A DNA stretch of 64,000 bases, from positions 496,001-560,000 of the forward strand of contig JAGTXK010000138.1 of NCBI GenBank assembly GCA_019096195.1, written 5' to 3'. The notes below the pieces were generated by a model that ran no database searches, was not told the DNA's origin, and saw only the letters and a program-made list of their open reading frames with translations. The first letter of the stretch is position 1. Each line of letters opens with the position of its first letter. This DNA is from Boletus sp. NGJ (Eukaryota > Basidiomycota > Agaricomycetes > Boletales > Boletaceae). Of this stretch, positions 1 through 64,000 are shown in pieces. The position numbers and the translations under genes were made by a program.

Positions 1-1838
1 TATGGCCAACTTGCTGCTGGCACTGCGCTTATATCTGGGACTAAAAATGAAGAGATGTCCGCAGCTTATCTTCTTATGCAACTCTACCCAATTCCAAAAA
101 AACGGTGGGATGAAGAAAGGAGTTGGATCTATCTTGGCGTGGCCATAAGGTACGGTGGCTTAAAGATAAGTTAATGTCTCTGATTCAAATTCAAATACAG
201 GGTCGCACAAGACATTAATTTGAATCGCCGAGTCACCACAATGCCTCTCAATGAACAGAATGCTCGCATTCTCTTGAGCCGGCAACGAATCTGGATGAAC
301 TGCTACAACTTGGATCGTTCTACCGGGACTCAGTACGGCAAGCGCCCGATCATCCCAGAGACGGATTACTTTGCCCTGCATTCAGAAGATTGGTGGAGGT
401 CGTCACCCTACAACATCAAAGGCTTTGATATCCATCTTTGCGGGTACAACGCGGAGTTGAGATTGGTATCTAATTTCTTGTCGAAGGTCTACGGTGACCC
501 CAGTCACCCAATTGGGCTCGACAAGGTAAGGTGCCCTATGCTATGCTAGATTTGGGATGTCGTGCCTGAATGTACACAGACCTTGAACGTTGCTCAATTT
601 GCGAGCGATACCGATGATGCGCTGAGGCAACTTGGCGACCGTTGGTTCGAACGCCTGGATGAATTTGAGGAAGAGAAAACAGAGATGTGGTTATTCCGAT
701 CGGAGCTGCTCAGAATGGCTTATGCGTACGGGCGCTTAGTCGTGTTGTCAACGGGTTTGAAGCATGCAAAAGAAGGCCAGTTGGACGAGAGAACCTTCAT
801 TATGCGCGTGGGTACATGCCATTCGTCTGACATCGCCCTGGGTTGATCGTTTCCTACCAGTGCTTGGGCGCTGCCACCGATATAGTGCATGCCTTCATCC
901 TCAGACTGTTCCCCACACCGGAGAGGAGTGGGTACTCGCCCAAGCTTAATGTGACATAGACCCTAACACACATTTCCTTAGAAACCCTGCTTCGCCACGC
1001 GCCGGATGCTCAATTCGTCTTCGTCACGTTCGCTGGTGCTTTCCTTGTCAAGGTAAGGCATAAATTTCCTAAAGTAAACCGACACACAAACACATCATGC
1101 GATTCCGCAGCTTCTCCAACCCAAGTACTCGCAATACTTTATGTATGAACGGCGACAGGAGATTCGTACGCTCGTCCAAGAAGCTGTTGACCTGCTCGGG
1201 GCGCCTGAGGTCTTTGTTGACGATAAACACGGGCCGAAGCTGTTCTCACGTTTCCTCGCCGGTCTGCTTGCAACTCAAAGTGTCAACCCAGACAAGCTCT
1301 CCCCCCTCTCTTCCAAGACTATGCACTTACGGCGTATGAGCTCACGATCAAAAGTCGCCTCAGGCAAGGGGAGAGAGCCGAGCGGGTCGCTATCCTCGCC
1401 ATTACATACTTATGGACTGGGCCCTGAACTCTCATCGCCATCGAGCTTATCCGAATCGTCCTCGCCCGCACAGCAATTTGTACCTCTCGAGGGTAGCTCA
1501 CGCGGCCAATCGCCATACACGGCCGGCTTCGGCCTGGGGCCCCATACAACCGAATTATATCAGGGTTCTACGATGCCTGTTGATCCGGAACTTTTGGATT
1601 CCATGTCGTTCTTGTCGGATCCTGCCTGGCAGGATACAACTATACCAGGTGAGTTCTTCTTCCCTCATCCCCTCGCTCTTCTCCTGCTGTGCTTCGTGTC
1701 TTTATCGTGGCTATATGCTTACATCTCTCTGCTTTAGGTTTCAACTGGGTTAACCAACTAAACACAGTCAACAATTCAGCGCTGTATACTAACGACTACG
1801 CAATGTACGACTCGCAGCAATTCGACGCGTCATTTTAA
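1..1838 (+). CDS. fungal-specific transcription factor, C-terminal part (5' end outside window)
   Basis: This is the regulatory half of a Zn2Cys6-type transcription factor; the zinc cluster would lie upstream of base 1. The frame is open from base 1, and exons can be placed at 1-149, 201-525, 580-807, 861-927, 982-1052, 1111-1648 and 1738-1838, all with GT-AG borders and consistent phase. The first exons carry the conserved core of the fungal_trans domain (AYLLMQLYP, W..DRSW.YLG.AIR, then RIWMNCYNLDRSTGTQYGK). The C-terminal exon is serine/proline-rich and low in complexity, as is usual for activation regions, and ends in QQFDASF. The family acts in the nucleus on pathway-specific promoters; the target cannot be told from this part. 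Family assignment is firm, function open. Confidence 0.85.
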
Positions 1839-2730
1839 AACTCCTCCCTATCACCACCATCGATCACCGCATTGCACACCTTCACAGCTTTCCTTCCGGC
1901 CCCTCTCTTATGCTGTCTATGTAATCTGCCGCGTTTACACGCGTGCCCGTCATTCCCACGTCGACTATGTTATCCCAACTTGCATTTGTTCGTTCCGCTA
2001 TCGTTGCGCCGCTATATCTTGTTTGTTCCTTGGATGATGCATGGTACTCGGTCGGTCGATGTCTTCCTCGTACCATCCCTCCTTCATAAATGAAGTATGT
2101 CCCCTTTTCGATAAATGTAGCTTTTTGATAGTCGCTGCCCCAAGTAGTAGATGATCCTGTGTGTATGAGTAACGAATACAGCGTTTTTCTTTTTTCTTCA
2201 CTCTTTTACCTTTTTCAATCCTCTTCTTTTTATGGGTACGGGACCTCATTATTGGGAGAAACCGAGGAATTACTGTATTATCCCCCCCGTCCGTAGTCTG
2301 CCAATCCATCCTTCTGCCAACTCGAGTTCCGGAGGCTCGTACCCGCCAGCTGGAAAAGTGGTCGCTCGCAAGAATTTCGTTCACTCGGCCGATTCTCTTC
2401 AAGATCTTGAGTCCCACCGCATCCTTTTCAGTACATGCTTTGAGAAGCAGATATGACGTGAACCAGGACTTGGAACTCGAGTGATGAAACGTGCGGGCGG
2501 AATGCCTGTACACTCTCACCCCGAGCTTTCTTGGCTCCCATGCTGATCAGAATGTTAGATAGACATCATTGCTGACTGTCCTGGGTTATCAACATATGCT
2601 TGATGTTGTATCTGTGACCTCGTGAACCAGCAAGCATTCAAAAAAAAAGTGTAATTTACATCAACGAGATGGACCGGGATAAATAGTGCATACAGATCCC
2701 ATCCCTCTTGTCCCTAGATCCAAAATCTCC
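1839..2730. other. intergenic region, no gene recognised
   Basis: This holds the 3' flanks of the transcription factor and of the convergent acyl-CoA dehydrogenase gene. A minus-strand frame of about 170 codons crosses it (1998-2519), but it is basic, low in complexity and resembles no family I know, so I do not call it. Confidence 0.5.
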
Positions 2731-5198
2731 TTATAACCGCGCATTCTTTGGCATCGATCGCATTGCTTGTCTTACACCCAAATCTGCCAAGACGTCTTCG
2801 GCTGTGTGATGAGGTGCTCATGTTAGTCACGACCGATGGAGAACATGTCTCGACTCACCTCCTCCAAGAAGCGCATCGAACGTGACCGTTCGGTAATACT
2901 GCGAAAAACGCGAGGTTGCTTCAATAACGAACAGGAATGGGAGTACAACTTACGTGTTCGGCGAATCTACCCATGCCAGTCTTGGTGATACCACGACCAC
3001 CGAATACCTGAACGGCATCCCGTGCAGTCTCTTGGGCACACTGTGTACTATAACTCTTCAGAAACCCGATCGGACTTATTGCGTAGATGAGTCATAACCC
3101 CTAGTGGAGGAACATTATTTCCTTACCCTGCTAGCTTTTGTGCTTGCTGCTTGTACGTCTGCAGGACGACCCGTGAATTACACCGTATGCACAAGTGTCA
3201 GGAGTGACTAACCATGTGCGTCATCTGATACGTAATGTTTTCTAACCAGCTCTGAACACTCTCCGTACGAGCAATCATGCCAGCAATCTTGGAACGAATA
3301 ACTGGCTGGGAGATAAGTGGTTTTCCGAACGCCTTACGTTGAGAAGCCCATTTCAAGCATTCTTCGATCATGGACCGTTGACTTCTTGCTGAGCTGCAGC
3401 ACATCACCCATCGTTCATGGTTAAAGTTACTGTTTGGAAGGTTCACCATTGACGTTCGATCTGCAAGCAAAATCCGACGGAGGCATACCTGAGGATAACG
3501 AAAATTCCACCCCCAACTTCCCCCAGTATGTTACCGACAGGTACATGGACATTGTCGAAAGTAATATAACCTGTTCCTGCAGTTGTGGAGTAACTCGTCT
3601 TGATTTGCCGCGTCTCAACGCCAGGGCCGCGCTCAACCAAGATGACTGTGAGACCATCCTATCCGAACTATGTCAAGCGGAATAGTCAAAATTGGTTGCT
3701 GAGACTCACGTCTGTCTTGCAACCCACTGTGAAACTACATTAAGTGGTGAGATTAAAGTAGATAGAAAGTACAGCCAAAAAGCGTACTAGTCGGCAAACC
3801 TAATTGAGAATGTATGAGCACAAGTCGAAATATCTCAGCAATCATCACTTACGTAGCATTCGTGATCCACTTCTTTGACCCGTTGATTATCCACTCGTTT
3901 CCGTCTTCACTTAGTTTTGCAGTGGTCTGGAGACCCATGACGTCACTGCCGGCCATTGCTTCCGAGATAGCAAGACAGATGAACTTTTTGCCAGATAGGA
4001 CTTCAGGTACGACTTTTGCTTTGAGTTCTTCGGAACCAAAGTTCAGGACAGGAGGTAGACCGATGACTTTGCCTCCGAGAATGCCTGAAAAACAGGATAT
4101 GTACGTGGACATGGAAGACGTAATGAAGACTTACCATCACCATATCCTCGTTGACCACATCGGGCAATTTCTTGAGTGATAATAAGCTATGCGATAGAGG
4201 GTATGAAAGAGAGACCGGTGTTAAAACGTGAGAGTGCACACCTCATGGAAGTAGTCAAACTAGGAGGTGGAGGGCGTTTAGTCAACGTCAAAAGATGAGA
4301 TCGTTCTGAAAACTGACTTCCTCTGGTTTGACGAGGCCGCCCATGAGTGTGCGACCCTTTAAATGTTTCCCGGGTCCCATACGCATAGCATGCATATTTG
4401 TCTCGCTATTGTATCGTGACCGTCGACTGGTGTTCAGGTGAGCAAACAAGTATTACTTACGCCATTTTGTCAAAAACAAATTGGCTCGGCCGTTTACCGT
4501 CCTCTTCGCGAGCCTGAATACCGTAAATTAGCCAGAGATGCGAAACATTGGGTCATCAGCTACCTGAGCGTCATCGTACATCACTTCATCAACGAACCGT
4601 CTGACAGCCTTTTGTAACTCGCGGTGATTCTGCGAGTGTTCGTCACTTTCTAGGGAAACAGGTTGGAAGCATAAATTCTTACGTCGGAATAGTATGGGCT
4701 GAAATAACCAGGGGTCAACCAGGTAGGCTCGGCATAGGGGACTTGGCTGATTTCTCCGCATATACGGTCGTATATGACGGTTTTCTCGCCTTGAATTGTA
4801 CCGATCTGAAGTCGCTTGTACTGGGGGCGTTGCAAAACTTCATGACGATGAAGCCCATAGAATGCCTCTGTAGCATCTTGACCGGCTGAAGAGCAAACTT
4901 GAGATTGGAAGAGCTGTGATTGAACTCGAGTAATACGGACCAACTTCCTCGTCGAGTAAGACCGCAACACCTCCAGGATGAAGGTCTTTGAAACGGGAGA
5001 GATTGTAAACCTTGGCATCAATCACAACCCACTAAAAGAAACGTGAGCCAGGAAAGGGGATTGGAGCGGATACACATACGAGATCATCTGGTGCGTTGTG
5101 CTGTGGACGATCAGGGGAGGTGGGGAGGGGAAGTACGGGGAGATGTTTACCTGTGCGACCTCTTCGAGAGTGAATTCTTTGAGCGTAGTTGCTGCCAT
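2731..5198 (-). CDS. cytochrome b5 / acyl-CoA dehydrogenase fusion protein
   Basis: This protein joins an N-terminal cytochrome b5 haem domain to a full acyl-CoA dehydrogenase, a combination known in fungi and thought to oxidise acyl-CoA thioesters with flavin. The start (MAATTLKEFTLEEVAQ) is followed by a 21-nt micro-exon (5080-5100, HNAPDDL) and then by WVVIDAKVYNLSRF and the HPGG haem-binding motif. The second haem histidine lies in AFYGLHRHEV. The dehydrogenase part shows LGGKVIGLPPVLNFGS, the substrate-side AISEAMAGSDV.GL motif, INGSKKWITN, the RKAFGKPL helix and FGGRGITKTGMG. It ends in GGAEDVLADLGVRQAM and a stop at 2731-2733. At least ten introns interrupt it. No break was seen. Location (mitochondrion or peroxisome) is not evident from the N-terminus. 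Confidence 0.88.
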
Positions 5199-5440
5199 CT
5201 GGCTAAGTGAACGGTATGGGTTACAGCAGAAAATACAGAGGCTGTCCCGTTTTATTCGTGACGCATTTCATAAGGATGGGTTGGTTTCACGTGAAACAAT
5301 GTTGTGCCGCAAGTGCCGACTAGGTACAAATACAGGTAAATAACGTGGCTTGCTTGAAGAAAAGGATCAACATGTCTTCCATGAGGGACGTCAAAGTTGT
5401 TACAATCCGAGAGAGAATGAATGATATGCATAACCACGAC

Positions 5441-6722
5441 CTAGGCTCCTCGAGCGGATTTTCCTTTTACATCCGGAACATCCACTCCCATGTTCCCATA
5501 CCATATGTGTGGGTGAAGTAGGGTCTTTCTGTTTCGGGTGTCTGCTACGGGTGCACGAGATTGGAGAGCCTGCATGAGCGCCGGTTGGTTGGTCAAAAAT
5601 GGGTACGTGGTGGTGTCGACACCGTGCAGCATAGATGCGCAGACACGGTCATCAACGTGGCGCTCAGGGAAGGTAGCGGAGAACAATGGTGGTTGACCAA
5701 GGTCAGCCAAGATCGCAATGTAGGGAAGCGAATCGGGGTCTTGTTCTCCGTCTGCGCAGGTTGCAACGCGTCTTTGGAACTCTTTGACTCCCGAGCCTTG
5801 TCCGGAAACGAGAATCTGTGACATTCGCGATTTCGCTGGCGCATTTTCGGGCCCGCCCTTGAAATGGATGGGTATCATCTTGTCGATGAGAGGTTGTTGG
5901 TGACAACACTGCACTGCCCTCTGCCAGTGGTGTGGGGTAAACTCGCCTAACTAGCTACATGGTGTGGATCATCAGGCTCGATGTTTCGTTCGCTTCCATG
6001 CCAACCCAATGCGAGAAATTCAGATACGCATGCTCAAACGCTTCGCGTGCTAGCGATGTCAAATTTCATTTCTCTAACCTTCTCTATCGCTTGAGTGTCA
6101 TATCATTCCTGGCTGTGCATGGAGATCGCTTGCAGCCATGCAAGACAGGAGCGGTTCGGATGGATAACTTGTGAATCTCCAATTGCGGTCCAGGGTCGTC
6201 GCAAGACATGAGTAGGTGACTCGCCACACCTCTTAACCGAATCTGGGTGTCCCAACGTGATATTCAGACCAAACCGCTGTCCAGATATCGCGAGGAGGTG
6301 GTTGGGGTCATTAGGATTGAAAGGTCCAGTCCCATAACTTCGAGGACGCTGTGTGCAGCTCTTTGCGCGTTTGCGCGTGCACGGTCTTGAGCGACATCCA
6401 CGTATCCGCCATCAAAGACGGGTTGAGTAAGTGACAATAACCACTTGAAAGGGAAAACATCTTACAAGGGTCTCCCATATCTCAGGATGTGATCTAGTTT
6501 TGAAATGTCTTCTACACTAATTTCCCCAAGCCCCGGTGCACTCTGGTCCCATCCCAGCTGAGTGTAAGATGGGAAAAGCTGCTGACCCCCCACAGCGACG
6601 CGAGCAGAGTTATCTGAGTCGATATATTATTAGCAAGCTCGCGAGGACGTCGCCACACCTACATTTCTGACTGGGGTGAAAAGTCGGCCACCTTTGAAGT
6701 CGTCAAGGCAAATACGACCCAT
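5441..6722 (-). CDS. unrecognised multi-exon protein
   Basis: I do not recognise this gene. Its last exon is clear: minus-strand frame from about 5938 (after an AG acceptor) to a TAG at 5441, carrying W-rich and H-rich patches such as FTPHHWQRAVQCCHQQ, LIDKMIPIHFKGG and LLHPHIWYGNMGVDVPD. Upstream, on the same strand, short open pieces with plausible splice borders look coding: LAREAFEHAYLNFSHWVGME, NPNDPNHLLAISGQRFGLNI, PVFDGGYVDVAQDRARAN and, near the 5' end, VAVGGQQLFPSYTQLGWDQ. A possible first exon begins MGRICLDDFKGGRLFTPVRN at 6722. Exon borders in the middle are uncertain and a pseudogene cannot be excluded. No membrane segment or known catalytic motif is evident. It lies between the b5-dehydrogenase and the first GT8 gene. 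Confidence 0.4.
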
Positions 6723-6961
6723 ACAGCATAGTTCTCTGCTCCGAGTGGGTGTTGAGATGATATAGGTGGGCTGAAGGCGATGTGTGTTTTTTGACAATTT
6801 TCACAGTGCCAACTTGCTGAAAAAGAGAGTAAAACTTAGACTTTTTGCGTTGTGGTATCGTTCCTGCGCGAGATCTCCAGGCGTGACAACGAGCTTTTTT
6901 GCGATCTTGGTCATTTCACTCGGGCTCTCGCAGGTGGATTCAATTACATAATCTGCCGAAG

Positions 6962-7930
6962 TCATGTGCTCGTCACCAACTTCAACGAGTCGACCTTCCT
7001 GTTGAATTCTTCCTCCGCTATCTTCCATGCCTTGATCTTGGCCTTCTCACACGTTTCTTTGTACTCCGCCGTCTCCCTCAACCCTTTCCATGCAGTTTTC
7101 TCTAGCATCTCCCACCATTCTTTTTCATAGGGGTTTCCTGGTGCACCAGCAAATCCCCATGGTTTGGCTTGAGTCGGCTTCAAGTATGGATGCAATAGGC
7201 TCTGCACGGACGGATGAACTGCTCCAGTAAAATGAACGATTGCTGGATCGTTCAGCTGTTCCAAGGGGAGCTTCTGTCTTTCTGGGTCTGGCCACTTCGC
7301 AATTGTCCCAACTCCGTGCGCATTCCACGTAAGGCTTAACCATAATCTATCACCTCCAAAGTGAACGTTGAGCGGGTCCTGATCCCAAAATATGGCATCC
7401 TTCATCTCGTAACAGAGTGTTTCGAGCGTTGGAAGCGTGGAGCGGATTTTTACGAGGTCGAGGAGCAGCACACCTGAATTAAAATACTCCCCCCGGGGGA
7501 CACGATCGTGTCCCATAGGGCACCATAGGTCGGGCGCAGCGGCAATAGCGTGACCATCGAGGTTGGTGTTCCACAGTTCTCTCAGGTCCTTGCGGACCAA
7601 GACGTCCGCATCGAGATAAATAACACGCTCCGCAGGTAGGCATTTCATCATATCAATCCTTGCCCAAGCAGGACCTAAATTCGAGGCTACGGAGTCCAAC
7701 GGTAAATTTATAAAGAGGAGGGTGATGTCGGGGCGCATGAGAAAGGATGTTTCGATTTTCTCCTTGTCTTCTGCGCGAAGGCCGCAATCGATGATGTAGA
7801 CTGTGATGCGTCCCTGGACATGTTCGGCGATACCACGCAGAGTCACTGCAGCTGGCATGGCGTATCCCGAGTCAAAGGCAAGTGTAATGATCATACTATC
7901 GTCGTTGACACTGTCGAGTTGGGTGATCAT
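6962..7930 (-). CDS. family 8 glycosyltransferase, intact copy (GT8-1)
   Basis: A 322-residue, intronless GT8 glycosyltransferase similar in layout to LgtC-type galactosyltransferases and glycogenin relatives; it should move a sugar from a nucleotide donor with retention of configuration. The start has IITLAFDSGYAMPAAVTLR, the family's first beta strand and nucleotide-binding turn. The metal-binding DxD motif is DAD at residues 107-109 (VIYLDADVLV). The second conserved block is FNSGVLLLDL near 150-159, followed by DQDPLN and HFTGAVHP. No signal peptide or membrane anchor is visible, so a cytosolic role is possible. The acceptor is unknown. It is the only unbroken one of five copies in this window, and the bases around its start (TAGCAACGATG) are shared with the other copies. 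An upstream non-coding exon is possible. Confidence 0.85.
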   Translation of the reverse strand: MITQLDSVNDDSMIITLAFDSGYAMPAAVTLRGIAEHVQGRITVYIIDCGLRAEDKEKIETSFLMRPDITLLFINLPLDSVASNLGPAWARIDMMKCLPAERVIYLDADVLVRKDLRELWNTNLDGHAIAAAPDLWCPMGHDRVPRGEYFNSGVLLLDLVKIRSTLPTLETLCYEMKDAIFWDQDPLNVHFGGDRLWLSLTWNAHGVGTIAKWPDPERQKLPLEQLNDPAIVHFTGAVHPSVQSLLHPYLKPTQAKPWGFAGAPGNPYEKEWWEMLEKTAWKGLRETAEYKETCEKAKIKAWKIAEEEFNRKVDSLKLVTST

Positions 7931-8519
7931 CGTTGCTATACAGCACCAATCAGCTGAGTATGATCAACTTAGTAGGGCATTACCTGAAGGTGTGCAGGCG
8001 TAAGGTGGGTTGTTGGAGAGGCTCAGATTCGTCATATATGTAAATCTCGCGGTGACCTTTTGGGTACTTATGCTACGATAAGGAACTGCCATGGAGATAA
8101 GATGACCGAACCGGATGCAGCGCTGGCCTCAAAATTTGGCACCAACCCTATAATATCCATTCAAACATGGAAAGGCACCGAGTCGTGGATCCTTGGAGAA
8201 AAATCATTGCGAACACAATTTGTGGACCCCAAATTGAAGCTGAACCATGCAGAAATGTTGTGCTCGACCCCATTTACCTCCGTGACTCGGTGTTTGTTCG
8301 ATTGATTCATGATTACCGTAGAGATCTTACTGTAACGAGCTGACATCGATTCCCAATTCAATCCCTATCTAAGATATTTCTAAATTTCTCGACAGTACAC
8401 CCATACCACAACTAAGTTGACCTCAATCATACAATTTCGTGCAATCAACTAAGTAAGTTCTCGTCAAATAGATCAGCATTGCGCGACTAACCATCGTAAT
8501 TATCGTGTTTGTAGCGACG
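7931..8519. other. divergent region between GT8-1 and GT8-2
   Basis: This is the shared upstream region of two diverging GT8 copies. Both copies have a TGTA(T/G)AGC(A/G)ACGATG-like stretch at the start codon, which on the GT8-2 side looks like a 3' splice site (TTGTAG), so each may carry an untranslated first exon here. No coding frame is supported. Confidence 0.4.
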
Positions 8520-9507
8520 ATGGGTACTCAGCACAATGACGCTATTGGCGACAGGATAAACATCGTTCTCACCATCGACTCGGGATACGCCATGCCAGCT
8601 GCGGTGACTCTGCGAAGTATCGCAGAAAACGTGCAAGGCAATATCTCTCTGTACATCATCGATTGCGGTCTTGTTGCCGATGACAAGCAAAAGATCGAGA
8701 CATCCTTGCCCATACGCCCGGATATCACCCTCCTTTTCATAGACTTGCCACCGAACGCCATCGCATCCAAATTGGGCACGCCCTGGGCGAGGGTCGACGT
8801 GATGAAATGTTTGCCGGTCGAGCGCGCTATCTATCTAGACGCGGACGTTCTGGTGCGCAAAGACTTGAGAGAGCTGTGGAATACCGACCTCGGAGGTCAC
8901 TCTCTCGCTGCCGTGCCAAACATTGGACGACACCGAGGTGTCCGCCGGGACGGGCACTTTAATTCAGGCGTGCTATTGCTGGATCTCACGAGGACCCGCA
9001 CCGCCTTCCCAGAACTCGAAACACGTAGCTACGAGTTCGAGGGTTCCAGGTTTTACGATCAGGATCCACTCAACGCTCAATTTAAAGACGATTGGGATAT
9101 CGTTGAGCCTTGCCTGGAACGCACAAGGTGTCGGGACGTACGCGAGATGGGTTGGTGTTGATGACGAGAAGATGTGCTTGGAAGAGATGAACGACCCAGC
9201 GATAGTCCATTTCACTGGACCGGTTCACCCATCGATGGGGGCTGTTCTAGATTTCTTCCAGCAACCAGTCACAGCTAAACCATGGGGTTATATGGGTGCG
9301 CCAGGACACCCGTTTGAAAAAGATTGGTGGGACGCGTTGGATAAAACTGCATGGGGAGGTTGGAAGGGGACGGTTGACTACAAGGATACGTGTGGGCAGG
9401 CTCGGACCAAGGTAATGAAGGATGCGAAAGAGGACCTTGACCGTAAGTGGATAGAGTTGAGCCTCAGGCTGAGGGAAAGTCGATTCGCTCTATCTAGTTC
9501 GTCCTAA
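8520..9507 (+). pseudogene. family 8 glycosyltransferase with one frameshift (GT8-2)
   Basis: This copy is close in sequence and length to GT8-1. It starts at ATG 8520 and keeps the nucleotide-binding start (TIDSGYAMPAAVTLRSIAE), the DAD metal motif (IYLDADVLVRKDL), FNSGVLLLDL and DQDPLN. Near 9090-9105, at the position where GT8-1 reads DRLWLSLTWNAHGVG, the frame shifts by one base. The remainder (SLAWNAQGVGTYARW, HFTGPVHPS, KPWGYMGAPGHPFEKDWWD) continues in another frame to a stop at 9505-9507. No intron of credible size repairs it. Everything else is intact, so this is either a very young pseudogene or a one-base sequence error. Confidence 0.75.
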
Positions 9508-10852
9508 TCAAAGGACTCTCGATTCATCACTGGTACTGTTGCCATCACCCAGTCAGGCTGGTGAGCAGCAAGTCTGTACGATGAGCTTGGGGCGATTCGC
9601 ACCTAGTATGACTGGCTATGATCAACATCCTAAACGTGCCTCGTTTACTGTAAATTTGGTTTGGAGAAAAAGTACATACGTACATGGAGCTGACAAATGG
9701 ATCCGAACAGTGGTCCGAAGAGGCCCGGAGTGTCACTGGCAAAGGCTGTTTTCTGACGGTCTGCTTGGCGGATGAGTCTTCGGACCTCGAAGTGACTCTT
9801 ACTAAAAAAAAATTTGACTGGGCGATATCCGACACAATAGAAGAACTGGCCACCGGGTGGTCGTCCGAGCGCCGAGTACAGTACCACATTCATCCCATTC
9901 AAGTGTCCGTCTGCCGCATGGCAAGGGGCACCCGTACTTACTTACTTAGGCTAGTCTGGATCCTTTGCGGTACGTAATACGCACAGCCCTATTCGGATTC
10001 CAACTAAGACCTTCACGCGGTTAGACTGTGCTAGCACAGTTATCACATCCAACAACTCGGGCAACAGTCTGGATGCCTACAATATATGACACCGTCTGAG
10101 TCGGACGGCAATTCTACCTTATGAAGTGGACTTTGTTTCGAGATCGTGCTGGTTCAAACGTTACCATCGTGCCATTCATGGGTCCACTTGCTTTCACCGA
10201 CCACCCGCGTGAGCCTCGTGGCCTGAACTGACGACGTTTGATCCGTCCACCGCGCCCAGAAATCACCCGTTGTTCTCGGTGTCGTTCCATGACAAGCTGC
10301 CACTGCCACCGGTGATTCACTCGATGGACGCGCCGATGCCATGCTCGTTATCGTAGAGGGAAGGCAAATTCATCCGAGCCGCTGGGCTACACAGTCCGCG
10401 CTCGCTGCCATGCCACGCCGGTCATATTGCCCTTCCGGCTGGAAATGTCTGGTTCGCGCGCTCACGTTCAGGTCAGCATTGCTGTACTCGGGAGTGCCAC
10501 CATTACGGCCATCATTTTCCATGACTTGTCACTGTTAGGAACTGCTGTGGCTATCGTTTCAGGTGTTTGTGAGGCTGGGTTTATTGCTAATTGACTTCGC
10601 AGACTGCCAGTGGGTGTTTTCGATTCTGGTTGGTCTCGCTGCAATTCTTGGCAAGTATTCCTGTGACACTATCCATCACTAGATACACAAACACATCTCG
10701 ATTGTTGTGATTGTGCCTACCTGTCGTTTTCGCCATCGGCAGGTGAGCGTCAGCATGAAAATGGAGCGAGCAACGTAAGGCCCGGTGACCCGTCCGTCCT
10801 GCCATAGGAACAGCATCTGGAACCCTTTCGGACGGATGCTCTGTGTCCTCGC
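9508..10852. other. intergenic region, no gene recognised
   Basis: About 1.3 kb between GT8-2 and the laccase promoter. Short frames exist on both strands (for example 9645-9902 minus and 9684-9977 plus) but they overlap each other, lack recognisable motifs and give no consistent gene model. Confidence 0.4.
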
Positions 10853-10853
10853 A

Positions 10854-10860
10854 TATAAAA
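10854..10860 (+). promoter_or_regulatory. TATA box of the laccase gene
   Basis: TATAAAA lies 46 bases before the laccase start codon, preceded by a C/T-rich stretch. Position and sequence fit a core promoter with a short leader; the transcription start itself cannot be seen. Confidence 0.55.
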
Positions 10861-10905
10861 AGTACGTGTGCTGTTAGTTTGCGTTCCTCTCCCATAATAC
10901 TTGAA

Positions 10906-13077
10906 ATGTTCTCCTCGTCTCTCCTTGCGTTTTCACTACTCACTATCTCTAATGCTCTCTCGATCGGGCTCAAGCCTTTGGACTCGGCCGCAGACCCGCC
11001 AGCATCCACCGTTACACCAGAAAATGTTCTTGGACCTGTGAGCCAACTTTATATCGCGAACAAATACATTGCGCCGGATGGGTACAACCGATCGTAAGTT
11101 GATGTTGATCGTCACCTCTTAATACGTTCCTAACGTTTTGTAGGGCGGTTCTTGCCAATGGCGTATTCCCCGGGCCGCTGATTCAGGCCAACAAGGTGAG
11201 AATCACGATAACTTTAGATTAGCGTACTTATACCTTTCTAGAATGATTACTTTACTGTTCAACTTATTAACCAACTCACGGACAATACCATGCCTCTGGA
11301 AACCAGTGTCGTAAGTAGTTATACATCTAATTTTTGCGAACTGCATCCTCATGTATCCCCCAAAGCATTGGCATGGAATGTTTCAGCACAAGTCCAACTG
11401 GGCTGACGGCGCTGCATCTGTCACTCAGTGCCCACTTCGTCAGAACGAAGTGTTCACGGCCCGATTCACTGCCACCGGTCAGAGTGGAACATACTGGTAC
11501 CATTCACATTATTCAACTCAGTACTGTGACGGACTTCGAGGGCCACTGGTTCTCTATGATCCTGAGGACCCTCTAGCATACTTGTACGATGTTGATGATG
11601 GTAAGTTTGCATCAAATTTCCGACAGCGTTTTATCTTATAATCATGAACAGAAAGTACGGTCATCACTCTCTCAGATTGGTAGGCAAACTTCTATATATC
11701 AAGAGGTCTGTGCTGACCTGGATTTAGGTATCACACGCCATCTATCCAACTCGGGGAAATCTTCGGGGCGGTGATTGCGGATTCGACCCTGATCAATGGC
11801 CGTGGTCGCTATGCTGGTGGTCCACCAGTTCCACTCTCGGTCATCAATGTCCAACCAGGGTTGCGATATCGCTTCCGCTTAGTTGCCACGTCTTGTGATA
11901 CTTCATTCAACTTCACGATTGATGGTCATCGGATGACCATTATCGAGGCAGATGGGAATGAGGTACTTCCCGTAGAAGTTGACTCGATACTCATCCTTGC
12001 TGGTCAACGCTACTCCGTGGTTGTTACAGCAAACCAGCCCATTGGGAACTATTGGATTCGTTCTTCGACCGACCAATCCAGCACCTTCGAGGGTGGTCAA
12101 AATTCGGCTATCCTGCGCTATGAAGGAGCACCAGACCAAGATCCCACGTCAGCGCCTGGCCCGTATGAACTCTCGTTCGATGAGGGCAACCTTCACCCAC
12201 TCCTCAACCCAGGCGCTCCTGGGATACCCGAGATCGGAAAGGCGGATGTAAACCTCCAAATTGTTCCAGGATTCAATTCGGAGGCATTGTTTACATTTAA
12301 CAATGTGTCCTACGTCAATCCCCCTATCACTGTGCTTCTCCAGATTCTCAGTGGAGCAAGACATCCTTCACAACTGCTGCCAAATGGAAGTGTCTATGAA
12401 CTTCCCCCGAACAAGGTTGTAGAATTAAGCTTCCCGAACCCTGCAGCAGCTCCTGGTGGTCCCGTAAGTGCCATGTTTGTGAAACGACGTTCCATGTTGA
12501 CTCTGAATGCTTTTTTCCCCTTCAGCACCCTATACATCTGCACGGCGTATGTGGTTCACTCCGCCTCCTTTTTTTTTCTCTCTAACTTATTTTTTTCAGC
12601 ACGCATTTGATGTTGTGAGGATTTCGGGTGGCAATGCGACGAATTTCGTGAACCCTGTCCGACGCGATGTCGTGTCCATAGGCAAAAACCCAACTGACAA
12701 CGTGACCATCCGTTTTGTCACAGACAACCCGGGACCTTGGTTCCTTCACTGGTGAGTGATTACCGCGAGGTTTCTGCAAGATCGTCGTCTCACGTATCCG
12801 TATCTAGTCATATTGACTGGCATCTCAACCAGTACGTCAACTTGAATGGATTAACATGACTTTAGAATTGATCGCTGTGTCTAGTGGACTTGCTGTCGTG
12901 ATGGCGGAAGCACCGAAAGAAGCGGCTAAAGAGGAAGCCCCAGTAATACCAGGTACGTCCCGTACCTCATCAAGCTGCAGATATTAATATTGATCGCTTC
13001 TCACAGCGGACTGGGAGCGACTATGCCACCCAAACCTGGCCTGGGGACAAACATACCTGGGGGCACTCGGAAACTAG
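10906..13077 (+). CDS. laccase (multicopper oxidase)
   Basis: A secreted laccase that oxidises phenols and reduces oxygen to water. The hydrophobic N-terminus ([19 protein letters not shown]) is a signal peptide. About ten introns of 50-70 bp can be placed. All four copper signatures are present after splicing: L1 HWHGMFQ...WADG, L2 [20 protein letters not shown]3 HPIHLHG joined to HAFDVVR across an intron, and L4 HCHIDWHL, whose Cys codon is itself split by an intron. The residue ten positions after the type-1 copper Cys is Leu (HLNHGL). Several N-glycosylation sites occur (NFT, NVS, NGS, NAT). The C-terminus reads [11 protein letters not shown] and ends with a TAG at 13075-13077. The copy looks complete and functional. 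Confidence 0.93.
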
Positions 13078-13619
13078 GGTACACGTGTTTAGATCCTTAT
13101 TTTGCTTTCTTCCTTTCAGAGGGACCAGTATACATAAATACACTAAGGACATTCAATTATATATAACGTATCTATAATCGAGGTGATTAATTCATTGGGT
13201 GTAGACTGCCAGAACAGTGAGCCCGCGTCGGCTATCGCCGAGCAGCGCCCCTGACTGGCTACTTGTAATTAATTTACTGCCGGTATGTCGGTCAGCTGGT
13301 TCAAAGATTTTGCAATCTCAGGTTGGCCTCAGGTCTCCGAACATCCTTCCCAGCCCAATGGCCAGTTCTTGCCGGTCATCCCATCCAAAACGCCTAATGC
13401 TGAGTCTCCCTCTTTGATCTCGGCAGTGTTCACCGCATTTAATAAACGACGCTCCTTGAAAGTGGCCATCGCCGTTTGGACCTGAGACTTTGCCCCATCG
13501 CTCTCCTCTGCATAACAGTTAGTTCTGTCTGAATCCAGTCTCGGGTATATCACTGTCGTACCTGGTGTGTCCACTTTCAATCTGGGCTGACGTACCGGAC
13601 ACCAGACAATCTTGGACAG

Positions 13620-14263
13620 ATGAACGACCCCATCGCAGAGGTTGTCCGCTATTGCACTTGCATTTTCTGCGCCAGCCACACGGTATATATTGCATCGCTC
13701 ACCCGTGGATTCGGGCTCACATTTTCGTCGCAGGACGCTGATACTGAAGTAGATCTTACACACACAACCTCAAGATCCCGCTCGCGGCGGCATCTTCGTC
13801 GTTCCGAGTCGTTGCCTTCTACGAGTAGCGTCATGGACGTGTTGTACCCGTCGTCATATTTGGGTGCTCCTCCCGCCTTCCCTGTCCCGCCTTCGTACTT
13901 TCCGGGAGACCCCCACCCTTCAACTGCTCGAGGGAATTACAGAGAACGCACGGAAGGCACTCCGCCGATCCCCCGACGACCACTACCGCAGGGGGGACGC
14001 TTGTAGCATCCGGCTCTCACGATCCCCCAGCAGTCGAGGCACTTCCATTAACGGGAGTTCCATCTCCAGAAGCTTCTTCGACGAGAGTCCCACAAGCCCA
14101 GCCCAACCCTCCTGTCGTTGCCTTAGGCATCGATGTCTTGCAAGAGGCTGAACCACCGCCTCCTTATTCCCATTTCGACGAGAGTCGGTCACATCACCCC
14201 GTCCCTTCGGATGTGTTGGGGCCGTATCCGCATATCTCGGTGCTTAGCCCATGTGCGCGATGA
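13620..14263 (+). CDS. possible proline/serine-rich protein, low support
   Basis: Both strands are largely open here and I cannot settle a gene. On the plus strand the region encodes RS-rich (SRSRSRRHLRRSES) and proline-rich stretches (PPAFPVPPSYFPGDPHP). After a change of frame near 13930-13950 it continues with DPPTTTTAGGTLVASGSHDP and EAEPPPPYSHFDESRSHH, ending at a TGA at 14261-14263. The style resembles the cytoplasmic tail of a small membrane or adaptor protein. An open minus-strand frame (13329-13763) overlaps the 5' half. No known domain. Confidence 0.2.
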
Positions 14264-15395
14264 ATGATGCATAATAACGGAACGGCGGTTTGGAAACGGC
14301 ACAAGAATCTCGATCACGGACAGCATAGGAATAGCAGTGTATCCATCTCTCGATTAATAATGCCCTATTTGATGTCAGTACTATCACTAACCACCAAGTT
14401 GGCCACCCACAACACTTTCATCATTTTAGTCCACAAATATTATTTTTATTACTATAGTTACATCTGTGAAGTTGGCTTTGGTCACACTAACTGTCACTCC
14501 TTGTCACTCGCTGAGCATCTGCCGAAGCGGAGATTTGAATATTATGGTTCCACGCTGCCGGACACGAAACGCGTTCATTCACCGCAGTCGCGCATCTGGG
14601 CGGGGTCTGAACCCCAACCGTGTGATGACCCGTGACATTTCGTGACATTCCGTGGAACATTGTGATAGCCGACTTGTATCGTTGATACTAAACAAACTAT
14701 TTATCTGCCTTTTTTCTAGTACCTCGTTTATTGTCCTTAGGGCTCAGCCCTTCGTTGGACAGTACATGTGGTGGGTGGGGTGGCTACTTCTGTCGTATGA
14801 TGGTAACATAAACCCGCAGCATTCAATCCCTCCCATGTTTTATTGCTCATTGCTCAATAACTGCCGATGAATCCCAGATTTCCCGAACGAAGCCCTATAG
14901 CTGTGCTGGAGTCAACCGACCGGATCGATGAGCACAACGTCTATGACATCGCAATTCCGAGACGAAGCTGCCAGAAAAATAACGTGGTTGCAACAGCATT
15001 CGAGGATGACCAGCAGCTCCATCAATACGTGGCCGAGTCGCCTTTCATGTGACATCTCCTACACATCTTCCAGAAGGATGTCCCTTGAACTCAACATCGT
15101 GCGAGGCGAATGGTCACGTCAATTAAACGTATGAATTTCGTGCGATCTCGTGGTGCGTGGGAATCAAATTTCACCTCCGCCATACCTCGTTGAAAACCCG
15201 CCTATTTCATGACCCGACGTACGAACCATCACCAGAGCTTTCAGGACTCTCAAGGTGCGCCTTCATTATCATCGTATTAATCCATCTGCAGATACGTCTC
15301 GAGTCTTCAACCTGAAATGACTAGATAATTTGATCCTTCTCCCTTACTTCATCCACTAGTCGCATCCCTTGCATTGTTCAACGCCCTCATCCTGG
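14264..15395. other. intergenic region, no gene recognised
   Basis: About 1.1 kb with only short, unconvincing frames. It separates the proline-rich frame from the 3'-truncated GT8 copy. Confidence 0.4.
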
Positions 15396-15945
15396 CTTGT
15401 GAAGCGAATATTGAGTGGGTCTTGGTCGTAAAGCATGGCGTTTTTCATCTCGTAGCAGAGTGCTTCGAGTTCTCCAAAGCTGGAGCGAGTTTTTGCTAGG
15501 TCGATCAATTACACGCCTGGATCAAAGTGGGGCCTTCGAGGGATGCCTCGTGGCCCACCAGGAGTACTACATCGGGTGCGGTGGCGATAGCTTATCTTCC
15601 GAGGTCGATGTTCCAGAGTGATCTCAAGTCTTTGCGCACCCGAATGTCGGCATCGAGGTAAAGAATGCATTTGACAGACAAGTACTCTCGCCCAAGCGAA
15701 GCCCAGACTAGAAGCGATGGTCGACATTTGGAGGTAGGTCGACGAAGATAAGGATAATATCCGGCCGATAGGGCAGTGATGCTTTAATCTTCTGCTTGTC
15801 TTCTGTTCGAAGACCGCAATCGAAGACGTAAATATGGACGTTTTCCGCGATACTGTGCATATTCACCGTAGCTTGGCGTGGCGTTACCCGAGTCAAAGCG
15901 AATGCGATATTTATTCAGTCGCTGATGGTTATATCGACTGTTCAT
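15396..15945 (-). pseudogene. degenerate GT8 copy, 3' truncated (GT8-3)
   Basis: A decayed copy of the GT8 family. The start region retains TGTAGCAACAATG. Fragments of the family follow in changing frames: IYVFDCGLRTEDKQKIKASL, RPDIILIFVDLPPN, a stretch matching SLGFAWAR, and remnants of the DAD block and of the FNSG block. The similarity stops abruptly at a sequence matching DQDPLN, so the C-terminal third is missing. Several frame changes and stops rule out a functional product. Confidence 0.75.
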
Positions 15946-16666
15946 TGTTGCTACAGACGAGGATTTTAAATGGGGAACCAGGTATGAGATTGACCTGTGG
16001 AAGGGGGAAGGTGTGGCATAACCCATTCGTAGCGAATGGGAGCGATTCAAATAGTAACATCTGATGCCTATTATGGTTCCGAACAGAAACAATTGGTATG
16101 GATCTCACATAAGAATATTCTTACATTCAACAAAGCTTCGCCCTCTCGAATGGGCCAAACAGTGTATACCTTTTCATTTAAAAGTTACATTTCCGTGACT
16201 TCTACCGTATGTAAACTAGGAACAAATTATCCATCTGGCCTCACGCATGCCCTGGTGAGCACTGGGTTCCCGCCGATGCGGCTTTAGTCGTGCCCTGACC
16301 TCAAATAGCAGTCACTGGTGACACCAGACGTAGAGTTTGGCAACCCGTTGGCGTGCGCGATAGAGACCACGTACTCGGACCGCCCAGGGCAGTCGGGTAA
16401 GGTTTGGGCCATGCGAATAGGCAAGTGGTGATTAAAAAGAGGCCAATGGGAGTGCGGCGATGATGACGTTGGTGGGTCGGTGACTGGTAGATGATATATT
16501 TCATCCAAGTGGTGGTTCTTGTGTGATATGGCCTCGAGTCCCAAAGTAGGACCTTTCTTCTGCGTCCCCTGACAAGTAGTCCCTGTGGCACCAGCTACCA
16601 GCTACCTTTCCTCCCTCAACAAGTAGTTGCTATGCAGTATACAAGAGCATCGAATGTGGCTAGGTG
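15946..16666. other. non-coding DNA upstream of GT8-3
   Basis: No gene is supported in this stretch. It leads into a decayed retrotransposon tail at 16667-16975. Confidence 0.4.
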
Positions 16667-16975
16667 TTACTCACTTTCATGTATCTCACCCAAATGCAAA
16701 TCAGGTGGGGTTTTGGAGTGGGTAGATACATTACCCTCTTGATTGAGTTCACAAACTTCACAAAGTACGGGAAGTAGGTGGGGCATGTTGAATGCGTTTC
16801 GCCGGACTCGATTAGCAAGCTGTGCTCGTTCCTGCCGCAAATTAGGAAAACGCTATAGGAAATGTGTAACGTACTCTACGGTTTCTGGACAGTAAAGGCA
16901 AGGTGCTTCTGAATGTTTGATTCGGTGGCGTAGCCGCACATCAGGGCGATTGCCGAGTGGCGGCGATGTAGGGCT
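16667..16975 (-). pseudogene. remnant of a non-LTR retrotransposon polyprotein tail
   Basis: Read on the minus strand, this piece gives a cysteine/histidine block at the position and spacing of the zinc-binding tail that follows reverse transcriptase or RNase H in fungal LINE-like elements. It reads APCLYCPETVEYVTHFL, then an in-frame stop, then FPNLRQERAQLANRVRRNAF and NMPHLLPVL, ending at TAA 16667-16669. Upstream RLRHRIKHSE fits the usual run-in. Only this tail is recognisable; the rest of the element was not found. The internal stop shows that it is dead. Confidence 0.5.
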
Positions 16976-17654
16976 GTGGAGTGCAGAAAGGAACCCGCCA
17001 ACAGTTTTTGATCGATATTAGATAGGTGACGATATCTCGGTGATTTAGACCAGTCCTATCTTCGCGACTTTCTGCTGGCCTGTATCAATGCTGCTAAGCT
17101 GAGCGGTAGTCGATTAACGCGTAGGTCGTTTTGCTGAACTAGATCGATCGGTATTCGTCGCGACTTCCTTTGGTTTTTCGTCCTCTCTTTAATTGCCTTT
17201 CACTCCTCTGGCATGTCCCGCGGGTATATACCCATTCTAACGGTTATCTGCGTATTTAAAACCCTGGATTGGTAAGCTTCCTGTACAGAGGTAACTGGAT
17301 TTGATACACTCCACCAACATCGCCATGTGGGATATTTGAATGATGTCGTACTTCGTGTTACAAACGGTTTAAGCTTCGGGGGATTGTCTGAGTAGGTTCA
17401 TATCAGAGCAACCACGCACGAAGGATGGGTTAAAACCTGGAACATTGCAGATGAAACCTGAAATTGACACGTACTCTGAGTACAGAACGTGTGCTCTGCC
17501 AAGAGTGTTAGTGTAGGGTTCCCGAAATCGCTCTGATCGCTCATATACATACATAGCGGCCGATTCCAGCATTGTTTCCCTCAATAGTATCAGGTAAAGT
17601 TTCATCGCATCGATCCTACTTGGTTGACCGTGCTAATCGTCGTCTGTAGCAACG
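16976..17654. other. non-coding DNA, probably further transposon debris
   Basis: No gene is supported. The stretch lies between the retrotransposon tail remnant and the start of GT8-4, whose conserved start context (CTGTAGCAACGATG) marks the right edge. Confidence 0.35.
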
Positions 17655-18202
17655 ATGAGCACTCAGTACTCAACTCGGTGACGCTATCAGCGACAGCATC
17701 AACATTGCACTTGCCTTTGACTCTGGATATGCCAAGCCACCTTGGTGCCGTACTGGTCGACGTCGTCAAGGTTCGCACCACGCGTCCAGAGCTCGAGGAA
17801 CTCTGCTGCGAGACGAGTGATGCGCCCTATTGCGATCAAGACCCTGTCCACATCAGAGGTGACCGATTATGGTTGAGTCTCATGTAGAATGCGCACGGAA
17901 TCGGCACCAATCGCAAAGTGGCCTGACCCAGACAGCCCCCGTCGTCGGAACAGCTGGACGATCCGGCGATCATTCATTTCGCTGGAACAGTTCATCCGAG
18001 CATGGTATCCGTGCGGCACCCCGACTTGTAATCATTCCTTGCCAAACCATGGGGTTATGCCGGCGCGCCAGGACATGCTGGAGAAAACAGCTTCGAAGGG
18101 CTGGATGGATACGACGAAGTACATGGAAATGTAAATGTGTGCACAGACCAGAATGAAGATACTCAAGGTTGGAGGCGAAGCGCTCAACGAGCGTATAGGG
18201 TG
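17655..18202 (+). pseudogene. degenerate GT8 copy with internal deletion (GT8-4)
   Basis: This copy keeps the family start context and, in shifting frames, INIALAFDSGYAKP. It then jumps directly to VLVDVVKVRTTRPELEELC, so the whole middle, including the DAD metal motif, is deleted. The 3' part retains DRLWLSL, a stop in place of the conserved Trp of WNAHG, DDPAI.HF, KPWGYAGAPGH and the tail. Stops and frame changes are frequent. It lies upstream of the MFS gene on the same strand. Confidence 0.75.
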
Positions 18203-18740
18203 TGATGGGACTGATTTTCCGCTACCAGATCAACGTGTATTTCATAAATAATGATACGATATTAGAAACACGATTGAGAGGTCTTGAAAATTCAGTACAA
18301 TGAGTGTACTTACGTCGGTTTGAACGTTGGAGGATGCATGATACCTGCAAGCGTGGTAAAACACGTGTATGGTGCCACTGTGCCACATGTACTTAGGTTG
18401 TCAAGCCAACAGCCACACAGCGCTAGCCCTGGTCAGCACTACGAGCAACTTGGGCCCATCAGTGATATTGAAGCTGGCGCCGAAGATTCGAGCACAACTA
18501 TCGACGGCGCCCGCCACCAGGAACCCGCAACAGGGATAGCAGCTCTCACAGGCAGTCCCTGGAAGGCCAGTTTAACCGATCACACTATTACTAAAGTTTC
18601 GCTCTGCAGTGCGTTTTCGCACCCGCACTAAAATGTACTTATCCGCTTATTATATCAACCCTGTACACCTGCTGCCAGGTGCCAGGTGCCACCAATGCTG
18701 CAGTAAGCCATTTAAATCCACCTTTCTTCTGCCTTCCATC
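18203..18740. other. upstream region of the MFS transporter gene
   Basis: About 540 bp without a supported gene. It should contain the MFS promoter; a TTTAAAT element lies about 30 bases before the chosen start codon. Confidence 0.35.
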
Positions 18741-20868
18741 ATGATCACTATCTACGGTGATCAGGAGTCTGAACGACAGTCTCATAGCCAACTACACCCT
18801 CACACACAACTTGTCAATAAGGAACCAGACAGGCAAGCCCAACGGCCGTGGTTCAAGAGGCCAAGCATCACATGGTAACGCTTATGTTATACCGTTGAAC
18901 ACCATCTTATGTCGTAACAGGATTTTGTGCATGAAAACGCTTTCTTCTCTCTCTTCCTCCATTGCGTCTGGGCCCCGTGTTGAAGTACTCACAGAAATCA
19001 TTTGCCAAGGACACTATCATGATTCCAATTCTTTTGGAACGTGTGCTGGTGATCCACAAGTCCAGGCTGAGGTCGCGAGGTTTAATGCAAGTACGTGGTT
19101 TGTCGTTTATATCCGTTCCTTGTGGACTAACTTCGAAATTTCTAGTCTTCTCAATCATCGCTGGACTCTTGTCATTCTGTACGACTGGGTGGTGGGGAGG
19201 GGTGGGTGTTCACTTTGTCCTGACGCCTCTCATATGGACGATTCGCGCCAGTTTACGGATCGCTATGGCCGAACACGCGTCTTAGGCATGGTGGTGCTTG
19301 GGCCGCTCGTTGGCGATTTCTTATTGATGTTGGGCTTCTTCTTTCCCAACAAGTTTCCCGGGGGATACTGGTTTCTGATCCTCACCCCATTCGTGGAGGG
19401 TATCTTGGGAGGTAAGTCCGAACGGCTTTCCGTCGCTTTATGTAATTATGACCTACGCTCAGTTCCTTCGTCCAACGGGGCGGCGGAAACAACTTATATG
19501 CGCGATGTCTCGGAACCCCACACCCTGTACGTGGGGTTTTGCACTGGATGTGCCATAAATAGATGGCTCATTGTCTGCCAGTTCTCGAAACTTTGCTTTT
19601 CTAGTCGGCATTCTCCACACAGGCGGCACGATTGGCCCGATTATCGGCGGTTTCCTCAATGAGCGAACTGGCAGCCCAATAACTGCGCTTTACGCTACGG
19701 CCATCCTACACCTCGCGTATGCTTTTATCGCGTGGTTCGTGTTGCCAGAGTCCGTCAGCAAAGTTTCGATGATTCATGCGCGTAATCAATTTGCGCATGA
19801 GCTAGCTTCAGCAGCCAATGCTGACGTTGGTCCCTTCCGACGGCGGCTTATGGTGTTTACTAAGGCGTTCTGGGATTCGTTCCCGTTGCATGTGCTAACA
19901 CCAAAGCATTTGCCGAACTCTCGATGGAAAAGGGACTGGAATTTGACTTTGCTAGCTCTCTCTGCGGTGCTCGTTAACGTCATCATGGTAAGGTTTACTC
20001 GGTATTCCGCAATCCGCCGTGGTTTACGTGTATCCAATAGGCATCTGGCGGAGATGTGTTTCAGTATAGCTTGTATACATTCAAATGGTCGTCATTGCAG
20101 GTACGGCGCGCACTTCCCCATTTCTCCAGATTGGCTAACTTCCTGAGCAGCTTGGGTACTTCATTAGTGCATCCGGGTTCTCAGCCGCTGTTTTCCTCAC
20201 AGCAATTCTCCCTGGTAAGACGCTTTGCATAAACCACCTGTTGACAATGACTCAAGCACTCCATCAGCCATATTTCGTGTACTGAAACGGGGATCAGCCA
20301 ACCAGCAACACAACGAGGACGCGAGGCGGGACACGGTGTTCGACCTCTACCTCCTTCGAGTGTCTAGTTTGATTATTGCTGCTGGTTATGGTTTGATGGC
20401 ATTTGCTCCCACAGGGTTCATCTTCACCCTATGCTTCATGATTACCACCTTTGGACAGGGATTCATTCCTGCTGTCCAGAGTGTGGCAACAATGCTGTAT
20501 GCCAACGCATCGGGTCAAGATAACGCTGGTCGTCTCCTGAGCGCATTAAGTGTGGCGTACGGTTTGGGGTGGGTTCCCTCATCTTGGCGTCCGTAAGAGA
20601 TTCTCACCACATCGATGGCGTGTTCAGTGGCCGTCTGTTTGGTCCCGTGCTTTTTGGGGCCGTATTTTCACACACGGTGTCCTTTTTTCCGACTGCCATC
20701 TTCTGGACGGCCGTCGGATGTGCCTTGACGGTGTTTCTCCTTTTGTCTTTTGTTCGCCTGCCAAATTCGTCGAGTGCACGGGATGTGGAGCAACCAGACA
20801 GTCTCATTCTCCGTGATGACGGGGTTGATGCCAATGCTGAGCTGGCACCTCTTTTGGGAGATGAGTAG
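18741..20868 (+). CDS. major facilitator superfamily transporter
   Basis: A multi-pass membrane transporter of the MFS, related to fungal members often annotated as tetracycline-resistance-like. The start ATG (18741) opens a hydrophilic N-terminus that leads into PWFKRPSIT. After several short introns come the helix FSIIAGLLSFCTTGWWGG and the loop 2-3 signature DRYGRTRVLG. These are followed by GPLVGDFLLMLGFFFPNKFP and FLILTPFVEGILGG, the mid-chain helices TYMRDVSEPHT and GILHTGGTIGPIIGGFLNER, then a long cytoplasmic loop. C-terminal helices include LGYFISASGFSAAVFLTAIL, FTLCFMITTFGQGFIPAVQ and LFGPVLFGAVFSHTVSFFP. The tail is acidic and ends at TAG 20866-20868. With seven or more introns placed, the frame is continuous. 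The substrate cannot be deduced. Confidence 0.85.
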
Positions 20869-21229
20869 TGTATAGATGGGTGTTGATCTATTGATCTTAG
20901 AGGTATACGATGGATAGAACATATGCAACATACTTGTAACTCATTATACCATAACGTGATTGGCTCCCGCCGCTGTAGAGAGAGCAGTCGACTCCCTCCT
21001 AGTAAGACCAGGTACAACTCATACTCGGTTTTTGTTTTTCAATTTCCCGAGTTGAATCCTCGGACCAATCGGACAGGATACAGTATGGGTGGCTCAGACG
21101 TAACCAATTGTCTATATGAACGAAGTCACTTGACTCGGCCAGAGGAGCTGGATACTTCTTCCCCGATATAGAGGGGGGAAACCGACGAGAGAAAAGAATC
21201 CCCCAATTTTATTGTAGTCCGCCTGATTT
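20869..21229. other. region between MFS gene and GT8-5
   Basis: No gene is supported; this is the 3' flank of the MFS gene and the decayed end of a GT8 copy on the opposite strand. Confidence 0.35.
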
Positions 21230-22112
21230 GCCATCGTCTTGGCTCGCCCACAGGTCTCCTTCCACTCATTCGTCTCCTTCCAGCGTTTCCAAACGGCTCT
21301 CTCTGATGTGCTTCACCAATCCATCTCTCGCATGGGTGCCCTGCGACACCAGCATAACCCCGTGGCTTCGCAAAGTGAGGCTGCACGAAGGGATCCAGCA
21401 CCGTCGACAACACTGGACTCATTGGTCCAGTGGAATGAACGATCGCCGGATCCTTGAGCTGTCCCAACAGGAGCTTCTCCCTCTCCACATCATACCGTTC
21501 TGCAACTGCCTGTGCGTTCCACCTGAGGCTCAACCAGAGTCGATCACCTCTAGAGTAAGCGTCGAGTGGGTCCGGCTCCAAAATAGGATGCGTCCTGCTT
21601 CACCTCGAAGTCGAGTGTTTCAAATTCTGGGAACGCGGTGCAGATTTCCACGAGGTCGATCAATAAGATGCCTGAATGGAAGTATTTCCCCGAGGGACAC
21701 AAGTGTGATCCATCGACGTGATCACGTCTGGCGCGGCAGTGATTGTCGGAATCGCTAACGATCGCGGTGAGCACACCAAGAGAGGGGGTCGACCCGAAAT
21801 GATAACGAGACTGTATCCAAAGGGGAGAAGACGAGAACGGCGCAGACAGACTACAATCCACAAAGGAAAGCTCAGGGGTCAGTCAGTGCACGGCCTCAGT
21901 CGTGACAGCGATGAATGATCTTCGAGATCGGTGTTCCATAGGTCTATGAAGTCCTTGCGCACCAGCGTGTCTGCGTCAAGACGAATGACGCGCTCGCTAG
22001 GCAAGCACCATGTTGATTCTCGCCCAAGGTGGGCCCGATTTGGAAGTGATGGAAGAGATAATAAGTCCATGAAGACAAGGGCGATATCCGCCACATTTGT
22101 ACCCAGATCGTT
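21230..22112 (-). pseudogene. degenerate GT8 copy with deletion and insertion (GT8-5)
   Basis: Near its 5' end this copy keeps the GCAACGAT start context, with the ATG lost, and then runs almost at once into DIALVFMDL, so roughly 50 N-terminal codons are deleted. It retains ERVIRLDADTLVRKDF.DLWNTDLEDHS with the DAD motif. About 130 bp of unrelated sequence follows, before a frame change into YFHSGILLIDLVEICTAFPE and then DRLWLSLRWNAQAV, KDPAIVH and KPRGYAGVAGHP. Frames differ between blocks, so no product is expected. Confidence 0.75.
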
Positions 22113-22772
22113 GCTGCAAACGATGATTAATCATGACTGCCAACCAGTTGTTGATGTGAGGAGGCTTGTAATACCTGATGGTGACACGAATGGGCTCCCG
22201 AAGGAACAGATGCGGCGCAGGCCCAGCGGCTATATGTGGGCAGTTACGATATCACGGAACATACATGACCCCCTATTGTAATCTCAACCCATGTAATGGA
22301 TGGCTCTGAAAAACAGCGGCTCGGGCTTTTCGACTTCCATGCTAAGACGCGTACAGTATGAGACAGCCTCCAATGGAAGTGATTCGGAGTGACGGATAAT
22401 ACCTGGCCCCGCACGTTGTGGCACTCAAGGTATATAAGACGGCATACCTCTCTAGTCGATGGTTAGTGCGTAGTCGTGGCTGCGGGCTGACAGAGTCGAC
22501 TGTCTAATCATTCCCACGTAGACCGTTGCAGTGCGGATGCAACTTCCACTTTTGGCTGCGTTCGCTTCGGTCACTGGCGACTTGCATGGGCGGACCCCAC
22601 TCAAACGACCCTGATCTGGGACGCTTCAGTTGGCCGTCATCTCTCTCTCCTCCATCCTCCTCTCGTACCTCAGCAAGAGTCCAGCACTTTCAGCAGACCT
22701 CGGAAGACGGTCTTGTCAGTAAAGTCATGCTGTGCTTCAAGCAGTCAGCTCACACCAGCATTGTAGAGAGAC
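22113..22772. other. region upstream of F-box gene 1
   Basis: No gene is supported between the GT8-5 remnant and the first F-box gene. A TATATAA-like stretch (about 22431-22438) lies 340 bases upstream of the start codon. Confidence 0.35.
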
Positions 22773-24449
22773 ATGCAGCAGCCAGCTCCTCTCCATCTTG
22801 ACCCTACTGCCCAGGAGGAGGTCAACGCACTCGCCGCGAAAATAGCTGTCCTCCAGGAGAGAAAGCAGGAATTGACCAACGAAGCGTTCCAAGTCCAATA
22901 TTCCATCCTCGCGCTCCAAAGCCGCATCGCACAAATCAACAACGAGACCCTTCCGATATCCAGATTACCCTCCGATGTCCTCGCTATCATCTTTGAGGAG
23001 AGCAGATGTCTCCTCAATCAATGGCCCGGTCCTCGAAGACCTCTTCCTACGGAAGTTCAGCTCTCTCATGTCTGTTCTCGTTGGCGCCAGGTGGCACTTA
23101 GCACTCCATCTTTGTGGACAACCATACGAGTCCCAATTCTCCACAAGGAAATCGCCGTTAAAACTTATTTTCAGCGGTGCAAGCAGTGTCCCCTCGATAT
23201 CCATATCGGTCCAGTGCTCTCCGCCGAGAAGGAGAAGCGAATTATGGACCTCATCTCGACCCTCCTTATTCCCCGAATACTCCAGTTTCGAGAACTGATC
23301 CTCGATACAGAGGACCGTCAGGAACTCTTTAGTGTCCTCGGACTCCTTGTCGACATTGCTGCACCCCATCTCCGTCGACTGAAAATATCAAGTCATGATA
23401 TCGTTCGCGGACAAGGTGCTTACCCTCGTTTCGAGCTTTTCCGACATGGCGCGCCCCTGCTTGCGGATGCCCGCTTGAGCGCCATTCCAATCACGTTCCC
23501 AAATTCACCCATTACAACCCTCCATTTCGATCCGTTACCCGGTCCAGGGGCTCCGCTATCTAGGAGTGACCTGCTAAGCATGATCACACCCTTTGCATCC
23601 ACTCTCACCACACTTCATCTCAAGGGTTTCGTTAGTGGGTTCCACGAGGAACCGGGCAGCGTGCCCGTGGTGCTACCCGCTCTCCGCGAGCTTCTTGTCC
23701 ACGGAAATGCTTTGATTCATGGCTTCAACGTATTCCGCAATATCTCCACACCCGGCATCCGCTCCTTCACATTATTTGCCGTCAAGCGACATGCTTTATC
23801 ATCGATACACAAATTCATGACGCGGATATGTCCTGAGCAATTCCAAGGACTGCATGCCCTTCATTATATAGAGGGTGATATGGATGATGATCTGGAAATA
23901 TACCTTCCCCACGCGACTTCAGAACTAACTCACCTCTCCGTGACGATTGGCCACCACTCGCAGCTCCTGCGGCTCCTGCTTAACAGCGATAAGCAAGCAT
24001 CATTACACGGGACTGCCCCCTTGTGGCCAAATTTACGTACGCTATCACTCCACCTCGCTCGACCGTGGATGCAAGACAGGGATGATGCAGACGCAGACGA
24101 GGGAGGCGAAATACCGCCTATGATGGCGATGCTGCTTGATGTTGTCCAACAAAGGAAATCTGTCGGCAGACCACTCGACATGGTACAGCTCGAAGGCTCC
24201 AATGCACTCGCGTTCCAAGAACACTTCGGCTCGGCTCTCGCCAAGTCGCATCTACACGTGGACATGCGGGTGATTGTTCCGCAGCATTCGACCGACGCTC
24301 GACCTTGTGACCTTGATTGGGCATATACGGGCAACTTTTATGGGTCGCAGTATCGTTCACACGTGTATCGGAAGTTGCAGGCTCAGGATTGGGGGCTGGG
24401 GGGACCGGGACCGAGAGGGCCTCCGACGATCATACATGCCACTCCGTGA
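22773..24449 (+). CDS. F-box protein 1 with N-terminal coiled coil
   Basis: A 558-residue single-exon protein. Residues 13-58 form a predicted coiled coil (heptad-like Leu/Ile with Lys/Glu/Gln). It is followed by the F-box at about 61-115 (ISRLPSDVLAIIFEE, LSHVCSRWRQVALSTPSLW), the Skp1-binding module of SCF ubiquitin ligases. The rest shows leucine-rich-like repeats typical of agaricomycete F-box proteins and would recruit an unknown substrate. It is a tandem paralogue of the gene at 25023; both share IHKF, LLLNSDKQA and PLWPNLRTLSLH blocks. This family is strongly expanded in agaricomycetes. Confidence 0.85.
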   Translation: MQQPAPLHLDPTAQEEVNALAAKIAVLQERKQELTNEAFQVQYSILALQSRIAQINNETLPISRLPSDVLAIIFEESRCLLNQWPGPRRPLPTEVQLSHVCSRWRQVALSTPSLWTTIRVPILHKEIAVKTYFQRCKQCPLDIHIGPVLSAEKEKRIMDLISTLLIPRILQFRELILDTEDRQELFSVLGLLVDIAAPHLRRLKISSHDIVRGQGAYPRFELFRHGAPLLADARLSAIPITFPNSPITTLHFDPLPGPGAPLSRSDLLSMITPFASTLTTLHLKGFVSGFHEEPGSVPVVLPALRELLVHGNALIHGFNVFRNISTPGIRSFTLFAVKRHALSSIHKFMTRICPEQFQGLHALHYIEGDMDDDLEIYLPHATSELTHLSVTIGHHSQLLRLLLNSDKQASLHGTAPLWPNLRTLSLHLARPWMQDRDDADADEGGEIPPMMAMLLDVVQQRKSVGRPLDMVQLEGSNALAFQEHFGSALAKSHLHVDMRVIVPQHSTDARPCDLDWAYTGNFYGSQYRSHVYRKLQAQDWGLGGPGPRGPPTIIHATP

Positions 24450-25022
24450 GTTGCGAGGTTGGCACGTATTGTAACTATCATCAGCGGAGACCTGTTGGCG
24501 TCAATGCTATGTATGTACATACGGACCGGTCCTAGGTGCATTTCAACTCGGTAGTTATCGATTTATCAATGTGGGAGAGGACCCAAACGAGCAAGTTGCG
24601 GACAGCGACTGCGAGCATCGCGACCATGACCATAACCAGATGCTAGTGAGACAATGGTGATCCACCTACATAAATCAGCTCTCACCATCCACACTGTGGT
24701 AGGCAGATCTCTCTCTCTCTCTCCATCACATTGGTCTAGTGCGTCGAAATTTCCGTGGCACCCTGCCGTGTTCCATAATAGTACTCCCAGAAGCACTCCG
24801 AACGAGGCAGCCTAGTAAGTCGTCAGACATATCGCAGACATGCCTCCGGCCTCCTCAAAAACGTGTTCCCAACGTGTCTCGTAGCTCCTTTCCTTTGCCC
24901 TTTAACCCGGAGTCACCATGGAACATATCCCAGCGGAACTCTTAACCATCCCCCATCGTATGTTTCCGTCGGTTTGACCCTTGCACTTTACTCAGCAGAA
25001 CTGAATAGCAGAAGATCCGTCC
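24450..25022. other. spacer between the tandem F-box genes
   Basis: No gene is supported. It contains a short CT microsatellite (about 24708-24723) and the leader of F-box gene 2. Confidence 0.4.
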
Positions 25023-26696
25023 ATGGCCCTTTGCTATCTCAACGACGAAACCACCTGTGGCATAAGGCTGAAGGACGAGTTGGAGCAACTCACCGCCCAA
25101 GTCAATGGGCTTCAGGCTTCGCATGACGAATTAGTCCGTGTCATGCGGAATCTCCAAGCCCGCGCGGCGCGCATCCAAAACGCCAAAGCTGCAGTCTCCC
25201 GATTGCCGCCCGATGTCCTCGTCATGATATTCGAGGAATGTCGTCACCTAAACCCTCAGTGGACCGGCGTACTCAGTCTACTTCGTCAACTCCCCGTCGA
25301 AGTTCGTCTCTCGCATGTTTGTACCCAGTGGCGAGCAGTCGCACTCTCGACGCCCAGCGTCTGGTCTTCTATACATTTCCCGTTCGAACACAAGGAAGAA
25401 TCACTTAATGAATACCTCAAGCGATCGGCGGGTAGTCTTCTCAAAGTATATTTAGGTCCATGGGCCAAGTACCCGAATCTAGAGCGCACTCTGACGACTG
25501 TGCTGATACCACACGTGGCTCGTTTTCAAGAGTTGGTTCTGGACGCGGTGTCGAGAGAAACACTTTCCGCATTACTGCTTGCATTCCGCGACGAGGCTGC
25601 ACCCTCCTTGAGGCGGCTGAGAGTCATGTGTAGAGGCACCATTCTCACACACGGGCCACTCCCGGTAGCAAACGTATTCACAAAAGGCGCACCACTCCTC
25701 GCGGACGTCCGTCTCGACAACGTCCCTGTCATACTTCCCGACCCAGGCGCGGAGACACTCTCGTTTTCAGTCTACCCTGGGCCACAGTTTCCTATGTCGC
25801 GGAATGGGTTTCACCAGGTATTGGCTGGCTGCCCTTCCTTGAAAGTGCTCCACCTTCGGGGATTCGTGGAACTCATCGCCCAAGCGCCCATATCCCCGAT
25901 CCATCTTCCTACGCTTCGCGAACTCGTAGTCAACGGACGCATCCTCGCGAACGGACTCCGTCTTTTCGATCTCATCTCCGTACCCAATATTGACACGCTC
26001 ATTCTCGAAGACGTAAAAGCACACCCGCTTGCATCCATACACAAGTTCATCGCCCGCTCTCATCCACATGCCTTCCAGTCGCTCACCAAGCTCCGGTACA
26101 TCCGATGCGAATTCGGACCCGACATGGACGTGCATCTCCTCCGCGCCACACCCTGCGTCTCCGAGCTCGTGCTCAGCGTGGACAAAAACATGCATCTCAT
26201 CCGGCTGCTCGTCAATAGCGACAAGCAAGCAGCGATGTATGGGTGTCCGCCGATGTGGCCTGCCTTGTGCACCGTCACGCTACATACGCAGGGGTACGCA
26301 GGGCACGCCGTCGGTGCGGCCGGTGTCCCCGTGAACGAACCCTCGCCGACGATGCTCCTCCTGCAGGAATTCGTCTCGTGCAGAAACGCCCTCGGAAAAC
26401 CCATCACGCTACTCCGCTTCAAAGGGCCCAATGCGGGACCCTTTAGTAGCGAATTCCACTGGGGACTGAACCAGACGAAGCAGTTCGTCCCTACGCAAGC
26501 CATTTGTTGTCAGATGCCTGCTATCCTTGCGGATTGTGGGTACAAGGATGATTGGGCGGCGATCGCGGAGGCGTATAGTAACCAGCTGCGTCAGTTTTTG
26601 GCACAGGTGTCGCTCGTTCGACATCAGATCGCACCCGTGCTCCCTCCGAATTTTAATATACAGCATCTGAGGCGCCGAATCGGCGTTCCGACATGA
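25023..26696 (+). CDS. F-box protein 2 with N-terminal coiled coil
   Basis: A 557-residue single-exon paralogue of the upstream gene, on the same strand. Its N-terminal coiled coil (LKDELEQLTAQVNGLQ, ELVRVMRNLQAR) leads into the F-box (VSRLPPDVLVMIFEECRHL, LSHVCTQWRAVALSTPSVW). The C-terminal part has the same repeat-like layout, including IHKFIARSHPHAFQSL and LLVNSDKQAAMYG. It is probably an SCF substrate receptor; the substrate is unknown. Almost equal length and full-length collinearity with the neighbour indicate a local duplication, though the two are clearly diverged. Confidence 0.85.
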   Translation: MALCYLNDETTCGIRLKDELEQLTAQVNGLQASHDELVRVMRNLQARAARIQNAKAAVSRLPPDVLVMIFEECRHLNPQWTGVLSLLRQLPVEVRLSHVCTQWRAVALSTPSVWSSIHFPFEHKEESLNEYLKRSAGSLLKVYLGPWAKYPNLERTLTTVLIPHVARFQELVLDAVSRETLSALLLAFRDEAAPSLRRLRVMCRGTILTHGPLPVANVFTKGAPLLADVRLDNVPVILPDPGAETLSFSVYPGPQFPMSRNGFHQVLAGCPSLKVLHLRGFVELIAQAPISPIHLPTLRELVVNGRILANGLRLFDLISVPNIDTLILEDVKAHPLASIHKFIARSHPHAFQSLTKLRYIRCEFGPDMDVHLLRATPCVSELVLSVDKNMHLIRLLVNSDKQAAMYGCPPMWPALCTVTLHTQGYAGHAVGAAGVPVNEPSPTMLLLQEFVSCRNALGKPITLLRFKGPNAGPFSSEFHWGLNQTKQFVPTQAICCQMPAILADCGYKDDWAAIAEAYSNQLRQFLAQVSLVRHQIAPVLPPNFNIQHLRRRIGVPT

Positions 26697-27029
26697 TGCG
26701 GACGCATGATCTTACGGAACCTTTTTTTTTTTTCTTTCTCGACATTCATACTTTTTCTTGTATCACAATCACGATCATCCATTATCTACGTCATCCACAA
26801 CCATTATCCATCATCATAACACCTGTTGGAATTACGCTTTTTCAATGCAACGATATCCTATTAGCAATCTAGACGATTATATGGCATATTATGTTTTTTT
26901 TCCTCCACTACCGTCGCTATCTGTATCTTTCAAAAGGAGGCATTAAACACGTTTGTAAACTAGCATGCGTTTGACTCGTCGACGTTTAGGATAACTAGCA
27001 TCAATTATGTATATTGATCATGTCGCGTT
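26697..27029. other. 3' intergenic spacer, CAT/T-rich
   Basis: About 330 bp between the convergent F-box 2 and AMACR genes. It has T-runs and ATCATC/CACAAC-like simple sequence and no coding frame of note. Confidence 0.4.
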
Positions 27030-28672
27030 TCATAATTTGGCTTTCACCCTCGCCTTCCAGTTATCGCGTGCTTCTTCGCCAAGCGCGCCAGCTTGTATGA
27101 TTGCGTCTCTCTCTTCTGCCGAGAAACCTAACTCGATGAGGATAGCTTCGTTGTGGGTCCCAGGTTCGAGTATCTTCGTGGGTGACCCTGCGTGCGGAGA
27201 TGAAGGAGGCGTTCTACTCAGTTGTGGATGTGGGGCGGGACGAGGCGAGCCCGTCGGATCAATTGACGCGGCTTCCGCGGGCGTCAACACCGGCACCGCA
27301 CATGCGTCCGAATCTAGGAAAGAAGAAACGAAAACGAAAACGGAGAGATGAGCAACACGGACATGACACCGCGATGACACCCAAAAAAGAAAAGAAAAAA
27401 GAAAAAAAAGAAAAAAAAAAAAAAACAGACCATGAAACACGTCTGCCCAATAATCTCTCGTGAATGCTTTGAACCCGTCCTGTATGTATTTTCTCAGCTT
27501 GGGCCAATCGTCTTTGGTGAATTGTTTGGCGCGGGTTGGGGTCCACTCGGTTTTCATACCGTTGATACGAAGGGCGGCGTTGAATCGATCAATAAATGTG
27601 GCGAAGAACTGGGGTTCGAGACAGCCGAGGCTCATCCATTTCCCGTCGGCGCAGGTGTAGACATCATAAAAGGGAGCACCGCCATCGAGGGCATTGGATC
27701 CACGTGGTGCGGAGAAGTAAGGGGAGGCGTTGTGGGTGTTGAGAAGGGGGAAAGAGGAGACGTAGCGGGTGCCCGAGACCTGTGGGAAGACAAGAGTGAG
27801 GTGGAGGAAAGAGTGAGGTGGATGATTTACCATGTCGGCGTTGACAACTTGACCACGTCCACTCTTTCCGCGCTCGATGAGTGCCAAGAGAATGCCTGTT
27901 GCACATAAAAGGCCGCCGCCGGCAAAGTCGCCAAGAAGGTTCAGGGGGAAGCTGGGCTTCTCACTCGTGCCTGGCAGCATCTTGGGTTCTAAATGTCAGT
28001 GGAGATGGACTCGTTGAAAGATTATAAAGTCATACGGATAGCACACCGCTGAGAGCGATGTAGTTGATGTCATGACCTGAGAGAATACGATTAACACTGT
28101 CGTTTACTCGAGCACGAGGATTGCACGCATACCAGCCATGGAGGCATACGGGCCTACATTTCGATCAGTTGGAAGCTTGGCCTCACAGAAAGATCCGCTC
28201 ACCTTCTCGGGGGAATCTGAGCAGGGTGATGAGTCATGAGTGGTTCGCCTCGATAGAAGACAAACAGACTCACCCCGCGATCCGTGCGTAGATCAGCCTG
28301 TCATTCAACCCCTCCTTTCCTTCCGTATCGTGGAATACCTCCGGTCCCAGACCGAGTCGCTCGAGAACACCAGGTCTGAATGCGTCGATGAGGACATCAG
28401 CTTGGGCGATGAGACGTTTGGCGGTCGCGAGTCCGGCTGGATTCTTTGTATCGAGCACTATCGAGCGTTTTCCTTCACAGAGCGTGTCGTTGGTGGACGG
28501 AGAGGATGGTCTGTCGATGCGAGTGACCGAGGCACCGTGGTGCGCGAGAATAAGACCGGCGAACGGAGCTGGTGCCAATCCCGCGAACTGCTCAGCTAGC
28601 TGGTCAACGAACGCATGAATAACAAAGGCGCTTTCGCCGTACCTCGACCACCTTCAGTCCGTTGAGTGCCAT
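27030..28672 (-). CDS. alpha-methylacyl-CoA racemase / class III CoA-transferase family
   Basis: An AMACR-like enzyme that epimerises 2-methylacyl-CoA thioesters for beta-oxidation of branched chains. The first short exon gives MALNGLKVVE, spliced to FAGLAPAPFAGLILAHHGA, the family N-terminus. Then come ADVLIDAFRPGVLERLGLGP, GHDINYIALSGVLS (catalytic His region), NLLGDFAGGGLL (catalytic Asp region) and DGGAPFYDVYTCADGKWMS. After a further intron ACAVPVLTPAEAASIDP follows, and the protein ends with ARVKAKL and a stop at 27030-27032. The final intron contains a very long pyrimidine tract on the coding strand. No targeting signal is obvious, but peroxisome or mitochondrion is usual for the family. 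Confidence 0.88.
27382..27427 (+). repeat. A/G homopurine tract inside an AMACR intron
   Basis: About 45 bases of almost pure A with scattered G on the plus strand, that is a T/C tract on the AMACR coding strand. It lies just after the 5' splice site of the last large intron. Confidence 0.7.
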
Positions 28673-29438
28673 CGAGAATAACGTGGGTAAGGTATGGAGG
28701 AGAGGGTGGGATGGAGTTCCGAGAGGGCGGACTCGGAGTCGCTTTATGTTTCAGCATGGTGCAACAAGTGGCAGTATGGATGAACCACCCGTCGTTATTG
28801 TTGTTTCAGCTGGGTAAATAGTCCCGAGGTTTGCACAGCTGAAGCTCCGGAATGGAGATATCATGTGGTAGTAGTTCGGAACTGGTAGCTTGAAGTTCTT
28901 GCCAAACCACGCGCGACGATCTTTTTCACGGACGCTGCTCACTGACTCTGTCCGTTGACCCAACTTACAGCGCCATTTAGAGCACGACGTTTTCTGTCTC
29001 ACCTTGACATATGAACCCCGAAGCCAGGGTCACAACCTCGCGGGATTGGCCCTTGTCTGATCCAGCTCCAGTACCTCCACAACGATGTTACCAAGGGTGA
29101 GTACTTGAGTACAATGTAGCGCGATCTATTGATCTTATCACCTGAACCGAGTCGCCGACAGAGCCTCGGTACGACACAACCCCCAACGGCGCCTTGTCCT
29201 GCTACACTTTCAGTGATATTGGGTCACGTGGGATACCTCCGTGTCGTTCTGGCGTCAAATGACTGATCCCATGTTCTCTACCTCCATGTCACGTACACAC
29301 AGCCGTGCGCCATTCTTTCGACTCTTTGCACGGCCGTAGTGGGGAGATGTCGCTGCTCGGTCCGGACTCTCATCCCACACTTGAAATGGCTTTAAAAATC
29401 GTGAATATCGTGAAATTTTGGTCGTCTTGTCACCCACG
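28673..29438. promoter_or_regulatory. divergent promoter region of AMACR and GH79 genes
   Basis: The only region that can hold the promoters of two genes pointing away from each other. A TTTAAAAA element lies about 50 bases before the GH79 start and could be its TATA box. No other element is recognised. Confidence 0.4.
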
Positions 29439-31623
29439 ATGAGGAATTCGGTCGTTCTTCTTCGGCTCACTGCAATCGTTGCGGCCCGGCATACCTTTGT
29501 TGCTCGAGATACGGCCACAGGCTTGCCCTCGCTGACGCTCAATGGTCCAGCATCGATCCCAGACCAATGGACGACTCCGCCTCTAAATCCAGCTCTTGCC
29601 AGTTTTAGCATCGAAACCGCCTTTTTCGAGGAATACCTGGGAAATGGCTCGTATCCCAACATGTTGTCGATGAACCTTTTCCAGAACCTCAAAGAGAGAG
29701 CAGGTGTCGCGTCACAAATACGTATCGGCGGGATCACAGCCGACTCGACGACGTGGGACCCCAACCAGGATGTCGCATTGTACAATTATATCAGTGCGAG
29801 CGGAGCGCTCATTAACACGACGCTTGGACCCCAGTTTTGGAATTCTGTCAAACTCCTCCCAGAGGGAACTCAAATTGTCATGACGCTGGTAAGTCAAGTC
29901 ACGAAATTGGCTATGAATCGCCCTCGAGCTCGGAAAGGACCTGGAAGGTCTCAACTACACAGGTACATTGAGTATGGCTGAGGCTGCGTGGGCAGGTCTT
30001 GGACCGGACATCATCTCTCGCTTTGAAAGTCAGTTTCCTATAGTCTACTCGTCATCGTGCTGACATGTATACTTTGTACAAGTTGGAAATGAACCCGATC
30101 AATACCATATCGATCTTGATGCACAAAACTACACGGCGATTTGGGAGGTAAACTCATAGCGTCCCTTCGTGATCATACGTCATCGAGTCAGCTCTCTCTC
30201 CGCAGCCGTGGTCGGTCAACATATCCAAGGCACTGGACATCTCCCATCCTGAATTTCAAGTCGGAGCCACAGTGATCGACCCGCTCTGGCCATACAACAC
30301 TTCCCAGGCGGATGCTCAATTTGATTGTGCCAGCGCGCTTGCAGCTGGTGCCGATGGTGGACACACTGTCAAAACATGCAGTGAACATACTTACCAATAC
30401 AGTGTTCGTACTTCAACCGAGTACTCTGGTTTCGAATTGATCCAGTTTTAGGTCTGTGACCCTACCAGAGCAGCAGTAGCTACGTTGCCGAACCTGGTCT
30501 GTACAGTGACATGCTTGCGTCATCCACTAAGCTGATGAATATGCACGTAGGTCAACCACACTCGTCTCGCCGAGTCAGTGGCAAGTTATTATATTCTCCC
30601 GCTTTAATGAATTTTCCTTTCAGGTATCTGGATCTGTGGCAGCCCCGCATTCACGCAGTTCGTTCGCAGCTTGGCCTCGATAGCTTTGTGATTGGTGAGG
30701 CCCTCTTTCCGGAACTGACCCTGATATTAACTCTTCGTCAGGCGAGTTTAACTCGGTATCATGTTCGGGTAGAGACAATGTCAGCAATACCTTTGGACAG
30801 GCAATGTGGTTGGTGTGTCCATTAATCTTATGGGTTTAGCGGAAATTGAATGGGACGTCTAGCTTGATACGACGCTCTACGCAGCCTCCATTAATGTTTC
30901 ACGGTAAGCATCTGGGCTACTTCAGTCACTCGTGGACATGGTTCAATAGTCGTGGGTAGTGTATACGTCCATCAAGGCGGCCCCCTTGCATTACAGAGCT
31001 CGACGCAGCTGAACCACGGCGGCCTTTCTCTCTACAACCTCTGGTCTGTATTAGAACGACATTAACTCTCGCACGTTCTTATACATTCCACGTGAAGGTA
31101 CCCCGTCGATAACATTAACGGACCCATTCAAGTATTCCCTGCGTACTCTGCATACCTATTTGTCTCGGAGCTCATCGGTGGTTCAACGTCACTTCAGACG
31201 GTCAACATCTTCCCGGGTAGACAAGCCAACGGGTCCTCCATCACCACTGTAGACGGCGACCCTTCCGCAGGTCAACTCTCAGTGTACGGATATTGGGGCC
31301 ACCCAAACGCCAAGTATCCCGTCAAGCTTGCGATCCTCAACCTCGAGATATACAATTCGACGGCGACGTATCCTCGCCCGAATGTCACAGTCGATTTTTC
31401 GGCGTATTTGGCCTACCCTGGGCAGAGGGTGACTGCGCGGATGATGACTGCGCCTGGTGCGGAGATCAAGTATGCGAATATGACGACGTGGGCTGGGCAG
31501 ACGTTTGCGACTGGCGTTGCGGAGGGTGAATTGGTGGAGGAGTATGTTACGACTGGTCGAATCGATGTCGCGGCGTCGTCTGCGGTTCTGATTACCTGGC
31601 AACACGGGGACGCAAACTACTAA
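29439..31623 (+). CDS. glycoside hydrolase family 79 beta-glucuronidase
   Basis: A secreted GH79 enzyme that releases glucuronic acid or its 4-O-methyl form from arabinogalactan or proteoglycan-type sugars. The N-terminus (MRNSVVLLRLTAIVAA) is a short signal peptide. The TIM barrel begins with FSIETAFFEEYLG; the acid/base Glu lies in FEIGNEPDQYHID and the nucleophile Glu in SFVIGEFNS. The C-terminal beta domain is complete (VYGYWGHPNAKYPVKLA through SSAVLITWQHGDANY). About ten short introns are present, several dividing the barrel. Many N-glycosylation sites occur (NGS, NTT, NYT, NVS, NTS, NGSS, NST). It appears intact. Confidence 0.9.
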
Positions 31624-32908
31624 GTCGAACTTATGTTTTTTGTCCTAAAATCGGTAGTACTTGTATGGAAACCCGGACGTTCGCGCCTCAATTTCCATAC
31701 TAAACAACTCTGACATTGTCTACAGTAACGATGGAATAACACGCTCTGGCAATCCCATCTGTGCCATTTACCAACGGGGATCTATTGTATTCGAACTACT
31801 ACATTTGTGTAGGTTTGGGTCGATTTAACGATGTGCAATTTTCACTGGGAAAATTAGGATGCATATACACTTCAGAGTGTCTGGCTAATGAAAGTTATGA
31901 GGAAACCAATGGTGATTGCAATAGGTCGATGCAAACCTTTCCGTGTACAGAATTTGGAATGATGTGCACGAGAACAGGAAAAATTCCAGCTTTATTGAAA
32001 GGTCTAAATTTCCCGCCAGTCAACAGACAGCATTCCCCATCACGTTTGAATGACTGCTCGGTACGGCGATAGAGGATGATATGGCTCCGAGATGAATATA
32101 TACGCACCAATGCCTTTAAGAGTTGTTAGTTTCGTTTTCCAAAATCCCCATATTTTCGCTGTCAATGACTCCTGTCCGTCTCCTCATTGACGACTTCACT
32201 GACGGAAAACACAGCACTTGTCCCGGATTTTCGTCCTCCTGGATTCATGATTGCCACATTTATGATTGTCAAACATCTAAAAGTGATTGGGCAGTTTTAC
32301 TTATATGCAACACCAAGATGAGTAAAGGACTCTGCTGCCATGTTTACCACAGGCTTGAAGTCGACAATTGTGGGATGTAATCCCCGAAACAACAACTCGA
32401 AAGACTTGTGTGCTGGCACGAGAGTCTCTTCCTTGAGACTTTCGATTGGGACAAACGAAAGTGAGCCTGTACAATTGAGTAAGGTTTTTGACTGACTATT
32501 TTCCTTCAGTTTTTCGTCACAGGTCCCTAGTTGTTTCCAAAAAGGATCCAGCACCTCACCCACCACCTTTGAATTTTTATGATTGCAAAGATTCAAAGGC
32601 GGCGAGGTCCTGAATCATTTTTGGAAACAACATGGTTAGGAAGTACAAAAGTTGGGATGGGGGTGATGGTTATGGTGCAAATGAACCCCTGGGCCCGGCT
32701 AAACCCCAAATTCCCAGATTCTCTGAAAGTTTGGGAACAGCGATACGAAGTTTGACACCTTGTTTTCGGATTTCCTGACGCGTTTTGTATCACGCCAGTT
32801 CCATAGGTCGTTCGGTTCGAGGATTTCCAGAGCATGTTGTTCCATCGTTACTGTAAGACGATGTGTGGAAATTGCCAAGCGCGCGAACGTCCGGCTTTCT
32901 ATAAGAAG
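31624..32908. other. intergenic region with unexplained minus-strand frames
   Basis: About 1.3 kb between GH79 and SelO. A minus-strand frame at 32297-32596 encodes NSKVVGEVLDPFWKQLGTC and FELLFRGLHPTIVDFKPVV. Further pieces lie just upstream (for example LYFLTMLFPKMIQDLAAFES near 32590-32650), with stops between them. It may be a decayed gene or transposon; I do not recognise it. Confidence 0.3.
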
Positions 32909-32956
32909 ATGTCATTTCTCATCGGTCGAAACTCGTCAAGCCCGTCCCACCCTTGA
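32909..32956 (+). promoter_or_regulatory. upstream open reading frame before SelO
   Basis: ATG at 32909 opens a 15-codon frame, in a different phase from SelO, that stops at 32954-32956, one base before the first SelO ATG. If it is in the transcript it could dampen or shift initiation. Confidence 0.35.
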
Positions 32957-32957
32957 T

Positions 32958-35538
<2,581 letters not shown>

Positions 35539-35641
35539 GCATTTGGTAGAAATCAAAGCGTGCATGTGTCGTTACATTGTCGAAGGTCCTAACTTACATT
35601 AAGTAAATACTGTTGTACACTACACTTTACCAGGACTAGCA

Positions 35642-37436
35642 TTACTTGATCATGATGGTACGCAGCTGGAGGAGCAACCGAAGCTCCACCGTTTGGTCCA
35701 ACTTGGCCACGATCCGATCCTTGACTAGAATCCGCCTATATATTCCGCCCGGCTCGGACACCAATAAGTGTGCCACGAACGGTTGTCGCAGCGGATGGTC
35801 CTCGTCGTCCACCACCGCCGACTGTCCCGTCGCCAACGACTGGTCCCACACCCTGAGTATACACAGATACTTGCTCCGAAGCCGTCCAAACCCATACCCG
35901 GTGTTGATCGGCTCCGCCAATGTGACTGTGATCGGATGAAGCGACTCGGCGACGATATGATATTGATACAACTTTACCCCCCTCTTCCGGGCGTCCGTCA
36001 TCGCCCGCGTCTCCTCGACGTCCAACACGCTGTACTCGAGTCCGTGGCAGTGGATCTTGGCACCGGCCATATAGTTGGCGGGGTGCTGCGCGTTGATGCT
36101 GAAGCGTTCTTGCATGTTGAACAGGCCGATGGTGAGACTGTCGATGCCCCGCTGTGCCTGCTGCACATACGGTATCTTGTTCAGCGCGTTCGTGATCCGC
36201 AGCGTCACTGGGACGGGGTCGACGATCGGGGGTGCGAACGGGTCAAAGCACGCCGGGGACGAGGCAAGGAGCGAGTTGGCGCCTGGCGTGCCTGTCCAGT
36301 CAAAGAGCGACGGATCGTCCGACACGGCCATGATTTCGATCTGGAGACGACTAAACGCGCCTTCGCCTTCGCCGTACATGACGGGGAAGTGGACGTTGAA
36401 GATACCCATGAGGCAATAGGCCGTGTCTTCGATCTCCGTCGTCTTGCGGTGTGCAGCCCAGCTCATGCGTTGTCGGATGGTGATGTGGCGCGAGGTGGGG
36501 TCAAAGTCGGTGAGGGCGTCGTCGTCGATGCCGGTGATCTCGGTGATCAGTTTGCAGAAGGTGGGGGATGCTTTGTAGTTGTCGACGGGGAGATCGTCGG
36601 ACGTGGCCAACAAGGTCCAATCCGACTGGAAAAACACGAGCCGACGCGGGGCAATGAGCTCTTGCAGGGTCCATCCTCTCAAAAACCAAACACTCTCCCT
36701 CAACGCCGCGATCGAATTGTCACACACGTCACCGAGGTAGATGATCGTGAGGTCCGAGTTTCTGTACCACTTGAACATGGAAATGATCGACTTTTGGAGC
36801 TCCGAGGTACTGGTTTTATCGATACAACACGTATCGGACCATGCCCAGCGGAACCCGCGTTCGCGCGCGTGGCGGCAAAAGTGTTGTAATTTCCGTGTCC
36901 CGGAGGACTCTGGGAGGGAGAATACGTCTGAGCCGTGGACGTCCTTGTATAACGGCTCCACCGCTTCCCATCTGTGCGATAACATGGCGTATGCAAACGA
37001 CGTTTTCACGGCGTCGAGCATCGTTTCTGCGTCGGACGATACCGCGGTCGGGTCGAACAATTCTGCATGTTCTGTCTTGAACCATGCTTCGATCGCATTT
37101 CGATCATACAGCTTCCCGTCCTCGGTGCAAATGAGGCGAAGCGGCATATCCGATTTCCTCTGATCGATCACCTCTTGAAGGGAGAAATCGTCTACCACCT
37201 CATCCGCCTCGAGTGACTCAGGATCGACAAGCCCGGTGACCTGCGGGGCTCGCAATCTCGAGGCGAGCCTTTTCGGATTCCATGTCTTTTGTGGCGATCA
37301 TCACAATTTATGAGTGCACGCTTGGGGGTCGCGGAGTATGATTTTTTTTTACCTCTGATAACCCCGCCTTGAAGGTGTCGGGATCGGCGACGGCTCTGAC
37401 AATTGTGCGTCGGATATTCAGTAGTGGCTTCGCCAT
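35642..37436 (-). CDS. HET-domain (heterokaryon incompatibility) protein
   Basis: Two exons, 37353-37436 (28 codons from MAKPLLNIRR) and 35642-37285, give 575 residues. The HET signature is clear: FAYAMLSHRW, then FRWAWSDTCCIDKTSTSELQ, SMFKWYRNSDLTIIYLGDV and SVWFLRGWTLQELIAPRRL. Downstream are TEIEDTAYCLMGIFNVHFPV and MYGEGEGAFSRLQIEIM, the usual closing block of the domain. The approximately 200-residue C-terminal region has no recognised domain. In filamentous fungi HET proteins trigger cell death when unlike strains fuse; many basidiomycete copies have no assigned role. No partner gene is visible nearby. Confidence 0.88.
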
Positions 37437-39140
37437 GATTATTCAGCCTCCTGGTCGGAGCGAACGAGGTCAGGAGACGACATGAAACGAACAGTTGTGT
37501 TGCAAACACGCACCGAGCGTGGTGGGAGAGCCGAAGAAGGGACGAAGACGGTTATATAGGAGGAAGAGGAAGAAAAGGCGCCCTGCGTGGTCCATCCAGT
37601 CCCCACTTTTTATCCATGCAGGGAGAATGAACGCACGGTGTCACTATTTGGAGACGTCTGTGTGAATGACAGCCCAAAAAGCACATATTTCTCCAACGTG
37701 ACCCTTGTCTTTCGCATCTAAAGCACCGTCCGAACCGGCGTTATCCCGAGCAGCCTGCCACCGGTTCAACCGGGAGACGTTAAAGCGGTTTGGTACCTCA
37801 ATGTTCGATGTTAGGGTTCAATCATTGGGCTGTGTTTGACGACATGCATGTACACAAAAGTCGCACACTGCTCGTCAGATTGTGCAAGCTTGCTCTGCGT
37901 CAGTGCCGGTTGAGCGATGTCAGCGGAACGGAACTCACGAACTCACGAACGCGATAGCCAGGGACTCGGCGCGCATTGGCAAGCACTCACTAACCCCTGG
38001 GTCCAAGTTTAGACAAAACGCACCTGGATCAGTATGAGTATCGTGCTGCATTGCAGGCATCGCAACCCTGCATGCGGCGGCCTTGAATGCATCACGGTAA
38101 GAGCATGTCACCCAGTGTTTGTGATGTAACACATGTATTTTGGACGTGACTCGACCGTACAGAAAGCAGTGATGCCTCTCACGCAGGTCGCAACAGAGTT
38201 CACGAGGTCGTTGGAGAGAAGGCGGACGCACGTTAAAGTTGCTTCCATAAAGAAATTGGATGCCGATCTACGATTACGTTCAGGCCACCAACAAGTTAGC
38301 ATAAATACCCACCGTGTATGAAAACACCCACCCTGGATCCCAGAGACTCCACTCCATTCTCCTCGTGCACAACCTCAAAGGTGATCTGTGCCGCGGGGAT
38401 CTTTCAAAAAGGACGTGCAACCGAGTCTTGAATCTGCGATACATACATCCAATCCGACGATCCTTTGCCAGAAATAGAGGACGCCCCGACGCTCAGGTTC
38501 CCCCACCGGCTCGTCCGGACAACGTCAAGGCTGTGCGATACCCCAATACTTGGAACACAACGTACAAAAGTCGCACGCCGTGCCAATCACACTGCCTCGT
38601 CAATATTCGCTCTAATGATGACAGCAGAAACAAAGAACAAAAAATTACGAATACAGCCATATCATGATATCCCTGATAGTTGCTGCCAAACGTGATATCA
38701 AATGAACTCATCGGACAGAATGTGGCGTATCAAACCCCCAATGCCAGACTGCCCGCACCTGGTTGCACATCACGCGCGATTCATGACAAGGTCGCACATT
38801 ATTTAATTCCAAAGACGGTTCGAGTTGGAGCATCATAGGATCAGTACTTGTGAATGTATCCGGTTGATCGACGAGAACAGGGCGTAGTAGTGGTGGTGTA
38901 CACAATTACAATAAATAGCAAAAAAATATCGAGAGCAACAATATAAGCCATGAAAGGAGTGACAGCGAAGGGAGAAGAGGTAAGCCAGTACCAGAACATG
39001 GCATGCCGCATGACAAGAGGATCAAAGCAACGTCGAATATGGACAAGAAACGCGATAATAAAAAATATCCACAGAGCACCAAGAATGCGTACAGGGCGTT
39101 GAGATGATATAGGGTTTCTGCCAAGGACACAGGGAGAGTT
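37437..39140. other. intergenic region, no gene recognised
   Basis: About 1.7 kb between the HET promoter and the 3' end of the NPF membrane-protein gene. Only short frames occur. I saw no tRNA or repeat structure. Confidence 0.4.
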
Positions 39141-40406
39141 CTAGCGAAGATTGATCTGGGTTGGCGGGTAGGGAAAGGCCGTGACGCTGATAGCCGAGTC
39201 ACCGTCATCTGCGGTCCCACGAGAGTAGACGGACGATTGAACAAAAACGATTCTGTCGTCACTGTCTAGTCCGTGCGGCTCTTCGAGGGCAGCAATCAAG
39301 GATCGAATCGCAGTGGACGAATCGCGCGTATAGTATGAATCAGAGAATGGATTTTTGTGTGTATTAGGAAGCAACGTGCGCTTGACCGGATGATCTCGGG
39401 CACTGAAGAAGGGATTTTCACCTTTCGGGCTGCTCTTGGCAGTACTAGGCGCGCTGTCTGAGAAGGGATTCCGAAATTCCCCAGCCTCGGAAAAGTCCGA
39501 GCCAACTTGACTGACGTGCATCACTTCTGCGCTTTCCCAACGATGCAGAGCAGAGACTATCGCAGCTGGCGTCGACTTTGCCATCGCTACCATGTGGGGT
39601 GACTTCGAGTCCGAATGTAACGACATGAACGAATCTCCACGAATGGTATCTCCGTCCAATGAGATGGGATGTGTCATGTCCGAACCACGATTCATGAGAT
39701 GCAGAACCGGCGGAGGCTTCGCAAGTTCCCCATCCACACCTTTGACGCCTTTGATGGCGCCCTGTGACGCCATCTCGGCAGCCAAGCAAGGGTGGTACTT
39801 TGCGAAGTGATGCATAGTCCCGATCGACTCTCGATTGTGCCCCTCCGACGATTTCTCCCCCGAGGTAGTGCTGATAGTGCGGTGGAACATGGCGCCGAGT
39901 GGCCCAGATGGAGGGCGCTGCCTCATAGGCCGGTTCGACTGCTCCTGACCCTCCCGTCGTTCTCCATCATCACCAATACGTGTCCAGGGTTCCAAATGAG
40001 AACGCCTCCGCGAAACGTTGTTTGCAGCGTTACGGGACTTGAGATATCCAGGGGTTTGACGTTTGGAACAGTAAATAGCCAGCGTGACGGCGAGAATGAG
40101 GGCGATGAGTGCAGCGACGCAAGCCCCAATTACTGTTCCTAGCGAGAGTTGATTACCAGCCGAGGCAGTGGAGCTTGCGCTGGCGGTTGGCGTAGACGAT
40201 TGCGCCAAAGTGGTAGACGAACTCTCGAGGACAGAGGTACTGACGAGAGGGATGCCTACCTGAGTCGAGTTGGGGTTGGCAACCGCGGCTGTATTTTGCG
40301 CCAGTATGGACGCGGTGGGAGTAGGATTGCTTTCAACGACAGAGCCGGAAGCTGGGACGACATAGCTATCCCGCTTGTGGAGTGTCTTGTGTTTATGGAA
40401 CGACAT
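39141..40406 (-). CDS. single-pass membrane protein with endocytic NPFxD motifs
   Basis: A 421-residue protein without a known catalytic domain. Residues 13-88 are Ser/Thr/Ala-rich, as in O-mannosylated wall-facing ectodomains. Residues about 89-113 form one hydrophobic helix (GTVIGACVAALIALILAVTL), followed by a charged stop (SKR) and a long tail. The tail has NPFSD at 313-317, NPFFS at 331-335 and NPFSD at 352-356. NPFxD is the yeast endocytosis signal read by Sla1, and NPF is bound by EH domains, so the protein is probably cycled at the plasma membrane. The layout resembles Wsc/Mid2-like sensors. There is no N-terminal signal peptide, and a KR site lies at 11-12. The start was chosen as the first ATG in the frame. 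Confidence 0.7.
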   Translation of the reverse strand: MSFHKHKTLHKRDSYVVPASGSVVESNPTPTASILAQNTAAVANPNSTQVGIPLVSTSVLESSSTTLAQSSTPTASASSTASAGNQLSLGTVIGACVAALIALILAVTLAIYCSKRQTPGYLKSRNAANNVSRRRSHLEPWTRIGDDGERREGQEQSNRPMRQRPPSGPLGAMFHRTISTTSGEKSSEGHNRESIGTMHHFAKYHPCLAAEMASQGAIKGVKGVDGELAKPPPVLHLMNRGSDMTHPISLDGDTIRGDSFMSLHSDSKSPHMVAMAKSTPAAIVSALHRWESAEVMHVSQVGSDFSEAGEFRNPFSDSAPSTAKSSPKGENPFFSARDHPVKRTLLPNTHKNPFSDSYYTRDSSTAIRSLIAALEEPHGLDSDDRIVFVQSSVYSRGTADDGDSAISVTAFPYPPTQINLR

Positions 40407-40869
40407 GAATATACGGGATGACGGAGTTGGAAAGAGTGGGCTCGAAAAGAGTGAACTGCAAGAGATCCCCTCGCAGAAGGGATCGGAGCCGTAAGGACAA
40501 CGCTCAAAAGGTTGGAGATGGGGGCAAAACGCCAAATGATTCTGGGAGTCGGACTTTGGGAGTTGTTCGCTTCCGTCAGCGGTCGTAAAGAGGAGGGGAC
40601 GGGCTTTACTCACAGTAACTGACTCGCACTGGGATTGAAAGAACGAAAAAGAGCGCACAAACGACGATGCCAGTCAAGGACGTCGTGTTGGGCGACGAAG
40701 AGGCCGTTTTGACGACCGGGAGTTGACGCGGGAAGGGAGAGAGAGAGGTAGCCTGTGTAGGTGCAACTGGCGTCGCGATGGAGAGATGTCACCACAGCGT
40801 TGCCAATTTTTTTTTTTCATTATCCAGATATTATTACCAGAGTAACCGGCAACTATTATTTATGCGGCG

Positions 40870-41650
40870 TTACGACGACCGAACCTTTCCCAGCAAGTCT
40901 TCGTATTCCGGGAATAACGACCCCGTCATTTCTTCCACGAATGGCCTCAACACCTTGCTCTCAAGGATCAGGGCCGTAAAATATGGACTCCCACCCGTCA
41001 TCAGGATGTTGGCGAGGAAACCATACACCGTCAGGTCAATGCGTGATGGAAGCTCCCCCGCCGTGAAAGTACTTGTGCCCAGCATATTTGACCTCGAGTG
41101 CTTCGAGCACCTCCCGTTGCAAACGATGCACCTCCCCTGGTGAGTGACGCCCCATCCCGGCAGAGTACAACAGGCCAGTGACCCTGCGGTGGAAAAACCA
41201 TGACATGAACGACCGCATGGGCCACCAGAGGCCGCCAAACGTCTCCTGTTCTACGACCACGTAGTTTGCGTCGATACACCATCGGTCGTATACGATGGCG
41301 TAATACAGCACCTCCTCCACGTACGCTTGGAATGCCCTTGACTCGGCTTTCTGAACCGCCGTCAGGTTTGCCAACTCGTCAGGATCTTTTATGAGCTCCT
41401 TTTCGACCAGGTACTGAATAATGAAGTGCGAATCGGGAATTGTGACTGTCTGGCCGTCGCGAGTTATCTCCGCGTAGGGAACCTTGCCTTTTGGCCCTTT
41501 GTAGGGATATGTGTCCCGGTGCTCATACGAGATTTTGCTGTATCTCAGGTATGTCTCTAGTTTCTGGCAGAACCCTGAACGACTTGGCTGATTGGGTTCC
41601 TTTCGTGCGCCCAAGAGGACGACGTGAGGCGACTCAAGCGAGCTCGTCAT
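40870..41650 (-). pseudogene. FAX/metaxin-like glutathione S-transferase, one-base frameshift
   Basis: The protein begins MTSSLESPHVVLLG and has the GST N-domain of the failed-axon-connection/metaxin group (PSRSGFCQKLETYLRYSKI, GKVPYAEI, IPDSHFIIQYL). A C-domain helical region follows (LQREVLEALEVKYAGHKYF). At 41054-41058 (five C on the plus strand) the frame shifts by one base. The family's next block, ELPSRIDLTVYGFLANIL, and the end EYEDLLGKVRSS lie in another frame, to a stop at 40870-40872. A splice solution would need an intron of about 20 bases, which is too short. It is either a fresh inactivating indel or a homopolymer read error. Confidence 0.75.
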
Positions 41651-42049
41651 GACCTGGCAGCGGACGTGTGTCAAACGGAACAGCCGCATTAATCGGACAA
41701 GAACGAACCTGTTACAGTTATTTTACGTGTGATGACGGTCTTCTGAGGGGGATGGCAACGAGCACCAGCGGTCTTTAATATCTCCAAGAAACAGCGATTG
41801 CTCAGCAAGCCGATTCCGCAGTCAACTACGCAATACTGCGCGCACAGCGCCATCACGAACGTTTGCAAATGACCATGGACGGACTCAAGTCTAACCTGTG
41901 AAACAAGGTATCGGGTGCCTAGATAAGTTAATCGATGTAGTAACTCTTCCAAAGGTACGAACTGACAGAACCATAAGTCTTACCGTATGCGTACCTACAA
42001 GCTGTGTGGGGGTGAGCTTGGCCGATTACACGCCTCTACTTCCACTGAA
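41651..42049. promoter_or_regulatory. divergent region between FAX-like GST and MOCS2A genes
   Basis: About 400 bp separating two genes that point away from each other; it must hold both promoters. No specific element is recognised. Confidence 0.35.
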
Positions 42050-42337
42050 ATGAGTCCCCACATCACCGTCCTCTACTTTGCAGCCGCATCCACATCTACA
42101 GGCTTCTTTGAACAAAGCATCACTCTCCCCACCAGCACCAGCGAGCCCCCCAATTTCCCACTCGCATCCCTCGCCCCCCTCCTCATCTCCTTACATCCCA
42201 ACACAGGCCTAGACAAAGTCCTCGAGGTCAGTCGGTGGAGCGTAAACGCGGAGATGATACCTGAATCGGACGTCGGTTCGGTGTTTCTGCATGGGGGAGA
42301 AGAGGTTGCTGTGATATGTCCCGTCTCGGGGGGTTGA
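42050..42337 (+). CDS. molybdopterin synthase small subunit (MoaD/MOCS2A type)
   Basis: A 95-residue beta-grasp protein, intronless. It reads MSPHITVLYFAAASTSTG at the start and WSVNAEMIP, HGGEEVAVICPVSGG at the end. The terminal Gly-Gly is where the thiocarboxylate forms; it then donates sulfur to precursor Z when bound to the large subunit. Length and both end motifs match the family. The large subunit is not in this window. It is needed for nitrate reductase and other molybdenum enzymes. The in-frame sequence before this ATG lacks conservation with the family, which supports the chosen start. Confidence 0.9.
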   Translation: MSPHITVLYFAAASTSTGFFEQSITLPTSTSEPPNFPLASLAPLLISLHPNTGLDKVLEVSRWSVNAEMIPESDVGSVFLHGGEEVAVICPVSGG

Positions 42338-42565
42338 TGCTTCGAGGGGCGATCCTTTTATCTCGTCGTTACTCACGGTGACAGGAAGAAATAGCGGAGG
42401 GATTGACTTGCAGGTGTAACCGATTCTCGCTCTCCTGCAGACTAGTACGAGACCGCACTTGCTCCTTACATATGATAATTTAAACGTTCTCGTGCGATCT
42501 CTGTCTCATTTTTGGGATTCACTCCAGTTATCCTGCCTCTCACACCCTCCTCGTCCCTGCCCATC

Positions 42566-43590
42566 ATGTGTAGACACCTCAGTGTGAAAAGGGCAGATTA
42601 TACGCGAGCATCGAATGCACCGTCAGAGAAGCATCTCCCCGCATTCACAGCGCGCCGATTAACACCCAGCACGTTCCTCATCAAAGAATGGGACGATATT
42701 TGGGTGGAGCATCCCTTCATCTACGCCAAGATCGTACCCATTTCTCAAACCATCCTCATCCTCGACACAGGATGCGGTGGGAAAACAGACAATCCCGATA
42801 TCGAACTAAAAGATCTGCGCACGTTCATCGAGACCGTCCCGGTGAACGATAACGCAGGAAAACCTCTCAATCCAGGGGGGAAGTTGTCGTACATCGTGGT
42901 GCAGAGCCACTGCCACTACGATCACATTCGTACGTGGCAGTTTAACCTTCCAGGACGCTGACACGATTTGAAACAGTTGGCGTCGAGGCTTTCGCGGTCG
43001 ACAGCCCGATCCTAGGTTCCAGTTATGACCCTACCTTTGCTTCACCCGAAAACCTTCCTAGAAACTCTCGCTGCGACGATCTGGGCATTCGCACGCCATC
43101 GTACAAACTCCACCTTGTCCCTCATCTCCATTCCATAACATCAACCTATGGGGACGTGCCCCTAGGTGTCACGGTCTTGCACACTCCTGGACATACGCCG
43201 GACGAACTGGCGTTATGGGACGCGAAAGAAAGCATGCTGTACGTCGGAGACACCCTCTACGAGGACGACCCCATTCTATTTCCCGAGGAGGGTTCGCTCC
43301 CAACGTGGTTTTCCACAATCGATGACTTGCTCGCTTTCGTCCAAAGTCGGCCCAACGCCGCTCAGGTGAAGATAAACTGTGGGCATGCCACAGCGATGAA
43401 GCTGGCCATTAACGTCCTCGAGGCCACAAAGAGGTTCATGAATGACGTCGTTTCTGGGAAAGAGCCGTTGAAGGGGAGGTACCAAAGGAAGGGTGTTTGG
43501 ATAGTCGAGTATAAGCAAACAACTGGTCGGTTTTCGTTGAGATGTCCAGAGAGGCTAATTTTGGAAGCGAGAAACCCTGCTTCAATCTAG
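42566..43590 (+). CDS. metallo-beta-lactamase-fold hydrolase
   Basis: Two exons joined by a 45-60 bp intron after SHCHYDHI. The zinc ligands are visible: HCHYDH (HxHxDH), HTPGHTPDELALW, the Asp of MLYVGDTLY and the His of NCGHATAM. This is the MBL fold used by lactonases, glyoxalase II-like and other hydrolases; the substrate cannot be told. There is no signal peptide (MCRHLSVKRADYTRAS), so it is probably cytosolic. It ends at 43590, about 60 bp from the convergent CCDC174-like gene. Confidence 0.85.
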
Positions 43591-43651
43591 ACCACATAGT
43601 GTAGAGCTGTACATGACTTACCGTATCAGGCAAAATATGCAGGGGGATCGA

Positions 43652-45205
43652 TTATCGCTTTTTAAGCATATCTTGCTCAAGCTGAGCTAGGAATGCATCC
43701 GCATCCGGATATCCACCCTTGGTAGAGCACGCCTCTGAGATTTCAGGTGTACGTGACGTGGATGCAACAGGCTTTTTCTCCAGCGCAGCCAACGGATCAC
43801 TGGCCACAAACGTCACCGAGGGTGTCGCTGAACTCGAAGCCTGTTCCGTGACCCCATTTCCATCCCCTTCTGTTGCCACCTTTGTCTTCCTGCGCTTCGC
43901 CTCCAACAAGGCACGTCGTTCCTCGATCTCTCGCTTGCGTTTCTCCATTGCTCGACTCGTGGACTGTCCACTCTCCTCGCGCATACCTTCCACTTCACCG
44001 GGTCGTATATCCATCGCGCCGAGGTCCTCTCGCGTCTTCATCGTCTCTTCGCGTGCCGCTCTCAGCTCCTCCATTTGCTTCTGTCTCGTTTCCTCGTCCC
44101 CAGAGAACTGGTAGAACGCAGCACCCTTGGGGCGGACTTCCTTTGATGCATCATAGTGCGAGGAGAGAGGGTTCTCTGCCTCTGCAAGCTCGTCTTGTAC
44201 AGCCTTGATGCGTTCAGCAGAGGGTTCAAATACAGGGAAGAAGTTGACAGGATTGTCTACGAAACAAGAAAAACAAGGGGGTCAGTGACATGGACGGCTG
44301 TTTTTCTACGCATATACGCACGAATGACGTCCCTGTCAAATACATCATGCACGTGAGATCCAACTTACACAAGAAACAGAGATGACTTACGCATCATCGA
44401 CGTCTTCTTCCTCGTCCTGTGTTTTGCGTAGGAGATGGCGTGGTACTTCTGATCGTCTGCTAGTTCTTAACCGCCCAAACTCGTCTTCGTATTCAATGAT
44501 AGGATCGTCCTGCATCCCAAATCAAAACCACGAACGTGGAAGAGCGGGAAAAGAAAACACACACCTCTTCCTCGTTCGGTTGAGTAGGAACAGTCAACGA
44601 CTCGTCTACATCATCACTATCCGACTCATACTGATCAACGCCCTTTGAATCAAACTACCCAACCACGTCAGAACCTCGCTGTGAAATCCCAAGAATAGAA
44701 AAGAGCAAACCAGCAGAGAAATAAATCCGTCTGCTCACGCACGCCAGGAAAAAAAACGGAGACACGCACGTCTACCAACAATGCCTCGTATTGCTTGTCG
44801 CTCAACCCTCCCGACTTGCCCTTCATCAACTTTTCATACACCTTGGCTTTGCGCTCCAATGCCGCCCGTGCGGATTCGACCGTCACCTTGCTCACTTCTT
44901 CGAGCTCCACGTCGCGCGCCGCTCGCCCTTGTACGCCCTTGTTCGATCGGGCCCATACGGTCGGTTTCTAGAACATGGGGTGCATCGAATCGTCAGCAAC
45001 GTCAACTTCTTCTCCACAAACGAGGCGGAATGGGACGGATACATACCTTGTCTGGTCGGATTCGCCCTTCGCCTGGAACGAACTTGGGACCACCCGCTGC
45101 TTTCGTCCTCGCGAATTCGTCTGATTTCTTTGCTAGTTCGGCTTTGAGATCGAAGAAGGAAGAAACGCTGACACCTGCAGCTTTCGCCTTGTTAGTCGGG
45201 GGCAT
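43652..45205 (-). CDS. CCDC174-like coiled-coil protein
   Basis: A conserved eukaryotic nuclear protein; the human homologue interacts with the exon-junction helicase eIF4A3. Exons give MPPTNKAKAAGVSVSSFFDL, KAELAKKSDEFARTKA and a helical segment (VELEEVSKVTVESARAALE). The acidic stretch DSDDVDESL and the signature EYEDEFGRLRTSRRSEVPRH follow, with HYDASKEVRPKGAAFYQFS downstream. The C-terminal coiled coil (MEELRAAREETMKTREDLG) is followed by a basic KRKREIEERR region and AFLAQLEQDMLKKR at the end. About five introns. Order and motifs match the family along its full length. Confidence 0.8.
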
Positions 45206-45468
45206 CGAGGACTATATTGAGGCGCAAAAGACGATGGTATCGCTGGCATTTAACAATGGATCACGTGACAAATGGCCCCTTGCTCCCCAGAGTACGATAG
45301 CATGAATGCAGCATATTGTACATGTCTCATACGAGGACTTTAAAATAGTCTAACACGTTGAACAACAAATGAATCGAGGCGGTCCTAATACGCAAGATAT
45401 ATGACTCTACGTTGGTTTCGCAAACCTAAAATAGACCTCAAGAATCAGGATTCAGAGCGGAATACAGA

Positions 45469-46921
45469 TCATCGTACGAAAACGCACGTGGCATCAATCT
45501 GCTTCACTTGCGGGAGAGACAACATGATCTTCCGTCGGTAACTCGTGCCCTCCGCTTGTTGACACGGGTTGCCTTCGAGGTAGATCGTCTCCAACGATGT
45601 CAAGTGCTTGAGCTGCGGTTCGAGTGCGTTCAGATCAGGAATCTTGTTATTGTTCAACTGGAGGAAAAGAGACACGTTGAGCTAGACGTGCGCTCCCTTT
45701 GTCGAAAACCCCACGTACCCAGATTTCCTCTAATGATGTTAAATGTGATGTGTTCTCTATCGCAAAGATGAAATTCGTGCCAACGTCCAATGTCTTGAGC
45801 TTTTTCTGAAGAAACTCTCGTGATCATGTCCTACATCATACCGAAGCTGCTCACATTGTGCTCGAGACCCTCTATTCTCTCAACCCCATTATGGCTGAGA
45901 TACAGCTCTTCGAGATTCTCTAATCCCTCCAGGTTCTCAATCTTAGTGATACGATTCGACTGGAGAGATAGAATCCTGAGTTTCTTGAGCTTGTCCAAGT
46001 TCTGGTGACGTTGAAAAGTCAGCCTTGCGGCCATCGGTCATTGACGTCGCATATACTTCAAGTTTCGAAAGTTTGTTCTTCCCTAACCACAGCTCCTCCA
46101 GGTTGACGAGCGCATCTAGCCCCTCTATCCGCTACGGGGGACGTGTTGATAAGATGTACATTGAACACATCACCCTAACGTACCCTGATCTTGTTACCCC
46201 CAAGCTCGAGACTCGTCAGCGACACAGACATCTCAAGGCCCGTTATCTTTGATATTCGATTCTGCACAAAATACGCAGTCCGGAGAGATCGTAGATGAGC
46301 AAGGGTACCTGGTATACTTCGCAACAGGTTGAACGAGAGATCCAACGTGCTATCATCGCCCACATGTCAGCGTTTGCTGGGCAGTACGAAGACGATGCCT
46401 CACGTCAACGAAGACAGCTGATCCAGCGCATCACCGACCGCCTTGATCTTGTTGTCGTAGAGATCCAATTCCTGCAGCTCCTGCAACTGACAAAATACCT
46501 CCGGGTCGAGAAACGATACTGCGTTCTGTCGGAGACACAACCGTCTCACATGTCCCGCAAAGCGTTGTAATCGCAGCGGCGCGAGTGAGCTCACGCGTGC
46601 ATGTATGAGCTCGAGTTCCTGTACCCCACACGTTGGCGATCGTGAACGAATCCCCATGCAGGGGAAGACGACGATGAATCACGCACTTCTGCGTCGTCCG
46701 GAAAGTCTTCCAGGGGATCTTCTTCGTTCTCGTCTTCGTAGGCCGATAGATACTCGGATCCATCGTCGTGGTCCTCTGCAGACGGTAGTACCACACGCGC
46801 AGTTGGGCTGGTGCGTGTGATCAGCTCAAAAGAGGTCGGTTTGATGAAGTTCTCACTGCTTTACGACGACGAAATCCTGGTCTTCTGTACTCGAGCGTGC
46901 CTCAGCGCCTGAATCAGACAT
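45469..46921 (-). CDS. SDS22: Sds22, protein phosphatase 1 regulatory subunit (leucine-rich repeats)
   Basis: Sds22 binds the PP1 catalytic subunit in the nucleus and is needed for mitotic exit. The N-terminus is acidic (MSDSGAEARSSTEDQDFVVV, later AYEDENEEDPLEDFPDD). It is followed by at least nine 22-residue leucine-rich repeats, for example LQELQELDLYDNKIK, LRSLRTAYFVQNRISKI, LVNLEELWLGKNKLSKL, LKKLRILSLQSNRITKIENL and LENLEELYLSHNGVERIEGL. The C-terminal LRR cap is LTSLETIYLEGNPCQQ, SYRRKIMLSLPQVKQIDAT. Repeats are cut by several introns, one about every repeat or two. The frame is continuous after splicing. Confidence 0.88.
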
Positions 46922-47044
46922 GACAGTAAGTCTGGAGAGCACTTGCTCGTAGTAGGTCAGAATTAGGTAATGGCAAACTTAGTGGCGTCGTGACTCGGCA
47001 TGGGTACTACGGTAGTAAGTGATGTACAAACCGGAACCACACGT

Positions 47045-47996
47045 CTACTCGGTATCGAACACCAACGCCCTCACCTCAATCGACTGCCTCGGCGGTGCAC
47101 TCGCAGGGCTCGTCTTGTCCGGAAACGCTGAATGCGGCGCAAACTGCGCCTTGTCCGTATCCGAGTCAAAGCACTTGATGAGTATCACCTCGTCCGGCGT
47201 CTGATCCGACAAGTAATACCACTTGTGTCCACCGTTGTACCTGAAACTGTTCGTGCTAGAATCACGATCAGGATAAACGAGGCGTGTTGCCAACAAGTCC
47301 CTCTCTAGATCGACGGAGCGGTAATCGGCGACCGCAAGCGGGTCATGGGCCACGGTATTCGCGATCGGCCTGCATAACCGTACGTGATATCAATGACTGG
47401 TAAGGAGGGATTGAGCTCACCTCCACACGTTGATGACGCGATAGCGTCCCTTCATCAGTCTTTCTGCGTCGTCCCCAAGACGGTCCTTGACAAACTGTTC
47501 TTCCGTAGATTTCATCTTGTCCACATGGACAGCATACTGCGGAAGATATAAAACAATCAACGAGAGATAACCCTGAAACCAGTAAGACAATACTCACCGC
47601 TGGGTCAAGTGCCTTGAAAGACGACGTCTGAGCACTCGGGCTCTTCCGGATGGTGTGGTTAAAGATGACGACCCTCTTGGCACCAGCACACTCCCTCAGT
47701 ATCTCTTCGCATTGGGCATAATAAACCGTCTGGATATTCTCTTCACTAACAAAGTCTTTCTCCACACTGGGGTATCTCGTGAACAGGAACCCGCTGACAT
47801 CGAGACCCCCCACCTCTTCCCTGCCTCTCGCATCGTGGATGACCACAGAGTGGGTACACGAGAGCATGTTGCTCCTAGGCACACCTTCGGGAGTCTCATC
47901 AGCGTGATAGTACGGGGTCTGACCATCTGTTGTAGTTGAAGCACAGTAATTGAGGGTCGTTGGGACATCGCGGGGAGCAAGCATTCCAACGGTCAT
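47045..47996 (-). CDS. asaB/CmcJ-like hydroxylase/desaturase family protein
   Basis: A protein of the fungal family named after the hydroxylase/desaturase asaB and related to the CmcJ/GA4-desaturase group. Conserved blocks are SVVIHDARGREEVGGLDVSGF, RVVIFNHTIRKS, VHVDKM (metal-site His), RYRVINVWRPIANTVAHDPLA and KWYYLSDQTPDEVILIKCFDS. The end is SIEVRALVFDTE. Two introns. Such enzymes often sit in secondary-metabolite clusters, but no cluster is evident here; neighbours are housekeeping genes. Confidence 0.78.
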
Positions 47997-48513
47997 GGTG
48001 ATGGCTGTAAAGTGACCCTGTTATCTCGCGAGGTGTTGCACATATGGACCGCTGTGAAAAGGGTTTATGATACTCCGATCGATGGAGATAGGCGATTGGC
48101 AGTGCAAATATGGCGGTCGGGCCCTAGACTCTAGTGCGTATTATCCTTTCTGAGACGATGCCTTCATATGTACCCACAAGTCGGCTAGATCACATCTGGA
48201 CTTTGATGGGCACTGAGACTCTCGTGCACAGATCTGGGAAGTTGGAACTTCGAAGAACGCTATCGGCATGCATGGCCTTAATTGCGGAGCACGCGACTCG
48301 GAGTTTAAGGTCTTCCCCCTCAAACCCGTGTGATGATCAAGGAATCTTGACCTTAGTTGAATATTTTCTCGTTTACCGTTCGGCTTGTACTTCTTAGCAG
48401 AGCCTCAGATGATTTCGGTTCGTTTCACTTTGGGCATCCAGGTTGGATCGAACGTGCCACTTCGATTCGATTCAACTCAGTTCACGAAAAAAAAAACAGT
48501 ATTACAAGGGTTT
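47997..48513. other. spacer between the asaB-like gene and RPN6
   Basis: Both neighbours are on the minus strand, so this holds the promoter of the asaB-like gene and the 3' end of RPN6. No gene is supported. Confidence 0.4.
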
Positions 48514-50343
48514 TCATGCGATTTTCACCGTCTAGTGTCGTAGCCATTATTACGCAGCGGGGAATCATTGTAGGCGCAGAGCATACCTTTGCGTACAGCG
48601 AGTCCACCACTTTACCGACTTGCTCGAGAGTATCGATAGCAGCGCCATACGAGTTCTAAAACAGCAAGCACCCACGACATGAGCACTAAATAGTCGATCG
48701 TCAAGGGGAAAACGTACGTCAACTTCGGGTTTGTCATACACAAGAAGACACCCCCTTCCCTGATCGAGTACCCCGTGAAAGACTTTGTCCAAGATCATTT
48801 GTGATAGTCTACCAAAAGTGTCAATCTGAAGGGAACACTCGGACGACGTTCCTTACTTTGCTTCGACATCCTGCCGGCTTTGGCCAACCTGTTTCGCCAC
48901 GTAGTCAATTTCCACGACAGAGTATGGTTCGACGATACGAAGTAGGTTTTGCTGCAGCAGAGTATCGTATAGCGCGGCGAGGTGAGAACGAATCGTCTGG
49001 TCGGACGAGAGCTCTGGAGGGAATATTCGGATCTCGATGGTGTAAGACCGACGAGAAACTGACCGTCTTTATAATCGCGCAAAACTTTCTCGAACTCGGC
49101 CAGGTTACGGTTTTGGTGAGCGACCGCAATCGCGCGCATGCACTCGATTTCTCGCAACTGAGCGTACTTGGTTGCGAGCTTAACGGATAGCAGCGATGTG
49201 ACATCTTCGGGCTAGATTACTCGACGGTTCATAAGGGTGGAAGATGCTTGATGGTGGATGGACTGACCAAGTTCAGCATGACTTTGCACAGAAGCATGTA
49301 CTTGAGCGCAGTCAGTGCAGCCGGATCGTCTTGAGCGGTCATGTTCTCAAACGTCTCAAAAAAGTATGAATATGCTGTGCTGTAATCTTTGTCCTCTGCA
49401 TGTAGGACGCCAGACTGGAGGTCGAGAGCGGCTTGGAGGTGAGGTGGGCAATATATCGAGTTTGCAGCAGTTCTGGCGGAAGTGAGTGCAGCCTTGTAGA
49501 TGATGACTTTTGGTTAACATGCTTGAGACAAGGAGAGAAGCGACGTACCTTTGCCTTGGTGAAGTTACCTATCCCTCGATAAACTTGACTTTCGAGAAGA
49601 TGGACCTCGGTGAGAATCATCTTATCGTCGAGTTTCTTGAGCTCCGTCAAAAGTGCATCGATTCGCGCCAAGGCGGCCTTGAATTGCAGGACTTCTAATT
49701 GTCTGCAAATGTAAGTTGAGCAACCCAGTGGGATTACTTGGCATTCTGGTGCTCTCACAGAGCGACGAGGCGAATTTCTAGACTATGCTTGAGGAATATG
49801 CGCTTTTCACGTTTTGACCAGTCGATGTTGTCCATGAGAACGTCGATTTGAGTTTGACGACTGTTGGGGATGTCCTTGAAGTAATTGAGCAACGTTCGAA
49901 CTAGATGTCAGTTGTTAGGAAGCGTACTATAATGCAGCACCAGTATGGATATATAACCTACTGAGCTTGGCGGTTTTGGCCTTTGCTGTCGACGACATGA
50001 ATGACCTTGAGAGCGTGATGACCTCTGCCAGGCCGTTTGCATTTCTGCACATAATCAGGTTCGTGTGGGGTTCGAAGGAAAGTACACACACCTTTGATCA
50101 CGGTGAAGTTCAGCGAGCTTGATCATGGCAGATTCTTGGTCTCTGAGTGACAGATCTCGATCACCAATGGAGGATGTTCCTTTGGACGTCGATGCTGCGA
50201 AAGATATGATACCCTGGTGTAGGATGTAATGTGATGAACGCACTTGCTGAAACCAGAATCTGTTTGTAGATCTGCTCGGCACGCGTTGGGTTGGTGGCAG
50301 CGACAGACTCGGCCTCTTTTAGCAGTACGTCGTTGTTAGACAT
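48514..50343 (-). CDS. RPN6: 26S proteasome lid subunit Rpn6 (PCI domain)
   Basis: A scaffold subunit of the proteasome regulatory particle. The start [19 protein letters not shown] and helical-repeat segments follow the family order: [71 protein letters not shown] and [17 protein letters not shown]. The PCI/winged-helix part shows [20 protein letters not shown] and [20 protein letters not shown], then [18 protein letters not shown] last micro-exon after a CTAG acceptor gives TVKIA and the stop (48514-48516), matching the usual Rpn6 C-terminus. About ten introns. Confidence 0.9.
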
Positions 50344-50449
50344 CGTAGTGATTAGAAGGCAAGCAGTGTTGAATTGGAGCTCGACGCCTTGCCAGACAAT
50401 GACGCGTCTCCGGTCGTGGGAAAATGGCGGGTTCGAGGCCAGATCAGCA

Positions 50450-51098
50450 TCAGGAACATTATTAAATTATTATTATAACTCTCATAATTGCTACAATTTC
50501 AATAATTATTACTTAAAAGGTAGGCTAATATATGATCAAATGACATTAATAATAGTTGAAAAGCTTGTGATTAAGTAATCTTGGCTTCTAATTTGTAAGT
50601 TACAATATATATTTATTATTGAGCACAATATATTATAATGTAATTGAATGGTTATTTGATAATAATATGATATGACAATATAAAGGTCAAATAAATCATC
50701 AATGTGAAAAACAATTATAAACATTATAGAAAAATATTTTTACTATTATAATATAAATATTTCCTTGTTTACCTCTTCTTGTTCATTTCCATTGTCATAT
50801 TACATGATTAGTCACATGACCACATGTGACTGTGAAAACATCACATGACTTAGGTCTAGATTTAATTATGTGACACATCTCATGTATTTAATTTCCCACA
50901 ATCATACCCATTTTAATATTTATACACATACTTCCTTTCCTTTACTCTACTATAGTAATTCCTCTCATGCATAGCATGGTCTGTGCACACACCTATAACC
51001 TATATAAAGTAGACACTTTGACAACTAAAATCCCTATTTTAATCCACTTGTTCACTATTCTGGTCATTGTTTGGATTTTTAACTCTTGTAGACTGTAT
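50450..51098. other. AT-rich block left of the nested transposon
   Basis: Composition changes sharply within about 100 bp of the RPN6 start. The block is dominated by A/T words (TTATTATTATAA, AATAATTATT, TAATATATGATC) with CACATGA/TCACATG-type short repeats near 50800-50850. No gene. It resembles the flank beyond 63516, so the DNA transposon appears to have landed inside one AT-rich block. Confidence 0.6.
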
Positions 51099-51100
51099 TA

Positions 51101-51159
51101 TAGTGGTTTCCATAAGTATGTGGAAAATGCATTGAAGAAAGTCACGCCTCGGAGACAGC
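51101..51159 (+). repeat. left terminal inverted repeat of the DNA transposon
   Basis: Begins TAGTGGTTTCCATAAGTATG directly after a TA (51099-51100). It pairs without gaps with 63455-63513; the nine mismatches are all transitions. Confidence 0.85.
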
Positions 51160-51239
51160 TGCAGAAGGACTCTGGAAGTGGCTGACTGGGTAGCCTGCAG
51201 CTGAATAAGCATCGTTGATTTTGCAAGCCACCACCACTC

Positions 51240-51535
51240 ATGCCTGGATGCTGCCGCATTGTATCTCCTAACCTCAAAGCCCACATCCCCCTCTTGTATC
51301 ATGAAGACCATAGTGTCCAACAGATCTGTCACATATTGGGTGTCAAAAAGTCACTCGTTTACAAGACACTCTCTTGTACTCAAGATATGGGACTGTAGCA
51401 AACCTAAACAAGTACTCTTGTACTACCAGTTGCCCCCAAGTACTCACCTCAGCGGATGTTGCTCTTATCTCTACTGTTATTTAGTATTGGAGTACCATCT
51501 ACCTTGACAAGCTTCAAAGTGAGCTTTGGGCTAAG
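51240..51535 (+). pseudogene. DDE transposase, N-terminal part (split by LTR element)
   Basis: ATG at 51240 opens the helix-turn-helix DNA-binding region: PNLKAHIPLLYHEDHSVQQI followed by CHILGVKKSLVYKTLS. After a small frame change near 51390 the linker follows (TSADVALISTVI, a stop, then YLDKLQSELWAK). The frame then meets the LTR retrotransposon at the CTAAG duplication. The same frame resumes at 60908 beyond the LTR. Frame change and stop show decay in addition to the insertion. Confidence 0.7.
51531..51535 (+). repeat. target-site duplication CTAAG, left
   Basis: CTAAG directly before the left LTR; the identical five bases follow the right LTR at 60903-60907. Confidence 0.85.
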
Positions 51536-52508
51536 TGTTACGGTTACCGAAGGAGGTACATCTTTTCCCCTTCCTTCACCTCCTGTAGAACTATGGGACG
51601 ACCTATTCTTCGACTCAGACCAGGGATTCCCCCACGACACCAACTCTGGCATTGCCCCATCCGGAACCCCCCTTTTAGGAAGTTATTCGTAACTCCCTTT
51701 TTAGGAACCTATCCATTTGGTATGGACATCGCCTTCCTTATTTCACCTGATATATGCTTTCTTCCTTCTTGACCCGATCATAGATATTGCCTCCTCAGCT
51801 GTGCTCTCTCGTGCATAGCCTAGTATTCCTACCTTCCCATTCTGACTCATGCCTTGATCTGTTTATAGTAATCTTTCATCTGTGACTGACAATTACTATA
51901 TTCATTATGAAGCCTGCCCTCAACGAATAAGGCCTATAAATAGGGGTGTGGGCCCTTCATGTAACTCTAACCTAGATCTACACTCCTTCCTGTGTAATCT
52001 ACCTGCTTCTCCCACAAAGGTTCCACTTCACCTCAGAAGCCTTCTCTATGCTCTGGAGGTGATTGCCCTCGCGCTTGTGATCATCCTTCTCATCACTTCG
52101 CACTTGTGCGCCGTTGTTGCCGTTACAGGCTTCTAAAGCTTTGGCAACTCCAATGACCAACAGAGGTTGGTTGTCATTGGTCAGAACTCTGCCACTGACC
52201 CAGCAAGCCTGGGACTCTGCCACTGGCACTAGGCCATATAAGTCCAGAGAACTAGCTGACAGAAGGCAACTGTCTCTGGCCTTCGCATCCAGTCTGCCCA
52301 TCCTTCACGAAGGATCGCGCCACCATGGTAAATCCAAGACTTCGCCATTGGTCGTAGAGGTAACAAGAGGACTCTATGTAAAGCTAGCAGTTGGTCCCCA
52401 GTCAGAGGAAACCTTGGGCCTCTGGAGGTATATTCCCTCAAGTCCTGCTAGTCCTATAATCCAACAGGGGTTATACAGGAATGTGTCACATTGTTACCCG
52501 GCGTAACA
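51536..52508 (+). repeat. left LTR, 973 bp
   Basis: Starts TGTTACGGTTACC and ends GGCGTAACA (TG...CA with a TGTTAC/GTAACA short inverted repeat). It has a TATA box CTATAAATAGG at 51934-51944, which sets the transcription direction as plus. Compared with the right LTR it differs by scattered substitutions and one 28-bp gap only. Confidence 0.88.
51934..51944 (+). promoter_or_regulatory. TATA box in the left LTR
   Basis: CTATAAATAGG about 400 bp into the LTR, conserved in the two other LTR copies (right LTR near 60356-60366; inverted copy near 53250-53260). It marks the U3/R side and the LTR orientation. Confidence 0.55.
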
Positions 52509-52681
52509 CCCGTGATGATGTGGCTTCTTCTTCTCGATCTTCTCCTAGGAGACGGAAAAGGTTGATTCTGCACAGTACGTAGAGTGAGGGCCTATCCCTT
52601 GATAGGTGATTTTAATTCCTTGGAATGACAGTGGGAGTTGCTAGACTGAATAGTCTTCAGCAATTTATAACCTAGATCTTT
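52509..52681. other. 173-bp stretch between left LTR and inverted LTR
   Basis: This has no match to the rest of the element that I could find. It could be the first part of the original element's leader, left when a second copy landed here, or DNA from a rearrangement. It does not start with an obvious tRNA-primer site. Confidence 0.35.
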
Positions 52682-53660
52682 TGTTATGCTGGGTAACAAT
52701 GTGACACGTTCCTGTATAACCCCTGTTGGATTATAGGACTAGCAGGACTTGAGGGGAATATACCTCCAGAGGCCCAAGGTTTCCTCTGACTGGGGACCAA
52801 CTGCTAGCTTTACATAGAGTCCTCTTGTTACCTCTACGACCAATGGCGAAGTCTTGGATTTACCATGGTGGCGCGATCCTTCGTGAAGGATGGGCAGACT
52901 GGATGCGAAGGCCAGAGACAGTTGCCTTCTGTCAGCTAGTTCTTCTGGGCTTATATGGCCTAGTGCCAGTGGCAGAGTCCCAGGCTTGCTGGGTCAGTGG
53001 CGGAGTCCTGACCAATGACGACCAACCTCTGTTGGTCATTGGAGTTGCCGAAGCTTTAGAAGCCTGTAACGGCAACAACGGCGCACAAGTGTGAAGTGAT
53101 GAGAAGGATGATCACAAGCGCGAGGGCAATCACCTCCAGAGCATGGAGAAGGCTTCTGAGGTGAAGTGGAACCTTTGCGGGAGAAGCAGGTAGATTACAC
53201 AGGAAGGAGTGTAGATCTAGGTTAGAGTTACATGAAGGGCCCGCGCCCCTATTTATAGGCCTTGACCGTCTAGGGCAGGCTTCATAACGAATATAGTAAT
53301 TGTCAGTCACAGATGAAAGATTACTATAAACAGGATCAAGGCATGAGTCAGAATGGGAAGGTAGGAATACTAGGCTATGCACGAGAGAGCACAGCCGAGG
53401 AGGCAATGTCTATGATCGGGTCAAGAAGGAAGAAAGCATATATCAGGTGAAATAAGGGAGGCGAGTGTCCATACCAAACGGGTAGCTTCCTGAAAAGGGA
53501 GTTACGAATAACTTCCTAGAAAGGAGGGTTCCGGATGGGGCAATGCCTGAGTTGGTGTCGCTGGGGGAATCCCTGGTCCGAGTTGAAGAATAGGTCGTCC
53601 CATAGTCCTACAGGAGGTGAAGGAAGGGGAAAAGATGTACCCCCTTCGGTAACCATAACA
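52682..53660 (-). repeat. third LTR copy, inverted, 979 bp
   Basis: On the minus strand it begins TGTTATGGTTACC and ends CCAGCATAACA, full length. On that strand it is preceded by GAGGAGGGTAA, a plausible polypurine tract, and by the last internal reading frame. It therefore serves as the 3' LTR of the minus-strand gag-pol. Its sequence differs from the outer LTRs at scattered sites. Confidence 0.85.
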
Positions 53661-54800
53661 TTACCCTCCTCGTAGTCTTGAAGTTCCATCTCAAGAACTC
53701 CGATCTCCCTCATTCTCCTTGTAGTTGGTAAGGTCCCAAGAGTCATGTCGAAGACTCCCTGGCTGGGGCATCGTCTGGTAGCCGTGTCCTTCGTCCTCCC
53801 ACAGTATGTGCAAGTTCTTCGTGGGCAAGCATACTGTGGATGGTTGGGGGCAACCACCCTACAGTAGGGGCAATGGTACTGGGGGCAGGCGGGCTGAAGG
53901 TGACCTTGACGTCTGCATTCGTAGCAGCGGATGCCGGTGAGGGGAGCTCGATGGTTATGAGGCGATCTGGTGCCGGGCAGGGGATTGGGATGACTAGCCA
54001 TTGAGTCGGAATGGCTGGTAGGAGAGGCGCTCTGCGGCGGCCCCAGGAATGGGAACAGAGGAAGGAGTAGGGCTCCTCGTTGTAGAGTCCCCCAATGTGT
54101 GGAGAAGACCTCAGTCATTGGGGCGAGAGGGAAGGCCGACCGAGAACACCATGGCTCCTCGTCGGCGGAGGGTCCTGGTGGGTCGGGAAACAGCTGGGGG
54201 AGGAACTGGGAGGACTGGTATTGAGGAGGTTCCTCGGGAGGAGGGGTTGGGATTAGTGGAGGAAGGGGAGGCGACAACGGTGTCATCAGAGGACTGGGCT
54301 CTCTGTGTCTCTGGAGAGTCTCTATCAACTCCGTCAACGCTTCTGATTCCGTTGATGTTCTCCATGGGTCGCTCCGCCACAGAAGGGGATTCGTCTAGGG
54401 GGAACGGGGTAGGAGGGCGTGGTGGTTGACGAGGGGGCAAAGAAAACGCGACTTTCTTCTTCTGAGAGGGAGAGGATGGTGGGGTGGAGGAGGCGATCAC
54501 AGGTGTTGATGGGCAGAAGGGTGAGGGAATAGTTGAATCCCTCGATGAAAAGGAGGTTGAGAACAAGTTCGTGAATCTCGAGGATCCCTTCCGTTGCCCT
54601 TTCTTCTTCGGCGGTCTGTTGGGCATTGGAGTCATAGGGACCTGCCGAGTTCCCATAGGTCCGGGAGAGAAGGGATCGAAGTGAGGAGTAAGATCTATAG
54701 AGGGCGACGAGCTGGACGAGTGAGTCGTCGCAGGAGAAGAAGGGGATAGTCTGGAGGGTCCAGACTGCTGACGGGGTCATCAAGAATGGCGGCATAAAGG
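53625..54800 (-). pseudogene. retrotransposon third ORF with zinc-knuckle-like cysteines
   Basis: Downstream of the chromodomain on the minus strand, frames with changes near 54350 and 54650 encode a Ser/Pro-rich protein (PPLPPLIPTPPPEEPPQY). A cysteine cluster follows: CYECRRQGHLQPACPQYHCP, CRVVAPNHPQYACP and CTYCGRTKDTATRRCP. The first is CX2CX4HX4C, a gag-type zinc knuckle; the others are CCHC-like. The frame continues across the LTR border into TEGGTSFPLPSPP, so the C-terminus is encoded by the start of the LTR. A role in packaging or nucleic-acid binding is inferred only. Confidence 0.6.
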
Positions 54801-55029
54801 TTTCGGTGGTGGGCAGGGGGAGAGTCTGTTGAGGTGTACGGAAAGGGGGGCGAGAGTCATCTACCAGGTGTGATGATAGGGGCAGTAGTCAATCTGGCAG
54901 AAGCACCAGTGTTGTTCAATGTGTTTGGGGATGATGAGATCTGGGTATTGCTTCTGCAGGCAGGCTTGGGTGAGGGCAGCGGATACTGCGGGCAAGCAGA
55001 ATGAAGAGGGAGGTGTTATCTTGGGGCAT

Positions 55030-57830
55030 GGGCTCGTCTCAAAGTCTGAGTCGTCTTTTATACTCCAGGAGTATCTTCTTGGCGTTTCCAAGATTGGCCT
55101 CTAGGTTCCCAAGTTCATGTTCTGCTGCGGAATATCCCTTTCCAGTGTGTCAGGTACTGCCTTCTTCCCGGTTTTCCCTGATGGTTGATGATGCTGTCCA
55201 CTTTGTATTCCTCTTCAGTTCCGACAAGTTCCGGTGGTGGTTGAGTGAAATTGGGGCCGTGTTCTGTGGTCTCCCGATATGGGGAAAGTAGGGACGCGTG
55301 GAACACATTGTGGATCTTCCACTGTTTCGGCAAACTTGAGTCAGAATGCCACGGAGGACACCACTTGAGTAATTTCAAATGGTCCGGTCCGTTTTGGGGA
55401 TAGTTTTCGGGAGGGGACTTGGAGTTTTAGGTTCTTGGCGTCCAGCCATACCTTATCTCCGAGTTTCCAGGGTTTGAAGTGAGAGTGGACTCTCTCCTTC
55501 ATGCGTAGTTGTGCCAGTTTGTGTGCCGCTTCTGCTTCCTTTCTTGATTCTTCTAGGAAAGAGAGTCTCTCCTCCAGGGCTGGTAGGAAGGTTTTTCCGA
55601 TAGAAGGATATGCTCTTGGTTCATATCCAAGGATCAAGGAGAAGGGCGATTTTCCGGTGACCGAGTGGGTTGTAGAGTTGTGAGCGAACTCCGCCATGGG
55701 TAGTAATTCCAACCACTTCTGTGGTTGGCCATCGCAGAATATCTGTAGGTAGGTTTCTAGTTCTTGGTTATATCGTTCCGTTTCGCCATCCGTTTGTGGG
55801 TGGTAGGCCGTGGAAAGGGCGACGTCGTAGTTCAGGAGTCTAGCGAGCTCCTGAGCGAACGCGGATGCGAACTGTGGACCACGATCTGAAACCAATTTGT
55901 CATGTAAACCCGTACCGTAGGAAGACCTTTTTGAAGAAAAGACGGGCTATACCAGCCGCGTCCACCGTTTTTGTGCAAGGGGCGAGAATTACCCCCTTAC
56001 TAAGCCCATGGTCTACCACGACCATGACTGAATCAAAGCCCCCCACTGGGGGCAGGTCGGTGATCAAATCCACTGATAGATGTTGGAAAGGGCGGCGGCC
56101 CTCAAAGGCTAGGGGGGTGACCGGGGGAACCGTAGGGTGTGTCTGGACCTTGTTGCTCTGGCAGACGGCGCAACCAGCGACGAATTTGCGGACGAATGTA
56201 GTGAGTCCGGGCCACCAGTAGTCCTTGGCCAGGAGTTGAGTGGTGCGAAGGTGTCCGCCGTGTCCTCCCTTGAAAGAGGAATGGACGGAGGATACCAACT
56301 CCTGTCGGGCTGGGCCGGGGATGTACATCCGGTTTTTGAAGTAGAGGTTGCCATTGTCGAAGGTCCAGTCTTCCACTTTGGACCAGGTGAAGAGAGGTTC
56401 CCCTTGTCCCTACACATTCTAAGGCAGAGAGTACCAATGGATCTTTCTGGGCAGATCCCTTGATTTTCTCGGCCAACGCTAGGTCGATCATTTGCATACT
56501 TGATAGTCAAATGCATTAGATGGGAGGAGTTGCACATCTTCATTGTCCTTGGAAGTATCGATTTCGTCCCGATGAGATAAACGCGTCTGCGGGGGCCATT
56601 TTTGTTCCAGGTAGGGCTTGGTAGACCATATCATAGTCCTGGAGGAACAAAAGCCATCGTGCCTGTGTCGGGATAATTGCCGGGGTTCCTTGAAGAATGT
56701 CAGGTTCTTGTGGTCGGTCAACACTGTTACGGGGTGGGGGGATCCAAGAAGGTATTGCCGCCACTCTTTCAAACCTCGTATGACAGCCAGTAGTTCCCTG
56801 TCATAGATGTCGTAGTTTCTCTCAGCCGGAGAGAAAGTCTCAGAGAGATAGCCACATGGTTGCATGTCTCCGTTGTCGTTGTTTTGCATGAGTACCGCTC
56901 CTGACACCGTGAGCGAGGCATCCGTCATGAGAGTGAAGGGTTTTGAAGTATCTGGGAAGGCGAGGACGGGTTTCTTGGTGAATGCTGCCTGTAGGGTTCT
57001 GAATGATTTTTCTTGAAGTGATCCCCAGGACCAAGTCGTCGTTTGCTTTGTGAGGTCCAGCAAAGGATGTGCGATGTCGGAAAAGGAGGGGATGAACTTC
57101 CTGTAAAAATTACAGAATCCGATGAAGGACTGTACGTCCTTCACGTTCACCGGGAGGTTTCCATTGCTTGATGGCATTGAGCTTGACTGGGTCCATCTGG
57201 ACTCCGTCCTTCCCTATGATCATCCCAAGATATTCAACTTCTTTGGCTGAGAAGGTACACTTCTCCAGTTTGAGGTACATTTCATGCTGTCGGAAGCGTT
57301 CTAGGACCTTCCGTGTCCTCTCGTCGTGAGTTATCTGATCTGAAGAATGAATCAACAGATCGTCCATGTATATCACCAACCATCCCTCTGCTATATAATC
57401 TCCAAAGAGATCGTCCATGAATGCTTGGAATGTTGCTGGGGAATTGCACATTCCGAAGAACATGACATTTGGCTCAAATAGCCCGAATGGGGTGAGAAAA
57501 GCCACCTTCCACCGATCTTCAGGTTTGATCAAGACATTGTTGTAGCCCCATCGTATGTCGAATTTAGTGAAAATTGACGATCCCTTTAATTTGTCCAGGA
57601 GGTCGGAAATTAAGGGGAGAGGGTAGGCATTCTTGATCGTGTGGCTGTTAAGATACCGGTAGTCTTGGCAGGGGCGGAGTTTCCCATCTTTCTTCTGTAC
57701 AAAGAAGAAAGGAGCGGCCTGGGGAGATTTTGATGGCGATATCTTCCCAGTTTTGAGATGTTCGGTAATGAATTCCCGGCATGCCTGTTGTTCCAATGGG
57801 TTGAGAGGGTACGCCTTGGCTCATTTTCGG
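55030..57830 (-). pseudogene. retrotransposon pol: RT, RNase H, integrase, chromodomain
   Basis: Read on the minus strand. Reverse transcriptase about 57830-57110 with [31 protein letters not shown] and the YMDD catalytic box. RNase H about 56960-56700 with FTLMTDAS, YDIYDRELLAVIRGLKEWR and LTDHKNL. Integrase about 56330-55560 with the GGHGG.....LL..DYWWP zinc region, CAVCQSNK, HLSVDLITDLPP and SDRGPQFAS, then AYHPQTDGETERYNQ. The chromodomain is near 55150-55040 (WKGYSAAEHELGNLEANL), which places it among chromoviruses of the Ty3/Gypsy order. Frame changes near 57130, 56480, 55900 and 55360-55130 prevent a complete polyprotein. Confidence 0.85.
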
Positions 57831-58139
57831 AACAAACGAGTCCTTTAACTCGATGGCATGGTCGTATTGCCTAGAGGGAGGTAATTTGGTGATTGTCTTC
57901 TCCGTGAAGACGTCTTTCGTATTCTTTGAACGCATTCGGTAATACGCTCTTTGTCTTCTGTGCCTGTTGGGCGATCTCGGTAGACAGAGTGGTCCTCTTG
58001 ATGACAAACTCTGGTACATCCCCATGTGCATTGAAGAACTTGGCCCGTTGCAAGGGCGTCCAGTGGCGAAAGGTCTCGTAGAGTCCGTCTTGCACGTACT
58101 CCCTTTCGTCGTGTTCCAGATACCTTAGCAGGTATTGCT

Positions 58140-58660
58140 GTTCAAGTGTTCCCGGTGGATCGCCTTGAGTCCACCGATAGGAAGACAGTACTATTGTTAT
58201 CCTGTCCTTCCGTCCAGTTGATATCAGGGTTCACTGCCCTGAGCCATGGAAGTCCTAAGATGACTTCGTCCTTGCCACAATTGAGGACATAGAGATCCCG
58301 CTGTTCTCGTATGCCTCCGTAGTCCAACATGACGTTGGTCCTTTCCTTGATGGTTCCAGACTGGTTTTGGGTTCCATCTACGTTCCAGGCTCGGACCGGA
58401 TTGTCCAGCTTCCATGTGGGTAACCCCATCTTCTCCACCGCGTGTCTTGAGATGAAGCATCCTGTTGCTCCACTGTCGATTAAGGCTTTTGTTCCAACGA
58501 TTTTGCCATCCTGCTTCCAGATCGAGAGAGGAATGTGAATAGAATTACTCTTCGATCCAGAAATAAATACAGGGGCAATCGTGTAGGAAGAGGGTGACGT
58601 TGGTACATCTCTTCCACCTAAAAAGACGTTTGGTCCATGGGAGAAGGGGGAATTTGCATA
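58140..58660 (-). pseudogene. retrotransposon aspartic protease
   Basis: The minus-strand frame carries the retropepsin motif ALIDSGATGCFISRHAVEKM and the second conserved block EVILGLPWLRAVNPDINW. It lies between gag and RT and is linked to both through frame changes. It would cleave the polyprotein in an active element. Confidence 0.75.
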
Positions 58661-58689
58661 GCAGGTCCTAGGGCAAGAGAGTTGACATT

Positions 58690-59957
58690 CTCTTCCCATT
58701 CTATTGCGGCAGCTTCTTGTACTCGTTCCAAAACGAGTCCCTGCTCGTCCAGCCCCGTGTCGAAGGCTGTCTGGAGCGTTCTGAGAACTTTGTCTCGTCC
58801 GTTGTTTCTGGCGACTTCTGCGAGATACTTGTCGAGGGGATCCTGTGGCGTTTCTTGCAGTTGACGACCACCCTAGTGTGCGTCTCCTGTGGTTTCCTCT
58901 GTTCCTCTCTCCTAACTGGCCGATACCCTGGGTGGTTCTTGGTACTGCACCCAATCTTGTTGCAGATGAAGCATCTTCGCTCTCTCATCCGCTTGGCCCG
59001 TTCGATAGGAGACAAGGTGATCCGAGCCACGTCCATCGCGTTCGGATCGTGGTGATTTCCTGCGGCCTCTTCCAAAGGACGCAAAGGGTCCTTTCTGTAT
59101 TCCTTCAATTCGTTGCCATGCCCCGTGGATGTTGGCAGCTACTTTGTAGACCTCTTCCATCTTCTTGGCTTTCTGGAAGGTCTCACTGTTGACCAGCTGC
59201 TGGGCAATGTTTGGATCGATCCCCCTGAGGAAGAATTCGAGGATAGAGCGGAATTCTTGTAGGTCAGAGCGAACCACCAGCAAGGAGAACTGGGAAATGA
59301 ATCTGTCGAATCCCTTTGGGTCTCGTGTGTATCTTGTCGGAGGGACCCTAGTTCTGCCATTGCTAGGTTGCTGGTGTTGTGGGGGGTGAAGGTGAGGGCG
59401 AAGGCTTACTTGATTTCGTTATAGGACTTGTCTGCGAGTGGCACGGTGTCGTCGAGTAGCCTGGTCAGCCAGGCTTCTGCAAACGCTTTTCCTCTTCCCT
59501 TGGACATCCTGGTTCAATAGGATTAGCCTCTTGGCCTCCTCAGTGAACTTCTCTGCGCCTCCTAGATGGAAGTATCCTTCCATAGCCATGAGCCATCTCT
59601 TGGCATCATTTGTCTCCCCTGAGAACTCCTCAGGCAGGGCAGCTTTAATTTCAACCATATCGTCTTCGTCGTCTGTGTCTTCTTCGGGGCGGGGAATTTC
59701 CTGGATCGGGATTGGGACTAGATCTTCCGCTTGGGAAAAGGGGGTCGGGGGAGTCTACTCGGATGGGAACCGGTTGGAACGCTGGCAGTGGGGTGGGAGC
59801 GTCCGATGGGGTCAAGGTTCGAGAGCGGAGACCACCTGGAAAATCTGGTCATCTGGGCTGTTCTGGAAATGCGCGGGCGGGAGGGTCGTTGTAATGGGAT
59901 GATGACCCTGGGATCCTTCTTGATGAAGACGTATCGGAGATAGGAGTAGAAGCCCAT
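58690..59957 (-). pseudogene. retrotransposon gag
   Basis: The minus-strand frame begins near the right LTR. A capsid-like region reads EFSGETNDAKRWLMAMEGYF and AEKFTEEAKRLILLNQ. After a frame change near 59500 comes FILEFFLRGIDP-like sequence with QQLVNSETFQKAKKMEE. A single zinc knuckle follows as CFICNKIGCSTKNHPGY (CX2CX8C-type, irregular). At least three frame changes. The first 300 bases next to the LTR contain a plausible leader or early gag start (MGFYSYLRYVFIKKDPRV). Confidence 0.65.
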
Positions 59958-60902
59958 TGTTACGGTTACCGAAGAGGGTACATCTTTTCCCCTTCCTTCA
60001 CCTCCCGTAGAACTATGGGACGACCTATTCTTTGACTCAGACCAGGGATTCCTCCACGACACCAACTCTGGCATTGCCCCATCCAGAACCCCCCTTTTAG
60101 GAAGTTATTCGTAACTCCCTTTTTAGGAACCTACCCATTTGGTATAGACATCGCCTCCCTTATTTCACCTGATATATGCTTTCTTCCTTCTTGACCTGAT
60201 CATAGACATTGCCTCCTCGGCTGTGCTCTCTCGTGCATAGCCTAGTATTCCTACCTTCCCATTCTGACTCATGCCTTGATCTGTTTATAGTAATCTTTCA
60301 TCTGTGACTGACAATTACTATATTCGTTATAAAGCCTGCCCTAGACAGGTAAGGCCTATAAATAGGGGTGTGGGCCCTTCATGTAACTCTAACCTAGATC
60401 TACACTCCTTCCTGTGTAATCTACCTGCTTCTCCCACAAAGGTTCCACTTCACCTCAGAAGCCTTCTCTACGCTCTGGAGGTGATCGCCCTCATACTTGT
60501 GATCATCCTTCTCATCACTTCGCACTTGTGTGCCGTCATTGCTGTTACAGGCTTCTAAAGCTTCGACAACTCCAATGACCAACAGAGGTTGATTGTCATT
60601 GGTCAGGACTCTGCCACTGGCACTAGGCCATATAAGTCCAGAGAACTAGCTGACAGAAGGCAACTGTCTCTGGCCTTCGCATCCGGTCTGCCCATCCTTC
60701 ACAAAGGATCACACCACCGTGGTAAATCCAAGACTCCGCCATTGGTCGTAGAGGTAACGAGAGGACTCTACGTAAAGCTAGCAGTTGGTCCCCAGTCAGA
60801 GGAAACCTTGGGCCTCTGGAGGTATATTCCCTCAAGTCCTGCTAGTCCTATAATCCAACAGGGGTTATATGGGAACGTGTCACATTGTTACCTGGTGTAA
60901 CA
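59958..60902 (+). repeat. right LTR, 945 bp
   Basis: Starts TGTTACGGTTACC and ends CTGGTGTAACA, in the same orientation as the left LTR. It lacks 28 bp present in the left LTR between two copies of ACTCTGCCACTG, which explains the whole length difference. It is followed by CTAAG. Confidence 0.88.
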
Positions 60903-60907
60903 CTAAG
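60903..60907 (+). repeat. target-site duplication CTAAG, right
   Basis: Exact repeat of 51531-51535, directly after the right LTR. Confidence 0.85.
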
Positions 60908-61656
60908 CATCATAAGTACATTACATTCTCTATCCTTCTTCAAATGCTCCAGCGGCTTTCCATCACCCGGAAGGTTGTTTCCTCTTCTACTGTGGAGTGG
61001 AATGAAGAGACACATGCAATTTACATGAACTGCATTGCTGCAGAAGCACCAGATCCAAATATGCTTGTTTTTATTGACGAAGCTGCCAAGGATAAATGAA
61101 TGTCCACCTGCCAATATGGATGGTCAACAAGAGGAGTTCGTTGCCATGTCAAGAGGGGCTTTATATGTGGCACAAGATTTTCTATCATTCCTGCCATCAC
61201 ATATGATATTGTTGAGGGACCAGTTGACGGTAAGCGTTTTTTGAGTTTTTTGAATGAACATGTGGTGCATTGTTTATATTTCTATATATATTTCATCAAT
61301 ACATTTTTGCTACAGATGCCATTCACCAATCCATATCTGGGTCCCCACAGTGTACTCGTCATGGACAATTGTCACATCCACCATGGTGAGGAGGTCCATG
61401 CACTGATCAAAGACATGCATTGTACGTCATCAACACATCGTTCTTCACATACTAACCACCATTAGTTTGCAAACTCATTTTCCTCCCTTCTTACTCCCCT
61501 GATTACAATCCCATTGAGCAAGCCTTCTTTGCTATCAAGGTGTATTTTCGGCACCACCGTGATGACTTCTCAATGACCGTGATTGCTTGTGCTTGTCAGA
61601 ACATCATTCCTGACAAAGCAGAAGGTTATTTTAGGGCATCGGGTTACATTGTGTAG
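60908..61656 (+). pseudogene. DDE transposase, C-terminal catalytic part
   Basis: Picks up the frame broken at 51535: HHKYITFSILLQMLQRLSIT, then the catalytic region. The first Asp lies in MLVFIDEAAKD, the second in SVLVMDNCHIHHGEEV, and the last acidic residue in FLPSYSPDYNPIEQAFFAIK. This is the DDE_3 (Tc1/IS630) endonuclease. Two introns fit (about 61230-61315 and 61421-61465). A TGA directly after IDEAAKDK breaks the frame. The protein ends with EGYFRASGYIV and TAG at 61654-61656. Confidence 0.8.
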
Positions 61657-61853
61657 TTGAAATGGACTTAGAACTGTTGTAATCAACTGTTATCTGATCA
61701 AACAGAGTCATCAGAGTGATAGCATTGTGTTCGAACGTTGAACCAGATGCTAAGTGACGTGGAAATACTGGCAATATTGTCCTAGTTATTGAAAAAGCCA
61801 CCCTCATCCTCCTTGGCATCCTTGCAAACAATAAATCCCTTTGGAACTGGAAG

Positions 61854-63250
61854 TCAAATGCCATGATCTGTTGCCTGGTACCAGAGATCATAGTCCCTTG
61901 GTCCATCATCATCACCAGGTATCATTGGGAATGCAGTAAAGCGGCAGCTGCCGCCATCATGATACTTCTTCTCGTAGGCGATCTTTTTCTGGAGTGGATG
62001 GGTAGGTGACCTTGACTTGCTTGTCAAGCTTTGATCAGTATTGCTATGCTTCTGCTTCGCATTGGGACCATTCCACCAAACTGTACAACCCTTTTTCAGA
62101 CGGATGATATTGCCAGTTGGAATTCCAATGTCCAAAAGCGTCTTATCACTGATTTCGGAGAGGATATCTGGCCCAATGTGTTGTGTGGTGAGTTTGCGCT
62201 CATATGTAGTAGCATTAGAAACACTGAGATTAGTTTCCACATATTTGAGAAAGCATGAAAGCTGGGATGGGGACAGAAATGGAGGCAGGACTGATTTTTC
62301 TGAGACATTACGAGTGGGTGTAGTTGGAACTGGAGCAGATTGGCTATTTGACCCAGACTGAGGAAGCAGATTAGCTAGCATCTGAAGGACAAGAACCAAT
62401 GTAAGTGAGTTGACATTTGATGGCCCAGGTCCAGGGTTCGGAGATGGTAGTGGCTATGGAGGTGTCTGCACATGTGCCTTGAGCTGGATGTAGGAATGGT
62501 GCCTTGTTGGCAATATTGAATGAAGGAATGTTGGGTGGCATATGCAATGTGGCCTGTTCTGCCTCCTATGAGCTGATTAGAATTTTTTTGATGCAATATT
62601 ATAGAGTTATACCAGAGCATGAGCCCAGTCGAGTACCATAGCAGGAGTAAGTGGGATGGTAACACCTGACGGTCTGATATATGTAAGACCTTTGTCATGC
62701 TCATTCTTGTACATTTTTGCAAGTTTCAGGCGCCATTAAGCAAGGCGCGCATCAAGATCTGATACAGTTCGGGACGGAATCTTAGTCTTATTCGAAAATT
62801 ACATTATTAGACCATTCAATCATTGAAATGAAAGGAAATACCTGGTTCTTGTCTGATGCACCTGATTCTTCATCTCCAGCATTGGTGTCAGCTTGATACA
62901 AGGGGAGTTTCTCTACATGTTTCATATCAATGAGTATCTTTGTCATGCCAGAGTCTCCAACGGTGTCAACAATCTTGTCAACCATTTCCTTGTAGTCTGA
63001 CTCATTGTCTACATCCATTGCCTCACTTGTGCACTGGCTAGATAAATTTTCGTAAGACCAGACAACTAAAAATGTGGAAAGTCAAACCTCTTCGTCTTTG
63101 GTACAATGTACTTGAATGAAAAGTGCTGCTTGCCAGAGATCTTGTACTGGGCTTTTCCATATTTCTTGAGCATGCTTTCCAAGAATTCAATATAGTTAGT
63201 CTCGTTGAGTGGAAAAAGTAGTTTCTTAGTTTTTATGGATTTTTCTTGTC
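61854..63250 (-). pseudogene. transposon companion gene with SAM-like domain, degenerate
   Basis: Minus strand, convergent with the transposase and inside the same inverted repeats. Exons read NETNYIEFLESMLKKYGKAQ, QHFSFKYIVPKTKR, MVDKIVDTVGDSGMTKILID, then LKLAKMYKNEHDKGLTYIRP and SGVTIPLTPAMVLDWAHAL. PNIPSFNIANKAPFLHP follows and, in the last exon, a SAM-like fold (LTTQHIGPDILSEISDKTLL, IGIPTGNIIRLKKGC) with a basic tail. Proteins of this layout are frequent as hypothetical genes in agaricomycetes. In-frame stops occur near the N-terminus, before WRLKLAK, and where the C-terminus should continue (LPVPKGFIVCKDAK), so it is inactive. Function unknown. Confidence 0.65.
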
Positions 63251-63454
63251 ACTTGGCAGTAGCTCTGGCCTTAGATGACTGCTTGAGTGTTGAATAGACA
63301 GTAAGGGCTACTGCAAAGGCATACTGCCTCTCCGCAGATTAAGCTCCCAGGCCTGGTTGCTCAGACACGTGAGTAATGTAGGTACGTGGTACAAATTTGA
63401 CCCAACATCTACACTATGGGTTGCTTACTCAGCTGTGCCTGGGGTCCTTATGTG

Positions 63455-63513
63455 GCTGTCTCCAAAACATGATTTTTTTCGATGTATTTTCCACATACTT
63501 ATGGAAACCACTG
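63455..63513 (-). repeat. right terminal inverted repeat of the DNA transposon
   Basis: The reverse complement begins CAGTGGTTTCCATAAGTATG and runs collinear with the left repeat for 59 bp; TA follows at 63514-63515. Confidence 0.85.
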
Positions 63514-63515
63514 TA

Positions 63516-64000
63516 AATGACACACCCTTTTCTTAAGCCAGAATACATGTAGCCTACAAGATACATCTGAGCCTTGTGGATTGTTGTCATTCAGGTGATA
63601 TCATAACATTTATTACTTGATTATGAGAATATCGTTGTTATAGACTATTATTTTTCCCTTTATTTCCACTATTTTTCCTGATTTTATATAATAACTTTCA
63701 CATTTAGCTCCTATAACCTGATCCTTCTAAATGCTTAAGTCCATTCATAGATCTAGATCCACACATCTCATGACATTATTATGCCATTTTTCCTAACTCA
63801 TCCTAGGTCTAGATTGCCTTATATATGCCTGAAAGATCACATATGTTAGTCTAGATCACCTCATACTTACCTCATGTCCCTATCTTTAATTCATCCATCT
63901 TATATACTTCTTATGCCTAGCTTCCCTTCTATTTCATGGCTATACTAATATACATGTTATTCTCATATTAGTCTCACTGACCATACATGTACAGTAGCAT
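63516..64000. other. AT-rich block right of the transposon
   Basis: The same AT-rich style as the left flank, with recurring TCTAGATC/CTCATA/CACATCTCATGAC words. No gene is recognised up to the window end. Confidence 0.55.

Follow-up and report, generated by a model that had tools for sequence, protein, structure and literature searches.

Whether a transposase and a second gene can travel together as one Tc1/mariner-type transposon, and what the second protein would do there, is the question raised by a locus in a 64,000-bp window of the Boletus sp. NGJ genome (contig JAGTXK010000138.1). Tc1/mariner transposases are textbook one-protein systems, hence their use as genetic tools. At this locus a transposase gene faces a convergent companion gene between a single pair of inverted repeats. 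The initial annotation had proposed a two-gene transposon family, and we find that the window copy is a decayed, retroelement-interrupted member of one.

A decayed two-gene transposon interrupted by a retroelement

Positions 51101-63513 form a single transposon with inverted ends, TA flanks, a transposase gene split by an LTR element and a convergent companion gene (Table 1). Aligned without gaps, the ends agree at 50 of 59 positions, exactly as first described, and the similarity extends to 83% identity over 70 bp. The TA on both sides was also read correctly: on the left TTA is followed by TAGTGG, and on the right CCACTG is followed by TAA. Within the window, a 26-base core shared by the ends is found at these two places and nowhere else, and none of 100 shuffled sequences contains it. 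Because most of the 12.4 kb belongs to the LTR element, the true size of the transposon is ~3.05 kb.

The companion is indeed a convergent gene, on the minus strand, but the two alignments are 134 bp apart, not the 200 bp given earlier. Introns in its alignment and a SAM-like fold modelled near the C-terminus agree with its description as a multi-exon gene with a SAM-like C-terminal domain. Aligned to a protein from Boletus edulis, the companion covers 482 of 485 positions. In-frame stops are present in both genes of this copy.

Table 1. Features of the transposon copy, in window coordinates
Feature	Position	Strand	Basis or remark
TA target duplication, left	51099..51100	.	window junction; duplication shown on sister copies via uninterrupted sites
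Left terminal inverted repeat, transposase side	51101..51170	+	
Transposase gene, first part (HTH region), up to the LTR element	51252..51535	+	tblastn; one alignment extends into the LTR to 51596
LTR-element 5-bp duplication CTAAG, left	51531..51535	.	
Ty3/gypsy-type LTR retroelement inside the transposase gene	51536..60902	.	coding frames on -
LTR-element 5-bp duplication CTAAG, right	60903..60907	.	
Transposase gene, remainder (DDE_3 catalytic part, DD35E), introns	60908..61653	+	family assigned on sister copy C21
Companion gene, introns; PB1-like N-terminus, SAM-like domain near C-terminus	61788..63368	-	alignment to P0022; modelled folds
Companion alignment blocks against P0022	63368-63090, 63027-62827, 62771-61788	-	
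Right terminal inverted repeat, companion side	63444..63513	-	
TA target duplication, right	63514..63515	.	window junction

The Ty3/gypsy-type insertion in the transposase gene was absent from the initial annotation. One LTR copy spans 51536-52508 and another 59958-60902; a third, in inverted orientation, lies near 52682-53660.

Paired genes and shared ends across the host genome

One fungal genome was read, that of the host (G000, 32.8 Mb); other species were represented by their proteins alone. Allowing up to three mismatches, the end motif has 15 matches in this genome. A companion query returned 53 matches, which resolve into 33 loci; with a transposase query, 60 matches fell into 45 loci. 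A family transposase lies within 12 kb in convergent orientation at 26 of the 33 companion loci, on the same strand at one, and was missing at six, while random placement paired at most 2 of 33 loci within 2.5 kb in 2000 trials. Re-checking the six unpaired loci revealed a convergent transposase piece at two (C107 and C114:4198), and C127:122932 seems, by position and frame, to run on into the companion locus that follows, within an interrupted element. Three of the 33 loci remain without a transposase piece: C126:54141, which was inspected directly, and C114:22709 and C44:439301, which were judged from the transposase search alone. Companion genes regularly far from any transposase were thus not seen in this genome.

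The host genome contains fourteen copies that retain the two ends as well as the two genes: the window copy, two each on C79, C22 and C114, and one each on C21, C75, C3, C122, C77, C38 and C1. The C79 pair is an inverted duplicate, and C21 and several other complete copies carry insertions. Copies of about 3 kb whose ends enclose transposase and companion in this same convergent arrangement, which had been suggested as a check, were therefore found repeatedly. Complete and single-ended copies together show at least five types of ends, all with the same layout, and the inverted ends are mostly about 70-150 bp long. Those of the C3 copy are 98% identical over 96 bp, so this copy is probably young; in it an open companion adjoins a broken transposase. 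Both genes are stop-free in none of 17 copies, and stops recur at identical aligned codons in separate copies.

Target site and deletion derivatives

TTA precedes all 28 ends of the 14 complete copies. The flanks of 11 copies (nine two-gene, two deleted) were joined minus the element and searched in the host genome. Three of the copies (C75, C77 and C22 at 1.736 Mb) have paralogous sites that are uninterrupted, and 12 such sites were aligned. For C77 all five uninterrupted sites read TTAA, two of these looking identical to each other; for C22 four of five do; and C75 has two relatives that are uninterrupted at the insertion point, neither reading TTAA. Filled sites of the form TTA-element-TAA thus stand against TTAA in 9 of 12 uninterrupted sites, and TA is therefore duplicated within TTAA. 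The duplication sought by the initial annotation is in this way demonstrated on sister copies. PIF/Harbinger elements make a 3-bp direct duplication, TTA/TAA; assignment to that group was rejected, since the duplication here is TA.

Nineteen transposase loci had no companion match, and we read 12 of these. In seven (C38:23254, C141, C31, C22:172009, C56:58812, C104 and C118) the start of the transposase lies at one end and the start of the companion at the other. Both ends are visible in five of the seven, which span 0.83-1.03 kb, and TTA precedes 9 of their 10 ends. One deletion is common to C38 and C141 and another to C22 and C56, at unrelated flanks, so the deleted forms moved. No second end was present in the fetched stretches of the other five loci (C35, C50, C91, C97 and C126:79430). 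Among the 12 of 19 loci, then, there is no transposase-only copy with two ends, the arrangement named at the outset as evidence against a two-gene unit.

Taken alone, the window copy would allow that a transposase and an unrelated gene came to lie side by side by chance, between repeats that match by coincidence. The repeated end-bounded pairs, the uninterrupted sites and the deletion derivatives that retain parts of both genes rule this out, leaving it a vanishingly small probability. The end-bounded pairs, TA duplication and deletion derivatives support the proposed family: it is one mobile two-gene unit that targets TTAA, duplicates TA and has given rise to deleted forms that moved.

The transposase and its relation to known transposons

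The DDE_3 transposase reported on one strand lies on the plus strand, and its family is recognisable in the sister copy C21, where two exons match DDE_3 with E-values of 3.7e-6 and 2.6e-5, each just below the Pfam cut-off because the domain is split over exons. Relatives P0068 and P0077 match DDE_3 at 103 bits; four of six scanned relatives exceed the cut-off, while P0067 and P0091 gave no DDE_3 match. For an N-terminal helix-turn-helix, the HTH_23 matches lie below the cut-off. In a mixed query the second D and the E are separated by 35 residues, in agreement with a hand count on P0068 (DD35E), and 6 of 16 copies retain the full DDE triad. Among the named relatives are those from Mycena venus (50% identity, 'Tc1-mariner class transposase'), Collybiopsis, Armillaria and the bolete Tylopilus. 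No companion was found for the Agaricales relatives, so the transposase lineage may not need one, or the search may be too weak.

Other Tc1-like DDE_3 matches are common in the host genome (150 scored of 410 candidates). Two of the 150 have a companion locus no more than 5 kb away: the one on C44 is nested in a companion gene, and the one on C122 lies outside the element. One classic Tc1 copy, DD34E by hand count, has a single gene in ~1.57 kb. A one-gene Tc1 reading was rejected for the family studied here, which is two-gene and DD35E in contrast to that copy.

Tc1 and mariner families are described with a single ORF in ~1.3 kb (PMC7325037, in excerpt), and the premise that such elements normally carry only a transposase agrees with that description, the ciliate TBE and Tec elements excepted. 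The bolete family resembles Tc1/mariner in its DDE_3 transposase, ends starting CAG(T/C)G and TA duplication, but differs in having a second conserved gene, a length of ~3 kb, DD35E and a strong TTAA context. The single-ORF trait, which is typical of Tc1/mariner rather than defining for the superfamily, is absent, with a second gene in 14 of 14 two-ended copies. TBE and Tec are Tc1/mariner-group elements that carry three ORFs; besides a DD34E transposase they encode a zinc-finger protein or a site-specific recombinase (PMC7325037, in excerpt). They share with the bolete element membership of this group with more than one gene, but the bolete companion is of PB1/SAM type, and the excerpted text mentions no PB1 or SAM protein for ciliates. 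As Tc1/mariner elements are described with single ORFs and the ciliate exceptions have other companions, we regard the bolete element as a Tc1/mariner variant. Within the accessible open-licence PMC literature we found no earlier account of a bolete two-gene element among the matches listed, Repbase lying outside this search.

Two-gene transposons are known from other superfamilies. PIF/Harbinger elements encode a transposase and a Myb-like partner with congruent trees, and the partner imports the transposase and binds the ends (PMC9179366, in excerpt). The bolete element likewise has two genes, with largely congruent trees, but its transposase family and partner are different and it duplicates TA. 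MuDR and Mutyl of the Mutator group also pair a transposase with a second gene, antisense in Mutyl, but belong to a different superfamily and make 9-10-bp duplications instead of duplicating TA (PMC6446971, in excerpt). As described in these excerpts, Harbinger and MuDR/Mutyl show that second-protein partners can be needed (PMC9179366, PMC6446971).

A companion protein with predicted assembly folds

Full-length, intact companion-like proteins occur in many Boletales genomes, and the named relatives among the matches listed are Boletales hypothetical proteins. The earlier statement that relatives are scattered through agaricomycetes as hypothetical genes thus holds as to their being hypothetical proteins, but the named ones all come from Boletales genera. 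No relatives appeared in the viral contigs scanned. Pfam returned no family above the cut-off among the pieces searched or for the first of 43 members. Weak matches to ten families (E up to 1) each occur in one to three of the 43 members, mostly without pattern, and none of the 43 sequences has a Myb/SANT-like match.

In predicted structures, parts of the companion match a PB1-type beta-grasp fold and a five-helix SAM fold. Support for these folds is modest: the model has a pTM of 0.38, Foldseek gave nothing below E 0.001, and the first entry it listed for the entire companion was another beta-grasp, a staphylococcal superantigen-like protein. Among the matches listed, neither the middle of the protein (about 170-225) nor the beta region at its C-terminus received a fold, which says little because PB1 and SAM entries took up the lists. 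PB1 domains carry a conserved lysine and acidic contact residues, and the companion alignment has a conserved acidic stretch around DVDN. The modelled folds are shared with the PB1 domains of Par6/aPKC, Cdc24 and NBR1 and with the polymer-forming SAM domains of tankyrase and SARM1, with identities of about 8-25% where the sequences align; the remainder is unlike these proteins or unassigned, and the companion is transposon-encoded. PB1 and SAM domains serve elsewhere as head-to-tail assembly modules. From the models, the companion seems to combine two domains of self-assembling kinds, one PB1-like and the other SAM-like.

Joint evolution of the two genes

Trees and substitution ratios were computed for 16 of 22 aligned copies, omitting C79b, C71b, C114c, C107, C56 and C65 as duplicates or partial. 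The companion has a median dN/dS (Nei-Gojobori type) of 0.21, taken over the 96 of 120 pairs whose dS is finite, and the transposase one of 0.16, over 91 of 120; these values are rough because dS is near saturation between subfamilies. Young pairs have pN/pS of 0.44-0.85, as expected of decaying copies. Protein distances of companion and transposase correlate closely (r=0.914; Mantel, 0 of 9999 permutations as high), and FastTree recovered 7 of 13 splits in both gene trees, subfamilies included; the remaining splits differ chiefly within one young group and at deep nodes. Judged by these comparisons, both genes look conserved between subfamilies and their history largely congruent, a pattern that favours a function of the companion in the element, short of proof. 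That both genes moved and evolved together suggests that the transposon works with two proteins.

Possible roles of the companion

We interpret the family as two-gene cut-and-paste transposons of the IS630-Tc1-mariner group, in which the companion is probably a second transposition protein. The transposase would bind the ends and cut and join DNA like other Tc1/mariner elements, with the companion acting in trans. Through PB1/SAM assembly the companion might hold transposases and both ends together; alternatively, it might deliver the transposase to the nucleus or target. A bolder version, which we advance only tentatively, is an obligate two-protein Tc1/mariner lineage in Boletales whose PB1-SAM protein forms head-to-tail polymers and builds the two-end complex or brings it into position. 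Outside ciliates, we found no such division of labour within the Tc1/mariner superfamily in the accessible open-licence PMC literature.

The main rival to an assembly or delivery role is relief of silencing. The VANC protein of plant VANDAL elements relieves silencing of its element, and the companion could likewise be a regulator or counter-defence protein, one that lifts silencing or adjusts the element's expression but has no part in cutting and joining. The structural evidence is the same for this reading as for a transposition protein, and stops at the same aligned codons across copies fit heavy mutation of a silenced repeat, circumstances in which a protein of this kind would be of advantage; however, no DNA-modification or chromatin domain was recognised in the companion, and the folds that were recognised are assembly modules. 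We regard such a regulator as rather unlikely. Less likely again is a cargo: a gene of the host that became trapped between the ends and is carried along, whether useful to the host or neutral. The many intact companion genes in Boletales genomes and the open companion of C3 would suit a cargo, but the subfamilies are congruent in both genes, all 14 two-ended copies contain both, and no host-type relative outside a transposon context was recognised, other species being known as proteins alone. These points make cargo improbable.

With a second transposition protein as the preferred reading, PB1 and SAM folds in one transposon protein would represent a new use of assembly modules. A lineage that keeps a second protein across subfamilies also makes it testable whether a Tc1/mariner transposase can become partner-dependent. 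Many Boletales 'hypothetical proteins' are at the same time explained as probable transposon genes.

Duplicated and broken copies of the two-gene family

Copies of the two-gene transposon in the host genome (G000) include products of duplication. The two copies on contig C79 share their flanks in opposite orientation and are an inverted segmental duplication, and therefore represent a single insertion. Two truncated copies, on C35 and C50, are alike in end, flank and transposase match, with short repeats occupying the expected place of the companion gene; these are a duplicated broken element. We also found a single well-kept end of the window copy's type on C35; the 7.5 kb fetched there contained neither a partner end nor a match to the transposase or companion gene.

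Features in the window and host genome
Feature	Stretch	Position
C79 copies of the two-gene family	L009, L010	G000:C79, ~10.5-14.8 kb and ~51.0-55.3 kb
Matching truncated family copies	L049, L050	G000:C35, G000:C50
Single well-kept end	L012 3563	G000:C35:359062
Classic one-gene Tc1 (DD34E)	L074 680-2256	G000:C22:1661379-1662955
Ty3/gypsy-type element, coding frames on minus strand	window	51536-60902

Two family insertions have a 12-base flank in common, CTGATGACTTTA, on the right of L009 and the left of L011 (another fetched stretch). The DNA beyond it appears unlike on these two sides, and the shared flank reflects either target preference or coincidence.

Recurrent stops and other elements

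Comparison of copies from different subfamilies revealed in-frame stops at the same aligned codons, a pattern that may have arisen by C-to-T change at CpG sites.

The same genome harbors a classic one-gene Tc1 of about 1.57 kb, flanked by TA and containing a 350-codon open frame. Because many similar open frames occur across the genome, this family may have been recently active.

Within the window copy, the outer ends of the Ty3/gypsy-type element are two LTR copies in the same orientation, and a third, inverted LTR copy lies near 52682-53660; the element is rearranged or nested.
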